From an uncultured Clostridium sp. (GTDB taxonomy: Bacteria > Bacillota_I > Bacilli_A > RF39 > UBA660), in contig CANEGO010000004.1 in the NCBI GenBank assembly GCA_947427095.1, positions 62,001 to 126,000 on the forward strand: 64,000 nt of DNA, read 5' to 3'. A program made the position numbers and the translations under genes. A model generated the notes under the pieces. The model did not search any database. It saw nothing but the letters and a program-made list of their open reading frames with translations, and had not been told where the DNA came from. Positions within the stretch are counted from its first letter, which is position 1. Every line of letters begins with the position of its first letter. Shown here in pieces: positions 1 through 64,000 of the stretch.

Positions 1-1158
1 CATGAATAAAGTTATAATATAAAGAATGGTATTAAACGAAACAACAATATTTTCTATATCAGTAAACTTTATATCAAAACCAAGAACGTGATAAGTTTTA
101 TTATACATATCATTCTTTGAAGATAAAGATGTTTGGAGCCAAAACTTATTAACTTTACAAGCCATTAGCTTTCCAAGTTTTAATGGATTAACTAACACTC
201 TTTCTTTTATAACTTCTATTTCTTTTTCTTCATCATTTAAATATTTCTCATCCTTAGCATCATAATACCCGCATGAGTCATGATTAAATCCTAAAACAAA
301 CTTCCACTTTGGATTATTATTTTTTAGCCCTTCTTCATTAACCCCTGTTTTCGCTACTAAAAATGAGGAAACACCTCCAACAAGGAAGTAAATAGCCAAA
401 AATACTAATACGTTTTTTAATACCATTTTAACAGTATCTTTTTTTAAGTTTAATAGTTCAAATATAATAAGTGTTGTAACAACTATTATTCCTTCTGGTC
501 TTATTATGTTTCCAAGACTAATTAATACTGCCGCAAATATATAATCCTTTATTTTTCTATCTTTCTTAAGTAAAAAGAATATTCCTATATACATGAGAAA
601 AGCTGATAAATGATGATTTGCTAAAACGGTGTTTAAATATAATGAAAAAGGAAAAATCATGTATAGTAGTGAGGCCATTTTTGCACTTTTTTCCGAAATC
701 ATTTTCTTGCCAAATAAATATATAAGTACACATAATCCCGAAGAGAATATGGCATTTAGTAGTTTAAGGATAAAGACGTTATTAAATAATTTCAATATGA
801 TTCCCTGATAAATTACAAAACCAGTTTGATATCCCCACATACTAAAATAGGTATCATTTTGAAAAGAAAAATCCCCCTTAGTAAAACTATTAGAAGCATT
901 AAGCAAAGTTTCAAAATCAGATACTTGTGGAAAATTAAATAAAAGTATCATTACTAACCTAATTACTAAACTAGTTATAAACAAAATTATTGGAAACTTT
1001 TTTATATTTACTTTTAAAGAAATAAACGTAACTATAATAAATGCTAAAACAGATAATATAATATTATTTTTCACTAAAAATAATATTGATATAATACTAA
1101 AAACTAGTATTGTTAAATACATAAATATCCCGGATAAAACTTTTTTTTCTTTTTTCAT
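1..1158 (-). CDS. Polytopic membrane protein, possible GT-C (ArnT/PMT-like) glycosyltransferase; 3' end truncated by the window edge
   Basis: Open minus-strand frame from ATG at 1158 (MKKEKKVLSGIFMYLTILVFSIISILFLVKNNI...) running toward base 1, very hydrophobic; absent from the ORF track because no stop is in the window. Confidence 0.55.
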   Translation of the reverse strand, partial: MKKEKKVLSGIFMYLTILVFSIISILFLVKNNIILSVLAFIIVTFISLKVNIKKFPIILFITSLVIRLVMILLFNFPQVSDFETLLNASNSFTKGDFSFQNDTYFSMWGYQTGFVIYQGIILKLFNNVFILKLLNAIFSSGLCVLIYLFGKKMISEKSAKMASLLYMIFPFSLYLNTVLANHHLSAFLMYIGIFFLLKKDRKIKDYIFAAVLISLGNIIRPEGIIVVTTLIIFELLNLKKDTVKMVLKNVLVFLAIYFLVGGVSSFLVAKTGVNEEGLKNNNPKWKFVLGFNHDSCGYYDAKDEKYLNDEEKEIEVIKERVLVNPLKLGKLMACKVNKFWLQTSLSSKNDMYNKTYHVLGFDIKFTDIENIVVSFNTILYIITLFM

Positions 1159-1228
1159 AACTACCATTCCTTTATAAATATTGTTTATATTTATTACATC
1201 ATAATTATATCATATATAATATTTGGGT

Positions 1229-1257
1229 AAAAGAAAAAGGTTAAAAATTAACCTTTT
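1229..1257 (-). terminator. Intrinsic terminator
   Basis: AAAAGGTTAA-AAA-TTAACCTTTT hairpin with A/T tract, overlapping the stop of the 1256..1867 gene. Confidence 0.6.
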
Positions 1258-1867
1258 AATCCATTTCAACTATATATAACTTTTTATCTTCTTTAACGAG
1301 TATCATTTTAGCTTCGTTCTCATAACCAAAATCTTCTTTATAATCCCAAGATACAGTTACTTTATATGCGTTTTCATCAACCGTTTTATCCGCGTATTTA
1401 AACTGTGTTTTAACGACTGAAACATCATTTATTTTACTTACTTCTGGTAAATCTTGGTTTCTATCTTTACTATCAACTTGTAAATATTTATAAAACGTAC
1501 TTCTAGCTTCTTCAATAAAGTTATCCCTCATATCTCCTTTAATAAAATCAATACCACCGATATCGTTTTTAGATAGTTTATTATCTAAAGTATAAAAATC
1601 AATAATAAACAATTTTGCTACTAACTTAGCATACGCTTCATAATCTATGGCATCACTAGAAAGAACTTTAGATAGTTCATCAAATTCACTTTTATATAAA
1701 TCTGTTTCGTTTTCATTCAAATTATAATTATAATCTTTTATTCTTTTAATTACTTTAACTTCTTGCTCTCTATTATTTTGAAATACAAAATGATATGCTA
1801 AAAGTCCCAATATTATAATTATTATAATGGAAATTAAGATAATTAATATTTTTTTATTTTTCTTCAT
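1256..1867 (-). CDS. Small membrane-anchored hypothetical protein
   Basis: ORF with N-terminal TM helix; start placed at MKKNKKILIILISI rather than the upstream ATG of the ORF track, which overlaps the preceding gene. Confidence 0.6.
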   Translation of the reverse strand: MKKNKKILIILISIIIIIILGLLAYHFVFQNNREQEVKVIKRIKDYNYNLNENETDLYKSEFDELSKVLSSDAIDYEAYAKLVAKLFIIDFYTLDNKLSKNDIGGIDFIKGDMRDNFIEEARSTFYKYLQVDSKDRNQDLPEVSKINDVSVVKTQFKYADKTVDENAYKVTVSWDYKEDFGYENEAKMILVKEDKKLYIVEMD

Positions 1868-3908
1868 TTTTCTCTCCTGATTCCAAGTCGTACACAATTA
1901 TCGAGTCCGAAACCTCAAGCAACTTATTTGCATAAGCTTTATTATTTTCTATTTCATCTTCTGTTACGACGCTATCCTTAAATAATAAATTTTCTTCTTT
2001 TTGTGCATTATAATACATCTTATCCGTTATCCAGTTTCCGTTAGGAAATACAACAACGTTATCATCTTTGCTAAAAATATCATGTCCCAAAGCATATTGA
2101 TAATCAAAGTTAAGCATGTTAGCTAGAGTTGGCATCGCATCATACATTCCCATTACCTTATCTATTTTTCTATTTAGGAGTTTATTTTCTTTGCTATCTT
2201 TAGTCCATATTATAAACGGAACTTTTCTATTTAATTCATAGTTATAATAGTCCACGTCAACATATCTTTCATCATCCTTATCATACTGCTCACCCGTTTC
2301 AAAATCATAGTTGTAAAAATAACGATATTCATTTTTAGATATTTTAGCATCATGATCTCCATATATAACTATAGCGGTATTATCAAGTAAACCTTCATTA
2401 TCTAACTCATCAATAAACTCTCCAATAGCAGAATCAGCATAATGGACAGCCTTAAAATAGTCACCTAGTTCTCTTCCTTCCATATATGGAAGAGTAACTT
2501 CTGTTACAGCGCCAGATTCGTCTGTTACCATTTTTTTGTAATCAACTGAATAATCTCCATATTTTTCTCCCTCATCCCAAGGGGTATGGTTTGTTAAAGT
2601 AATCATTGTTATATAGTAATTTTGATTCTCTTCACTAATTTTTTTAATTTTGCTAATTGACTGTTTAAAAAACTCCTTGTCTGAAAGACCCATACCTAAA
2701 ATTTTACTTTCATCAGAATAATCAAAACTATTTTTGGCATAAAACTTATCATAACCTAAGGTTTCGTGCATTACGTTTCTGTTCCAAAAAGAACCATTAT
2801 TCGCGTGCATACTTGCGGTGTAATATCCCTTTTGTCTTAAAATATTAGGCATAGATTCGTAAGTTCTGTCCCAATAATTAACAAACACGGTTCCAGTTGA
2901 AGCTGGAAGAAGAGACGTGTTAAAAGTAAATTCCGTATCGCTAGAAGTTCCTACACTAACTTGAGGGTAATAATTAGAAAAGAACAACCCCTCGCTTGCC
3001 AATCTATTTAAATTTGGCGTTAATTCTAAACCGTTAAAAGACAAAGTCATATCATGAGTCATTATGCTTTCCGCATGAATAACAATAATATTTTTACCTT
3101 CTAAAATATTTGAATACTCATTCTTCTCTAAAATGTCAGTATTTTTCTTTTCTTCATAAAATTCTCTTACTATTTTAGATGCATTATCATAACCAAATAA
3201 ACTTGTAAACTTTGATTCGGTACTTTTTACAGCATCATTTAATTGGTAAACATATATCCCAAACCTTTGAACCAAGTATTCTCTATTCCATTGTTTCTTA
3301 AGTCTACTGTAATCTGATGATTTCATTAAAGAAATAGTCATAAAAATTGCAAAAGTAGCAAGAATAGCGGTGTTAATAAATCTTTTTTTACCTCTCTCTA
3401 TTTTTTCTACTTTTTCATAATACCTTTTTTTCTTCAATCTTATATGAACTAAAGCAAGGATAATCGGTGGTAAGATTAATAAAACATCTTTTAATTTTAT
3501 TAAACCAGTTACTATAGATCCATCCATTTCTCCTAAGAAAGAAGCCGTAGACAAAAGTGAAAAAGATGCAAACGAGACATAATTTTCATAATATATTGCA
3601 TTTACAATACAAATAAGGGTCATAACTATAGTAAGCGGCATTAAAATTCTATACTGCTTTTTTGGCTTTACTAAATATGCGAATGAACCAAGAACAAAAA
3701 TAAACGCTAAATCAGATATCATCGCTTTTATACTAAAATAATTACCCATCGTTACGATTCTAAGAATCCAAGAATTAAGTAAGTTAATGATAACATATGT
3801 AATAAATAATACGTTAGTTTTAATGTATTCTATAACACTTATTTCTCTTGTACGTCTTTTTATTTTATTATAAGTATTAACAAACATATTTTTTATTTTT
3901 AATTTCAT
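1854..3908 (-). CDS. ltaS: LTA synthase family sulfatase-fold protein
   Basis: N-terminal TM bundle then sulfatase domain: NIIVIHAESIM, SVGTSSDTEFTFNTSLLP, TAIVIYGDHDA. Confidence 0.85.
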   Translation of the reverse strand: MKLKIKNMFVNTYNKIKRRTREISVIEYIKTNVLFITYVIINLLNSWILRIVTMGNYFSIKAMISDLAFIFVLGSFAYLVKPKKQYRILMPLTIVMTLICIVNAIYYENYVSFASFSLLSTASFLGEMDGSIVTGLIKLKDVLLILPPIILALVHIRLKKKRYYEKVEKIERGKKRFINTAILATFAIFMTISLMKSSDYSRLKKQWNREYLVQRFGIYVYQLNDAVKSTESKFTSLFGYDNASKIVREFYEEKKNTDILEKNEYSNILEGKNIIVIHAESIMTHDMTLSFNGLELTPNLNRLASEGLFFSNYYPQVSVGTSSDTEFTFNTSLLPASTGTVFVNYWDRTYESMPNILRQKGYYTASMHANNGSFWNRNVMHETLGYDKFYAKNSFDYSDESKILGMGLSDKEFFKQSISKIKKISEENQNYYITMITLTNHTPWDEGEKYGDYSVDYKKMVTDESGAVTEVTLPYMEGRELGDYFKAVHYADSAIGEFIDELDNEGLLDNTAIVIYGDHDAKISKNEYRYFYNYDFETGEQYDKDDERYVDVDYYNYELNRKVPFIIWTKDSKENKLLNRKIDKVMGMYDAMPTLANMLNFDYQYALGHDIFSKDDNVVVFPNGNWITDKMYYNAQKEENLLFKDSVVTEDEIENNKAYANKLLEVSDSIIVYDLESGEKNEEK

Positions 3909-3956
3909 TTTATCCTCCTAATTTACTACTAGAGTAATATAATTATATCACAAAAA

Positions 3957-3976
3957 AAGTCTTTGGTTTAAGACTT
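3957..3976. terminator. Intrinsic terminator downstream of the YihY gene
   Basis: AAGTCTT-TGGTTT-AAGACTT with flanking A7 tract. Confidence 0.6.
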
Positions 3977-3987
3977 TTATATTTTAA

Positions 3988-4809
3988 TTAATCTTTCTTA
4001 TTAGTAAAACGATACTCGTTAATTGTCATTCCAAGAACAAACACATAACATAACCAATAAATCCAAATCATAAGAATAATCAAATTTGAAAGGTTACCAT
4101 AAAACTTAGTATAATTTGCTAAATTAGTTACGTAAAACGAAAAACCATATGTTGATACAACCCATATAACCGTGGTTAATAAAGCACCTTTATTAACGCT
4201 TCTACTTGGGATAGTTACATTAGGAGCAATAGTATAAATCACCTTTATTGTAAAGAAAACCATAAAGAACATAAAAGGCCATTTCAAAGTATTATAGACT
4301 AGCGAAATAACCGGATGAATACTGCCATTTACATCACTTAAATAATCAACTAATCTTCCGCCAATAGTAAGTACACCAACTAGCGTTATTACCAATAAAA
4401 CCAAGATCAAAAGCATTAAAATTGCTTTAATTCTTGTTCTAACAAAATCTTTTTGCTCACCACCATAAATTTGAGTTGAAGCAATGATGATTGAATGAGT
4501 TGCCTTTGCCGCTAAATAAAAGGCCGCTATTATAAAGAATAAATCAAATGATGTCACCTTTTGTTGTTCAAAAATTAGTAATATAATATTTGTAACTCCA
4601 CTAGGCAAATAATGTGAAACAAAATCCGTTACCGCATTAAAATTAAAGGATAACTTAGAAATTAACATTGCTAAAATACTTGCCAGTGGAATAATAGATA
4701 ATATTACAAAGAAAGATATTTGACCCGGTAATATTGACATTAACGGCGTACTCATTAGCTTTACATTCTCTTTTATTCTTCCCTTTATTTTTTCCTTACT
4801 CTTTTTCAT
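3988..4809 (-). CDS. YihY/virulence factor BrkB family membrane protein
   Basis: Six-TM pattern, ILPGQISFFVILSIIPL, LIILMIWIYWLCYVFVLGMTINEY. Confidence 0.75.
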   Translation of the reverse strand: MKKSKEKIKGRIKENVKLMSTPLMSILPGQISFFVILSIIPLASILAMLISKLSFNFNAVTDFVSHYLPSGVTNIILLIFEQQKVTSFDLFFIIAAFYLAAKATHSIIIASTQIYGGEQKDFVRTRIKAILMLLILVLLVITLVGVLTIGGRLVDYLSDVNGSIHPVISLVYNTLKWPFMFFMVFFTIKVIYTIAPNVTIPSRSVNKGALLTTVIWVVSTYGFSFYVTNLANYTKFYGNLSNLIILMIWIYWLCYVFVLGMTINEYRFTNKKD

Positions 4810-4816
4810 TTTTCTC

Positions 4817-6889
4817 CTACTTACTCTTGTTATTCATTTCTTTACTTGCTCTTATTTCCAAAACAGCCTCATTTATAGCATCATCAATTGTTTTTATATC
4901 ATCTTCAATCATACTATAACCAAGTGTTGCTCCATAACCATATGGAAGTTCTCCTAATTCTTTATATAGCTTTCTCATGTATGCAACCACCTTGTTTTTT
5001 TCATAGCCGACCATATAAATTAAGTATTCGTTACCGTCCGTTCTTATAATGTCACTTTGATCTAACTGGTTCTTTATTAAAACGTTAGCAGCAAGTCTAA
5101 TTAGTCTATCTCCCTCTTCGTGACCATAAACATCATTTACATGACGTAAATTATTTAAATTTATTACTATTATTGCTTGAGGATAAATAGCATTATTTTC
5201 CCATCTTTTAAAGTTTTTATTTAAATAATTACGATTTTTAAGTGAAGTGAGTGGATCTATATATCTAATTGTTTCTTCTCTTTTTACCTTCTTTTTAAGT
5301 TTTATTTTCTTCTTTGCTAAAAGCCATACTATAAATACTAATAATAAAACACCAATTATATATAGATAATTATAACTTATTTCCTTAGATTGCACCTTAA
5401 ATTCTTTCCACGCAACATTATATAACTGCTTATAATTAGACATTTCCATATAAGTTACAAATAGTTTTTTAAACGTACTATTTTCATTTACATCACGGAT
5501 TAAATATCCATATTCAAGATTTTCCTTATCATTATAAATAACTCTATAATTAGATAATTCTCCGTCCTTATACATTTCATAAACATTTTTATCTAAAACA
5601 ACTATACTATCTTTATTTATACCATTAATTAATTGTTCGACTTTATCATATGTCTTAACATTTGCTTTTCCTTCCTTTTCTAGGAACTTTGCTAACGTAC
5701 TATTAGTTGTAATAACACTCTTACCTTTTAACGACCTTACAGAATTAATAACAACACTAGTTTTTGTGTTATACACTAACACAACATACTCCTCATCATA
5801 AGGAGAAATAGTTTTTGTATAATTTCCACTTAAAGAAGAATAATTGTAATAATTAGGCGCGATATCTACCTTGCCATCGTTAATATCCTTAGTTAAATCT
5901 TTAACCGAACGGTATTTTTTAATAGTAAAACTTGCACCAGTTAACTTACCAAAAGAGTTTATGTAGGTACTATCAAGCCCTATTAATTTATTATTAATGG
6001 TATCTGTATATGGCTCGTTTTCTAAATACCCGAAAACATATTTCTTACTTAAAAAATCAGCCTTTGATTTTTCGGATATATTATTTTCAGTTAAAAGAAG
6101 TTCTATTAGAGTATCATTGTATTTATCCTCAAGATTATTATTTTTATACTCTATAAAATTTTTCCTAACAATACCTTCTAGATTCTTATCCGTATCCTTA
6201 GAAGTTTTTAAAACATAAGCTTCTCTTAATTCAGTCATGTTATAAACCACATGATAAGAATTAGATATTATATAAGATGCATATCTAGTTTTCGGAAGTG
6301 CAACATAATCAACGCTATCATTAGTAAGAGCATTTTTTATCTCATCGGCGTTTTGATATGGAGTGTAAGTTACTGAATTTACCGAAGGAACAAAGTAACT
6401 AACCGATGCTAAATCACTACTTAAAACACCTATTTTTTTATTAATGATACTACCTGGTTCGGTTATCTTCTCTTCCTTTTTACCAACAAGTACATAATAG
6501 TCTTTAAAAAATACCATATCATCATCGTTTAATTTATTAACTGAATCTCCTTTAACGACTTCAAAATATAAATCGTTTTGGGTAACATCAGATTCAGCAT
6601 CATATGAAATCAAGTTAAATGACAACCCTGTTTTCTCTTCAAGTTTTTCTATATAGTCAAAGAAAACACCTTCACCTTCGCTACTAAAACCAGGTATATT
6701 ATTTGCAATAGAAACGTTTATTACGTCTTTTTTATTATTTTCAATCCATTTTTTTTCAGTTAAATTTAACTTTGTATTTTCACCAGTTCCCCTACTAAAA
6801 TTAATAAGAAGAATTAATACTATAACAAGTATAGTAATTAAAGATCCAACTAACCATTTACCATTCTTTTTCTTTCTCATTATCAACAC
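4817..6889 (-). CDS. Solute-binding-protein-like sensor with C-terminal GGDEF-like domain (degenerate signature)
   Basis: Two SBP_bac_3-like segments, TM helix, then DPLTSLKNRNYLN ... IVINLNNLRHVNDVYGHEEGDRL ... RTDGNEYLIYMVG. Confidence 0.75.
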   Translation of the reverse strand: MLIMRKKKNGKWLVGSLITILVIVLILLINFSRGTGENTKLNLTEKKWIENNKKDVINVSIANNIPGFSSEGEGVFFDYIEKLEEKTGLSFNLISYDAESDVTQNDLYFEVVKGDSVNKLNDDDMVFFKDYYVLVGKKEEKITEPGSIINKKIGVLSSDLASVSYFVPSVNSVTYTPYQNADEIKNALTNDSVDYVALPKTRYASYIISNSYHVVYNMTELREAYVLKTSKDTDKNLEGIVRKNFIEYKNNNLEDKYNDTLIELLLTENNISEKSKADFLSKKYVFGYLENEPYTDTINNKLIGLDSTYINSFGKLTGASFTIKKYRSVKDLTKDINDGKVDIAPNYYNYSSLSGNYTKTISPYDEEYVVLVYNTKTSVVINSVRSLKGKSVITTNSTLAKFLEKEGKANVKTYDKVEQLINGINKDSIVVLDKNVYEMYKDGELSNYRVIYNDKENLEYGYLIRDVNENSTFKKLFVTYMEMSNYKQLYNVAWKEFKVQSKEISYNYLYIIGVLLLVFIVWLLAKKKIKLKKKVKREETIRYIDPLTSLKNRNYLNKNFKRWENNAIYPQAIIVINLNNLRHVNDVYGHEEGDRLIRLAANVLIKNQLDQSDIIRTDGNEYLIYMVGYEKNKVVAYMRKLYKELGELPYGYGATLGYSMIEDDIKTIDDAINEAVLEIRASKEMNNKSK

Positions 6890-6892
6890 CTC

Positions 6893-7363
6893 TTAAAATT
6901 CATCAAAGGTCATTTCCTGTTTACTCTTATGTTTATAACCAATTACAGGATAAGCCTCTTTTTCTTCCCTATTTTGAATTGCATAAAAGGTAATATCATA
7001 ATAACCCTTAACTTTTTCACTAATAAATCCAAGCATCTCATTAAATTTATTCTTTATATCTTCGTTTGAGACACCATCATCCACGGTAACAAAAAACTTT
7101 ATTAATCTACCTCTAACTTTTATTTTAAGTGAAGAAACACCCTCTAAACTAGTTGATTTTTTCAAAACATCTTTTTTTTCATCACTCGTGAATTCATTTT
7201 CTTTTATATCTCTTAACCTAACTCCATAAGTAGCCTTTAAAGAACTAGAATAAAATAAAGATTTATATAATATTAGAAATACTATAAGCACTAATAACAC
7301 TACTAAACCAATTTTTAATTGTTTATTGTACTTTTTTATAAACTTTTTTATCTTTGGCAACAT
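6893..7363 (-). CDS. Membrane-anchored hypothetical protein
   Basis: ORF with N-terminal TM helix, adjacent to the GGDEF gene. Confidence 0.5.
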   Translation of the reverse strand: MLPKIKKFIKKYNKQLKIGLVVLLVLIVFLILYKSLFYSSSLKATYGVRLRDIKENEFTSDEKKDVLKKSTSLEGVSSLKIKVRGRLIKFFVTVDDGVSNEDIKNKFNEMLGFISEKVKGYYDITFYAIQNREEKEAYPVIGYKHKSKQEMTFDEF

Positions 7364-7454
7364 TAAATCCGCCTCCTATACGATAAATATTATACTATAA
7401 AATATGTTTTATTTCCACTTTAATTTAAAAAAATATATAGGCCATAATTAATAG

Positions 7455-8180
7455 CTATATACTTCTTTTTTTGTTTTTACAAATTAAAGTGATTTTTCCA
7501 TTTGATATTTTATAACAAGTGCCATAAAAATTCACTCTTCCATCAATATCAGTTATATGACTTCCATCTAAAAGGCCATATAATACCCTATTATATGATT
7601 CCTTTAAAACTTCTTCTCTTTGTAATTTTTCATTTTGAGTAAAATTTTCATCAGAATACACAAAGTGTGGTTCTATATTAATATAAGTTAAACATAAACC
7701 ATTCCATTTTGATTCTTTTTCTAAATCTTCCTTAAATTCTGGACTATTATAAACATCATATGCCAAATTAATTGCTCCAGCACTTATTCCCATAATAACT
7801 CCATTGTAACCTTTTAATAACTCTTTTAATTCTATATCATTAAAAAATTTCATTTCTTCTAAAGTATCTCCACCCGCAATAAATACCATATCACATTTAT
7901 CTATCATACTTTTTATACTACCTTTAAACCTATCATCTATAATATAGTAATTATAAAACGAAATACCAGATAATTTCAAAGATTCAAACAAGATATTAGC
8001 GTAATTATCAGTTTTAGAGTAATCACTTTTAGACGAGGCAAAAAATACTATACCTCTATTGCCTTTTAAGTTTTCTTTTAATTGATCTACTATACCATTA
8101 TCATTGTTTATCTTAGTAGGAATATGTTTATTGTTTACTTTTTTATAATTTAATAAATCACTAGTTAAAAATATTTTCAT
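7455..8180 (-). CDS. Peptidase E-like (S51 family) protein
   Basis: VFIAGGDTLEEM and GVIMGISAGAINLAYD nucleophile elbow. Confidence 0.75.
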   Translation of the reverse strand: MKIFLTSDLLNYKKVNNKHIPTKINNDNGIVDQLKENLKGNRGIVFFASSKSDYSKTDNYANILFESLKLSGISFYNYYIIDDRFKGSIKSMIDKCDMVFIAGGDTLEEMKFFNDIELKELLKGYNGVIMGISAGAINLAYDVYNSPEFKEDLEKESKWNGLCLTYINIEPHFVYSDENFTQNEKLQREEVLKESYNRVLYGLLDGSHITDIDGRVNFYGTCYKISNGKITLICKNKKRSI

Positions 8181-8190
8181 AATAATTACC

Positions 8191-8757
8191 TTATTTTATT
8201 TTTTTATACTCTTCTTTAGTCAAAGAATATGTTAGCAAATCATTTCTTATTCCATCAGAATCAACAAATCTTCCTCTTTGAGTTCCTTCATAAGTTAAAC
8301 CACTCTTTATCATTACTTTACCACTACCAGGATTTTGTGATAAATGTCCTGCGCATATAACATCAGCATCACATTCTTCAAATAAGTATCTAATTACCGC
8401 TTTTAAACACTCTGTACCATAACCTTTACCCCAAAAGTCCTCACCATAACAGTAACCTATCTCACAGACACCATATGGTAAAAACGTTTTTGATACAACG
8501 TCTATTGACCCAATTATCTCTTTTGTATCTTTTAGTTCAGCAACCCATTTATAAGTCTCTAAACTATCATATTTTTCAACCCACTCTTCTAACAAAGCTT
8601 TGGTTTCATTAACATCTTTATGAGCTTCCCACGTAACATATTTTGCAACGTTTGGATTACTAGCCCAATTATCGTACATTTTTTGTGCATCTTCTAATTT
8701 AAATCTTCTTAATAATAGTCTTTCTGTTTCTATGTTTTTTGTTCCTATATGTTTCAT
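8191..8757 (-). CDS. GNAT N-acetyltransferase (RimJ/RimL-like)
   Basis: TERLLLRRFKLEDAQKMYDNW ... FWGKGYGTECLKAVIRYLFE. Confidence 0.85.
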   Translation of the reverse strand: MKHIGTKNIETERLLLRRFKLEDAQKMYDNWASNPNVAKYVTWEAHKDVNETKALLEEWVEKYDSLETYKWVAELKDTKEIIGSIDVVSKTFLPYGVCEIGYCYGEDFWGKGYGTECLKAVIRYLFEECDADVICAGHLSQNPGSGKVMIKSGLTYEGTQRGRFVDSDGIRNDLLTYSLTKEEYKKIK

Positions 8758-8761
8758 ATTC

Positions 8762-9322
8762 TCACATCCTTACATTTTTTATTTTAATATAACATAATTT
8801 TTCATATAATTCATTTAAATCATTATAAATTACTATATCAGCTTTAACATTACCTACGTTAGATATTGGAAAATCTATGGTTTCTTTAATTTTACCGTCA
8901 TATTTCCTATAAAAATTTATAGTGTTATTGCCACTCATACATTCTAAGTACATTTTATTATATCCAATATTAATTAAGCCATTAACAGCCCTTTTAAATA
9001 ATTCTTTTCCAATGCCATAGCCTTGGTATTTTTTTAAAACGTATAATGCGCCTATTCTTCCATAATCTAACATCTTATTATCACTAGATTTTTCATATTC
9101 ACAAATTCCCGCTATTTTATCATCTACTAACGCAACTAAATAGTCAGGATGGTTTCTTATAAAAGATTTAGTTTTTTCTACACTACTATTGATATTATTA
9201 ATTCTATCTTCTAAATAGCTTTTTGGTAGTAATTCATCATATGTTTCATACCAAGAATAAGCCGAAACATAAGCTATTCCGTATGCATCATTTAAATTAG
9301 CTCTCCTATAAACTACATTCAT
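8762..9322 (-). CDS. GNAT N-acetyltransferase
   Basis: IGALYVLKKYQGYGIGKELFKRAV ... NNTINFYRKYDGK. Confidence 0.8.
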   Translation of the reverse strand: MNVVYRRANLNDAYGIAYVSAYSWYETYDELLPKSYLEDRINNINSSVEKTKSFIRNHPDYLVALVDDKIAGICEYEKSSDNKMLDYGRIGALYVLKKYQGYGIGKELFKRAVNGLINIGYNKMYLECMSGNNTINFYRKYDGKIKETIDFPISNVGNVKADIVIYNDLNELYEKLCYIKIKNVRM

Positions 9323-9353
9323 TTTATATCACCTTCTTTAAAATATTAAAAAA

Positions 9354-9484
9354 CACGGCAAATCACTATAAAAGTGACTCCGTGCTTAATAGTACGTGTA
9401 GGCTCTTCACCCTTTGAGGCTAGATATAAATATCACTCTCAAACTCACTATTGGCATAATAACAAATATGATAATTCATGTCAA
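9354..9484 (-). promoter_or_regulatory. Promoter plus structured 5' leader with terminator hairpin upstream of the GNAT-GNAT-S51 operon (leader A)
   Basis: Minus strand TTGACA (9479-9484) -N17- TATTAT (9456-9461); two-tier stem-loop 9413-9443; terminator-like hairpin 9354-9384 followed by T6; start codon at 9322. Confidence 0.65.
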
Positions 9485-9652
9485 GTATTTTTACTATTTG
9501 AGTTTAGGTATTTTACGAAAAAGAATACTTGTTTTTAATACTATATTCGTTATTTTTAGAAAATGTCTAATTTTTTAATTGAATTTTAAATTTATTACAC
9601 GACTAAAACTGAACATCTTTTAATGCTCGTTAGTTATTTGTTTTTTTATCAT

Positions 9653-10135
9653 CTATAGTTTTAATTCCAATTGCCTATACTTATCTCTTACTTCTATTTT
9701 CTGCCATTCTTTAATGCCCATATGACAATGTGATAATATTTTCTTTATTCCTCTTGATATCTGGCTTATCCATACTACTACTTTTTTTCTTAGCGATTTT
9801 GATGCTTCTACTATTTTTATTAATAATAGTTTCTTATCCATCTTCTCACTTATCATACTTATATATCCCATATATATTGTTAATATCGTATTTATATTAT
9901 TCATTGATTTTAATTTTCCCACCCTCATATTTTCAAAATCATATTCTTGTTTTTTTGTCCTAAAGTATTCTTCTATTCTCCATCTTGTAAAATATAATCT
10001 TACTACCTTTATTACTTCCTCCTTACTATGTATTCTTTTATTTGTTAATAGTATTAGTGGTCTTTCTTCTGATAGGTCATATACAAATACTAATTCATAT
10101 TCCTTTTTATTACTTGGTATTAGAATAAAAATATA
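9653..10135 (-). pseudogene. Decayed DDE (IS4-like) transposase C-terminal fragment
   Basis: Minus-strand translation ...NKKEYELVFVYDLSEERPLILLTNKRIHSKEEVIKVVRLYFTRWRIEEYFRTKKQEYDFENMRVGKLKSMNNINTI..., with typical YxxRWxIExxF spacing; no start region. Confidence 0.7.
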
Positions 10136-10193
10136 GACGCAAAAAAGTGAAAAGTATGATATAAATAAAACATATTGAAAGAGAGTGTCTACA

Positions 10194-10330
10194 ATGGCAA
10201 AGAAAAAATATTGAAGATAAGATTAAGAATGATAAAAATTATTTTGTGATAATGAAAAGATTTAAATTTACAAATGCAAGAAATGCAATCTAATCTCTGG
10301 ATGAGAGTATAGAAAAAGTGGTTTTTTATC
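10194..10330 (+). pseudogene. Possible remnant of a second transposase N-terminus
   Basis: ATGGCAAAGAAAAAATAT-TGA, frameshift, then NIEDKIKNDKNYFVIMKRFKF and a KCKKCN-like segment in another frame; no intact ORF. Confidence 0.35.
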
Positions 10331-10334
10331 TCGT

Positions 10335-10874
10335 TTAGAAAATATTATTTTTTAAAACTAAAGAAAATTTAGCCAAATTATTACTATCAATATTTGTCTC
10401 TTCTGACAAATAATATTTTTTTATAATTCTCATAATGCCATTATGTGTAACAACTAATATATTATCATTAGATTGTTGATTATTTAATAAATACTTAAAA
10501 AAACTATTTATTCTATCAACAACATCTTCAAGAGACTCAGAACCAACAGGATTTAACAAATAATTTCTTACAAGTTTCAAATATTCTATTTCGTAATCTT
10601 TCTTGTATTTCTCATTTAATTCACCTAAATCTCTTTGCGTTAAATATGGTGTAATTATAGGTTCTTGATATGGATATACTAATTTTGCAGTCTCGATTGT
10701 CCTTTTAAATGGAGAACAATAAACGTTATCAAAATCATGCTTATTAAATACGTTTTGTTTACACATAAATTTTCCATTATCATTCAATGGATAATCAAGG
10801 TTTGTTGCAATTAAGCCTTTTCCATTAAGATCAGTTGTAGCATGTCTTAAAAATGTTATATTCATATATATCAC
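10335..10874 (-). CDS. Histidine phosphatase (phosphoglycerate-mutase-like)
   Basis: NITFLRHATTDLNGKG ... VYCSPFKRTIETAKLVY ... ILVVTHNGIMR. Confidence 0.85.
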   Translation of the reverse strand: MIYMNITFLRHATTDLNGKGLIATNLDYPLNDNGKFMCKQNVFNKHDFDNVYCSPFKRTIETAKLVYPYQEPIITPYLTQRDLGELNEKYKKDYEIEYLKLVRNYLLNPVGSESLEDVVDRINSFFKYLLNNQQSNDNILVVTHNGIMRIIKKYYLSEETNIDSNNLAKFSLVLKNNIF

Positions 10875-10889
10875 CTTTATTAATTAAAT

Positions 10890-11594
10890 TTAATTATTTT
10901 TAGGTAGATATTTTTTTGAAACACCATTACTGTTTTTTCTTTTATCTATTTCCTTTGTTGCAAATTCATCCAAAGCTTCATGAAATTGTTTTAAAGAGCC
11001 ATTGTTATTTATAACATAAGAGAATGGCATATTAATTTCTCTATTTCCAACCAAGATTTCCTCCGAATCTTCAGAATAGACTAAATTTTTATATTCGAAT
11101 GTTTCCTTTTTACCTTTTGACTCATCTTTCTTTTTTGTTTTTTCAATTACTTGTTCTATTGTTATACTTAAATCTGCCTTTCTAGTTCCTCTTACAGAAT
11201 CAGTCCTTAATCTTTGGAATTCCCTCATTACTCTATTATTAAAATCGGCGTCAATATATAAAACACCCAAATCTTCTTTAAGTTTAGAGAATAAATATTT
11301 AATGGTTTTTATACCATACATTGTATCCATTACAACTATTTTTTTATCACCTGACATTTCATCAGCCTTTTTTATATATCTATCCCATAATTGTTCAAAA
11401 TTATTTTCATATTCTGTATCATACCATTCTTGAAATTCTAAATTTGAATTTGAATCCTTATAAACTTCTGGAAATATATTTCTAATTTTCAAATGTTTAA
11501 TATCATCAGAATAATTATCCGCTATATAATTTATTCCTCCACTTTTACCAGACTCTGATGGTCCAGTTACAAATATAAATTTTTTATTACTCAT
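10890..11594 (-). CDS. P-loop kinase (guanylate-kinase/AAA-like)
   Basis: KFIFVTGPSESGKSGGINYIAD Walker A; VLYIDADFNNRVMREFQRLR. Confidence 0.6.
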   Translation of the reverse strand: MSNKKFIFVTGPSESGKSGGINYIADNYSDDIKHLKIRNIFPEVYKDSNSNLEFQEWYDTEYENNFEQLWDRYIKKADEMSGDKKIVVMDTMYGIKTIKYLFSKLKEDLGVLYIDADFNNRVMREFQRLRTDSVRGTRKADLSITIEQVIEKTKKKDESKGKKETFEYKNLVYSEDSEEILVGNREINMPFSYVINNNGSLKQFHEALDEFATKEIDKRKNSNGVSKKYLPKNN

Positions 11595-12379
11595 TTTCTT
11601 AATTCCTTTCTTATTATATTAACGGGATGTTTATCAAAATCATCCACGTCAAACATTCCATAAATTTGATTTTCTAATATTTCGATTGATTTTTTTTCTT
11701 CAATAGAAGCTAACATAATTTTTAATAATTCATCAACATAATTATTAGGTAAATCTTTAATATTGAAATTCCAGTTTTTATTACCTAAAATAATTGTTCC
11801 TAAGGTATTCATACGCATACCTATATAATTAAAATTTCTATATAAAACTCTTTTCTCATAATCTAAATCATTCGGTGTTATAAACAACGAGGAATCTTTT
11901 CTTAATATTTTTGGTGGATCATAATCAAAAAATATTCCATTTTTTGTATAATTCCATATTGCAGAATCAATTCCTAAAGTAACATCATTTGAGTACTCCA
12001 GACTTTGAATTCCTTGCAAGACGCATATAAATATTCTCTTTATTTCTTCATATGTAACATCATTATTATCACATAGTAAGTTATCATTATCAATTAATCT
12101 ATTTATTTCATATATGTCTTTATCATCTTTAATTATCCCAACTATTTCATTGCATTTCAAATATGTTTTTAATTTTTCATAATATTCAATTAATAAATTT
12201 ATATAATTTCCATTATATCTTTGACTAATTTTCGGAGTGTTCAACTTTTTATAAAAATATCCATCAATAACACCATTAACTAAAGTGTATGCGGTTATTG
12301 GCACAAAATCCTTCTTACTATCTTCTAATATTTTTTTCTCTATATCATGAGGCAAATATTCTTTTTGATATAAAATCAT
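11591..12379 (-). CDS. Kinase-fold (APH-like) protein
   Basis: TLGIDSAIWNYTKNGIFFDYDPPKI resembles an APH catalytic/metal loop. Confidence 0.45.
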   Translation of the reverse strand: MILYQKEYLPHDIEKKILEDSKKDFVPITAYTLVNGVIDGYFYKKLNTPKISQRYNGNYINLLIEYYEKLKTYLKCNEIVGIIKDDKDIYEINRLIDNDNLLCDNNDVTYEEIKRIFICVLQGIQSLEYSNDVTLGIDSAIWNYTKNGIFFDYDPPKILRKDSSLFITPNDLDYEKRVLYRNFNYIGMRMNTLGTIILGNKNWNFNIKDLPNNYVDELLKIMLASIEEKKSIEILENQIYGMFDVDDFDKHPVNIIRKELRK

Positions 12380-13509
12380 TTTTCCAACTCCTTATATATT
12401 TGTTGTTGTAATTCTGAAACTTTCTTATTAGCACCACTAGGTCTATAAACCTTTACACTAGGTCTAACTTTTGGACTATAATTTCTCATAAATACATTAT
12501 CTTTATCTGTATAATTTCGATTTATTGATAGAGAAAATAAATCAGCAGAATCAAATCCAACTTCGTCAAATGGGACAAAATCTAAAACTAATTCCGGTAC
12601 AGAAGAAATAATATGCTTATCTCTATAAAACGTCGAATATACAAAATTAGTAGCAGCCGGAACAGTATGTTTAAATAAAAATTCATCTTCTTCAGTATAA
12701 ACACATAATTCTTTATTCTGTAATTTTTTCCCTTTTTCAAAATAATACCTTAATATTTGTTCATATTCTGACAAATAATTTTTAACCTCATTTAATGATA
12801 AATTATCATATAATATTTTTATTCCTTCAGGAATTTTAAGTATAGAACTACTATTGTCAATATGCTTATTAAGAATCGAAGAAAATTTATCATATGGTCT
12901 TTCTAAAACATATTTACATCCTAACTGTTTTTCATCTATATCTTTTATCATTAATTCTATATGTCCATGAATACATAGTTCAGATTTTGACAACTGATTA
13001 AATAAAACATTAATTCCTACCAAGTCACTGCCAATAACGCCTTTCTGAAGATGTTCGTATAAATCCTCTTGGATTTGAACTAACTCTTTTAAATAGTCAT
13101 CAGGTAAATCCTGTAAATTTTCTATCTTTAAAAGTTTTCTATCTTTTAAATAAATCATTAACCCACCAGGAAAATATGGAAATGTCGGAATACATATATC
13201 CCAATATTTATATCTTGAGGAATATGAATTTAATACCTTTCTTTCAAAATCATCAGTACACAATTTACAATGTTCATAAGCATTTCTTCTTTCTAAATAT
13301 ATAGAACCATCTAAAATTTTTCTAACCTTTTCTAATTCTTCTTTTGATAATGTTTCATTATCAAAAAACCTTTTAATAAGTTCGTTATTTACTACCCTTT
13401 TCTTTTTTCTATCTCCATATATCAAGCATTGTAATGTAGCAAATTCTTTTTCTAAATTATCATTAAAACCTATGTCAAAAAAGGTTTTATATTTAGTACT
13501 CTCTGTCAT
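12376..13509 (-). CDS. HIT/GalT-like protein
   Basis: CKLC motif, GINVLFNQLSKSELCIHGHIELMIK (HIT-like HxHxx), PFFPGGLMIY-type strand. Confidence 0.5.
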   Translation of the reverse strand: MTESTKYKTFFDIGFNDNLEKEFATLQCLIYGDRKKKRVVNNELIKRFFDNETLSKEELEKVRKILDGSIYLERRNAYEHCKLCTDDFERKVLNSYSSRYKYWDICIPTFPYFPGGLMIYLKDRKLLKIENLQDLPDDYLKELVQIQEDLYEHLQKGVIGSDLVGINVLFNQLSKSELCIHGHIELMIKDIDEKQLGCKYVLERPYDKFSSILNKHIDNSSSILKIPEGIKILYDNLSLNEVKNYLSEYEQILRYYFEKGKKLQNKELCVYTEEDEFLFKHTVPAATNFVYSTFYRDKHIISSVPELVLDFVPFDEVGFDSADLFSLSINRNYTDKDNVFMRNYSPKVRPSVKVYRPSGANKKVSELQQQIYKELEK

Positions 13510-13544
13510 ATTATACCCCCTAACCTAAGTATACTAAATAATAA

Positions 13545-14027
13545 TTATTTAATATCATTAACTACTATATGAAAGACTTTATTATTTTCTTTTATTTCAT
13601 TTTTAATACAAGAAGGCAATAAATTATATTTTTCTAATTCAGACAAATCAATCCATTTAAAATGATGTTGAATTATTCCACCTTTGTCATTTTCAATTCT
13701 ATTATAATCGATTTTTTCGTAATCATTTTCATCATTTAAATTAACCCTATAATAAAAATCTATCCCATGTGTTTTTTGGCTTCTTAAATTTACAAAGAAA
13801 TTTTCAGTTATTCCCAAAAATGAAGAAATATTAAAATCAAGATTAATTTCTTCTTTCAATTCTCTTAAGATTGCTTCTTCAGAATTTTCTCCAATTTCTA
13901 CATAACCACCTGGCAAACAATAAGAATCTTCACCATACTTATTAACTAATATTTTATTATTATAAATAAATACGCCTGATACTCTAAATTTAAATTTATA
14001 ATTTTCTCCTATAATTTTAACATCCAT
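13545..14027 (-). CDS. NUDIX hydrolase
   Basis: CLPGGYVEIGENSEEAILRELKEEINLDF Nudix box. Confidence 0.9.
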   Translation of the reverse strand: MDVKIIGENYKFKFRVSGVFIYNNKILVNKYGEDSYCLPGGYVEIGENSEEAILRELKEEINLDFNISSFLGITENFFVNLRSQKTHGIDFYYRVNLNDENDYEKIDYNRIENDKGGIIQHHFKWIDLSELEKYNLLPSCIKNEIKENNKVFHIVVNDIK

Positions 14028-14072
14028 ATTTCATGTCTCCTTTCATTTTCTATAATTATAAATTAGATAAAT

Positions 14073-14753
14073 TTAATTTTCAATAATATTCATTAGAAAT
14101 TTTTTTGCATAAATAATTATATTTTTATATTCATCATTATCATTAATATAATTTGTAATAAACTTTTCATAATCATAATATTCAAAGTTATAATTCTTAG
14201 CATAAATTTTAAAAACTTCATCATAATTTTTTGGTGTATATCCATCTAATATTAAAATAGCTTTCATAATTAAATAAGTCATCTTATATATCGTTTTTAT
14301 TTGTTCTTTATTTAAACTATCGTATAGAAAATATCTTTTATATATATGCATTCTCCAATTCAAATAAGGAACATGAGTATTTTTTATTTCATCAAAACTT
14401 ATTTGTGGTATTTCAAATCCTTCTTTTATAAACTGCAAATCAATTTTTTTATTATTTAACAAGTACAAATGATAATAAGTTTTAGGATCTATTTTTTTAT
14501 TAATGAATTCTTTTTCACTATAAATTGTTGTTCCAATCTTTACAGGAAAGCATTTTGAAATATCCTTTATTTTATCAACAATATCAAAATTATAATTTTT
14601 AACTACTAAAATTACGTCTATGTCACTCCAATTAACCATTACCTTTGAACTTGAGCTACTTCCAATAACAAGTAATAAAGATAATTCTTCTCTTAACTCA
14701 TTCTTCATCTTTTTTACATAATCCGAAATAACATTAGAATATTCATTTTTCAT
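14073..14753 (-). CDS. Nucleotidyltransferase-domain protein
   Basis: LLVIGSSSSSKVMVNWSDIDVILVVK (GSx10-12DxD). Confidence 0.7.
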   Translation of the reverse strand: MKNEYSNVISDYVKKMKNELREELSLLLVIGSSSSSKVMVNWSDIDVILVVKNYNFDIVDKIKDISKCFPVKIGTTIYSEKEFINKKIDPKTYYHLYLLNNKKIDLQFIKEGFEIPQISFDEIKNTHVPYLNWRMHIYKRYFLYDSLNKEQIKTIYKMTYLIMKAILILDGYTPKNYDEVFKIYAKNYNFEYYDYEKFITNYINDNDEYKNIIIYAKKFLMNIIEN

Positions 14754-14758
14754 TTAAT

Positions 14759-16402
14759 TTACCTCCTAGTATTTTTTTCTATAATATAATCACCCATTAC
14801 CAAATAATCTAAATCAGATTTACAAAACATAACCATTGCATCCTTTGGGCTTTCTACAATAGGCTCACCATTATCATTAAATGAAGTATTTAATAACACT
14901 GGAATATTTGTTAACTTGTAAAACTCTGACAATAATTTGTAAAATCTGCTATTTTGACTTTCATTTACAGTTTGAACTCTACCAGTATAATCCTCATGTA
15001 ATGTTGCAGGAATTTTATCTTTGGCAAATTCTGTACATACTGGTACTTTTAACATATATGGTGATATATCATCAATATCAAAATATTCTTTTACCTTTTC
15101 TTCCATAATTGATGGAGCGAATGGTCTAAATGACTCTCTATGCTTTATTCTAGCATTTAATATATCTTTCATCTCATGAGGAAATGGCGCACATAATATA
15201 CTTCTATTGCCTAAAGCTCTAGGCCCTATTTCACTAGCCCCTTGAAACCAACCGATTATTTTACCTTCACTTAACAATTTAGCAACATCTGACTCAACAT
15301 CATTACTTTTTCTATAATAAATATCGCACCCTTTAACCTCATATGGCAAAATAAACTTTTCTTGCTTTTTTTCTAATACATCTAAAATTTCTTCTTCAGT
15401 ATATTCTCTCGCTAAATATGGCGTTTTTAATTCTATCCTTTTTTCAAAGTTAAAATAATTATGATACCCATATAAAGCATTTCCTAAAGATTGACCCGTA
15501 TCATCACAACATGGTGCAACAAAAAGATTTTCAATAGGAGTTTCTTTTAATATTCTTTGGTTAACTATTCCATTTAGGAATACACCACCAGCTACACATA
15601 AATTTTTTATTTTATATTTATCATATAATTTATTAACTAATTCAAGAATTATCTTTTCAACTTGACTTTGAACATAATAAGCAGCATCTTTATTTTCATA
15701 ACCAGATTCAGGTTTGCCAAAATCTAAATTATTCTCTTTAATAAAGTTTAAGGCTCCATTAATATATTTTCCTTCGCATTTGCTTGATATTTCTAAATTT
15801 TCATTTATTTGAAATAAATCAACATTAAGATATTTATCCTTACCATAAGCAGATAACCCCATTGTTTTTCCAGCCTCTTGAGCACTCCAACCACAAAAAT
15901 TAGTGAATGTTTCGTAGGTTCTACCAATTCCTTTATACCTAGATCTATTTGGATTATTACCACCAACTTTTGTTATTTTATTACCCTTTCCAATATAATA
16001 ACTTTCTGTATCATTCAAATTACCTAATCCATCAATTACTATTATTATCGATTCATCAAAGTCAGATAAGAAGTAAGAACTATAAGCGTGTGATAAATGA
16101 TGATCCACAGTGATAAACTTAGTGTTATCATTTACAATACTTTTTAAATGTCCTTTGTATTCATTCTCTAAACGATTTCCATAGCAGCTAGAAACAAATA
16201 AATCAACATCACTTGTTTTAATTCCAAGTCCCTCTAAACAATAAACAAGAGAATATAAATAATCTTCTGAATACTTTTTTCTATTTAATCGTTCTTCTGC
16301 AATTGAAATTAACTTATTATTATGAATTAATGTACACCCAGCATTATGCCCTGTATTAAATCCTACAATAGTTTTATTAATTTTATTATCTAAATTAATC
16401 AT
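14759..16402 (-). CDS. Carbamoyltransferase (NodU/CmcH/TobZ family)
   Basis: VGFNTGHNAGCTLIHNNKLISIAEERLNRKKY; HHLSHAYSSYFLSDF; GASEIGPRALGNRSILCAP; FRPFAPSIMEE; LLNTSFNDNGEPIV. Confidence 0.93.
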   Translation of the reverse strand: MINLDNKINKTIVGFNTGHNAGCTLIHNNKLISIAEERLNRKKYSEDYLYSLVYCLEGLGIKTSDVDLFVSSCYGNRLENEYKGHLKSIVNDNTKFITVDHHLSHAYSSYFLSDFDESIIIVIDGLGNLNDTESYYIGKGNKITKVGGNNPNRSRYKGIGRTYETFTNFCGWSAQEAGKTMGLSAYGKDKYLNVDLFQINENLEISSKCEGKYINGALNFIKENNLDFGKPESGYENKDAAYYVQSQVEKIILELVNKLYDKYKIKNLCVAGGVFLNGIVNQRILKETPIENLFVAPCCDDTGQSLGNALYGYHNYFNFEKRIELKTPYLAREYTEEEILDVLEKKQEKFILPYEVKGCDIYYRKSNDVESDVAKLLSEGKIIGWFQGASEIGPRALGNRSILCAPFPHEMKDILNARIKHRESFRPFAPSIMEEKVKEYFDIDDISPYMLKVPVCTEFAKDKIPATLHEDYTGRVQTVNESQNSRFYKLLSEFYKLTNIPVLLNTSFNDNGEPIVESPKDAMVMFCKSDLDYLVMGDYIIEKNTRR

Positions 16403-17414
16403 TAATATTACTCCATTCCTTCATATAATTAATAAACTCTTTGAAAGTTTTAAAATCATTTAAATAAAATAATTCTAAATATTTCATTGTTAGATAAACG
16501 TCTATATTTTTCATTTTATTTAAATCAAAAACAGCAAGTGCTTTCATAGCTAAATAATTTTTAAAATCATCATACCAATTTTCATAATTAACTTTTGACA
16601 TAACTGGTAAAATTACTTTTTCCATATAGTAAATAATCGCATCTAATCTCATTGAACTAACATTTATATCTAAAGTCTTATTATTAACAAACTTATTTTT
16701 TACCATCCTTTTATAAATCCTATTATGGTTTTCAAATGCTTTAGAATTATACTTTGGAGACAAATACTCACATTGAATTAAATTGTACCAAAAGAATGTA
16801 GCAAATTCTGCCATGATAGGAACATATCCACCTGCTGTAAAATCAAATATAGTACCATCAATACATATATTTAAATCATTAGGATCACATTGAGAAATAA
16901 TACTCCATTTTTCTTTTTTAGAATTTACTTTATAGTAATGTCTTATTGATTTGTATATTGTCTTTATATCAATTTTATTTTTAAAATGATTTAGAATAAA
17001 ATTATAATTATCTTTTAATCTTGTATTTACTCGATCTTCAAAAAATATATTACAACTTGTACAACTAGTTAGCTTAATTGTTTTTAAAAAAACTTTTTTA
17101 TAATTATTTAATATTTTGTAATAATGATTATCTAATCTTTCATTTTCCATAAAATAATCAATCAATAAGCCTTGATTTTTAGTGATATTTTCATTGTATT
17201 CATAACCTACTATATTCCTTTGATTATTTTTAATCTTAAAATATCGCTCAGGGGTTTTGTAGTATTGACTTATTATGTCATAACCTTCTATTTCTTTTAT
17301 AAAATCTAAATTATTTAGAATCTTATAAAAAATCTTTTTATTGTATATTTCAAACACTCCATTAATATTATTTTTATTTTTATTTTCTACTAATTCTTTA
17401 ACATTTTTTTTCAT
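16395..17414 (-). CDS. APH-like phosphotransferase
   Basis: WSIISQCDPNDLNICIDGTIFDFTAGGYVPIMAEFATFFWY = APH catalytic loop plus IDF. Confidence 0.65.
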   Translation of the reverse strand: MKKNVKELVENKNKNNINGVFEIYNKKIFYKILNNLDFIKEIEGYDIISQYYKTPERYFKIKNNQRNIVGYEYNENITKNQGLLIDYFMENERLDNHYYKILNNYKKVFLKTIKLTSCTSCNIFFEDRVNTRLKDNYNFILNHFKNKIDIKTIYKSIRHYYKVNSKKEKWSIISQCDPNDLNICIDGTIFDFTAGGYVPIMAEFATFFWYNLIQCEYLSPKYNSKAFENHNRIYKRMVKNKFVNNKTLDINVSSMRLDAIIYYMEKVILPVMSKVNYENWYDDFKNYLAMKALAVFDLNKMKNIDVYLTMKYLELFYLNDFKTFKEFINYMKEWSNIND

Positions 17415-18016
17415 TACGAAACCTCTATTAAGTCATCATTCTTTAGTAATATTTTTTTTGCATTATTAGCTATTTTTAAATCATCTTTTTTATCTCCAAT
17501 TAACAATACACATTTTTGTGAAGAAAAGTTTAATTTTTTCTTTTTAGGAGTAATTATTAAAGATAAATCAACATTTCTTAAATTGTTAGCTTTAATATCT
17601 ACATTTTTATCATCAATATTATTTGTTTTAAGAAATTTAGTTATTATTTCTTCTAAACCAGAAGAATATATTATTACATTAACATCATTATTAATTGCAT
17701 TCTTTAAAATATCAATAGTACTTTTATTTGCCTTAAATTCTCTATCAATATCTATTTTATCAATCATGCTTTTTGCATTATATTTTAATAATAATTTTAA
17801 TTTTAAATACCATATTAATTTATAAAACATAGAGGACAAAGCTATATTAGTAAAGAAATCCAAAACCTTCTTTTTATTATAATAACTTTCTGGCAAATAT
17901 TTACTAAATACCCCAATGCTTGAATCTGAATTTTGAGTTGTTAAGGTATAATCAAAATCAAATACTATTGTTGAAATTTTACCCTTATTAATTTTTTTCA
18001 AAATTTCATTATACAT
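17414..18016 (-). CDS. HAD-superfamily phosphatase
   Basis: TIVFDFDYTLTTQNSD ... VIIYSSGLEEII ... LLIGDKKDDLKIANNAK; start set at MYNEILKKI. Confidence 0.8.
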   Translation of the reverse strand: MYNEILKKINKGKISTIVFDFDYTLTTQNSDSSIGVFSKYLPESYYNKKKVLDFFTNIALSSMFYKLIWYLKLKLLLKYNAKSMIDKIDIDREFKANKSTIDILKNAINNDVNVIIYSSGLEEIITKFLKTNNIDDKNVDIKANNLRNVDLSLIITPKKKKLNFSSQKCVLLIGDKKDDLKIANNAKKILLKNDDLIEVS

Positions 18017-18779
18017 TATTAACCACCTTATAATATTTGCAATTAACAATTCTTGATAATCCATCTATTGAAAGAATCTCACATTCACTACTTATAAAAA
18101 ATAATGTTTTTTCTTTATTCAACGAGTGTGACTTACCTTTAAATCTTATTTTTACATTCCCGCTTATTATAAAAATAAATTTATCATTTTCTTCTAATGG
18201 TATATTATTCAATTCCGATTCTACTTTTATTTTTTTTAAGTCACCACGATATTGAGGCAATAACCTTTTATAATAATCTACTTCCTTATTTACTTTTCTT
18301 CCCAATTTATCATATATTCTGATTGTTTCATTATTATCAAATAAATTATTATCTTGTTCTTCAAATACTATAGAACCCTTTCTTAATGAATGTATTGTAT
18401 TCTTCGGGATATCCACATAGTCCAAATATGGAAATTTTTTAACACCATTTTCATCTTCTATATTACTTAAATTAGATAGAGATAACCATCTTTCATTCTT
18501 TATAGGATGAATTTGCACAGAAGTATCATTGATATCATTTTCTAATACTTTAAATAATTTATCGGTGAATGGAACAAATACTTTTTCGCATCCCCAAGAT
18601 AACTTATTTAACGTAAAAGGAACTTCAAACCAACCTTTTTTATACAATTCTTCAAGAACATTCAAGTAATCTAAAGTCACTTTGTTATTATCATTTAATA
18701 ATAACTTTAATTTGGAATCTTTAAATGCTGATAAATTAAATTTATTATCATAATTTATTTTTATTATTTTATTACTCAT
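18009..18779 (-). CDS. Class I phosphomannose-isomerase-like cupin protein
   Basis: TSVQIHPIKNERW ... YLDYVDIPKNTIHSLRKGSIVFEEQDN ... RIYDKLGR. Confidence 0.6.
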   Translation of the reverse strand: MSNKIIKINYDNKFNLSAFKDSKLKLLLNDNNKVTLDYLNVLEELYKKGWFEVPFTLNKLSWGCEKVFVPFTDKLFKVLENDINDTSVQIHPIKNERWLSLSNLSNIEDENGVKKFPYLDYVDIPKNTIHSLRKGSIVFEEQDNNLFDNNETIRIYDKLGRKVNKEVDYYKRLLPQYRGDLKKIKVESELNNIPLEENDKFIFIISGNVKIRFKGKSHSLNKEKTLFFISSECEILSIDGLSRIVNCKYYKVVNNV

Positions 18780-19522
18780 ACTAAATTTCTACCCCCATCT
18801 ATTGTAAAAACACTTCCAGTTGTTGCAATAGAAAAATCGTTAATAACATTATAAATATAAGTGGCTATTTCCTCGGGTTCACATATTTTTTTCAATGGTA
18901 TCCTTTCTCGGGTTCTATTAACAGACTCTTTATCAAGGTCAAATCCTTTATTCATATTAGTGAATGTAGCTCCTATAGCTAAAGCATTAACTGTTATCTT
19001 TCTTTCTGATAATTCTAATGCAAAACCTTTTGTCATGATTTCTAAACCAGCTTTTGATATATCATAATGCAATTTATGTATTCTTGGCTTGTTATAATGT
19101 GTAGATATTATATTTAGAATGGTTGAATTATTTTTCATTCTTTTTGCAACTAATTGGCTGACAATAAAAGTTCCATTTATATTCACATCTATAACCTTTT
19201 TCCAATCATCCAAATCTATTTCTAATACATTAGAACATGTTTGGATAGCAGCATTATTTATCAAAATATCTATATTTCCATATTTTAAAAATATTTCTTC
19301 AATAATTAAATTCATTTTTTTATAATTTGTTATATCACAATTGTATACAATTAAATCATCATATTTTTTTATATGATTACATCCAAATTTATCGTTATCA
19401 ATTACTATAACTATGCTACCTTCTTGTTTGAATTTCATTGCAGTAGCCTTTCCTATTCCTCCAGCACCGCCTGTTATTAATACAACTTTCTTATTTAAAT
19501 GTGTTTTATTTTTATTTAACAT
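18776..19522 (-). CDS. SDR-family oxidoreductase
   Basis: VVLITGGAGGIGKATAMKF ... INNAAIQT ... NIISTHYNKPRIHKLHYDISKAGLE; Tyr at the active-site position and YDISK. Confidence 0.9.
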   Translation of the reverse strand: MLNKNKTHLNKKVVLITGGAGGIGKATAMKFKQEGSIVIVIDNDKFGCNHIKKYDDLIVYNCDITNYKKMNLIIEEIFLKYGNIDILINNAAIQTCSNVLEIDLDDWKKVIDVNINGTFIVSQLVAKRMKNNSTILNIISTHYNKPRIHKLHYDISKAGLEIMTKGFALELSERKITVNALAIGATFTNMNKGFDLDKESVNRTRERIPLKKICEPEEIATYIYNVINDFSIATTGSVFTIDGGRNLV

Positions 19523-19574
19523 CAGATTTTAATCCCCCTTTTCTTAAAATATTATTATATTAAACCAATAAAAA

Positions 19575-19693
19575 GGTGGCAAAAACACATAAGTGCTTGC
19601 CACCATGAAAATACTGCCACCATTTGGGCAAACACTAGCACCCAAATTGATTTAATTTGCAATTACCTTACTATAATTGGAAAAAATTGTCAA
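19575..19693 (-). promoter_or_regulatory. Promoter and transcription-attenuator leader B ahead of the 12-gene carbamoyltransferase operon
   Basis: TTGACA 19688-19693; hairpin 1 TTTGGG/CCCAAA 19623-19646; terminator GGTGGCAA..TTGCCACC 19575-19604 plus T tract; alternative pairing of 19627-19636 with 19592-19601. Confidence 0.65.
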
Positions 19694-19781
19694 TACATTA
19701 TGTTAATCCTTTTTTAAAATGGTTCCAAACAGATATAGTATAATTTCTACAATAATTAAAAAAACAGGATATTAAATCTTG

Positions 19782-19976
19782 TCAATTTCTATTTTTAGTT
19801 AGTATAAATCCAACCAATCCAACAATAACTATTATCATGCCCACAATAAGTATCCCACCATTACTTTCCTTGCCTGAAATGGCTTCTTTAGCTATTGAAG
19901 CGGTATATAATGAATCATAATACTTAATTGTTAATTTATCAAATAAACTTAATGTCTTTGTCATACTTTGTTCCAA
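19782..19976 (-). CDS. Small single-TM protein (64 aa)
   Basis: ORF with GGILIVGMIIVIVGLVGFIL helix; follows 20011..20700 on the same strand. Confidence 0.55.
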   Translation of the reverse strand: MEQSMTKTLSLFDKLTIKYYDSLYTASIAKEAISGKESNGGILIVGMIIVIVGLVGFILTKNRN

Positions 19977-20010
19977 TTTAATTCCTCCTTAAAAAAGAAA
20001 AGTTCTTTTA

Positions 20011-20700
20011 CTACTTCTCTTTCTTTTGTTTTAATTTTCGCGTATCAACTTCATCAAAGTTTCCTTCAATTGAAAAATATATCATATAAGTTACGAATAT
20101 TTCCATAGATGTCATTAATAATAATTCTGGATGCGTTGATTGAATTAACATTACCACTATACCACCAGCAATATATATAAATAATGGTGAATATTTTTTC
20201 ACATCAAATTTTTTAGAATTTTTAAACATACTAAATATTCCTATAAGAGTTAATATTTCAGATAAAACATATATCATTTTAGCAGCCATTCCATATGAAT
20301 ATACTTTTCCATTAGTATTAACATAGTTTAATGGTAAAATAAATATTAATGCTGTAAAAACTATAAATAAAGCTATCACTATCTTTTTCAACTTAACATA
20401 ATTTCTATTATTATCTAAATTATATGATATTACGAAAATATATAAAGTAAATAATAATATCCATATAAGTAGATAAACCAAATAAATTCTAGAAACAATA
20501 TAATTTATTACTGGCATGGTTTGATAATTTAAAACCGTATAAAAACATGCAAATCCAATTATTATTCCAATAAAATTAGTAAAAACCAAAGATTTAAAAA
20601 TACGATGTTTTAATGTATCATTTGTTTTTCTTTTACAATTGAATAAAAGCATTATACTATAAAACGCACTTAATATACAAAAATATAAATTACTTATCAT
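20011..20700 (-). CDS. Multi-TM protein resembling the sensor half of membrane histidine kinases, with no kinase domain
   Basis: About 7 hydrophobic segments, ends SMEIFVTYMIYFSIEGNFDEV... Confidence 0.5.
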   Translation of the reverse strand: MISNLYFCILSAFYSIMLLFNCKRKTNDTLKHRIFKSLVFTNFIGIIIGFACFYTVLNYQTMPVINYIVSRIYLVYLLIWILLFTLYIFVISYNLDNNRNYVKLKKIVIALFIVFTALIFILPLNYVNTNGKVYSYGMAAKMIYVLSEILTLIGIFSMFKNSKKFDVKKYSPLFIYIAGGIVVMLIQSTHPELLLMTSMEIFVTYMIYFSIEGNFDEVDTRKLKQKKEK

Positions 20701-20738
20701 AAAAAGCCTCCTACATTTTTATTGTAACATAATAATAT

Positions 20739-22754
20739 TTAAATATTTAAATTTTTTATAGGATCTTTACACTTTTCTTTTGATTGTGAATCATCACTAA
20801 ATTTGTTAACATTTGTAATTTTATAACAAATACTTTTTCTTTTTTCTTCCTTAATGCCTTCTTTTTCTTCTTTTTCAGTCACTATTTTTCTTGCGTTATC
20901 CAAAATAATATCATCATCAATGTTTGTGCTGTTCTCTATTTCACATATATAATCATATTTTAAATCAGATGAGTTTTTTATTTTGCAACTAATTCCCTCG
21001 TGCATTGAGTTCAATAAATCTACAATTTCAATTGCCTTAAAATCTTTTTTACCAATTTTAGTAAGAGGAATTTGATCTACTATAATAACATCAAAAATAT
21101 TATTTCTTTCATTCATATTATCAGAAACAATATTTTTAACCAATTCTTCAACTATGGCTTCATCAGAATTTTCAGTATTATTCAAAGAAACATAAGCTTT
21201 TGGCACTTCCCCTTTTGCATGAAAAGGGTCTTTCATTGGAACAATAACACAATCTTTTATAATGTCTAATGTTTCTACCATATCTTCTATTGCTGGACTA
21301 GCAATTTTATAACCATTATACATAGTTATCATTTTTCTCATTCTTCCTATAATATCTAATTCACCATTTTCATCTAGAAAACCAACATCACCAGTACGAT
21401 AATATATATTCCCATCAGTATCTTTATACAAAACTTTCTTAGTTTCTTCTTCCATATTATAATATCCTGACATAACAGTAGGGCCGCTTATCACAACTTC
21501 TCCTATTTCTCCAACCGGTAATATTTCTTTAGTATCTAAATCTATTATACTTATATTTACATGGTTAAATGGTTTTCCTACTTTCTTTTTATCGCATCCT
21601 TCAAAAATGGTACAAGTTGCAGCCGCAGAAGTTTCAGAGCTACCATAACCAGTATCAATTTTAACTTTTTCCTTTTTTAAAGGTTGCCTTTGACTAAAAA
21701 AATCATTTAATTCATCAAGTACTTTAGGCACAACCTTTTGTCCACCTACTATAATTATATCAATAAATGATAAATCAGTTTTTTTACCTGTTTCCAACTC
21801 CCTTTTTTCAATGTTAATTTTAAACTCCTCTAAAAAAGATGGCACAGTAAAGATAATATTAGGATTTTTATCACATATATCTCTTATAAAGGTTTCTACT
21901 GAGTATAAAGGTTCTAACTCAACCGGAATTCCAAGTGTTATAGGTACATTTAAATTATCTAAAAATCCAAACGCTGTGTACATTGAAATATTGCCTAAAA
22001 TTTTAGTATCATATTTTAAAATTTTAGTAAGTTCTTCAGTTTCCATATGATATTGAGCTAAAGCAACACCATTTTTATTAGTTAATTCAACTCCTTTAGG
22101 AACACCAGTGGTACCCCCAGTATGAACAATTAAAGCAATATCATCGCTTAAACCTTCAAAATTCATTTCATATTTACCAAATATATTTTTTAAGTTTTTG
22201 CCTTTATTAAAAAAATCGTTCCACATAATAAAATTTGAAGTTGAAAGTGCTTCTTTAACGTCCAATCTTAGCTCTTTTGATTTTTTTACTAATTCTTTAT
22301 TTCTTAGACTTTTTAATTGTACTCCAAATGGAATTGAATTAGAATAAGGTGCAATTATACATTTAATCTTCTTATCACTTAATTCATTTAATGCATTACT
22401 TAAATTTTTACAATTAACATCAGAACAAACAACAACTCCTCCATCAATTTCTTCAAGATAGTTTTTTATATCTCTTGATGACGACAACGGATGTATTGGA
22501 TTTACTATAGCTCCAATCATATTAAGAGCATAATAGGAATACAAAAATTCAGGAGTATTTATAGGCATAAGTGTAACTATATCACCTTTTTTTATTCCTA
22601 ATTCTTTAAAAGAATTTGCAGTTATTGTAACGTTTCTAAAAAATTCATCATATGTTATATTTTTTTCCATATAATAAAATACAGTTTTATTAAGATGATT
22701 TTTATGTTGATTATATATATTTTCTATTATAGATATAGCAGGAATATTACTCAT
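20739..22754 (-). CDS. AMP-dependent synthetase/ligase (acyl-CoA synthetase-like) with about 90-aa C-terminal extension
   Basis: LIVHTGGTTGVPKGVELTN, DTGYGSSETSAAATC, YYRTGDVGFLDENGELDIIGRMRKMI, PLTKIGKKDFKAIE. Confidence 0.9.
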   Translation of the reverse strand: MSNIPAISIIENIYNQHKNHLNKTVFYYMEKNITYDEFFRNVTITANSFKELGIKKGDIVTLMPINTPEFLYSYYALNMIGAIVNPIHPLSSSRDIKNYLEEIDGGVVVCSDVNCKNLSNALNELSDKKIKCIIAPYSNSIPFGVQLKSLRNKELVKKSKELRLDVKEALSTSNFIMWNDFFNKGKNLKNIFGKYEMNFEGLSDDIALIVHTGGTTGVPKGVELTNKNGVALAQYHMETEELTKILKYDTKILGNISMYTAFGFLDNLNVPITLGIPVELEPLYSVETFIRDICDKNPNIIFTVPSFLEEFKINIEKRELETGKKTDLSFIDIIIVGGQKVVPKVLDELNDFFSQRQPLKKEKVKIDTGYGSSETSAAATCTIFEGCDKKKVGKPFNHVNISIIDLDTKEILPVGEIGEVVISGPTVMSGYYNMEEETKKVLYKDTDGNIYYRTGDVGFLDENGELDIIGRMRKMITMYNGYKIASPAIEDMVETLDIIKDCVIVPMKDPFHAKGEVPKAYVSLNNTENSDEAIVEELVKNIVSDNMNERNNIFDVIIVDQIPLTKIGKKDFKAIEIVDLLNSMHEGISCKIKNSSDLKYDYICEIENSTNIDDDIILDNARKIVTEKEEKEGIKEEKRKSICYKITNVNKFSDDSQSKEKCKDPIKNLNI

Positions 22755-22782
22755 CTTTATTTCTCCTCCTTATTTTTTAAAG

Positions 22783-22902
22783 AAAAAAGTGTCTTGTTTG
22801 CAAACAAGACACTTAAGAATTGCTTGCACAAATGTTTCTGTACAAGCAAACATTAACAAAAATTACGAAGTATATACTACTCATATTCTTTCTTTTTGTC
22901 AA
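22783..22902 (-). promoter_or_regulatory. Promoter and transcription-attenuator leader C ahead of the AMP-ligase operon
   Basis: TTGACA 22897-22902 -N17- TAGTAT 22874-22879; hairpin 1 22820-22849; perfect 26-bp terminator palindrome 22788-22813 followed by T6; ATG at 22754. Confidence 0.7.
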
Positions 22903-22943
22903 GTTTTGCTAGCAAATGTTATTTTTTTATTATTTTAAAGTTA

Positions 22944-24959
<2,016 letters not shown>

Positions 24960-25275
24960 TTATTTCTAGAAAACTAGGGTAATTCTTATATAAATTGAGC
25001 TTTTTGGTGGTTTCAAAACTATTAACACATTGATACAGTTTTGCCATTTTTGTAAAAAATAAACGTTATACCTAATTTTATTTATCAATATAATTATCTA
25101 AATATTTAATACTACTCTATTAATATCTTTATTTATGAAATGGCTACTTTATTTAATCTTTAATGCTCTTTATCTAACTTAATACATCGTTTATACTTTA
25201 ATTTTTTTCGTATTATCTCTTTATTATGAGACAAAATAATGACATATTGAGAACATCTAATTCGCTAGTTGTTAA

Positions 25276-26181
25276 TTAATGACAGCTTTTTATAATTGTA
25301 TTTACCTTATTTATAAGTAGTTGACAAATTTCCTCATCACTAACTAAAGTAATAGAAAAAGTCTTATATCCAATTCTATTTATACTAGCACCGCAATGAT
25401 ATAAATATTTATTATCTATTATAAAATATCTATCATGATATGTATTATTATATATAACATTTAAATTATGATACTGTTTATTATATTTTAAGATATCTTG
25501 TTTTGTTAATAAGTTATTTTCTCTTGTTATAATTATTACTTCTGTATTTAATCTCTTAACAATATCTAACAAAGTATTATCAGCATAGGAATCAATTATG
25601 ATTAATCTATTTTTAGACTTGTTTAATATTTCTTGTATTTTAGAATAGGCATCAAATATTTGACCATTAAAATATATATCATTAACTCTCTTCTTTTCTT
25701 CAAATTTCAAAAACGATTCTTGTAATAATTTTATATCTTCTGTATTTTTTATTACTTGATTATTGATATATTTTTGTTCTAATAAATCATTTCCAATATA
25801 ATGCCTCATAATTACAAAGGCGTCCATAATTGATATACTTACATTTGTTGCAGTCCTTGATTTTATGATGGTTGCTAACATTGCAACTCCCTGTTCAGTA
25901 AAAACTCTAATATTATATCTTCGTCCACCATGATTATTATTTTTTGAACTTGAGGTCAAATATTTTGACCTCAAGTTATAATATTCATCATCGGTTAAAA
26001 TCCAAGAAAATCTCTCCGGAAATTTTTCTATATTATTTCTTACAGCTTGATTTATCTCTTTCGTACCATTTTTACATTCGTAAAGTCGGGCTAAATCACT
26101 ATCTAACATCACTTGTTTTCCTCTTATTTCGTATATTAAATCCTCAATTTTATTATTCTTCTTTATCATTAATTCATTCAT
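25276..26181 (-). CDS. ORF6N-domain protein with C-terminal PLD-like nuclease-type segment
   Basis: RGKQVMLDSDLARLYECKNGTKEINQAVRNNIEKFPERFSW ... VFTEQGVAMLATII; C-term HDRYFIIDNKYLYHCGASINRIG. Confidence 0.75.
   Translation of the reverse strand: MNELMIKKNNKIEDLIYEIRGKQVMLDSDLARLYECKNGTKEINQAVRNNIEKFPERFSWILTDDEYYNLRSKYLTSSSKNNNHGGRRYNIRVFTEQGVAMLATIIKSRTATNVSISIMDAFVIMRHYIGNDLLEQKYINNQVIKNTEDIKLLQESFLKFEEKKRVNDIYFNGQIFDAYSKIQEILNKSKNRLIIIDSYADNTLLDIVKRLNTEVIIITRENNLLTKQDILKYNKQYHNLNVIYNNTYHDRYFIIDNKYLYHCGASINRIGYKTFSITLVSDEEICQLLINKVNTIIKSCH
25947..25977. repeat. Perfect inverted repeat inside the ORF6N CDS
   Basis: AACTTGAGGTCAAA-TAT-TTTGACCTCAAGTT (14-bp arms, 3-nt loop). Confidence 0.95.
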
Positions 26182-26283
26182 CTTTTCCCACCTTTTTTAT
26201 AATTAAATACATAATTTTATAATGAATTTATCACTCGTCATTAGATATATTGAGATTTTTATTTTACTTTTCTTTTTTAAAAA

Positions 26284-26302
26284 AAATCGGAAACTCCGAT
26301 TT
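26284..26302. terminator. recA terminator
   Basis: AAATCGG-AAACT-CCGATTT with A/T tracts. Confidence 0.75.
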
Positions 26303-26307
26303 CTTTA

Positions 26308-27324
26308 CTAAGCTTTTTTTCTATCTATTTTTAATATTCCGTGGCTTTCACGTACCTTATTTTCGATTTCTTCTTTTATCTTTGGATTGTCTTTTAAAAA
26401 TTGTTTAGCATTCTCTTTACCTTGTCCGATCTTTTCACCTTTATAAGCATACCAAGCACCACTTTTATCAACAATTCCAATCTCTGATGCTAAATCAAGA
26501 ATCTCAGCTTCTCTTGAGACACCAACACCATACATTATTTCAACTGGAGCAGTTTTGAATGGTGGTGCCACTTTATTTTTAACAACCTTAACATTTGTCT
26601 TATTACCAATTACATTATCTCCGTTTTTAATTTGTTCGCCACGTCTTACGTCTAACCTTATTGTAGAGTAAAACTTAAGAGCCCTTCCTCCTGGTGTTGT
26701 TTCTGGATTACCAAACAAAACTCCAACCTTTTCTCTTAATTGATTAATAAATATCGCTATTGTATTGGTTTTGTTAATCGTACCAGATAATTTTCTTAAC
26801 GCTTGGCTCATTAAACGAGCTTGAAGACCAACGTGAGAATCTCCCATCTCACCTTCTATTTCAGCTTGTGGAACCAAGGCCGCAACAGAATCTATTACAA
26901 CTATGTTTATCGCTTCACTTTTAACTAGTGCATCACATATTTCTAAAGCTTGCTCACCAGTATCAGGCTGTGATAACAATAAATCATTTATGTTGACACC
27001 AAGATTTTTTGCATATACTGGATCAAGAGCATGTTCTGCATCAATAAAAGCTGCTTTTCCACCTGCTTTTTGTACTTCTGCTATTGCATGAAGTGCAAAA
27101 GTGGTTTTACCAGAAGATTCTGGGCCATATATTTCTATAATTCTTCCCTTAGGATACCCACCAACACCTAACGCTATATCTAAGGTTAAAGACCCGCTTG
27201 ATACAACATCTATTTCATTATGGGTTTCTTCCCCTAATTTCATTATTGAACCTTTTCCGAATTGTTTTTCTATGTCAGCAAGAACTTGTTCTAAAGTCTT
27301 GTCTTGTTCTACTTTTTTTGCCAT
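26308..27324 (-). CDS. recA: Recombinase RecA
   Basis: [72 protein letters not shown]. Confidence 0.99.
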
Positions 27325-27392
27325 TTATATCCTCCAATCATGTAGTACAACAACATTATAAATGATTAAAAAATAAAAATCAAGTGTTTTTT

Positions 27393-27406
27393 CGAACAAA
27401 TGTTTG
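27393..27406. promoter_or_regulatory. LexA/DinR-type SOS box upstream of recA
   Basis: CGAACAAATGTTTG matches Gram-positive CGAACRNRYGTTYG; upstream of TTGATT-N17-TATAAT for recA. Confidence 0.8.
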
Positions 27407-27436
27407 AACACTGCAAAATATTGTTTACAAAAAACA

Positions 27437-27467
27437 AAAAATTCCCTATCAAAAAAGGAATTTTTTT
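27437..27467. terminator. pgsA terminator
   Basis: AAAATTCC...GGAATTTTTTT hairpin. Confidence 0.65.
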
Positions 27468-27483
27468 ATTCTTAACTAATCTA

Positions 27484-28095
27484 TTACTTTTTTTCCTGTT
27501 TTTCTGTTTTATCAAAAATCAAATCCTTATTCATAACATAATACTGAACTCCAGATATAATAGAAAATATAGTAGCCAGAACTAATAAGAAATTAGCTAC
27601 ATCAAAATTAAATAATTCAAATGGTAAATTATAACAAAGAGTTAATACTATTCCAAACATTAAGAACGTTGTCTTAATCTTGCCAGACTTAATTGCAGCC
27701 ACAACTTTTCCTTTGCTGCCAGCAATCATTTTTATTGTATCAACAACCGTATCTCTAAATATAATGATAACGGTTATTATGGGAGCTACAAAACCTTGAG
27801 CACTTAGTATTATAAGAGTTGAGTTAACAAGCATTTTATCCGCAATAGCGTCAACCATTTTTCCAAAATCAGTTACCATGTTATACTTTCTTGCTATGTA
27901 ACCATCTAGAAAGTCGGTAATTGACGCAACAGCGAAAATTCCCGCCACAATAAAATACTTAATATCAACCGTTATCGTTCCAATTAAAATCTTTGGAAAC
28001 TCAATATTTACCATATAAAAAGGAAAAAGTAACACGGCAATTAAAACCACCGTCAAAAATATTCTAACCATCGTTAATTTATTTGCTAAATTCAT
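27484..28095 (-). CDS. pgsA: CDP-diacylglycerol-glycerol-3-phosphate 3-phosphatidyltransferase
   Basis: DFLDGYIARKYNMVTDFGKMVDAIADKML (DGx2ARx8Gx3Dx3D CDP-alcohol motif). Confidence 0.93.
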   Translation of the reverse strand: MNLANKLTMVRIFLTVVLIAVLLFPFYMVNIEFPKILIGTITVDIKYFIVAGIFAVASITDFLDGYIARKYNMVTDFGKMVDAIADKMLVNSTLIILSAQGFVAPIITVIIIFRDTVVDTIKMIAGSKGKVVAAIKSGKIKTTFLMFGIVLTLCYNLPFELFNFDVANFLLVLATIFSIISGVQYYVMNKDLIFDKTEKQEKK

Positions 28096-28106
28096 AATTC
28101 CACCCC

Positions 28107-28586
28107 TTAATTTTCTAAATATGTTATGTTATTTTCTGGTTTATCTTCTGGACTTAAATATTCTGTTATAACAATGTAACTAATTAAAAACAATAAAAGT
28201 AAAATAATTAGTGATACAATAACAGGAACAATCTTCGAGTTTTTTTTCTCAGTTATTGTATAAGGAGAAACTATTTTCTTTTCTAACTTTTGCTCTTTTT
28301 GTTTTTCCCTTGATGCCTTTTCTATTTCAGCAATTGGAATTTTTGAAGTTTCTTCAAAGAAAAATTCATTAAACTCATCCATCACTCTTTCTTCATCAAG
28401 ACCCAAATATTTAGCATAATCCCTAATGAAGCACTTTAAGTAAAACACATCTTTAAACACCTTTAAATTTCCTGCTTCTATGTTTTCAATTTGAGACACT
28501 CTTAGGTTAAGGTCCTCAGCCGCTTCTTCTACGCTTACTCCGTGTTCTTCTCTGGCTTGTTTTAACTCTTCACCAATTTCTTTCAA
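28107..28586 (-). CDS. RodZ-like HTH membrane protein
   Basis: LKEIGEELKQAREEHGVSVEEAAEDLNLRVSQIENIEAGN plus TM helix; start revised to TTG at 28586 behind AAAGGAG because the ORF-track start lies inside rnpB. Confidence 0.8.
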   Translation of the reverse strand: MKEIGEELKQAREEHGVSVEEAAEDLNLRVSQIENIEAGNLKVFKDVFYLKCFIRDYAKYLGLDEERVMDEFNEFFFEETSKIPIAEIEKASREKQKEQKLEKKIVSPYTITEKKNSKIVPVIVSLIILLLLFLISYIVITEYLSPEDKPENNITYLEN

Positions 28587-28620
28587 AGTGTTCACTCCTT
28601 TATTATAAATAATTATTTTA

Positions 28621-28960
28621 ATAAGCCACGTTCTGTACCATATACATGGTCGCAAACATTTATCTATGCAATTTATGCATCCTTTACTCCGTTCATTTTC
28701 TTCATAAAGGTTCCCCTACCAAATTTGGGTTTCTCACTCATGGGGTTTACCCGTTCCACCAGGTTCGTTTCCAAACCAAATCGTCACTATGGCACTTTAT
28801 GCCTAACATAACCATATCAAAAAGACTATAGGTTACTTCGACGCCGTTAGGTTTTACCTACCAAAGGTTATTTATTCCCTTTGCATGAACACTACGTCCA
28901 ATTTCAGGAACGTGTGAGCGTGGACTTTCCTCTACCAATTAAAACTAGCAGCGTTTGCGT
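28621..28960 (-). ncRNA. rnpB: RNase P RNA
   Basis: Minus strand has GAGGAAAGTCCACGCTC near the 5' end and ACAGAACGTGGCTTAT at the 3' end, plus internal conserved segments. Confidence 0.93.
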
Positions 28961-28968
28961 AAAAATAA

Positions 28969-29292
28969 TTATTCATCTTTATCATATATATATTTTTCCA
29001 GTTGTGATAAACGTCTTAATATATCTACGTTGGTAATTTCTTTTTCACTTTTCTTTACGATGTCAATATTAGCTTTTAAATTTCTAAGCTCATGCTTTAA
29101 ATTTAAGTTTTCATTAGAAAGTTCCTTATTTTCGTTTTTTAGCTCTCTAATTATATTAACAAACTCAGCGTAATCTTTGATAATTTGATCTAAGTATTTG
29201 TCTACTTCTTGGAGCCTATATCCACGGGTATCAATCTTAAAATCCTTTTCAAAGATATCTTGTGGCGTTAAAACAATTCTTCCACCAAACAT
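28969..29292 (-). CDS. gpsB: GpsB/DivIVA-family cell-cycle protein
   Basis: LTPQDIFEKDFKIDTRGYRLQEVDKYLDQIIKDYAEF; start set at MFGGRI behind an RBS. Confidence 0.88.
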   Translation of the reverse strand: MFGGRIVLTPQDIFEKDFKIDTRGYRLQEVDKYLDQIIKDYAEFVNIIRELKNENKELSNENLNLKHELRNLKANIDIVKKSEKEITNVDILRRLSQLEKYIYDKDE

Positions 29293-29372
29293 ATTTACCA
29301 CCTCTGTAATAAACATTATCGCAAGTTTTTAAGAGTTTGTCAATTTACATGTTACTTACCTTTAGTTAACGT

Positions 29373-29651
29373 TCAATCTTTTTTTCTGATTTTTCCAAAG
29401 TATTTCACAAGATCATAGGATGATACCGAAAAACTAAAAGTTACAAAGCCCACGAAAAAACTTTCAAAACTTATTCCAAAAAAGCAAAAGTTTATTAGGA
29501 TACTAGAAAACAAAAGAATCCAAACAATGTATTTACTTTGAACATGAAAAGTCATTTTTATGGTATTTCCTAAAATATTTAGTACTATCCATACACAGAA
29601 AATATGTGGTAACAAAATATATAATTCTTTTATCTTTTCCAAATATATCAC
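29373..29651 (-). CDS. Small membrane protein
   Basis: ORF with three hydrophobic segments. Confidence 0.45.
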   Translation of the reverse strand: MIYLEKIKELYILLPHIFCVWIVLNILGNTIKMTFHVQSKYIVWILLFSSILINFCFFGISFESFFVGFVTFSFSVSSYDLVKYFGKIRKKD

Positions 29652-29859
29652 CTAATTAATCGTATGTATAACAACTAGGCTTTCCTCTAAATTCGTTATT
29701 TCTTCTATTATTTCGTCAAAAACTACAAGCATTAAAGTTTTATAAACCATAGTTATCCTCCTTTTTTATAAAAATAACACAAAAATAACAATTATTAGTA
29801 TTTTCGACAATTCTTTTCAAAATATATAACAAAATTATAGCTTTTGTAGTATAATTGAC

Positions 29860-30438
29860 ATGGTGAGAATAATGAAAATTAACTATTCCCGGATAAAAGA
29901 AAGCCATGCTAACCGTGGTTTAGGACTCGAAAGCGACATAAATTTAGCTAATGAATATTATAGAATTAATGATATAGCCTATGTTTATAAAAAACCGACA
30001 CCAATAAAATTGGTTAATGTTGACTATAAATTAGGAAAAATAAAAGAAGCTTATTTCGAAACACCATCGACCACCGACTATAATGGCATATATAAAGGTA
30101 AATACATTGATTTTGAAGCTAAGGAAACAAGTAGTAAAACATCCTTCTCATTATCAAATATACATAAACATCAAATTGAACATTTAATAAATGTTAAAAG
30201 TCATGGGGCCATATCTTTTTTAATAGTAAGATTCGTACATTTAAACGAAACATATTTTTTAAGTACTAAGCATCTCGAACAATTTATTAAAAATTATGAA
30301 AGAAAATCTATTCCGCTTAGCTTTTTTAAAGAATATGGTAAAATAATTAAAATTAAGTATTCACCTAGAATAGACTATCTTGAGGTAATAAATAATTTAT
30401 ATTTTGGAGGTAATTATCATGATGAAGAAAAGGACTAA
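29860..30438 (+). CDS. recU: Holliday junction resolvase RecU
   Basis: ANRGLGLESDINLANEYY ... STTDYNGIYKGKYIDFEAKET. Confidence 0.93.
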   Translation: MVRIMKINYSRIKESHANRGLGLESDINLANEYYRINDIAYVYKKPTPIKLVNVDYKLGKIKEAYFETPSTTDYNGIYKGKYIDFEAKETSSKTSFSLSNIHKHQIEHLINVKSHGAISFLIVRFVHLNETYFLSTKHLEQFIKNYERKSIPLSFFKEYGKIIKIKYSPRIDYLEVINNLYFGGNYHDEEKD

Positions 30439-33169
30439 AAAAAGCAGTAATATTTCAAAAAATATAAAGGCAAAAGCTAATGAGGTAAAAAACAAGGTTG
30501 TCAAAAAAACAAATAATTCAAAAAATAAAAATGTAATTAGTAAGAAAAAAAGAATGGTATTAAACGTACTTTTAATATGCGTAATAGTTTTTGTAGCAAC
30601 AATTACAATCTTCTTTTCTTACGTTATAATTAAAGCTCCTAAGTTTGATCCTAATAACCTTAAGTTTACTCAAATGTCCGAATTATATGACTCGGACGGA
30701 AACTTAGTTACAAAGATGGGAAATGAAAACAGAACTGAAATAACTTACGATGATTTGCCAGAGGTTTTAATTGACGCAATAATAGCCACTGAGGACTCAA
30801 AGTTTTTTCAGCACAATGGTTTTGACTTGGCACGTTTTGCAAAGGCTAGTGTATATCAATTACTTGGGAAAAACGCTGGCGGTGCATCAACCTTAACAAT
30901 GCAAATTGTAAAAAATAATTACACGTCTACAGAATCGAAAGGGTTCGAGGGAATCGTTAGAAAATTCACTGATATTTATCTTTCAATTTTTAAAGTAGAA
31001 AGAAAATATACAAAAAAGGAAATAATCGAATTTTATGTAAATGACTCATACTTAGGTAATGGTGCATATGGCGTTGAGCAAGCATCCCTTAACTACTTCG
31101 GAAAATCCGTTAAAGATCTTAATTTAGCTGAAGCATCATTCATCGCCGGGTTATTCCAATCTCCTAAGTATTATAACCCTTACTACTACCCAGAAAGAGC
31201 AGAAAAAAGAAGAAAAACTGTTTTATACTTAATGCAAAGACATGGGTACATAACTGAAGAAGAAAGAAAAATAGCCGAAGCTGAACCTATTACATCATAC
31301 ATTAAGCAGACTCAAACAAATAGTACTTATAAAGAGTATCAAGGATATATTGAAACGGTAATTGAAGAATTAGAAAACGAGTATGATCTAAATCCTTATA
31401 CTACTCCACTTAAAATATACACCGCAATGAACAGGGAAAAACAAGACTTCGTAAACAAAGTAATGAACGGCGAAGCATGGAACTGGGAAAATGATTTAGT
31501 TCAAGCCGGTATTGTTATGACAACTAGCGAAACTGGAGAAGTAATTGCAGTTGGCGCAGGTAGAAACAGAGAAAACCAAATGTCATTTAACTACGCTACT
31601 CAAACGAACAAGCAAATCGGTTCAACCGCAAAACCAATATTTGATTATGGACCGGCAGTTGAATATTTAGGCTATGGAACAGTCAACTACATCAAAGATG
31701 AACCACATACTTATAGTAACGGTAAAAAGATTTCAAACTCTGATGGCGGGTATAAGGGAACACTTCCAATGTATCAAGCACTCGGTCTATCAAGAAATAT
31801 AACTGCATTAAAAACGTTTCAACAGGTTTCTAGTGAAGCTGGAAATGATAAAATTTTAAATTTTGCTACTAGCCTTGGTCTTACCCCAGAGGTGGAAAAC
31901 GGAAAAGTTCACGAAGCTCATAGCATCGGCTCATTTACTGGTTCTACCAAAGAAGGTGAATCAAGAAATAGTCCGATGACAATGGCAGGAGCATACCAAG
32001 CTTTTTCAAACGGAGGATATTATATAAAGCCTCATACAATTGTTAAATTTATATATAAGGAAACCGATGAAGTTGTTGAGGCAAATACATCTAAAACAAG
32101 AGTAATGAATGACTCAACTGCTTACATAATAAACTATGCTCTTAACTGGTCTGTTACTGATGGATTAGCAAGAAGTGCAGCTAATATTGGTGGTGTATCA
32201 GTTGCAGCAAAAACAGGTACTAGTAACTACGATTCAAACACTATAAAAGATAAGAAATTATCTAGTAGAGCTGTTAACGATTTGTGGGTATGTGGTTACA
32301 CACCTAGTCAAACAATAACGTTTTGGTATGGTTATGATCAATTATATAAAGAACATTATAGTACTACTTCAACTTGGACAATACGTGATAGATTTTACCG
32401 AAACTTAGCAGAAAACTTATTTGATAAAAATGGAGAAACTTTTAAAGTACCATCAAGCATTGAAGCAGTGCAAGTAGTTAAAAATTCTATTCCATTAAAA
32501 TTAGCAAGTGCTAATACTCCTGATAGCATGAAAACAGTTGGTTACTTTAGAAAAGGTACGGCGCCTACTGAGACTACCGCTGATTATGATACATTACCTA
32601 GCGTAAATGGAGTAAGTAGTAAAGTTTCAGGAAATCATATCACTTTAAACTGGAATGGATTAAGTGCAGAAGACATGTTAAGTCTTAATGCTGACGAAAG
32701 TTTTGGTATCTTGGGATATGATATATATATAAAAGATGGGTCAGATGGATCTGAAAGCTATGTTGGAACAACAACTTCTAGTTCTTATACACATACTACT
32801 AATTACCAAAATCCAGTATATGTTATATATACAGCTTATTCTAATTATAAGACTAATCGAAGCAAAGGAGTTGAACATAAAGTAACGGTTGCAACTGACT
32901 TTGATTTAAAAGCAAGTAATGAAACAATTACACAAGGTGATAATTTTATTGATAGTAAACCTATAGTAGTTTTATATAACTCGGTTGATGTAACCGCCCA
33001 AAGTAAAATAGAACTTATTTCTGGAAAGGTAGATAACCAAACACCTGGAAATTATAAACTAGAATATAAAATTACATATCAAGGAAATTCTAAAACAATT
33101 AGTAGAACGGTAACAGTAAAAGCTAAAAGTACAACAACTACAACCACAACAAACAATAACGAAAATTAA
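30419..33169 (+). CDS. Class A penicillin-binding protein (PBP1A-type)
   Basis: AIIATEDSKFFQHNGFDLAR transglycosylase; STAKPIFDYGPAVEYL, AAKTGTSNY transpeptidase; Thr-rich tail; start revised to MMKK. Confidence 0.95.
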   Translation: MMKKRTKKSSNISKNIKAKANEVKNKVVKKTNNSKNKNVISKKKRMVLNVLLICVIVFVATITIFFSYVIIKAPKFDPNNLKFTQMSELYDSDGNLVTKMGNENRTEITYDDLPEVLIDAIIATEDSKFFQHNGFDLARFAKASVYQLLGKNAGGASTLTMQIVKNNYTSTESKGFEGIVRKFTDIYLSIFKVERKYTKKEIIEFYVNDSYLGNGAYGVEQASLNYFGKSVKDLNLAEASFIAGLFQSPKYYNPYYYPERAEKRRKTVLYLMQRHGYITEEERKIAEAEPITSYIKQTQTNSTYKEYQGYIETVIEELENEYDLNPYTTPLKIYTAMNREKQDFVNKVMNGEAWNWENDLVQAGIVMTTSETGEVIAVGAGRNRENQMSFNYATQTNKQIGSTAKPIFDYGPAVEYLGYGTVNYIKDEPHTYSNGKKISNSDGGYKGTLPMYQALGLSRNITALKTFQQVSSEAGNDKILNFATSLGLTPEVENGKVHEAHSIGSFTGSTKEGESRNSPMTMAGAYQAFSNGGYYIKPHTIVKFIYKETDEVVEANTSKTRVMNDSTAYIINYALNWSVTDGLARSAANIGGVSVAAKTGTSNYDSNTIKDKKLSSRAVNDLWVCGYTPSQTITFWYGYDQLYKEHYSTTSTWTIRDRFYRNLAENLFDKNGETFKVPSSIEAVQVVKNSIPLKLASANTPDSMKTVGYFRKGTAPTETTADYDTLPSVNGVSSKVSGNHITLNWNGLSAEDMLSLNADESFGILGYDIYIKDGSDGSESYVGTTTSSSYTHTTNYQNPVYVIYTAYSNYKTNRSKGVEHKVTVATDFDLKASNETITQGDNFIDSKPIVVLYNSVDVTAQSKIELISGKVDNQTPGNYKLEYKITYQGNSKTISRTVTVKAKSTTTTTTTNNNEN

Positions 33170-33192
33170 AAGACATCTTATTGATGTCTTTT
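33168..33192. terminator. Bidirectional terminator between PBP1 and dnaD
   Basis: AAAAGACATC-TTATT-GATGTCTTTT. Confidence 0.85.
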
Positions 33193-33840
33193 TTAGTCCT
33201 CATTTAACCAATCATATTCATAAAACGGCTCACTTTTTTCCTCTTCTTTTACCTGTCTTTTTTTATCTATGTCAGAAGATGTTTTTATGCCTTTTTTATT
33301 CCATTCATATAATATTTTATCGATGTATCTTAAGTTACTTACACCACTAAAAACGGCCTCTTTTAAAGCCGCCGATATAAGATCTTTTGATATTCCAGAT
33401 TCTATCCAGTTATTTATTATATCATATTCCATCGGCGATAACGTTCTTCCAAACTCGCTTTCAAAATTATCAAATAAGTCTTCATTATCAGTTTGTTCAT
33501 TATTATCCTCCAAAATTTTAGAGATTAAAATTTCATAAAAAGAACCTATACTTAATCTTTCTTCTAAAATCCCCTCTTCGTTTTTTTTCATTGTAATAGA
33601 TAATAGTTTTTTATCCTTAAGAGCAGAAATTGCTTCTAACAGCTCTTTTTCACTAAAATCTAAATCATCTAAAATTTTCTTATAATCAAATAAAACATTA
33701 TCTTTACCATTTAATAAGTATATCAAAAGAATAAGAGAGTTAATATCCAATTTCATCTGTCTTGCACACTTTAAAACGCATTTATCTACTGTAAAATGAT
33801 TATTGTTATTAATTAAATCTAGCATTTTTTTCTTAATCAT
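33193..33840 (-). CDS. dnaD: DnaD-domain primosomal protein
   Basis: FESEFGRTLSPMEYDIINNWIESGISKDLISAALKEAVFSGVSNLRYIDKILYEW. Confidence 0.9.
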   Translation of the reverse strand: MIKKKMLDLINNNNHFTVDKCVLKCARQMKLDINSLILLIYLLNGKDNVLFDYKKILDDLDFSEKELLEAISALKDKKLLSITMKKNEEGILEERLSIGSFYEILISKILEDNNEQTDNEDLFDNFESEFGRTLSPMEYDIINNWIESGISKDLISAALKEAVFSGVSNLRYIDKILYEWNKKGIKTSSDIDKKRQVKEEEKSEPFYEYDWLNED

Positions 33841-33863
33841 ATACTCACCTTCTTTAAAGATAA

Positions 33864-34976
33864 TTATAACATATTATTCTTATAAGCATCAATTAAATAT
33901 TTTTTTAATAACAACTCATCGTTTATAAGTGTTTTATTTATTATCTTGTTTTCTAAATCGTTTACGATTACCTTAACCATTGATTTATCTTTTATATTTA
34001 ATAGCTCAATTATATCAAATGGTTTTAGAGCAATATCCAAGCGATTTTTTATTGGCAAATTATCATATCTATCATATATATTAGTTTCGTTAATACCTAG
34101 TATTTGAGCAGCTATATAACAAACATAACTACCATTTTTATATAATTCCATATCATTTATATTTTTGTCTTTTAAAATTAGAGAAATAGCATTCATGTAT
34201 GATTTTTCGTTATTAGTAAATTGATATTTTATAAAAGGATCAATCTGAACCCAAATTCCAATTGGATCATTAGTGCTAACTATCTTTTTATTTAGGTTAA
34301 TACCAAGATATTTATCAAGTTTTAAATCTCTTAAAATATCAATTCCACGCATCTTGTTGGTGGATGAAAATATCTTGTTTAATTCTTGCTTTTTACGATA
34401 ATACGAAAGCTTTTCTAACATTGGAGCATTATTAATTATTGCTAACCTTAAATCATTATCAATTTCAAAATTAAGTTCGGTTGCAAACCTTATTGCTCTT
34501 AGTATTCTAAGTGAATCTTCCTTAAGTTTTCTATCAGCATTACCAACCGATTTAACAATTCTTTTTTCAATATCTTGTTTTGCACCAATTAAATCAATAA
34601 TTTCCCCTTTACTATTCATACACAAAGTATTTATAGTAAAATCTCGTCTTTTTAAATCAATTAGCAGACTATTAGTATAGATTATTTTAGAAGGTGATCT
34701 TCCATTATTATACTCCAAGTCCATTCTGTAGGTAGTTATTTCAAAATTTATTTTTTTATAAGTTAGATGAACCGATCCATATCCCTCAAATGGTAATTTA
34801 ACATCTTTAAATATTTCCTTTATATCCATTGGCGTTGCATTTGTGCAAATATCAACATCATTACTTTTTCTATTAATTAAATAATCTCTTACAAATCCAC
34901 CAACTAAATAAGCCTCATATCCATTACTTTCTAATATCTTTAATAGTTCTAACGCTTTTTCTAACAAGTTAATCAC
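33864..34976 (-). CDS. cca: CCA tRNA nucleotidyltransferase
   Basis: GYEAYLVGGFVRDYLINRKSNDVDICTNATP ... RRDFTINTLCMN ... DSLRILRAIRFATELNFEI. Confidence 0.95.
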   Translation of the reverse strand: MINLLEKALELLKILESNGYEAYLVGGFVRDYLINRKSNDVDICTNATPMDIKEIFKDVKLPFEGYGSVHLTYKKINFEITTYRMDLEYNNGRSPSKIIYTNSLLIDLKRRDFTINTLCMNSKGEIIDLIGAKQDIEKRIVKSVGNADRKLKEDSLRILRAIRFATELNFEIDNDLRLAIINNAPMLEKLSYYRKKQELNKIFSSTNKMRGIDILRDLKLDKYLGINLNKKIVSTNDPIGIWVQIDPFIKYQFTNNEKSYMNAISLILKDKNINDMELYKNGSYVCYIAAQILGINETNIYDRYDNLPIKNRLDIALKPFDIIELLNIKDKSMVKVIVNDLENKIINKTLINDELLLKKYLIDAYKNNML

Positions 34977-35004
34977 CTTTATAATTATATCATTTTTAAA
35001 AAGA

Positions 35005-35028
35005 AAAAAACCATTTTCATGGTTTTTT
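35005..35028. terminator. HU gene terminator
   Basis: AAAAAACCAT-TTTC-ATGGTTTTTT. Confidence 0.8.
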
Positions 35029-35029
35029 A

Positions 35030-35305
35030 TTATGCGTTTACAGCATCCTTTAACTTAGAACCAGCTTTAAATGTAACAGCAGTTCTTGCAGCAATTTTAA
35101 CTGTCTCTCCAGTTCTTGGGTTACGACCTTCTCTAGCTTCTCTTTTTGAAGTTGCAAAAGTACCAAAACCAACTAATGAAACCTTTTCACCTTTTTTTAA
35201 TGCTTCAGTTATGCTTTCCATAGTTGCATCTAAAGCACGTGAAGCGTCAGCTTTAGTTAATCCAGCTTTTTCAGCTATCATTTCTACTAATTGTTGTTTT
35301 GACAT
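35030..35305 (-). CDS. hup: HU-family DNA-binding protein
   Basis: VSLVGFGTFATSKREAREGRNPRTGETVKIAARTAVTFKAGSKLKDAVN. Confidence 0.97.
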   Translation of the reverse strand: MSKQQLVEMIAEKAGLTKADASRALDATMESITEALKKGEKVSLVGFGTFATSKREAREGRNPRTGETVKIAARTAVTFKAGSKLKDAVNA

Positions 35306-35415
35306 AATAAACCTCCATATTTATGTTCATTTATAAGCTACCTTGCTTACAATATAAGAGTACCATTTTTATTAAAATAAGTAAAGTATTTTATTGCTAA
35401 AATATAATTTTTTGC

Positions 35416-35955
35416 TTATTTTTCAACGGTTTTAACACTTTCCACCTTCAATTCTACCACCAATCTTTTACTTTTATTAGATTTTTCGCACGTAATAAGT
35501 AATAATGTATTTTTCTTATCATTTTTTAAGATGTTAAGTTCCGTGTCATATATACTGTATTTTTTACTTACAATATAAGTGATTTTTAACTTATCTTTAT
35601 ATAAATAAATATAATCATTTATATAAAGTTCATCTAACCTGTTAAAATAAGTGCCATATCCAACGCCAGAATGTCCAAAAACTATTATTTTTTCTTTATA
35701 ATTATCATACCTATAATAAACTAGTGACTTATTTAAATTTTTAAAATTTTTATCTGCTTTCTTTATAACTGTCTTTAACTTTATTTTTGGTATTTCTATA
35801 ACAAAATCACTTTTATAATTAAAACTTGTTTCATTTTTAAAATATGAATTAATACTTTGAGTAGTGTTATGATTTAAAATAGTCATTAATATAACTTCTT
35901 TTACTAATAAAAAAATTAAAATTAATAACCCTATTTTAAGCAGTTTTCTTTTCAT
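35416..35955 (-). CDS. Sortase
   Basis: N-terminal TM; IIVFGHSGVGYGTYFNRLDEL; LLLITCEKSNKSKRLVVEL (His/Cys/Arg triad). Confidence 0.85.
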   Translation of the reverse strand: MKRKLLKIGLLILIFLLVKEVILMTILNHNTTQSINSYFKNETSFNYKSDFVIEIPKIKLKTVIKKADKNFKNLNKSLVYYRYDNYKEKIIVFGHSGVGYGTYFNRLDELYINDYIYLYKDKLKITYIVSKKYSIYDTELNILKNDKKNTLLLITCEKSNKSKRLVVELKVESVKTVEK

Positions 35956-37438
35956 ATATTAAGCCTATTAAACACAGTGAAATTAATAAAGTTATATTTA
36001 ATATATCTTTTTTTCCGGTATTAGGTAACGTATCTATATTTATTGGAGGTTCTATAACAGGTAAAATCGGCTCTGGCAGTTTATGATTAACGAGTGCAAT
36101 ATTTTGAATTATACCATCAGTTGTAATTTCTATTACATGATCTTTTACCATATCAACACCATTTTGTGTACTTTCTTGTTTTATCACATACTTACCATAT
36201 GTTAAGTTTAATGTAATATTTCCGTTTTTATCCGTTTTAGCGCTTGTCACTAATTTACCGTCTAAGTCATATACCCCAAATAAAATTCCTTCTTCTGGAA
36301 AACAAATATTATTTTCAGTATCATCTAAAACTTTTGTTATATTTATTATATTTTTAATTATCTTTTCATAAGATTTAATAACTACCTCAGGCATTTCAGT
36401 TCCAACAAATATTTTAGAAATCATTTTATCTAAAGTATAACCCTTACTTGGAACAATTTCTTTTATAGTATAATTACCACGAGTAAGATTATCAAAAATA
36501 ATTTTTCCATTTGAATCAGTTTTTTTAGATATTATTAAGTTACCATCTTTATCATAAAGACCGTATTCTGCTCCAGATAAAGTAGCCTCTTTTGAAGATA
36601 GTTCTTTACTTTTAGTATCATAATCCATTTTATCAACGATAATCTTACCATAAAAATGATTTATATTATAGCTTCTTTCATAATCATATGGAAACTCAAA
36701 CGTGCCAATTGTTTGATAGCCTTCTTTATAATAAAACATGGTTGTCTTACCATTTTGTTTTCTTCTTAAAGTAAAACCATTATCACTTTCTTTTACTTTG
36801 ATGTTTAGACTATTACCATTTATACTTACCGAATCATTTCCAACTACTTCGTATCCTTCTAAAACATTATTATTATCATTTACTTTAAACTCATCTCCTA
36901 CCATGTATTCTTCTTTTAAATCAAACAATGGCGATATTTCATAATTATTAACTAATCTTAAGATTTCATTTTTATAATAATCTATATTAATTATGTTGCC
37001 ACCTACTTTTGCATCAGACCACCAAGCATCAGTAGTTCCCATTTCTCTCCAAATAAGTTCTTGAGCAGCCATGTAATACTCTTTAGCTTCATGTCCAGGA
37101 TAACCATATCCATAATATCCTATTAAGCTTAATCTTTTAGTATTTGCCCATGATAAATTAGTATCATTAATATTAGTAGTTGATGAATAATACGAGGCTT
37201 TACCAGCCATCACGCCTGGCTCTATACAGTACGCTGTTTTACCATTTGCTGTCATCATCGCTAAATTATTTACTTGCTCTTTTCCATCTTTATATTTATG
37301 TGCAAAAATACTTCTATCTAAATTCCAATCAATGTAAGAATCCATATCACCAGCATACACTTTGCTAGGCAGCAAAATCACAACTAATAAAAATACAACA
37401 TAAATCAATATTTTTTTCATTTTATCTCCTCCTTTCAT
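35936..37438 (-). CDS. Thioester-domain, Cna-B/SpaA-type LPXTG surface adhesin
   Basis: Signal peptide; AYCIEPG and AAQELIWRE (thioester Cys/Gln candidates); SpaA-like repeats; LPNTG plus TM plus charged tail. Confidence 0.88.
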   Translation of the reverse strand: MKGGDKMKKILIYVVFLLVVILLPSKVYAGDMDSYIDWNLDRSIFAHKYKDGKEQVNNLAMMTANGKTAYCIEPGVMAGKASYYSSTTNINDTNLSWANTKRLSLIGYYGYGYPGHEAKEYYMAAQELIWREMGTTDAWWSDAKVGGNIINIDYYKNEILRLVNNYEISPLFDLKEEYMVGDEFKVNDNNNVLEGYEVVGNDSVSINGNSLNIKVKESDNGFTLRRKQNGKTTMFYYKEGYQTIGTFEFPYDYERSYNINHFYGKIIVDKMDYDTKSKELSSKEATLSGAEYGLYDKDGNLIISKKTDSNGKIIFDNLTRGNYTIKEIVPSKGYTLDKMISKIFVGTEMPEVVIKSYEKIIKNIINITKVLDDTENNICFPEEGILFGVYDLDGKLVTSAKTDKNGNITLNLTYGKYVIKQESTQNGVDMVKDHVIEITTDGIIQNIALVNHKLPEPILPVIEPPINIDTLPNTGKKDILNITLLISLCLIGLIYEKKTA

Positions 37439-37554
37439 TTAGATAGATTAACAAATACAAAATAATAATCAAATATTATAAAATTACTAAGTTGAAGAAT
37501 ATTTTCAACAAAATTCTTTATAATCAGGTATAAAAACAAATTTAAGATATTAAA

Positions 37555-37583
37555 AAAACACAAAAATTAAACTTTTGTGTTTT
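37555..37583. terminator. Terminator downstream of the ImmA/IrrE gene
   Basis: AAAACACAAAA-ATTAAAC-TTTTGTGTTTT. Confidence 0.75.
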
Positions 37584-37619
37584 AATCTAATTATTTAGAC
37601 AAATTATTTAATAAATTTA

Positions 37620-38639
37620 TTAATAACTTATTTCTTCCCTATTTTTAATATACCGTGGATCATTATAATTTATTTTTCCTTCTTTGGCTAACCTAGAATA
37701 TAAGAAGCATAAAGGAATTTTTTCTCGTTTACATATGTCTTCAATGTCATCACACGTTATTATTTCCTTATAAGTTTTATCATCTATCATTTGTTTTAAA
37801 GCAAAATTATCAGCTCTTTTTTCTATATTATCATCACCATCAATAACTACTTTACTTTTAGCTTTATTATAATCACTTTTTACATGACCTAATTCGTGAT
37901 ATAAAGCATAATAAAACGAGGCCTTTTCCTTCAAATACGTAGTCATATATATTGCGGGGTTATTTCCTAAAACCTTGGTACAACCCCTTGTTTTAGTACC
38001 TAGTAAAGCATCCTCAATAACCAAGTATATGCCATACTTACTAAATAACTTAACTAAACTATTTGAATTAAATTTTCTTAATCGTTCGTCTTTTAACTCA
38101 CCTAATAACTTATTTAAATTAGATGAATCATACCTTTCTACATTGATTTCCTTAACTAGATTATCACACCTAGTTATCCACAAAAAAACTTTTTTTAAAT
38201 CCGCATCCTCTTTTTTCTTATATAATATCTTACTATCGGAGTATTTTTCAAGTACATCAAAATTTTTTATATTTAAAAAGTTCAATAAGTCATAAGCATT
38301 TTGCAAATAGGAATCTTTATCTTTTAATACTAACCAATTTCTTTTACTCATTTCCTCTACATGATATGAACTAATAAATTTTTTTATTTCTTTTTCACTA
38401 TTAAATCTATTATTAAGATAATTATATAGCTTTCTTTTAGCCTCTACGAACGCAATTAAATTAATATCAATATCTGTAATAAGGCTTATGGCAATCATCA
38501 AATCTTCCGAAATATCAGTTTTACTATTTAATATCTCATTCATATGTTTTTTTGTTATATCTAACCTACTAGCAAAATCACTTTGCGATATATGATTATA
38601 CGTTAAATAATCCTTTAACATGCTTCCAAAACCAAACAT
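37620..38639 (-). CDS. HTH-XRE plus ImmA/IrrE-type (HELGH) protein, antitoxin-like
   Basis: ISQSDFASRLDITKKHMNEILNSKTDIS; FYYALYHELGHVKSDYNKAK. Confidence 0.85.
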   Translation of the reverse strand: MFGFGSMLKDYLTYNHISQSDFASRLDITKKHMNEILNSKTDISEDLMIAISLITDIDINLIAFVEAKRKLYNYLNNRFNSEKEIKKFISSYHVEEMSKRNWLVLKDKDSYLQNAYDLLNFLNIKNFDVLEKYSDSKILYKKKEDADLKKVFLWITRCDNLVKEINVERYDSSNLNKLLGELKDERLRKFNSNSLVKLFSKYGIYLVIEDALLGTKTRGCTKVLGNNPAIYMTTYLKEKASFYYALYHELGHVKSDYNKAKSKVVIDGDDNIEKRADNFALKQMIDDKTYKEIITCDDIEDICKREKIPLCFLYSRLAKEGKINYNDPRYIKNREEISY

Positions 38640-38641
38640 AA

Positions 38642-39025
38642 CTATCCCTCCCTATAATGCTTATTATCTATTTTTTCAAACTCTACTTTCTCTATTTCAA
38701 TTAAATTATATGGATAATCTCCCATAGGTCTAAAATATAATCTAATTTTAGTATTCAAATCAGCGGTATAAATATCTTTTAAATTTCCCTTTTTCTTTTC
38801 TATACCATATACGTTTTTTAAAGGATGATTAATTAACTCTTGCATATTATTAACGGATAAAAGTAAATCTTCTATTTTACATAGTTCTTCGTATTCTTTA
38901 TCCATATGCTTATTTATTATTTTACGTTTTAAATCACGTTTATACACCGATGTTTTAATAATTTGCGAGGTATCAATTCTCTTTTCATGTATATTATAAC
39001 CTAATAGGTTATAATATGTCAACAA
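38642..39025 (-). CDS. RelE/ParE/HigB-like toxin; true start likely downstream of the ORF-track start
   Basis: VYKRDLKRKIINKHMDKEYEELCKIEDLLLS ... DIYTADLNTKIRLYFRPMGDYPYNLIEIEKVEFEKIDNKHY; partner of the ImmA/IrrE gene. Confidence 0.65.
   Translation of the reverse strand: MLTYYNLLGYNIHEKRIDTSQIIKTSVYKRDLKRKIINKHMDKEYEELCKIEDLLLSVNNMQELINHPLKNVYGIEKKKGNLKDIYTADLNTKIRLYFRPMGDYPYNLIEIEKVEFEKIDNKHYREG
38991..39017. promoter_or_regulatory. 27-bp palindromic operator nested in a consensus promoter
   Basis: ATATTATAACCTAATAGGTTATAATAT; minus strand TTGACA-N18-TATAAT with the palindrome across the spacer and -10. Confidence 0.8.
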
Positions 39026-39149
39026 AAACTACTGATTTAAAAATAATTAATAAATGCTACTATAGCAAGCCATTATGCCGAAATTTAAATGAATACATGT
39101 AAAAATAAAGCCATAATCCATTAAAATTATAGCTTTATTAAATTATTTA

Positions 39150-40058
39150 TTATATAGTATCAATATTAAAATCATCTTTATATTTACTTAAACTTATTAT
39201 ATTTCCTTTAGTAGTTTCTTTCCATCCTAAGAATTCATGTGACCAATTAGATAATTCGGTTGCAGTTTTTCCCTTTAATTTATTTTTTACATACTCCATT
39301 GAATCAAGTTCTTCTTTAGAAAATAAATTTTCATCAAAGCATAAATCTGTTTTAAATAAAGCCTTATCATCCATATCAACAGTAATTTTAACATAATTAT
39401 TATCCGATAAATAATTTATTATATTTTCATGATTATCAATTATAGGGTCATGATCAGCTTTAGCATATTTTAAAGTAGTAATGGGCATACCATATAATTT
39501 ATTATAATAAAAATCCAAGGCAAACATATTTTTAATAAGCGCAGTTTTATACATAATATTATCTTTTAACATATAAATAAAACTATTAATGGTTTTTACA
39601 TGATTATACAAACCTGATTTTTTCAAAATTTCATAATAATCATCCCCTAGTCTTTTTTTATTTTCTCTTAAAATATTTAAAAAATACGTTTTTCCTTTCT
39701 TTAGTTTAGCGTATACTTCAATATATTGTTTTTGAGGAAAAGATTCCTGTTTTTCATAACGTATAATTGTTTTTTTACCCCAACCAAGTAATTTTGCAAA
39801 CATATCATGTGATAAATTGAAATTCCCCCTTATATTTTTAAAATCTTCAAATGTTAAATCATATAATTTTAAATATTCATCATAAATATTTTTTACCGGA
39901 TCATAATCGTCTGGCAATACTTCATTGTTGCAATAGGGACATTTATAAATATGTTCTTTTACATAAAAACTTTCACCATTTATTTTATATTTATTTTCTT
40001 GTATTTCCTCTTTCGGAATAATTTTTTTATTACAATCAAAACAATATTCTTTTTTCAT
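39150..40058 (-). CDS. Zn-finger plus HTH plus Panacea (DUF4065/SocA-like) antitoxin
   Basis: CFDCNKKI..CPYCN; NLSHDMFAKLLGWGKKTIIRYE; MYKTALIKNMFALDFYYNKLYGMPITTLKYAKADHDPI. Confidence 0.75.
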   Translation of the reverse strand: MKKEYCFDCNKKIIPKEEIQENKYKINGESFYVKEHIYKCPYCNNEVLPDDYDPVKNIYDEYLKLYDLTFEDFKNIRGNFNLSHDMFAKLLGWGKKTIIRYEKQESFPQKQYIEVYAKLKKGKTYFLNILRENKKRLGDDYYEILKKSGLYNHVKTINSFIYMLKDNIMYKTALIKNMFALDFYYNKLYGMPITTLKYAKADHDPIIDNHENIINYLSDNNYVKITVDMDDKALFKTDLCFDENLFSKEELDSMEYVKNKLKGKTATELSNWSHEFLGWKETTKGNIISLSKYKDDFNIDTI

Positions 40059-40072
40059 TTCGTATTTTCCTC

Positions 40073-40441
40073 CTACCTAGTACTTTCATGAAAAGATAAA
40101 CAAATTACTTTATCATCTCCATCATTTTTTAAATTTAGTTTAATATAAACCCTTTTTCCATTAATAACTTTAATAAATTCAAATACTTCAGAATTTGTAT
40201 CTCTGCTTAAATCAATATCTTTAGAAATCCTAAAACAGTCTTCTTCTTTCAACTCTAATATATAATTCCATATACTTTCTATCCTTATTATTCCGATCCT
40301 TATAATAGCTTCTTTATAATTTACTCTAACATCATCTAAGTTATAAGTTCTAGGAATTATTTTATATTTTTTTCTTCTAATTAATTCTTTAGCAATTTTT
40401 AAAAAAGATTTCACCGCAGTATTATCCAGCGTTGTTATCAC
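40073..40441 (-). CDS. MqsR-like toxin candidate paired with the Panacea antitoxin
   Basis: Upstream of and cotranscribed with the Panacea gene; ends NGKRVYIKLNLKNDGDDKVICLSFHES, reminiscent of MqsR-type toxins; GTG start with GGAAGGAG RBS. Confidence 0.55.
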   Translation of the reverse strand: MITTLDNTAVKSFLKIAKELIRRKKYKIIPRTYNLDDVRVNYKEAIIRIGIIRIESIWNYILELKEEDCFRISKDIDLSRDTNSEVFEFIKVINGKRVYIKLNLKNDGDDKVICLSFHESTR

Positions 40442-40480
40442 ATATTTACTCCTTCCTACATATATTTACTGCTTTCATAC

Positions 40481-40521
40481 TTATGATATCATAATTTATA
40501 TTTTGGTGTCAATTGACACCA
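40481..40521. promoter_or_regulatory. Dual palindromic operator over the Panacea TA promoter
   Basis: TGGTGTCAATTGACACCA (40504-40521) contains the -35 TTGACA; TTATGATATCATAA (40481-40494) overlaps the -10. Confidence 0.8.
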
Positions 40522-40535
40522 TGAAATTTTTGGAC

Positions 40536-40567
40536 AAAAAAAACATAGAAAAATTCTATGATTTTTT
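40536..40567. terminator. Terminator after the gtrA-like gene
   Basis: CATAGAA-AAA-TTCTATG with A/T flanks. Confidence 0.7.
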
Positions 40568-40993
40568 AAATACCAATAGTTTACTTATAACATAATTAAG
40601 TATTATTTGCATAACCTGACAAATCAAAGTAAATATAATAACCCAAATATTACTATTTAACTTAAGCAAAGTTACAAAGAACCACATTATAAACATTTGA
40701 ATAAGCTGAGTAAATACTCTTCCCTTAACAAAATTCAAAGCTTCTCTTACTTGATTTTTACCCTTTACCTTACTTTTAAATACAAATATTCTATTTGTTA
40801 TATAGGCAAATAATACAGCAAGCACCCAAGATATTATCTCTGCTATTTGTAACTGCAATCCATCAGTTTGATCCAAAATAGTAAAAAGTAATAATAACTT
40901 AGAACCCACCCCTACAACGGTAGTTAATCCTCCAACTATCAAATAATTAATTTGCTCTTCATATTTTTTATATAAATTAAATATTTTTTTCAT
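40556..40993 (-). CDS. GtrA-like polyprenol-linked sugar flippase
   Basis: INYLIVGGLTTVVGVGSKLLLLF ... WVLAVLFAYITNRIFVFKSK. Confidence 0.85.
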   Translation of the reverse strand: MKKIFNLYKKYEEQINYLIVGGLTTVVGVGSKLLLLFTILDQTDGLQLQIAEIISWVLAVLFAYITNRIFVFKSKVKGKNQVREALNFVKGRVFTQLIQMFIMWFFVTLLKLNSNIWVIIFTLICQVMQIILNYVISKLLVFKKS

Positions 40994-41152
40994 TAAAATC
41001 TCCTATGTTTAATCCTGATATAATTATAAGAAAATAATATTATCATAATAATAAGCATAAAATCTTGAAATCGTCTAATAGCTTTGTGCCTAAACAATTA
41101 TTTCTTGATGCACCTTGACATCAATTTTTGAATTTGAGATATTTATAATATA

Positions 41153-42841
41153 TTATTTATCTTCAAGGAATTTCACATTTTTATCTATTCCATATAATTC
41201 CTTTACATCATTTTCTATCCACTCATAACCTATAATATCTGCAAAACTACAATCATCATATAAAAACTTTTTAATATAAATAGTATCTTCTCCATTATAC
41301 TTCTCAAGTTTACTAATATTTTCAGAATATATTTTTCTGTTTTCAGAATATTTAACATAAGTATTAAAATAATTCGATAAAGCACCTAATATAAACATTG
41401 ATAATAATATTAGTAACTGCAAATATCGAGGTTTGATTCTAAAAATAAATGAATTAAATATTAAAATAATAATCAATATTGCTAAACCGAATTGTAATTG
41501 GTAAATAATAAAAGGTATACAACACATATAATAATTATCTACTTTTTCCTTATAACAATTTTTAATAACATCTAATATAGCAATTATTAAAAATAAAATC
41601 ATTATTAACATAGTCCTATATTCAGTATATGGTGACATAATCATAACGCCTTGACTTATATATGCTGATAACAATGCTACTATACCGATTGAGGATTTGG
41701 ATTTAAGAAAAGTGTAAAACATTAAAATTAGAATGGATAACAAATATAAAAATGATAAAACATATGGTACTATCGAAAAACATGTTATAACTACATTACT
41801 ATCCGTAAATTCAACAAATGATATAAAAAATTCAACTAAAACATCAGCACCCGTAACATCCATTGCAATAAGCATATAAATTATAAGCATTACTATTGTA
41901 TACGTATAACTAAATTTAATAATTAAGTTATTACCTTTTTCTTTTTTTAAATAACTAGATATTAATATTATAAGAAATGAAGATAATAATAAAATATAAA
42001 ATGGTGCTGAATTAAAGCTTACATTTTTAAAATCTAATAAATACCTAAAAATTGTAGGAATCCTATATAATATCTTTTCAATAAAACTCAAGTCAGAGAA
42101 GAAAGACATAGCACCCATTCTAGAACTATTTCCTGGTGCAAAATAAAAAATTACAAATCCTATCATCCCCATAATCAATGAAAACATATTAATTTTAGAA
42201 ATTTTTTCTTTTTTAACAATATAAAAATAACCAATAATCAAAATTGGTAAAAGCAAAACTATTGCTCCTGTTTGTGCACTACTCCATCCACCAAAAAAAG
42301 CTACTATAGGGAAAATAATCTTATCATAATCTTTTTCTTTTTTATTAAATATCCTAGTTACTACAAAATATACATACAATATAACTTGTAATGCTGTGAA
42401 AACATAGGCGAAACAGCCATCAAGCCAATAAACAGTTTGACTTAATACCCTGGAGCTAATGAAATAAAATAATGACCATAAGAATAAAGATACAAACACT
42501 TTCTCTTTTTGTTTATTCAAATTTAACATTTTGATTATTAAGAAAAAAACAGCTGTAATTAAAGCACTTATAAATATTTTCCAAACGTTAAATTTAAAAA
42601 GTAAAAAAGACGTAACCAATATAGGGGTAAAGCCACCACCCCAATTAAAATAATGTTTTATTTGATTATTTATAATATTTCTAAACCCTTTCGAACTTAT
42701 CATTTTTAAACCAAAATCATCAGCATACATCACAACATTTCTCATCTGAAAAAGTAGTAAAATAAATCCAATTAACATAATTATTAAATAAAATTTATTT
42801 TCCTTTATGTAGTTTATTATTTTTTTTATACTATCTTTCAT
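41153..42841 (-). CDS. Polytopic membrane protein, probable GT-C/DUF6056-type glycosyltransferase
   Basis: About 12 TM segments, YADDFGLKMISSKGFRNI in the first loop. Confidence 0.6.
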   Translation of the reverse strand: MKDSIKKIINYIKENKFYLIIMLIGFILLLFQMRNVVMYADDFGLKMISSKGFRNIINNQIKHYFNWGGGFTPILVTSFLLFKFNVWKIFISALITAVFFLIIKMLNLNKQKEKVFVSLFLWSLFYFISSRVLSQTVYWLDGCFAYVFTALQVILYVYFVVTRIFNKKEKDYDKIIFPIVAFFGGWSSAQTGAIVLLLPILIIGYFYIVKKEKISKINMFSLIMGMIGFVIFYFAPGNSSRMGAMSFFSDLSFIEKILYRIPTIFRYLLDFKNVSFNSAPFYILLLSSFLIILISSYLKKEKGNNLIIKFSYTYTIVMLIIYMLIAMDVTGADVLVEFFISFVEFTDSNVVITCFSIVPYVLSFLYLLSILILMFYTFLKSKSSIGIVALLSAYISQGVMIMSPYTEYRTMLIMILFLIIAILDVIKNCYKEKVDNYYMCCIPFIIYQLQFGLAILIIILIFNSFIFRIKPRYLQLLILLSMFILGALSNYFNTYVKYSENRKIYSENISKLEKYNGEDTIYIKKFLYDDCSFADIIGYEWIENDVKELYGIDKNVKFLEDK

Positions 42842-42855
42842 TATAAATTCTCCTT

Positions 42856-43185
42856 TTATAAATTGAAGATTATAATACCGATAATTATGGTTATAATCCC
42901 TAATATTTTTCTTTTATCAATATTTTCTTTCAAAAAGATTTTACTTAAAATTATTACAAATACGAAGCTTAATGCCTGTAATACTTGCCCTAATGATAAA
43001 TTAATTTTTTTATATGCAATCAAGGTTAAAAATGTTGCAGAAACCATTATTATATATCCAAATATTGTAAACTTATTTATATATATATTCTTTTGAGAAG
43101 AGCCCTTTTTTAATAAGATTTGACTAAATGCAGAAATTAAAATAGAACATACAAATAATAATATATATATATATTCTTTATTCAT
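42856..43185 (-). CDS. SMR/EamA-like small membrane protein (ArnE/F-like subunit)
   Basis: Four TM; INLSLGQVLQALSFVFVIILSKIFLKENIDKRKILGIITIIIGI. Confidence 0.7.
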   Translation of the reverse strand: MNKEYIYILLFVCSILISAFSQILLKKGSSQKNIYINKFTIFGYIIMVSATFLTLIAYKKINLSLGQVLQALSFVFVIILSKIFLKENIDKRKILGIITIIIGIIIFNL

Positions 43186-43519
43186 TTTCTCTACCTCCTA
43201 TTATTATAGCAATACCCATTATTGTAATTATAGACCCAATAATCATATTAATAGATATTATCTCATTAAATAACAAAGCCCCAAAAACCATTCCCCAAAT
43301 TATAGTAGTAGATTTAAATATATATACTTTAGATAAATCAAATTTTTTTAGCAAAGTTTGCCATAGAAGTGCAAAAATACCGAGTGTCAACATAGATAAT
43401 CCATAAAATATAATGCTATTAAATAATGAATTTTGCATAGAAGCAAATTTCATAAATACACTTGAAGTTGAAAAAAACAAATATAGTATAACCGCCAATA
43501 AAATATTTTTAAATTTCAT
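43178..43519 (-). CDS. SMR/EamA-like small membrane protein (second subunit)
   Basis: Four TM; FKSTTIIWGMVFGALLFNEIISINMIIGSIITIMGIAII; overlaps the previous gene. Confidence 0.7.
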   Translation of the reverse strand: MKFKNILLAVILYLFFSTSSVFMKFASMQNSLFNSIIFYGLSMLTLGIFALLWQTLLKKFDLSKVYIFKSTTIIWGMVFGALLFNEIISINMIIGSIITIMGIAIIIGGRENE

Positions 43520-43520
43520 A

Positions 43521-44651
43521 TTATTTTTTTGAAAAAAAACTTTCTAATTTTAATACTATATTTTCAACTTCTTCATTTGTCATATCAGCATACAATGGTA
43601 ATCTAACCAATCTATCAGCATATTCTTCCGTTACTGGCAAATCACCTTTTTTATAATTATATTTTTCTCCTACTTTAGATAAATGTAGGGGAATATAATG
43701 GAATGGCGTTACAATTCCATTTGATTTCATATAATCAATAAATTCACTTCTATCTTTTTCATTATGAAAAATAATATAATACATATGTGCATTATTTGTA
43801 GCATACCCTGGAATAAATGGTAATGTAATTAACCCATCAGCTTCATACTTTTTTAAAGTGTTATTATATTTATTCCAAATTGAAAGACGTTTGCTTTGTA
43901 TTTCTTCAAATCGTTCTAACTGACCATATAAAATGGCTGCTAAAACATCTGAAGGCAAATATGAAGAACCTGGTATCTGCCATGAATATTTATCTACAAA
44001 GCCCTTAAAAAATTGCTTTCTATTAGTCCCTTTTTCTCTTAACATTTCAGCTTCTTCGAACTTTTTATCATCCTTTATTATAAGAGCGCCACCTTCGCCC
44101 ATTACAATGTTTTTTGTTTCATGAAAACTATATGTTCCATAATCACCTATGGTTCCTAACAATTGTCCCTTATAATAAGAACCTATAGCTTGAGCTGCAT
44201 CTTCAATTACTTTCAAATTATATTTTTTTGCAATTTTCATAATTTTATCCATATCACATGCAACACCTGCATAATGAACAACGTATATTGCTTTTGTTTT
44301 ATCGGTTATTTTCTCTTCTATCTTATTTACGTCTATATTCATCGTTTTAGGTTCTATATCGACAAATATTGGTTTTGCTCCTCTTAATACAAAAGCATTA
44401 GCTGTTGATACGAAAGTGTATGATGGAACAATGACTTCATCACCTTCTTTTATATTTTCTAATATAGCAGTCATATCTAAGGCATGTGAACATGACGTTA
44501 TCAATAACATCCTTAAATTAAATAATTCTTGAAATTTTTTTTCTACTAATTTTGTATATTTATTGTCTCCGCAAATTTTCCCTTCAGATAAACAGTCTAA
44601 AACATATTTTTTTTCAATTTCTGAAATTGATGGTTTATTAAATGGTATCAT
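43521..44651 (-). CDS. wecE: dTDP-4-amino-4,6-dideoxygalactose transaminase
   Basis: MIPFNKPSIS ... LSEGKICGD; VIVPSYTFVSTANAFVLRGAKPIFVDIEPKTMNID; VVHYAGVACDMDKIM; SFHETKN; LREKGTNRKQFFKGFVDKYSW; FHYIPLH. Confidence 0.93.
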   Translation of the reverse strand: MIPFNKPSISEIEKKYVLDCLSEGKICGDNKYTKLVEKKFQELFNLRMLLITSCSHALDMTAILENIKEGDEVIVPSYTFVSTANAFVLRGAKPIFVDIEPKTMNIDVNKIEEKITDKTKAIYVVHYAGVACDMDKIMKIAKKYNLKVIEDAAQAIGSYYKGQLLGTIGDYGTYSFHETKNIVMGEGGALIIKDDKKFEEAEMLREKGTNRKQFFKGFVDKYSWQIPGSSYLPSDVLAAILYGQLERFEEIQSKRLSIWNKYNNTLKKYEADGLITLPFIPGYATNNAHMYYIIFHNEKDRSEFIDYMKSNGIVTPFHYIPLHLSKVGEKYNYKKGDLPVTEEYADRLVRLPLYADMTNEEVENIVLKLESFFSKK

Positions 44652-44719
44652 ATTATTACTCCTTTTATAAATTATAATTTAATTATATCATATTTTAAAT
44701 CTATTTGTTTATATAATTA

Positions 44720-44744
44720 AAAACAGTAGAATATTCCACTGTTA
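44720..44744. terminator. Terminator downstream of the ArnC/GtrB-like gene
   Basis: AACAGTAGAATATTCCACTGTT near-palindrome followed by T tract. Confidence 0.55.
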
Positions 44745-44747
44745 AAC

Positions 44748-45677
44748 CTATTTTTTTATTTTGTTTTTTATTTCTTTTACGATGTACAATGGCCTTTGTT
44801 TAACCTCCATAAAAATGTTTCCAACATAAAGTCCAACTATTCCTATTACGGTCATTAGCATTCCACCTATAAAACAAATAGTAACTATCGTGCTTGTCCA
44901 TCCAACTATGCTAGATGGACATACAAACTGTTTAATTATTAAATAAACTATATATATAAGGGATAATATTGTTAACACAAATCCAAATCCTACTATAAAT
45001 TTCAAAATTTTATCTGATTGCGAAAATAGTATATCCATAGCCATATTAATTCTCTTTTTCAAATTATACGAAGATTTTCCTTCATATCTCTTATCATGAA
45101 CAACATCTATAGTTCCTTGTTTAAATCCTAACCACTTAATGTACATTACAAACGCCCTATGAGCTTCCCTCATTTTACAGTAATTATCTATAACGATTCT
45201 TTTTGAAATGCTAAAATTACATAATGTTTCATCATAAGGCTGGTCTGTAGCATATGAATATATTTTATAAAATATATTCGATACAAATTTTTTAAAAAAA
45301 TTGTCCTTTCTATTTTTTCGGCGAGCAAAAACAACATCATACCCCTCATTTATTTTATTGTACAAATTAATAATTTCCTCTGGTCTATCTTGTAAATCAC
45401 AATCCATTACAACCACATAATCACCACTAGAATAATCTAATCCCGCCATTATAGCTTTCATCTGTCCAAAATTCCTTGCAAGATTAATTCCTACAACTTT
45501 TTTATCTTTATCACATATTTTATTTACTACTTCCCACGAGTTCTGAGGGCAATTGTCATTCACTAAAATTATTTCATAATTTTTTGTTATTTTTAAAATT
45601 TCCTTTGTTAACCTGCTATATAGTTCATCAAGTGCGTTTCTACATCCATATACAGGAATTACAATCGATAATTTCAT
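44748..45677 (-). CDS. GT2 polyprenyl-phosphate glycosyltransferase (ArnC/GtrB-like)
   Basis: LSIVIPVYGCRNALDELY; NLARNFGQMKAIMAGLDYSSGDYVVVMDCDLQDRPE; two C-terminal TM helices. Confidence 0.88.
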   Translation of the reverse strand: MKLSIVIPVYGCRNALDELYSRLTKEILKITKNYEIILVNDNCPQNSWEVVNKICDKDKKVVGINLARNFGQMKAIMAGLDYSSGDYVVVMDCDLQDRPEEIINLYNKINEGYDVVFARRKNRKDNFFKKFVSNIFYKIYSYATDQPYDETLCNFSISKRIVIDNYCKMREAHRAFVMYIKWLGFKQGTIDVVHDKRYEGKSSYNLKKRINMAMDILFSQSDKILKFIVGFGFVLTILSLIYIVYLIIKQFVCPSSIVGWTSTIVTICFIGGMLMTVIGIVGLYVGNIFMEVKQRPLYIVKEIKNKIKK

Positions 45678-46822
45678 TACAAAACTCCTTTTAATTTATT
45701 GTTATATTCTTCCATACTATTTAAAGCAAATATATAAAAACCATATCTAGAAGAACTATCGATAATTTCATGGCCCATATCTTCTATTTTGCTTTTATAA
45801 TATACTAACTCAGGGGTTTCTTTTTCTATTTGTTTAACCTTTTCCAAATCTTCTTTTGAAAAAATAAACTTAATTACAGCAATTTTAGGTTCATTAACTC
45901 GTTCAAAACTAGGTTTTTGTCCCAAAGCAACATCAATAACCATTTTAACAAAATCATACCCCGTAGAAATTTTAACTAAATCCGAACCTATGCAATCACC
46001 ACCCATTCTTGCACCTATTTCAATTATGCCAATATTATCCTCATCATCTATTTTAAATTCAGTATGTGATGCTCCATTTTTAATATTTAAGGCTTCTAAC
46101 CCCTTAAAAACAATTTGTTTTACCTTATCTATTTGACTATCCGACAAATCAGACGGTTGAATGTGGCCGGTTTCTATACATTTAGGAAAACCAGTCGTAT
46201 ATTTTTTAGTTATGGTTAAAAAATGGTGCTCTCCATGATACGAAATACATTCACAACTATATTCATTCCCCTCAATAACTTCCTCTACTATTGCATTTTT
46301 TTCAAAAGAATTATCAACTGCGCTAGTAACAGCCTGTTCTAACTCTTCTTTATTATTTACTAGAGAAATAGCTCTACTACCAGATCTATCAGTTGGCTTT
46401 ACAACTAACGGAAACTTATTTATTCTCAAATCTTCAGGCTTATTTATTTTTTGAAACTCTGGTGTTTTAATCCCAGAATTTTTTAATGCTTTTCTCATTT
46501 CAAATTTATTGGTACAAATTAATGAATCAGAGGGGTTATTACAATTTAAACCTAAGGCATCTGCTACATAATTAACAGTTATAACTGCTAAGTCAGATGC
46601 TATAGATACTACAGCATCTGGTTTTATTTTTTTACACTCTTGTAAAATTTTTTCTTTTTCAACAATACTTATAGGATAAAAGAAATCTGCTGTTTTTTCA
46701 CCAATATCACCAGATTTCCACGCAAATACATGTGTTTCACATCCTAATTCTTTAGCTTTTAATATTAATTTATTTTGAAATTCATTAGCACCTATTATTG
46801 CTATTTTTTTCATAATTACCAC
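45677..46822 (-). CDS. ATP-grasp domain ligase
   Basis: PLVVKPTDRSGSRAISLVNN; IVEEVIEGNEYSCECISYHGE; IGIIEIGARMGGDCIGSDLV. Confidence 0.85.
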   Translation of the reverse strand: MVIMKKIAIIGANEFQNKLILKAKELGCETHVFAWKSGDIGEKTADFFYPISIVEKEKILQECKKIKPDAVVSIASDLAVITVNYVADALGLNCNNPSDSLICTNKFEMRKALKNSGIKTPEFQKINKPEDLRINKFPLVVKPTDRSGSRAISLVNNKEELEQAVTSAVDNSFEKNAIVEEVIEGNEYSCECISYHGEHHFLTITKKYTTGFPKCIETGHIQPSDLSDSQIDKVKQIVFKGLEALNIKNGASHTEFKIDDEDNIGIIEIGARMGGDCIGSDLVKISTGYDFVKMVIDVALGQKPSFERVNEPKIAVIKFIFSKEDLEKVKQIEKETPELVYYKSKIEDMGHEIIDSSSRYGFYIFALNSMEEYNNKLKGVL

Positions 46823-47811
46823 TTCCTAATAAATCTATTTAAACTTTCTTCTTTTTTATAATCTTCTAAGTAAGCTTTATAATCATACTTAGGTTCATAC
46901 TCCAAATCTTCTTTAATATTACTTATATCCATTACAAAATCATCACAATCTTTTTTATCTGGGCGATAAATGATTCTAGATTTTTTATTTTTGGGGCAAA
47001 ACACTTTTATTATTCCTTCTATTTGCTCTTTCATTGTTGTTTTAATTCCCGTACCTGCATTATAAATTCCCGTTTTCTTATCACAAAACATAGATTTAAA
47101 AATCATCTGGCATAAATCTTTAACATATATAATATCTTTCCCTAATGAAGGATCTCCCCATAATTCAATATCTTCTCCATTTTTAGCTTTATCAATAATA
47201 TAACGATATGATATATATTTTTTTTCTCCATTAACATAATAATACTTTTCTGGAGAATACATATATATATTAGGTAATCTAAATATAAAATATTTCAAAT
47301 TATATTCTTCATAATAGTGTTTCATTATTTCAATAGCAGCTATCTTAGAAATACAATATACTGAATGGTCACCAGTTCTAATTGGCTTATAATTAAGATA
47401 TGGTTTTAATGGTTTTTTATCTTTTAGATATCCATTTAAATCCGCCCAAGTCTGCATATATATAACCCTATCAGCTTTAACATCTTTACAATAATCTAAA
47501 ACATTTAATGTTCCAATAGTATTTACATTAATATATTTTACATTATTATTTTCATTATCATATGCTGGAAGAATACCTGCGAAATCGACGACCGCCTTAA
47601 CCTTTTCTTGTGGTAATTTTTTAAAATCTTCCTTATTGGTGATATTTAACTCTACATATGCACCATTATAAAAAGAATATGGATATTTATCATTTAATCC
47701 AGTTGCAATAACATCATATTTATGATTATCTATATGTTGTAATAAATAATCTAAATAATACATTCCAATATTTCCAGCGGCTCCTAAAACTATAATATAT
47801 TCTTTCTTCAT
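46816..47811 (-). CDS. NAD-dependent epimerase/dehydratase
   Basis: YIIVLGAAGNIGMYYLDYLL; YCISKIAAIEIMKHY; NAGTGIKTTMKEQIEGI. Confidence 0.85.
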   Translation of the reverse strand: MKKEYIIVLGAAGNIGMYYLDYLLQHIDNHKYDVIATGLNDKYPYSFYNGAYVELNITNKEDFKKLPQEKVKAVVDFAGILPAYDNENNNVKYINVNTIGTLNVLDYCKDVKADRVIYMQTWADLNGYLKDKKPLKPYLNYKPIRTGDHSVYCISKIAAIEIMKHYYEEYNLKYFIFRLPNIYMYSPEKYYYVNGEKKYISYRYIIDKAKNGEDIELWGDPSLGKDIIYVKDLCQMIFKSMFCDKKTGIYNAGTGIKTTMKEQIEGIIKVFCPKNKKSRIIYRPDKKDCDDFVMDISNIKEDLEYEPKYDYKAYLEDYKKEESLNRFIRKW

Positions 47812-47814
47812 TTG

Positions 47815-48843
47815 CTATTCCTTATCTTTGTATGCGTTCTTATATGTTCCTAATTTGATATCTTCTATCCAATCTTGATTATTAACATACCAATCTACAG
47901 TTTCTTTAATTCCTTTTTCAAAATCATATGTTCTATTCCAATTTAGTTCCGTTTCGGATTTTGTCGAATCAATTGCATATCTTAAGTCATGACCGGGCCT
48001 ATCAGTTACATATGTAATTAAATCTTCTGATTTTCCTAATTGTTTTAATATAGTTTTTACAACTTCCAAATTAGTTCTTTCAGAATGACCTCCTAGGTTA
48101 TAAACCTGACCTTCTTTTCCTTTTCTAACAATTAAGTCAACACCGACATTATGATCATGGACATGAATCCAATCCCTAACATTTTCACCCTTCCCATATA
48201 CTGGTATAGCTTCGTCTTTTAATGCTTTACTAATAACAACAGGAATTAACTTTTCAGGAAATTGATAAGGACCATAATTATTCGAGCAACGTGAAATTGT
48301 AACTGGAATTTTAAATGTTCTTGCATATGCTAAAACAAATAAATCTGCACTTGCCTTTGATGATGAATATGGGCTAGAAGTATGTATTGGTGTTTCTTCA
48401 GTAAATAATAAATCTGGTCTATCAAGTGGTAAATCTCCGTATACCTCATCAGTAGATACTTGATGATATCTTTTCACCGGATGATTTTCTTCATCTCTCA
48501 TAATTCTTGTGGCATTAAGTAAATTCATTGTCCCCAAAATATTAGTTTCAGCAAATAGATTAGGATTTTTTATTGAATTATCAACGTGTGATTCAGCCGC
48601 AAAGTTTATTACATAGTCAAATTTTTCATTTTTAAATAAAGATTCTATAGCATCCTTATCCCTTATATCCATTTTAACAAACTTATAATTTTCTTTTTTT
48701 TCTAGTTCTATTATATTGTTGTAATTTCCTGCGTAAGTTAAAGCATCTAAGCATACAAACTCATCTTTTGGATATTTATTTACAACATAATGTAAATAAT
48801 TACTTCCTATAAATCCTGCCCCACCTGTTACTAAAAACTTCAT
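47815..48843 (-). CDS. rfbB: dTDP-glucose 4,6-dehydratase
   Basis: MKFLVTGGAGFIGSNYLHYVV; HQVSTDEVYGDL; YSSSKASADLFVLAYARTF; CSNNYGPYQFPEKLIP. Confidence 0.96.
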   Translation of the reverse strand: MKFLVTGGAGFIGSNYLHYVVNKYPKDEFVCLDALTYAGNYNNIIELEKKENYKFVKMDIRDKDAIESLFKNEKFDYVINFAAESHVDNSIKNPNLFAETNILGTMNLLNATRIMRDEENHPVKRYHQVSTDEVYGDLPLDRPDLLFTEETPIHTSSPYSSSKASADLFVLAYARTFKIPVTISRCSNNYGPYQFPEKLIPVVISKALKDEAIPVYGKGENVRDWIHVHDHNVGVDLIVRKGKEGQVYNLGGHSERTNLEVVKTILKQLGKSEDLITYVTDRPGHDLRYAIDSTKSETELNWNRTYDFEKGIKETVDWYVNNQDWIEDIKLGTYKNAYKDKE

Positions 48844-48846
48844 ATA

Positions 48847-49719
48847 TTACATCTCCTTATCCAATAATGATAAAATATATTTACCATATTCTGTTTGTTT
48901 TAATTCTTCTCCCAGCATTCTTAATTTGTCCTCATTTATAAATCCTTCACGCCATGCTATTTCTTCTAAGCAAGCAATATAAAATCCCTGCCTTTCTTGA
49001 ACCGTTTCTACAAACATCCCCGCTTTAAGCATATTACTTGGACTTCCGGTATCTAACCATGCTACCCCTCTTCCTAGTATTTCTACCTTTAGTTTGTTTT
49101 GTCTTAAATACTCGTTATTTATAGAAGTTATCTCAAGTTCACCTCTTGCTGAAGGCTTAACTTTTTTTGCTATCTCAATAACACTATTATCATAAAAGTA
49201 TAAACCTGGGACAGCATATCTAGATTTAGGATTATCTGGTTTTTCTTCAATGCTTAAAACATTTCCATCTCTATCAAATTCTACAACTCCAAACTCTTTT
49301 GGATTATTTACTTGATATCCAAAAATTGTAGCTGAATTCTTATTTTTATTAATTCTAGAAAAAATCTCCTTAAATCCAGTTCCATAAAAAACATTATCCC
49401 CTAGAATCAAACATACATTATCTTTTCCAATAAATTCTTCGCCAAGAATAAATGCTTCTGCAAGACCTCTTGGTTTTTCTTGAACTTTATATGAAAACTT
49501 CATACCTAATTTGGAGCCATCTCCTAATAATTTCTCATAATGTGGAAGATCATGGGGTGTAGAGATTATTAATATTTCTTTAATACCAGCCAACATAAGA
49601 GTAGAAATTGGATAATAAATCATAGGTTTATCATAAATTGGTAATAACTGTTTTGACACTGTAATTGTTGACGGATAAAGTCTTGTCCCCTTTCCACCTG
49701 CTAAAATAATTCCTTTCAT
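48847..49719 (-). CDS. rfbA: Glucose-1-phosphate thymidylyltransferase
   Basis: [46 protein letters not shown]; start revised to MKGIIL behind GGAGGT. Confidence 0.97.
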
Positions 49720-49756
49720 ATTATACCTCCTATTGCATACTTTTTGTTTTATATTC

Positions 49757-49855
49757 AAACTTTATATTTTCATTTAATTATATAAAGTTTTGATGCCTTT
49801 TTCTATCTATCTACAACAAAAATTATAGCATATGTGCAATTACGATAGCAACCCA
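49757..49855 (-). promoter_or_regulatory. Promoter and 5' UTR hairpin of the rfbA operon
   Basis: Minus strand TTGCTA-N18-TATAAT upstream; AAACTTTATAT...ATATAAAGTTT perfect 11-bp arms at 49757-49790. Confidence 0.5.
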
Positions 49856-50062
49856 ATTTAAAAAAAACCTTGTACATCCATATAAAAATCGTTTTATTTT
49901 TCTGTATAAAATCATTTCTAATGAGAAAAAATATTATTTATAGCATTAATATAATCAATATTAAAAACGTTACATAGTTTTAAATCCCTATATATTAAAA
50001 CACATGTTTTTCTAATTAAAAGAAATAGGTGTCTTAATATTTTAACAATTCTTTTTTATAAT

Positions 50063-51463
50063 CTACCTATTCTTTTGGTTTAGTACCCTTAAAATTTTAG
50101 TAATTTTCCAACTCTTGGAATTTATAATATTATTAATTTCTTTTAAATAAATATCATTGTCATATTTTAATTTATTTATTTCATTATTTTTTTCTTCTAT
50201 GTTTTTATTTAAATTTAAAATAATGTTTCGCCTTTTAAGGCAATTTTCTCTAATCGATACTGCATAATTATTATCCGTATTTTTATAATTTCTCATTATG
50301 TAATTATAATGATACATATATATATCTACTTCACTAGGATTTTCACTTCTAAATTTTATATATTCGTCAGTAAGACTAAGTGAATACGGAGCGTAATAGC
50401 AAAAAATCAAATAATTTAAATCACGTACATTTATAACGTATTCATCATTGTATTCTAAAGTCGTATATGCAAAACGTTTAAAAGGCATTTTGCCAAGAGT
50501 ATATGAAGTTTTTCCTAAAAGCATAGCCTCTAATCCAATATTTGACACAGACGATATTATTTTTCTACACTTTGATACAAATTGCACTGATGAAACAGAA
50601 TTATCAATTGTGTATAAATCCTCTTTATCATATTTATAATCATAATTAGCAGGATGTTTTCTAATAATAATATTTTTATTTTTTTCAAAATTGGACATAC
50701 TTAATAGTATTTCTTCATTTGTTATAGAATCAGTTGACAAGGTTTCATAATCTTTTTTTAATCCTAATGCAATTCCAACATCATATTCTTCTTCACATAA
50801 ATTATTAATTTCTTCTTTTGTTAACAAAAGATTTATTAATTCCTTTCGGCTTAGTATTGGAACAGAATTATTCTTTGTTTCTTCAATAAATTTTTCATAT
50901 CTATAATTAAGTTCACTATCATCATATTTATTAGAAAATTGAAAATAATTCAATCCAAAATTATACGAAGGTTTTCTTATACCAGATAATTCCATCTCTA
51001 TTGTTTCTAATCCATACTTTTTTGCTACTTTGCATATTGTTTCATTATGTCTCCATAGAAATATATACTTTAAATCATTATATTTACTTTTTATTAATTT
51101 TATTTTTCCAGCAATAATTGATGCCAATGTTTTATCATAGTCATTCATTAGATTAATCCATGCATCATCTTTACTTTTATAATTTTTTAATACTAGTTGT
51201 GTTTCTTCATTAAATATAGTATATTTATCAACTTCATCAAACATTTTTTGATGAAGTTCAGGTATTTCATTTATCTTAGCAATCTTGTTCAAATTAATAT
51301 TAAAATTTTTTTCATAATATTTTGGATCTATAAAGTATTCTTCTTGGGCTAAAATTGGCCAATTATTTTTTTTACAATAATACAAAAATTTATAAAAACA
51401 TCCAAAAAATATTGGGAAATCATCTTTTACATTTATTCCAAAGAGAATTGGTAAACATTTCAT
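50063..51463 (-). CDS. Capsule-synthesis-like protein (KpsC/KpsS-like fold suspected)
   Basis: IIIRKHPANYDYKYDKEDLYTIDNSVSSVQFVSKCRKIISSVSNIGLEAMLLGKTSYTLGKMPF; adjacent to the KdsB-like gene. Confidence 0.5.
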   Translation of the reverse strand: MKCLPILFGINVKDDFPIFFGCFYKFLYYCKKNNWPILAQEEYFIDPKYYEKNFNINLNKIAKINEIPELHQKMFDEVDKYTIFNEETQLVLKNYKSKDDAWINLMNDYDKTLASIIAGKIKLIKSKYNDLKYIFLWRHNETICKVAKKYGLETIEMELSGIRKPSYNFGLNYFQFSNKYDDSELNYRYEKFIEETKNNSVPILSRKELINLLLTKEEINNLCEEEYDVGIALGLKKDYETLSTDSITNEEILLSMSNFEKNKNIIIRKHPANYDYKYDKEDLYTIDNSVSSVQFVSKCRKIISSVSNIGLEAMLLGKTSYTLGKMPFKRFAYTTLEYNDEYVINVRDLNYLIFCYYAPYSLSLTDEYIKFRSENPSEVDIYMYHYNYIMRNYKNTDNNYAVSIRENCLKRRNIILNLNKNIEEKNNEINKLKYDNDIYLKEINNIINSKSWKITKILRVLNQKNR

Positions 51464-52200
51464 TGTTCTAAATCTCCGGAAATTATTTTTTCAACCCTTT
51501 TTAAGTCTTTAGGAGTGTCAACAGAAAGCGTTTTACAATCTAAATCGATAAATTTAATATTTATGTCATTCTCAATATATCGTAATAAATCTATGTCCTC
51601 TATTGTTTCTAATTTACCTCTTTTGGTATTATGATAAAACTCTAAAGCCTTTTTATTAAACGCATAGACGCCCACATGTTTTTTATATAGAAAATCCATA
51701 CTTCCTTTAGGATAAGGAATTGGACTTCTTGATATGTATACACCATCTCCCTTATCATTAACAACCACTTTTAAATTTGTAAAATCAATAACCTCTATAG
51801 GGTCAGTAATAGTAGTAATAATGTTTGAAACATAACTTTCTTTTATCATCGAATTTGGAATTATACTTTTTATTGTATCTGGCTCTATTAGCGGTTCATC
51901 ACCATTTATTGAAATATAATAATCAGCGTTTATTTTTGTTGAAACTTCATATATTCTATCAGTTGGAGTCATATTATCTTCAGAAGTCATAATTACATTC
52001 ATATTATATTGTTCACACACATTTTTTATCTTTTCGCTATCAGTTGCTACATAAACTTCAGTTAATTCATTTACTTTTTTTACTTGGTTATAAGTCCACC
52101 AAATCATTGGTTTTCCACAAATATTTGCTAGTGGTTTCCCTTCAAATCTAGTAGACTTATATCGTGCTGGAATTATACCTATTATTTTCATAATAATCAC
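51460..52200 (-). CDS. kdsB: 3-deoxy-manno-octulosonate cytidylyltransferase-like (CMP-sugar synthetase)
   Basis: IIGIIPARYKSTRFEGKPLANICGKPMIWWTYNQ; YYISINGDEPLIEPDTI. Confidence 0.85.
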   Translation of the reverse strand: MIIMKIIGIIPARYKSTRFEGKPLANICGKPMIWWTYNQVKKVNELTEVYVATDSEKIKNVCEQYNMNVIMTSEDNMTPTDRIYEVSTKINADYYISINGDEPLIEPDTIKSIIPNSMIKESYVSNIITTITDPIEVIDFTNLKVVVNDKGDGVYISRSPIPYPKGSMDFLYKKHVGVYAFNKKALEFYHNTKRGKLETIEDIDLLRYIENDINIKFIDLDCKTLSVDTPKDLKRVEKIISGDLEQ

Positions 52201-52202
52201 CT

Positions 52203-54554
52203 CTATTTTTTATTTCTTTTAAATATTAAACCAATTTTCTTTGCTATGGATAAAAATAATAATAATATGCATTTAAAAAATTTAATTAATTCTCTTAATG
52301 CCTCTTCAATAATTTTAGCTTCATTAAATACATGAAATTTAATTGCGGCTTTTCTAAATATATCTTTAGTATTAGACATAAATTTTCTAATTAATTTTTT
52401 CAACTTATTTTTTCTTCCATAACATGGTAAATAATTATATTTAGCTTTAAAGTTTAATTCTTCATACGAATATTCGGAAATAGACTGTAATAAATATTGG
52501 TTTAAAAGTTCTAAGGCGATATCCTCATTATTAAACACTTTTGTATTTTTATCTTTTATTAGTTTAGCTATTATCTCATTCATTCTGGTATTCATTTGAT
52601 TTATTGTAAATCCAGATAACACTTTTTTTCTACAATTAGATTTGTAATATTTATTTTCTTTAAGTACAATTTCTATGGCTTTTACAAACTCATCAATTTC
52701 TTTTTCATCATAGTTATAATCTAAAACATCTTTTTCCTCTTGGTTAGTTTTAATTACGAAACCTACCGTATTATCAATTATTTCTGATTGCCCACCAACA
52801 TCTGATGAAATAACGGGAATTCCCATTGATAAAGACTCATACGTTGTTAGCGCTAATCCTTCTTTAATTGAGCAATTAAGAGTACAATCACTTATTGCAT
52901 ATATTTCTTTTGTGTTTTTTATACTACCCAAAAATTTTACTTTCCCCTCTTTTATTTCTTTATAAACAGAGTCCATAAGAGGATTTAATAGTGGGCCATC
53001 ACCGCAAATTAAAAATATTGAATCATTATGCTTTTTCAAATATTTTTTTATTATTTTAGATAATAAATATGGTCTTTTCTGATCTGCAATTCTTGCAATA
53101 AATGATATTACTTTCTTATTAAAAGGTACATCATATTTTTCTTTTATTTTTAAAATTTCTTCTTTTGTATAATTATTATTAAATTTTTCTTCATCAACAC
53201 CAATATATACTGTGTCTATTTCTTTTTCATTTCTTTTAAAATAATCAATTAATATTTTTTCTGAGCTTTTATTGCACAATAAGGTTTTATCGATAACAGA
53301 AGCCACTGCACTTGAATCTCTAGAATATCCACCATTTCTGTTATACCATTCTTCCATATGAATATAATCCATTATTTTAATTTTTGGAAACTTGTTTTTT
53401 AAATATGGCAAACACATGTAACCATAAATACTATTAGTATTAAATATTAATTCACTTTCGTTCTTTTTAATTAGATATTCAATAAATAGATGCCAATATT
53501 TCCTATCTAAAAATGATGGTAATATGTAATATGAATCAACATACTTTTTAACTTCACTTAACCATATATTTTCACTTATGTTTGTAAAAATTGCTGTTAC
53601 TGAATATTTCTTATTTATTCCCTTTAAAAAATCAATATTAAATTTATCTGCTCCACCCATAACCATATGTGGCATAATCATAATTATATTTTTTTTCTTT
53701 CTTTCAATCTTAGACGGTATCTCAAAAACATTTTCTTTAATATTAACATTGTTCCATTCATAATTATCTTTAGGATACTCTAAATATTTTAAATTAGAAT
53801 CTATCTCTTTTATATATGGTTCAAGTAATTCATGGGTTCTATTTTTATTTTTACTAGCAGTGCTTAATTCTCCTTGCTTTTTTCTTCTATACCAAAAACC
53901 ATAATAATTTAAACGTAAAGGCACCTTTCCTTTTGAAAAAAATTTCATCCAAAAAATCCAATCTTCGTTTATTCCTTTTTCCTTAAGACCATATCCTCCA
54001 ACTTCAAAGAAATCTTTTTTTCTAATCAAAGCGGTTGCCACTAATACGTTATCTTTTTTTTCTCTTTCTATGTCGAATCTAACATCCCATAAATAATTAA
54101 TTTCCCCAAACCCAACTGTATTTGTATAAGAAAATGTTGCCTCCGGATTTGTTAATAAAGAACAGTATAAACATTCAATATAATTTAATTCAATTAAATC
54201 ATCGTCATCTAAAAACAATAAATATTCACTATATTTACTGGACTTATTGGCACCGTAATCCCTAGTAGCAGCAAGTCCTTCATTTTTCTTATGAAAAATT
54301 TTAATTCTTTCATCTTTTTTTTCTAGTTTTTCTAATACTTTTAAACTTTCTTTATCTTGGCTACCATCATCAACTATTATCCATTCAAACCATGGAAAAG
54401 TTTGATTTAATACACAATCAGCCGTATCAAGAATATATTTTCCGGAATTATAAAACGGAGTTACTATTGTTACTATTGGTTTGAATTTTCCAATAGTAAT
54501 TTTCTCAAATTCTTTTTTTCTGTATATAGGTGTTACACTGTAATCAAAATTCAT
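52203..54554 (-). CDS. GT2-GT4 fusion glycosyltransferase
   Basis: N-terminal PIVTIVTPFYNSGKYILDTADCVLNQTFPWFEWIIVDDGS; C-terminal VISFIARIADQKRPYLLSKII ... EGLALTTYESLSMGIPVISSDVGGQSEII. Confidence 0.9.
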   Translation of the reverse strand: MNFDYSVTPIYRKKEFEKITIGKFKPIVTIVTPFYNSGKYILDTADCVLNQTFPWFEWIIVDDGSQDKESLKVLEKLEKKDERIKIFHKKNEGLAATRDYGANKSSKYSEYLLFLDDDDLIELNYIECLYCSLLTNPEATFSYTNTVGFGEINYLWDVRFDIEREKKDNVLVATALIRKKDFFEVGGYGLKEKGINEDWIFWMKFFSKGKVPLRLNYYGFWYRRKKQGELSTASKNKNRTHELLEPYIKEIDSNLKYLEYPKDNYEWNNVNIKENVFEIPSKIERKKKNIIMIMPHMVMGGADKFNIDFLKGINKKYSVTAIFTNISENIWLSEVKKYVDSYYILPSFLDRKYWHLFIEYLIKKNESELIFNTNSIYGYMCLPYLKNKFPKIKIMDYIHMEEWYNRNGGYSRDSSAVASVIDKTLLCNKSSEKILIDYFKRNEKEIDTVYIGVDEEKFNNNYTKEEILKIKEKYDVPFNKKVISFIARIADQKRPYLLSKIIKKYLKKHNDSIFLICGDGPLLNPLMDSVYKEIKEGKVKFLGSIKNTKEIYAISDCTLNCSIKEGLALTTYESLSMGIPVISSDVGGQSEIIDNTVGFVIKTNQEEKDVLDYNYDEKEIDEFVKAIEIVLKENKYYKSNCRKKVLSGFTINQMNTRMNEIIAKLIKDKNTKVFNNEDIALELLNQYLLQSISEYSYEELNFKAKYNYLPCYGRKNKLKKLIRKFMSNTKDIFRKAAIKFHVFNEAKIIEEALRELIKFFKCILLLFLSIAKKIGLIFKRNKK

Positions 54555-54571
54555 ATGTATATTCCTTCTTT

Positions 54572-55306
54572 CTAGCCAAGTTGAGATTCATAATATTCAT
54601 CACAAATTTTATCTGCATCTCCAATTTTTACTATTTTACCATGTTCTAACCAAATCACCTTTGTACACAAATCTTTAATTGATTTTATTGAATGAGATAC
54701 ATATAAAACCGTTGTTCCTTTATTTATCATTTCCATCATCTTATTCTTACTTTTTTCTTGAAATTTCAAATCTCCGACCGATAAAATTTCATCAACTATT
54801 AAAATTTCAGGATCAACTATTGTTGCAATAGAAAAGGCTAACTTTGCTGTCATACCTGAAGAAAAATTTTTAACAGGAACATCTAAAAAATCTCTAAGCT
54901 CTGAAAACTCAACTATTTCGTCAAATTTTTCGTTCAAAAATTTTTTAGAATAACCAAGTATAGCACCATTTAAATATATATTTTCTCTAGCAGTTAAATT
55001 ACCATCAAATCCAGCACCTAATTCAATCATAGGGGATATAACGCCGTTTACTACTACTTTACCATTTGTTGGTTTCATAACTCCGCTAACCACTTTCAAA
55101 AGGGTTGACTTACCTGCGCCATTACTTCCTATAAGGCCTACAACCTCACCTTTTCCAACATAGAAATTAATATCTTTAAGAGCCCAAAATTCTTCTTTTT
55201 TACGTTTATCTTTTTTAGTAAATAAATTTATAAATGCTTGTTTAATAGAAAATTCTTTTTCCATACCAAGGTTGAATTTCATCGATACATTTTTTATATT
55301 TATCAT
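54572..55306 (-). CDS. Polysaccharide/teichoic acid ABC exporter, ATPase (Wzt/TagH-like)
   Basis: GLIGSNGAGKSTLLKVVSGVMKP; VKNFSSGMTAKLAFSIATIVDPEILIVDEILSVGD. Confidence 0.95.
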   Translation of the reverse strand: MINIKNVSMKFNLGMEKEFSIKQAFINLFTKKDKRKKEEFWALKDINFYVGKGEVVGLIGSNGAGKSTLLKVVSGVMKPTNGKVVVNGVISPMIELGAGFDGNLTARENIYLNGAILGYSKKFLNEKFDEIVEFSELRDFLDVPVKNFSSGMTAKLAFSIATIVDPEILIVDEILSVGDLKFQEKSKNKMMEMINKGTTVLYVSHSIKSIKDLCTKVIWLEHGKIVKIGDADKICDEYYESQLG

Positions 55307-55315
55307 AATAACCTC

Positions 55316-56128
55316 CTAAATATAATATATAAATTTGTCTTGATTTTTTCTAAAAATTAAGGCACCAATAGCAAGCGTTCCTACACCTATTAAACCTAAT
55401 ATTCCCATCGTTGTAAAAGAAGGTCTTTGAGCATACAAAACAATTGATCTTGCTGCTGTTAAAAATTGATACATAGGATTAAAATGCATAAGTGTTTGTA
55501 ATTTAGCCGGTAATATTTCTATACTATAAAATACCGGTGTCAAATAATTCCATAACGTAAGAACTATACCATATATGTGCCATACATCCCTCAAAAAAAC
55601 CGATAAACATGAAAGAATAAGACTCATACCTACAGTGAATAAAAGCATGCATAAAAATATGTATGGTAGTATTAAAAAATATATATTAAAATGACACGTA
55701 TAATCACCTAAACCTACATAAGATAATGCTATTATTGCTAACCATGGTATTAATGTCAGTAAAAAATCAATCCCAACAAACAAACATTTTGCTATTGGAA
55801 ATATATATTTAGGAATATATACTTTATTTATCAATGAAAAATTTTCAACAACTGATGTCATACCAGCATTTGATGCTGCACTAAAATAATTAAACATTAT
55901 AATACCAGTCATTAAATAAACTATGTAATTCACGCCTTCAACCTTAAATTTAAACATTTGAGAAAAAACAACTGCCATAACAGCCATTGTTAAAATTGGG
56001 TTCAAAAGACTCCATAAAACTCCCAATACACTTCTTTTGTATTTAACCTTAAAATCTCTTGATATTAATTGGGTCATTAAAAACCAGTATCTTTTAAAAT
56101 TACTAATCATACCTTTTATTATTTTCAT
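55316..56128 (-). CDS. Polysaccharide/teichoic acid ABC exporter, permease (Wzm/TagG-like)
   Basis: LISRDFKVKYKRSVLGVLWSLLNPILTMAVMAVVFSQMFKF. Confidence 0.95.
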   Translation of the reverse strand: MKIIKGMISNFKRYWFLMTQLISRDFKVKYKRSVLGVLWSLLNPILTMAVMAVVFSQMFKFKVEGVNYIVYLMTGIIMFNYFSAASNAGMTSVVENFSLINKVYIPKYIFPIAKCLFVGIDFLLTLIPWLAIIALSYVGLGDYTCHFNIYFLILPYIFLCMLLFTVGMSLILSCLSVFLRDVWHIYGIVLTLWNYLTPVFYSIEILPAKLQTLMHFNPMYQFLTAARSIVLYAQRPSFTTMGILGLIGVGTLAIGALIFRKNQDKFIYYI

Positions 56129-56440
56129 GTCACACCTCTATAATCTTTTGTCTATTTAATTATAGCATACATTATAAAAAAATAAAAACCAAAGAAAATT
56201 TATTTTTTGGTTTTATATTAAAATTACAAATTATTTATTTAATACTTAGCAAGGCTTCTTTCACTCAAGTTTAATAGCCGAGCAAATTATAAAAACTAGT
56301 GAGCAGAAACAAAATTAATCATCAAATTTCAACTTTCTAATTTATCATTAATTGTTCTAGCATCACTTCATCTGATACATGACCACTTATTACGTCTTTA
56401 GCTCTAAAATTTGAATTACAATCAATAAACATATTTTTAC

Positions 56441-57421
56441 TTACCGCGTAGCATAGATTATATTAAAAAAACAATACGTTTTAGTTAATAACTTATTTCC
56501 TTCTATATATCTTTTTATAAAATTTCTTTTTTGTTTCCATATTTTATTTTTCTTCCACCTTGGAAACTCTTTATTTAAATAATCAAACGCTTTATCTATA
56601 AAATCATTTCTAATTTTTTTATCCTTTTGATATTTTTGTTGTAAAGTGTATCTAAAAATTGTTCTCATGTTTAAATACTCTACATAAGAATATATTTCAT
56701 CGTAATAATCCAACTTTTTTAAATCTAAATTAACCCGCTCCATAACCTTTAAAATATCGAATACCTTATTATTCATCGTTGTAGTTTGGCTACCTTGATG
56801 AATAATATAATTATAATAAACGCCTTTTACCTTACCAATTTTTTTTGCTCTTGTAATTAGTTTAGGCATAACAAATAAATCCTCATATTTTAATTTTTCA
56901 GAAAAAAGCGTATTATCATCAAATAAATTTCTCAAAAATAACTTGTTAACTGGCCCTAAATTAATACCTAATAAAATATTTGGATTATCTTTTACACGCG
57001 AGTCCTTAAAATCATCGGTGGTTTCATATCCAATTATCTTTTCTTTATCATCTATTTTTTTTATATCACAGAAAACAAGTTCAAGATTACTACGTTTAGC
57101 CTTGTTGTACATCTTTTCATAAATATTGATATCTACAAAATCATCACTATCAACAAATGTCAAATATTCACCGCTTGCTTTTTTTATACCAAAGTTTCTA
57201 CTATAACCAATTCCTTTATTAGTTTTATTGTGGAAAACTTTTATTTTATCTTTGTATTTTTTTTCATACTCTTTTAATATAACATTAGAATTATCTGGGG
57301 ATTTATCATCTACAATAATTATTTCAATATCAGAAAGTGTTTGATTAACCAAACTATCTAAACATCTTTTTAAATATTTTTCAGAATTATAAACTGGTAC
57401 TATTACTGATACTTTTTTCAT
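56441..57421 (-). CDS. GT2 glycosyltransferase
   Basis: VSVIVPVYNSEKYLKRCLDSLVNQTLSDIEIIIVDDKSPDNS. Confidence 0.92.
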   Translation of the reverse strand: MKKVSVIVPVYNSEKYLKRCLDSLVNQTLSDIEIIIVDDKSPDNSNVILKEYEKKYKDKIKVFHNKTNKGIGYSRNFGIKKASGEYLTFVDSDDFVDINIYEKMYNKAKRSNLELVFCDIKKIDDKEKIIGYETTDDFKDSRVKDNPNILLGINLGPVNKLFLRNLFDDNTLFSEKLKYEDLFVMPKLITRAKKIGKVKGVYYNYIIHQGSQTTTMNNKVFDILKVMERVNLDLKKLDYYDEIYSYVEYLNMRTIFRYTLQQKYQKDKKIRNDFIDKAFDYLNKEFPRWKKNKIWKQKRNFIKRYIEGNKLLTKTYCFFNIIYATR

Positions 57422-58359
57422 TTAACCACCTTCAGATACAAATTCAAATTTAACTTCATTAACATCTTCTTTATTTTCCTTATCCTAGTATTTACTAAAA
57501 TACCATCAAATACTTTTAATTTTTTTAATTCATGAACATATACTTTTCTTTCATCTTTTTTTAATTCTCTTGCTTTAACAATAGTAGAGTTTGATATATA
57601 ACTTAAATAGTAATCATCATAATTATTTTCATTACTTACGTTTTTGGAAAATAGCCTTAAATATTTATATTGTTCTATCATATCAAAAGCTTTTTTTACA
57701 GTTTTCTTATAATCACTATTATTCATAATGCTACCATCTCTTGTAATATAATGATATCCAGCATAATTAATTGATTTAACTTTTCTAGCTTTATATATTA
57801 CATATGGTATAAGACCAAAATCCTCATGATAAACACCTTCTTTAAAACTAAACTTATTCTTTATATAATAATCAGTTTTAAAAACATAACAACAAGCTGG
57901 TTCTACAAAATGATAATCTGTAAGGTACTTAAATGCATCATAGCCTTTCATTACATCAAATGGTTTTTCATTATGTGCTTTAACATTTTCACCATTTTCA
58001 TCTTCTGTTATAATTTGAAATCTTAATACTTCTATATCATTTATCTCTTTATCTATCTCTTTTAATAAACTTTTTTCTACATAGTCATCACTATCAATGA
58101 AAATTAAATATTTACCGCTTGCTTCTTTAACACCATTATTACGTGTCATTGATAAACCTTGATTCTTTTGATTAATAACCTTAATATTATCATACTTTTT
58201 TTCATATCTTGAAATAATACTTTCACTATTATCTGTCGAACCATCATTAACTACTATTATTTCAAAATCTTTAAATGTTTGATTCACAAGTGAATCAAAG
58301 CACTTTTTTAAGTACTTACTAGTATTATAAACTGGCACTATAAAACTATATTTAACCAT
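57418..58359 (-). CDS. GT2 glycosyltransferase
   Basis: YSFIVPVYNTSKYLKKCFDSLVNQTFKDFEIIVVNDGSTDNSE. Confidence 0.92.
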   Translation of the reverse strand: MVKYSFIVPVYNTSKYLKKCFDSLVNQTFKDFEIIVVNDGSTDNSESIISRYEKKYDNIKVINQKNQGLSMTRNNGVKEASGKYLIFIDSDDYVEKSLLKEIDKEINDIEVLRFQIITEDENGENVKAHNEKPFDVMKGYDAFKYLTDYHFVEPACCYVFKTDYYIKNKFSFKEGVYHEDFGLIPYVIYKARKVKSINYAGYHYITRDGSIMNNSDYKKTVKKAFDMIEQYKYLRLFSKNVSNENNYDDYYLSYISNSTIVKARELKKDERKVYVHELKKLKVFDGILVNTRIRKIKKMLMKLNLNLYLKVVK

Positions 58360-59456
58360 TATTTATTCTCCATTATCTTGTAGATTAATTCCATTCTTTT
58401 TTTATTTAAAATATTATAATCTACCGTTTCTTTTATCTTTTCTTTTGCTGTGGATAACTCTTTTACCTTATTATATATGTTTTCAGCACTTACTACGTAA
58501 CCAAATCTATTCGGGATAGATATATAATCATCTGATACATTTATTGTTGTTATTATTGGTTTTTCTAATATTATAGCTTCATTATATACAACAGGAAATC
58601 CTTCATATCTAGAAGTTAAAATTAAATAATCGCAAGCTTTCATATATGGATAAGGGTTTTTCTTTGATCCAAAAAATACAACGTTATCTAATTTTTCATT
58701 TTTTACAATTTCTTTATATTTTTTTTCATCAGGACCACTTCCTACTACCCAAAATAACGCTTTAACTTTTTCTTCTTTACATTTTTTAGCTACGTCTAAA
58801 AGTAAAGTAAGTCTTTTTTGGTGTTCATTTAATCTTCCAACATATAAAAATATTTTTTTAGTGTTTTTTTCATAATTTATTCTTTTTTTAGATAGTTTTA
58901 TTATTCTTTTATTATCTATCAAATTATTTATAGTAATAAATCTTTCTTTTAATTTTGGGTAGATTTTGCATAAATCTTTTCTTGATTCATTACTTACAAA
59001 CACAGTATGATTATATTTTTCTATTTTTATTTTATCAAAAAACTGTTTCGTTTCTTCTTTATTATTTTTAAATAACTGAAAATAATTATTATGTACAAAT
59101 AAAATTTTATTATTAGATGATGTCCTTGCTACAAACCCGCAAGGACCCGAATACGTTGCATAACAAATACTAGAATTATATCTCTTGTAATTAAAAAGTA
59201 GCCACTTCATTCTTTTCAATAAATTAATAAACTTTCTAATTATAATATTTTTATTAGTACTTACTTTATATTCCTTTATTTTAATATTCTTTGGCACATC
59301 TTTTAAAAAGGCTCCCTTTATTTCTTCTAAAACTAAAGTAATATCATACTTCTCTAAATCCATGTTTTTAAGTAAATTAATTAGAGACGTTTCAATACCA
59401 CCAAAATCAAGATTATAGGATGCAATAAGAATTTTCTTTTTCATAACGTTTATCAC
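58359..59456 (-). CDS. GT4 glycosyltransferase
   Basis: SYNLDFGGIETSLINLLKNMD; FLYVGRLNEHQKRLTLLLDVAKKCKEEK; LTSRYEGFPVVYNEAIILEKPIITT. Confidence 0.9.
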   Translation of the reverse strand: MINVMKKKILIASYNLDFGGIETSLINLLKNMDLEKYDITLVLEEIKGAFLKDVPKNIKIKEYKVSTNKNIIIRKFINLLKRMKWLLFNYKRYNSSICYATYSGPCGFVARTSSNNKILFVHNNYFQLFKNNKEETKQFFDKIKIEKYNHTVFVSNESRKDLCKIYPKLKERFITINNLIDNKRIIKLSKKRINYEKNTKKIFLYVGRLNEHQKRLTLLLDVAKKCKEEKVKALFWVVGSGPDEKKYKEIVKNEKLDNVVFFGSKKNPYPYMKACDYLILTSRYEGFPVVYNEAIILEKPIITTINVSDDYISIPNRFGYVVSAENIYNKVKELSTAKEKIKETVDYNILNKKRMELIYKIMENK

Positions 59457-59558
59457 CTAATATAATTATAGTATATATTACTTTTTTTTACAAATTAAAA
59501 ACATCACTATTAATGATGTCTTCTTTGTTCTGATACTCCTTTATATTTTTATAATTAA

Positions 59559-60173
59559 TTATCCAAGTATATAAAATAACATGTTTTTAGATAAAGGACT
59601 TTTATAATAAAATCTAGACATTTTATTAATTATTTCAAGCATTTTAGTTTCATCTTCTCCATCATACTTATTAAAATCTTGCCATAAATTAATAAAATAT
59701 AAATCTATTTTGATATTTTTCTTATATTTTTGATTTTCAAATAAATAATATTCTGGTGAAGCATAATAATACATTTCCTCTTCATATCCTGGTTGAACAC
59801 AATGTATAATATTTCCTTCATTTCTTTTTTTATTAGATATAGTTAATGGAAAATCTTTTTTATTAAATTCCTTGCTCAATATTTTAACCTTCTTTTCACA
59901 ATTAGATAATATGCAATTTTCACAATTAATCATTGAATAAAGCTCCTTTATTAATGCATGAATATTATCATTAAAATGTTCAGTTTTTAATTGTAAAATA
60001 ATATAATCATTACCATATATACATTCATACTTAGACACATCTATCATATTATTTAAATCTTTTAATATATCATCCTTATTTTCAAAAACATTAAACTTTT
60101 CAGATGATTCCCACCCATCTTTCTTTTTCATTACTATAGAAGTAGCTATTCCTGCTGCTAAATATCTTCCCAT
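59559..60173 (-). CDS. Hypothetical protein
   Basis: 204-aa ORF starting MGRYLAAGIATSIVMKKKDGW; no family recognised. Confidence 0.5.
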   Translation of the reverse strand: MGRYLAAGIATSIVMKKKDGWESSEKFNVFENKDDILKDLNNMIDVSKYECIYGNDYIILQLKTEHFNDNIHALIKELYSMINCENCILSNCEKKVKILSKEFNKKDFPLTISNKKRNEGNIIHCVQPGYEEEMYYYASPEYYLFENQKYKKNIKIDLYFINLWQDFNKYDGEDETKMLEIINKMSRFYYKSPLSKNMLFYILG

Positions 60174-60374
60174 TTTATATCATCTCCTTCTTTTAATAAT
60201 AATTTATCATACATATATTCATATATACATATCAGGTTTTTCTAATTAACTAAAAACATAATTTATATCGTATAAAAAGAAAAATAAAGTTCTAATAAAA
60301 CAATTGATTTTTTATTTTGCTTATGATAGTATATACAAAAATTAAATCATGTTTAAGAAAGAGGTATAGTATAA

Positions 60375-61565
60375 ATGACAGAGATAAATCAAAAGATTTT
60401 AGATATGATTAGACAAAAAAGACCAATTGAAGAAATATCAAAAGCAGTTAACCTTAGTCATAGACAAATATATATCAGAGTATCTTTACTAGAAAATAAA
60501 GGATATTGCGTAGGAAGAAAATATAATTCTAATGGTGAAATAACATATACGTTTGCAAATGATAACAGTTATCATTTTAATAATTCTTTTGAATTATTAA
60601 ATGAACAAAAAACCTTAAAAATAATGGCGATTTCTGATCAACATATCGGAAATATTAAAAGTGACGAAGAAGCAATAAATACTATTTATGACTACTGTAT
60701 AAAAAATGGAATTCATGTAATTATTAACTGTGGTGATATACTAGATGGAACATTTTCTCATACCGAAACAACTATAGATCCTGAAGAACAAATTGATTAT
60801 TTAATTAATGCGTATCCATTTGATAAAAGTATTTTTACATTGTATACTCCAGGAGATCATGATAAATCACTTCTTGGTTGCAATATATCTTTATCTGCTG
60901 CATTAAATAAAAGAAGGCATGATATATGTCAGCTTTCTAAAATAAATAGAAATTACCATACTGATACCATCAATATTAATGGTAATAATATAATGGTTTC
61001 ACATAAAAGCTCAATTTATGAAGAAAAAAAAGCAACCGCGGTAAAATTACATTTAATTGGCCATAAGCATACAGCAAAAACATTGTTAAATATAAATGAA
61101 TCAAATTTAGCAACACCTAGAATTATAGTTCCTCCTTTAAGTCGTATGAGTATTCCAGGAGAAATAAATATTCCAAGAGCAATTGAACTTACTATTTATA
61201 TGGATAATGATTTTCAATTTAGATTCGTAGAGAAAAAAGATCTATTAATCTTAAATGATAAAGCAATTAATACAGGTGAAACTATTATTAATTATAAAAA
61301 CGAAGACTTAGATATATTTCAGCTTAACTATGATATCAAGAACAATGATGATGATAAAAATAATCTCAATAATTCAAACAAAAATTTTGTTGATGATACA
61401 CCTAATACTCCAAAAACGTTTAAAGATTCAGAAGAAAAAAAAGTTGGTGAGTTAAACGACGAACAAAAGCAACTAGTAAATGACTTTTTTGGAAGTGGAA
61501 AAAGCTCTAAAAAATTAGAAAATATGATAAAAGGGGCCAGAAAAGGAAAGCAAAAATGGCAATAA
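60375..61565 (+). CDS. HTH-fused calcineurin-like metallophosphoesterase
   Basis: IDQKR..IEEISKAVNLSHRQIYIRVSLLENKGY HTH; AISDQHIGN, INCGDILDG, PGDHDK, GHKHTAKT. Confidence 0.78.
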   Translation: MTEINQKILDMIRQKRPIEEISKAVNLSHRQIYIRVSLLENKGYCVGRKYNSNGEITYTFANDNSYHFNNSFELLNEQKTLKIMAISDQHIGNIKSDEEAINTIYDYCIKNGIHVIINCGDILDGTFSHTETTIDPEEQIDYLINAYPFDKSIFTLYTPGDHDKSLLGCNISLSAALNKRRHDICQLSKINRNYHTDTININGNNIMVSHKSSIYEEKKATAVKLHLIGHKHTAKTLLNINESNLATPRIIVPPLSRMSIPGEINIPRAIELTIYMDNDFQFRFVEKKDLLILNDKAINTGETIINYKNEDLDIFQLNYDIKNNDDDKNNLNNSNKNFVDDTPNTPKTFKDSEEKKVGELNDEQKQLVNDFFGSGKSSKKLENMIKGARKGKQKWQ

Positions 61566-61603
61566 AAAGATAAACCACATTTTAAATGTAGTTTATCTTT
61601 TTT
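61564..61603. terminator. Bidirectional terminator
   Basis: AAAAAGATAAAC.ACATTT.AAATGT.GTTTATCTTTTTT. Confidence 0.85.
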
Positions 61604-63077
61604 ATATTACTATAGCTATCATGTTATTTGAACCCTTATTAACAACCTTAGTTAAAGTAGTTTGAAGTTTATGTCTTATATTATCTGGCATTAAAGATAG
61701 TTTACCTCTTATTCCTTCTTGAACAATTACGTCCAGGCTTCTACCAAACATTTCACTTTTCCATACACTATCTGGATCCGTATCATAATTTTTCATTAAG
61801 TTATCGATTAGCTCTTTACTTTGAGTTTCCGATCCAATAATTGGTTCGAACGTTGATTCAACATCTACCCTTATCATATGAATCGAAGGTGCTACCGCTT
61901 TTAACTTAACCCCATAACGAGTTCCTTGCTTTATTATCTCTGGTGTATCAAGTTTCATGTCCCTAATAGTTGGAAAAGAAGTTCCATAACCAGTTTGTTT
62001 AACCATCTTCAAAGCCTCTTTAAATTGGCCATATTCTTCCCTTGTCTCATTAAATTCTTGGAATAAAGAAATTAATTTAGCCTTAGAATCTATGTCTGTA
62101 CCAATTATTTCGTTTAATACCTCATTATACAAACCATCCGGTGCTTCAAGGTTAATTGTTATTTCACCAGTTGCGGTATTAACCTCAGATAAATATGCTT
62201 TAGATATATGTTCTGAACCCTGAAAATGTCCTATTATCGTATCAACATCTCTTACTTTATCCACGTCTATAACACTTTCTTTTATTTTTTCAATATACTC
62301 TTTTTTCAAATAATGTTTATGTGATAAACATGCAATCCAATCTGGCATTTTAACATTTACACTTAAAACAGGAAATTCAAATAATGCTTCTTTTAATATG
62401 TTATATATTTCCTTTTCAGTCATTGCCTCAACACTAACTGGTATTACTGGTACGTTATGTTCTTGTCTTAGGCTCTCCGCAAGCTTTTCGGTATCAGGAT
62501 GATTAGGATGAACTGAGTTTAAAACCACAATAAAAGGTTTTCCTATTTCTTTTAATTCACTTATTACCTGATTTTCTGCCTCAACATAATCTTTTCTTCC
62601 TATCTCGCCAATACTACCATCCGTAGTAACTACTATACCAATAGTAGAATGGTCTCTTATTACTTTTTCAGTTCCAATTTCGGCAGCTTCGGTAAAAGGA
62701 ATTTCCTCATCATACCAAGGCGTTCTAACCATACGTGGTCCATTTTCATCTTCGTATCCTTTCGCAGCATCAATAACATAACCAACGCAATCTATTAACC
62801 TTATATTTGCCGTAAAATCTTCTACTCTTATAGTAGCAGCATTAGAAGGAACAAACTTTGGTTCAATTGTCATTATTGTTTTTCCTTGAGCTGTTTGAGG
62901 TATTTCATCTAAACACCTTTTTCTTTCATATTCATCTTTTATGTTTGGAACAACTAAGTTTTCTATGCATCTTTTTATAAAGCTAGATTTGCCTGTTCTT
63001 ACTGCCCCTACTACTCCTAAATATATATCCCCTCCGGTTCTTTCGGATATATCTTTAATAATATCGTATTTTTCCAT
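61602..63077 (-). CDS. spoIVA: Stage IV sporulation protein A (spore coat morphogenetic ATPase)
   Basis: IYLGVVGAVRTGKSSFIKRCIENLVVPNI ... DEIPQTAQGKTIMTIEPKFVPSNAA ... VTTDGSIGEIGRKDYVEAE. Confidence 0.96.
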   Translation of the reverse strand: MEKYDIIKDISERTGGDIYLGVVGAVRTGKSSFIKRCIENLVVPNIKDEYERKRCLDEIPQTAQGKTIMTIEPKFVPSNAATIRVEDFTANIRLIDCVGYVIDAAKGYEDENGPRMVRTPWYDEEIPFTEAAEIGTEKVIRDHSTIGIVVTTDGSIGEIGRKDYVEAENQVISELKEIGKPFIVVLNSVHPNHPDTEKLAESLRQEHNVPVIPVSVEAMTEKEIYNILKEALFEFPVLSVNVKMPDWIACLSHKHYLKKEYIEKIKESVIDVDKVRDVDTIIGHFQGSEHISKAYLSEVNTATGEITINLEAPDGLYNEVLNEIIGTDIDSKAKLISLFQEFNETREEYGQFKEALKMVKQTGYGTSFPTIRDMKLDTPEIIKQGTRYGVKLKAVAPSIHMIRVDVESTFEPIIGSETQSKELIDNLMKNYDTDPDSVWKSEMFGRSLDVIVQEGIRGKLSLMPDNIRHKLQTTLTKVVNKGSNNMIAIVI

Positions 63078-63108
63078 ACAATCCCTACTTTCTTATCAAT
63101 CTCATTAA

Positions 63109-63136
63109 ATACTATGAAAAAAGAATAATAATATGA
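63109..63136 (-). promoter_or_regulatory. Candidate sigma-E-type promoter of spoIVA
   Basis: Minus strand ATATT -N13- CATAGTAT about 30 nt upstream of the spoIVA ATG. Confidence 0.45.
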
Positions 63137-63161
63137 AAAAAAGAAGAAAAATCTTCTTATA

Positions 63162-63998
63162 TTACATTGTTTTTTTAGGGTTTAAATTAGGTTTAGAAGA
63201 TTTAAGCAATTTTTTTAAATAGGCTTTTTCTTCTTCATTTTCACTTAATAATAACGAATCAATTAATTCATCCCTAGTTTTTCTTCTTACTATTTGTCCA
63301 TCTTTAATATACTCAAGTTTAAGCTGCGGATACAAATCTAAATACTCGCAATGTCTACTTATTAAAAGATCAAAAACGTCATTAACATCTTTATACTCTT
63401 CCTTCCCGTTGATCATAACTCTTCTTTCATCGCTATAGTCATGAATAAATTCTTTTTTTAGAGGTTCAAAAATACTATCACTAACTTTATAACCAAAATA
63501 ATTTAAAAAATTAATAACATATAACAAAGAATATTTTCTAGCATCAATCTCAAAACTAATATTATAATAATTATCACTATAATAATTATCTGTTTTATAC
63601 TTTTTCACTTCTTCTTTTCTTATTAAATTATCTTTAATCATCATGGGCAAGTCACTACTAAAAAAGCCTATTTTTATAGCGATGTTTTGCATAATATGTC
63701 TTAATTCATGATAAATAGTAATAAATGAATTAAGATCGCCTTTCTCATAAAAAGATGCGCAAACGTCTTTATTTATGGTTACGTAAATTTGTTCAAAAGC
63801 AAAACCATTAGCATCTTTTAATTCTAATATATGGCACATTGGACTATATCCATCGATTTTTTTACCATTTATTCTTTTCATTTCTTTTTCTATTGATATC
63901 TTTAATAACCATTCAAAGGTTTCATAAGAAATTTGCTTTCTATTTTTCATAATATTCATCAAAATAATTCCGTCAGGTAATTTATCATCCAAAATCAT
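63162..63998 (-). CDS. Putative HExxH metallopeptidase-like hypothetical protein (may extend past the window)
   Basis: LNSFITIYHELRHIMQNIAIKIGF contains HELRH. Confidence 0.5.
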   Translation of the reverse strand: MILDDKLPDGIILMNIMKNRKQISYETFEWLLKISIEKEMKRINGKKIDGYSPMCHILELKDANGFAFEQIYVTINKDVCASFYEKGDLNSFITIYHELRHIMQNIAIKIGFFSSDLPMMIKDNLIRKEEVKKYKTDNYYSDNYYNISFEIDARKYSLLYVINFLNYFGYKVSDSIFEPLKKEFIHDYSDERRVMINGKEEYKDVNDVFDLLISRHCEYLDLYPQLKLEYIKDGQIVRRKTRDELIDSLLLSENEEEKAYLKKLLKSSKPNLNPKKTM

Positions 63999-64000
63999 AC

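Follow-up and report, generated by a model that had tools for sequence, protein, structure and literature searches.

Leader C, a stretch of the minus strand between ligA and an AMP-ligase gene, is probably a cis-acting transcription attenuator that stands before an exchangeable module encoding the AMP-ligase, a seven-helix membrane protein (7TM), and a 64-aa protein. This reading comes from a comparison of related sequences, in all 13 of which a promoter lies upstream and an intrinsic terminator (T) lies between the promoter and the gene, and in which an antiterminator (AT) that overlaps both an upstream hairpin (H1) and the terminator has been kept in evolution. The window, by which we mean the whole stretch of 64,000 nucleotides that was analysed, belongs to a genome (G000) of 1.28 Mb that is 93% complete. 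The host genus, whose members are uncultured gut bacteria, is Candidatus Aphodocola, which is CAG-594 of GTDB in the order RF39, according to NCBI taxonomy and the paper that names it (PMC8035907). The features are listed in Table 1.

Table 1. Features of leader C and of the genes around it, in positions of the window
Feature	Position	Strand	Remark
AMP-ligase (adenylate-forming enzyme)	20739..22754	(-)	Pfam AMP-binding, E = 1.3e-59; highly variable in the genus
Seven-helix membrane protein (7TM), second module gene	20011..20700	(-)	Exchanged with the ligase
64-aa protein with one hydrophobic segment, third gene	19782..19976	(-)	Strongly conserved
ligA, constant left neighbour	22944..24923	(-)	41 nt from its end to the -35 element
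-35 element TTGACA	22897..22902	(-)	Same place in 13 of 13 orthologs
-10 element TAGTAT	22874..22879	(-)	TAATAT, TAAGAT or TAGTAT in orthologs
P0 5' strand AATGTTT	22848..22854	(-)	Pairs with the H1 loop
P0 3' strand AAACATT	22831..22837	(-)	H1 loop and its flanks
Hairpin 1 (H1), proposed anti-antiterminator	22820..22849	(-)	Found in 13 orthologs
H1 3' arm TGCAAGCAA, also AT 5' strand	22820..22828	(-)	AT of 8-13 bp in 13 of 13
AT 3' strand TTGTTTGCA, terminator 5' arm and loop	22799..22807	(-)	
Intrinsic terminator T, stem-loop of 12 bp	22787..22814	(-)	z = -5.6
T6 run of the terminator	22783..22788	(-)	
Shine-Dalgarno sequence AGGAGG of the AMP-ligase gene	22765..22770	(-)	

Layout and distribution of leader C

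The preliminary description of this DNA had proposed a promoter of the form TTGACA-N17-TAGTAT followed by a hairpin and by a terminator with a T6 run about 30 nt before the ATG, and each of these elements was found where it had been placed. The two promoter elements have 10 of 12 promoter matches, but in a promoter scan promoter-like sites were as frequent in shuffles as in the real sequence and therefore the evidence for the promoter of leader C is that it is conserved in 13 species. Transcription would start near position 22867. The stem of H1 (22849-22837 with 22832-22820) has 13 bp and a calculated energy of -16.2 kcal/mol (RNAfold, z = -4.2), that of T (22814-22803 with 22798-22787) has -14.7 kcal/mol, and both fold far below their shuffles. 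The whole of leader C folds at -30.9 kcal/mol compared to -15.1 +/- 3.0 kcal/mol in dinucleotide shuffles (z = -5.3), and none of 200 shuffles was as good. From the end of the T run to the ATG of the AMP-ligase gene (22754) there are 28 nt.

Orthologs were sought upstream of AMP-ligase relatives and by a covariance model in 18 genomes of the genus. An intact leader C was found in 13 of these, once per genome and with scores of 79.7-110.5 bits, and in every case it lies directly behind ligA and ahead of the AMP-ligase gene and keeps the promoter, H1, T, and an AT of 8-13 bp. A 14th covariance-model match, also at ligA, is a decayed copy in G003 from which the -35 element and the terminator are gone, and in G008 leader C and all three module genes are missing together. 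Three of the five genus genomes that have no intact leader are only 67-73% complete and hence its absence there means little. In the window's genome no second copy of leader C was found by the RNA model or by a DNA similarity search, and flanking repeats as a sign of site-specific recombination were set aside on this result. When the search was extended to 386 genomes of the family with the RNA model under strict filters, only chance-like matches were obtained, in a search that scored about 10 candidates per genome and may have missed weak relatives. The matches to the pattern GYTTGTAYRGRAACA outside the genus lacked the leader layout on inspection, and in a pattern scan of GTDB r220, in which 110 stretches matched and loci L098-L177 were inspected, the matches were likewise chance-like. 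Leader C was thus found nowhere other than in Candidatus Aphodocola and appears to be specific to it.

Compensatory changes and a fourth helix

It had been noted earlier that the 3' arm of H1 can pair with the 5' arm of the terminator with one G-U, and this is correct: TGCAAGCAA and TTGTTTGCA form 9 bp. In the window's leader alone this complementarity is modestly above chance, with p about 0.03, and for that reason it is the comparative evidence that carries the argument for AT. AT can be formed in all 13 leaders, each of which forms a core of seven pairs, and the leaders fall into two AT classes, GCARGCA/TGTTTGC in ten of them and GCARGTA/TACTTGC in the other three (G002, G010, and G016), with substitutions from C-G to U-A and from G.U to G-C. 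When the arms of G002, G010, and G016 were combined with terminators of the other class, the AT duplex went from -14 to about -6 kcal/mol, and in the reverse combination, in which the other arms were put with the terminators of these three, it was between -7.0 and -11.3 kcal/mol. Up to 8 kcal/mol was lost in such clade-mismatched combinations. In the fixed-register blocks of AT 91% of the cells pair, two-sided changes occur in five cells, and none of 500 shuffles, which ignore kinship, reached the covariation score; the sequences compared are few and related, and the main change in AT is probably one event in the clade of G002, G010, and G016. One extra AT position is A-U in G001 and its relatives and G-C in G010 and its relatives, and the 5' arm of H1 changes there too, so that three strands change together.

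The terminator itself has two-sided changes in 7 of 11 pairs and its stem is largely replaced between the classes. Despite this replacement around it, TTGC(A) in the terminator 5' arm and loop stays constant, which a terminator alone would not require. In H1 there is little covariation, and its 5' arm hardly varies.

The comparison also gives moderate support to a fourth helix, P0, in which AATGTTT at the 5' flank of H1 can pair with AAACATT in and around its loop. In P0 92.2% of the cells are paired and three of the seven pairs, namely pairs 1, 2, and 7, have two-sided changes (A-U/U-A, A-U/G-C, and U-A/C-G, respectively). No slid register matched it in the share of cells paired or in covariation score, a slippage of +2 gave an equal number of two-sided pairs, and the measures of P0 were reached by 23 to 89 of 500 shuffles. 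P0 is compatible with AT and not with the full H1, and H1 and P0 are therefore mutually exclusive helices. The preliminary description had missed P0 and in this respect was incomplete. The rest of its attenuator reading, i.e., H1 as an anti-antiterminator, the exchange of an arm, and a terminator ahead of the gene, is supported by the 13 orthologs, by compensatory substitutions in both AT and T, and by the fact that leader and module were lost jointly.

The proposed switch and its alternatives

The attenuator would operate as follows. The nascent RNA would first form P0 between the 5' flank and the later loop of H1, before H1 itself can form. In the OFF state the next arm would invade P0 and form H1, which as anti-antiterminator would leave the terminator free to fold, and in the ON state this arm would not join H1 and would instead form AT with the terminator 5' arm and loop, by which termination would be blocked. 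Read-through would therefore correspond to P0 with AT and termination to H1 with T. In the full-length RNA H1 with T is the minimum-energy fold in all 13 leaders, and for this reason the ON state would need help or kinetics. Since the full-length RNA is OFF at equilibrium, an event that sets the balance is to be expected, and this could be the stabilisation of P0 or H1 by a protein or a small molecule, or a pause of RNA polymerase. Before the 3' arm of the terminator is made, P0 with AT and H1 are close in stability. In transcripts that reach just past the AT strand, P0 with AT, or AT, dominates in G006, G004, G001, G017, G015, and G007, H1 dominates in G000, G005, G010, G016, and G002, and G013 and G014 are mixed. 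For truncated transcripts of G000 the equilibrium ensemble contains hardly any AT. These calculations, which are of equilibrium and not of kinetics, suggest that ahead of the terminator the switch may be near balance in several species and biased toward termination in others, including that of the window.

If the balance were set by a riboswitch, P0 and the core of H1 would fold jointly into a compact pseudoknot, to which a small molecule would bind and which would feed into the AT/T switch. The strands of P0 and H1 are arranged like those of an H-type pseudoknot, there is hardly any variation in the core GCTTGTAYAGRAACA, including an A and a G that are not needed for H1 in all species, and control would be kept while the enzyme changes. 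We nevertheless regard a riboswitch as unlikely, because the 5' strands of P0 and H1 are 0 nt apart and the others 0-4 nt, so that their full co-formation looks sterically unlikely, because riboswitches are not usually confined to one genus, and because leader C gave no covariance-model match to a known riboswitch or T-box family at the gathering score (Rfam 15). Its sole sub-threshold match with E < 0.1 was RsaF, with 31.8 bits against 60, and this covers the terminator and the ribosome site and not the core. The only match in the window at the Rfam gathering score is RNase P RNA class B (RF00011, L006; 28617-28966, minus strand, 281 bits).

The place of leader C next to ligA allows another explanation. 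Across the 13 genomes the -35 element follows the ligA stop at 6-42 nt, no terminator was found between this stop and the promoter in any of them, and the first terminator behind ligA is T each time. The earlier statement that T is not simply the ligA terminator was right, though T does hold this position too. Stable 5' hairpins, moreover, are common, and H1 and T could be an RNA-stability or 3'-end structure and the ligA terminator, with an unregulated promoter and constant read-through. This is quite improbable, as a ligA terminator would need neither a promoter in front of it nor a conserved loop core, and it needs no AT complementarity that follows the replaced terminator. In addition, the ligA of G008, which is without the module, has its own hairpin and T run (AATAAGGTAC..GTATCTTATTTTTT) and is followed by the 156-aa gene, which in other genomes stands after the module.

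Leader C also resembles the LoaP-controlled dfn leader of Bacillus velezensis, in which a small 5'-leader hairpin and then a terminator stand at the head of the operon (PMC12691694). By analogy, H1 would be the recruitment site for a processive antitermination factor, i.e., a NusG paralog such as LoaP, T would be its first target, and AT would be incidental. We consider this very unlikely because exactly one NusG was found in each of the 18 genus genomes, with no NusG paralog, and the NusG of G000 is the housekeeping copy, as it adjoins the genes for a SecE-like protein and ribosomal proteins. Furthermore, the H1 loop is AGRAACAU-like and not of the UNCG type, and the coordinated change of arm and terminator would be left unexplained, whereas leader C appears to use arm exchange and not a recruited elongation factor. 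Finally, it is hardly credible that a leader peptide (ATG TTT GCT TGT ACA GRA ACA, inside P0/H1) is translated and that ribosome stalling sets the fold, for although ATG, GTG or TTG is at the start place in 12 of the 13 leaders, G013 has AAG, a Shine-Dalgarno sequence is lacking, three substitutions fall in the conserved codons and two of them are nonsynonymous (ACA/ATA and GAA/GGA), and the frames diverge after seven codons with no single-codon run.

Three known kinds of attenuator were also compared with leader C. A translated peptide with conserved codons, as in trp-type leader-peptide attenuators, was not found in it. The rplJL leader of Bacillus subtilis (L10(L12)4; PMC4538822) has the same set of mutually exclusive anti-antiterminator, antiterminator, and terminator, but leader C has no L10 target by Rfam, precedes an AMP-ligase gene and not a ribosomal protein gene, and has in P0 an extra helix that competes with H1. 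In the pyr attenuators (PyrR; PMC7430163) a hairpin with a conserved loop is the anti-antiterminator and its stabilisation allows termination, but the genes behind leader C are unrelated, it gave no Rfam match to these attenuators, and the PyrR recognition sequence ARUCCAGAGAGGYU is absent from it. In the window this sequence, with up to three mismatches, is no more frequent than by chance.

Gene exchange behind leader C and comparison with leader B

In the genus the mean identities are 85.5% for ligA, 76% for the leader, 37% for the 7TM protein, and 33% for the ligase. The distances between leaders correlate with those of ligA (Spearman 0.56, Mantel p 0.0005) but not with those of the ligase (Spearman -0.06, p 0.65), and the distances of ligase and 7TM correlate with each other (0.30, p 0.0065). 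For example, G001 and G017 have identical leaders and LigA proteins that are 98% identical but their ligases are only 28% identical, and conversely G005 and G010 have ligases that are 89% identical behind leaders of different classes. Since the leader tracks ligA and not the ligase, it stays fixed while the genes for the enzyme and the 7TM protein behind it are exchanged. The ligase and 7TM genes (20011-22754; L073-L084) are exchanged together between species, and the exchanged pair is bounded by ligA and leader C on one side and by the conserved 64-aa gene on the other. The 7TM protein has an AlphaFold pLDDT of 78 and gave weak GPCR-like matches only (E > 0.001) in a fold search, and models of anti-phage defence matched none of the three module proteins. 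An island at 10335-19522 on the minus strand, with SDR, HAD, NodU-type carbamoyltransferase, nucleotidyltransferase-like, NUDIX, and histidine-phosphatase genes, sits between the module and the 156-aa and GGDEF genes, which in other species directly follow the module.

Leader B (window 19530-19700, minus strand), which has the near-invariant core ATGGTGGCAGTATTTTCATGGTGGCAARCACTT, is like leader C in having a promoter, a hairpin 1, a terminator, and an arm exchange, and in six aligned copies its arm GTGTTTGCC is complementary to GGCAARCAC of the terminator 5' arm. From this shared layout the preliminary description had concluded that both operons are under common control, a conclusion that we do not retain. 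The two leaders have no sequence homology, the core of leader B is far more conserved, and leader B is found at several loci, ahead of other genes; in most genomes that carry leader C the search for it returned nothing at E <= 0.01, or else just short matches with low scores. It recurs at non-orthologous loci of the genus (L087, L088, L089, L090, and L097) with different downstream genes, which by eye are SDR, guanylate-kinase-like, HAD, GTP-cyclohydrolase-like, and radical-SAM-like, and it may mark exchangeable gene islands. An Rfam search with leader B gave no match. The AT cores of leaders B and C (in C, 22820-22828 and 22799-22807) contain the same two complementary words, GTTTGC and GCARGC, with their order reversed, which may be due to chance. 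The two leaders could still use the same general mechanism.

A broader reading, which we offer tentatively and hold to be doubtful, is that P0 and H1, as a pseudoknot or as alternating helices, make up an RNA sensor of a new class, through which a general signal, either a metabolite or a protein, would drive a four-helix transcription switch at a fixed site while the enzyme and the 7TM protein are exchanged. As part of this same tentative reading, the exchange behind a fixed leader would resemble a polymorphic signalling or surface-modification locus. Regulatory RNAs of RF39 are essentially unstudied, and the one genus-naming paper found, in the part of it that was available, only names and describes the genus. 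For such bacteria leader C would provide a compact and testable switch with natural compensatory variants. That the leader stays constant over the exchanged enzyme and 7TM genes argues that what is sensed is something common to all the variants, and not the product of one enzyme, and this would narrow down what the signal could be and what the AMP-ligase module does.
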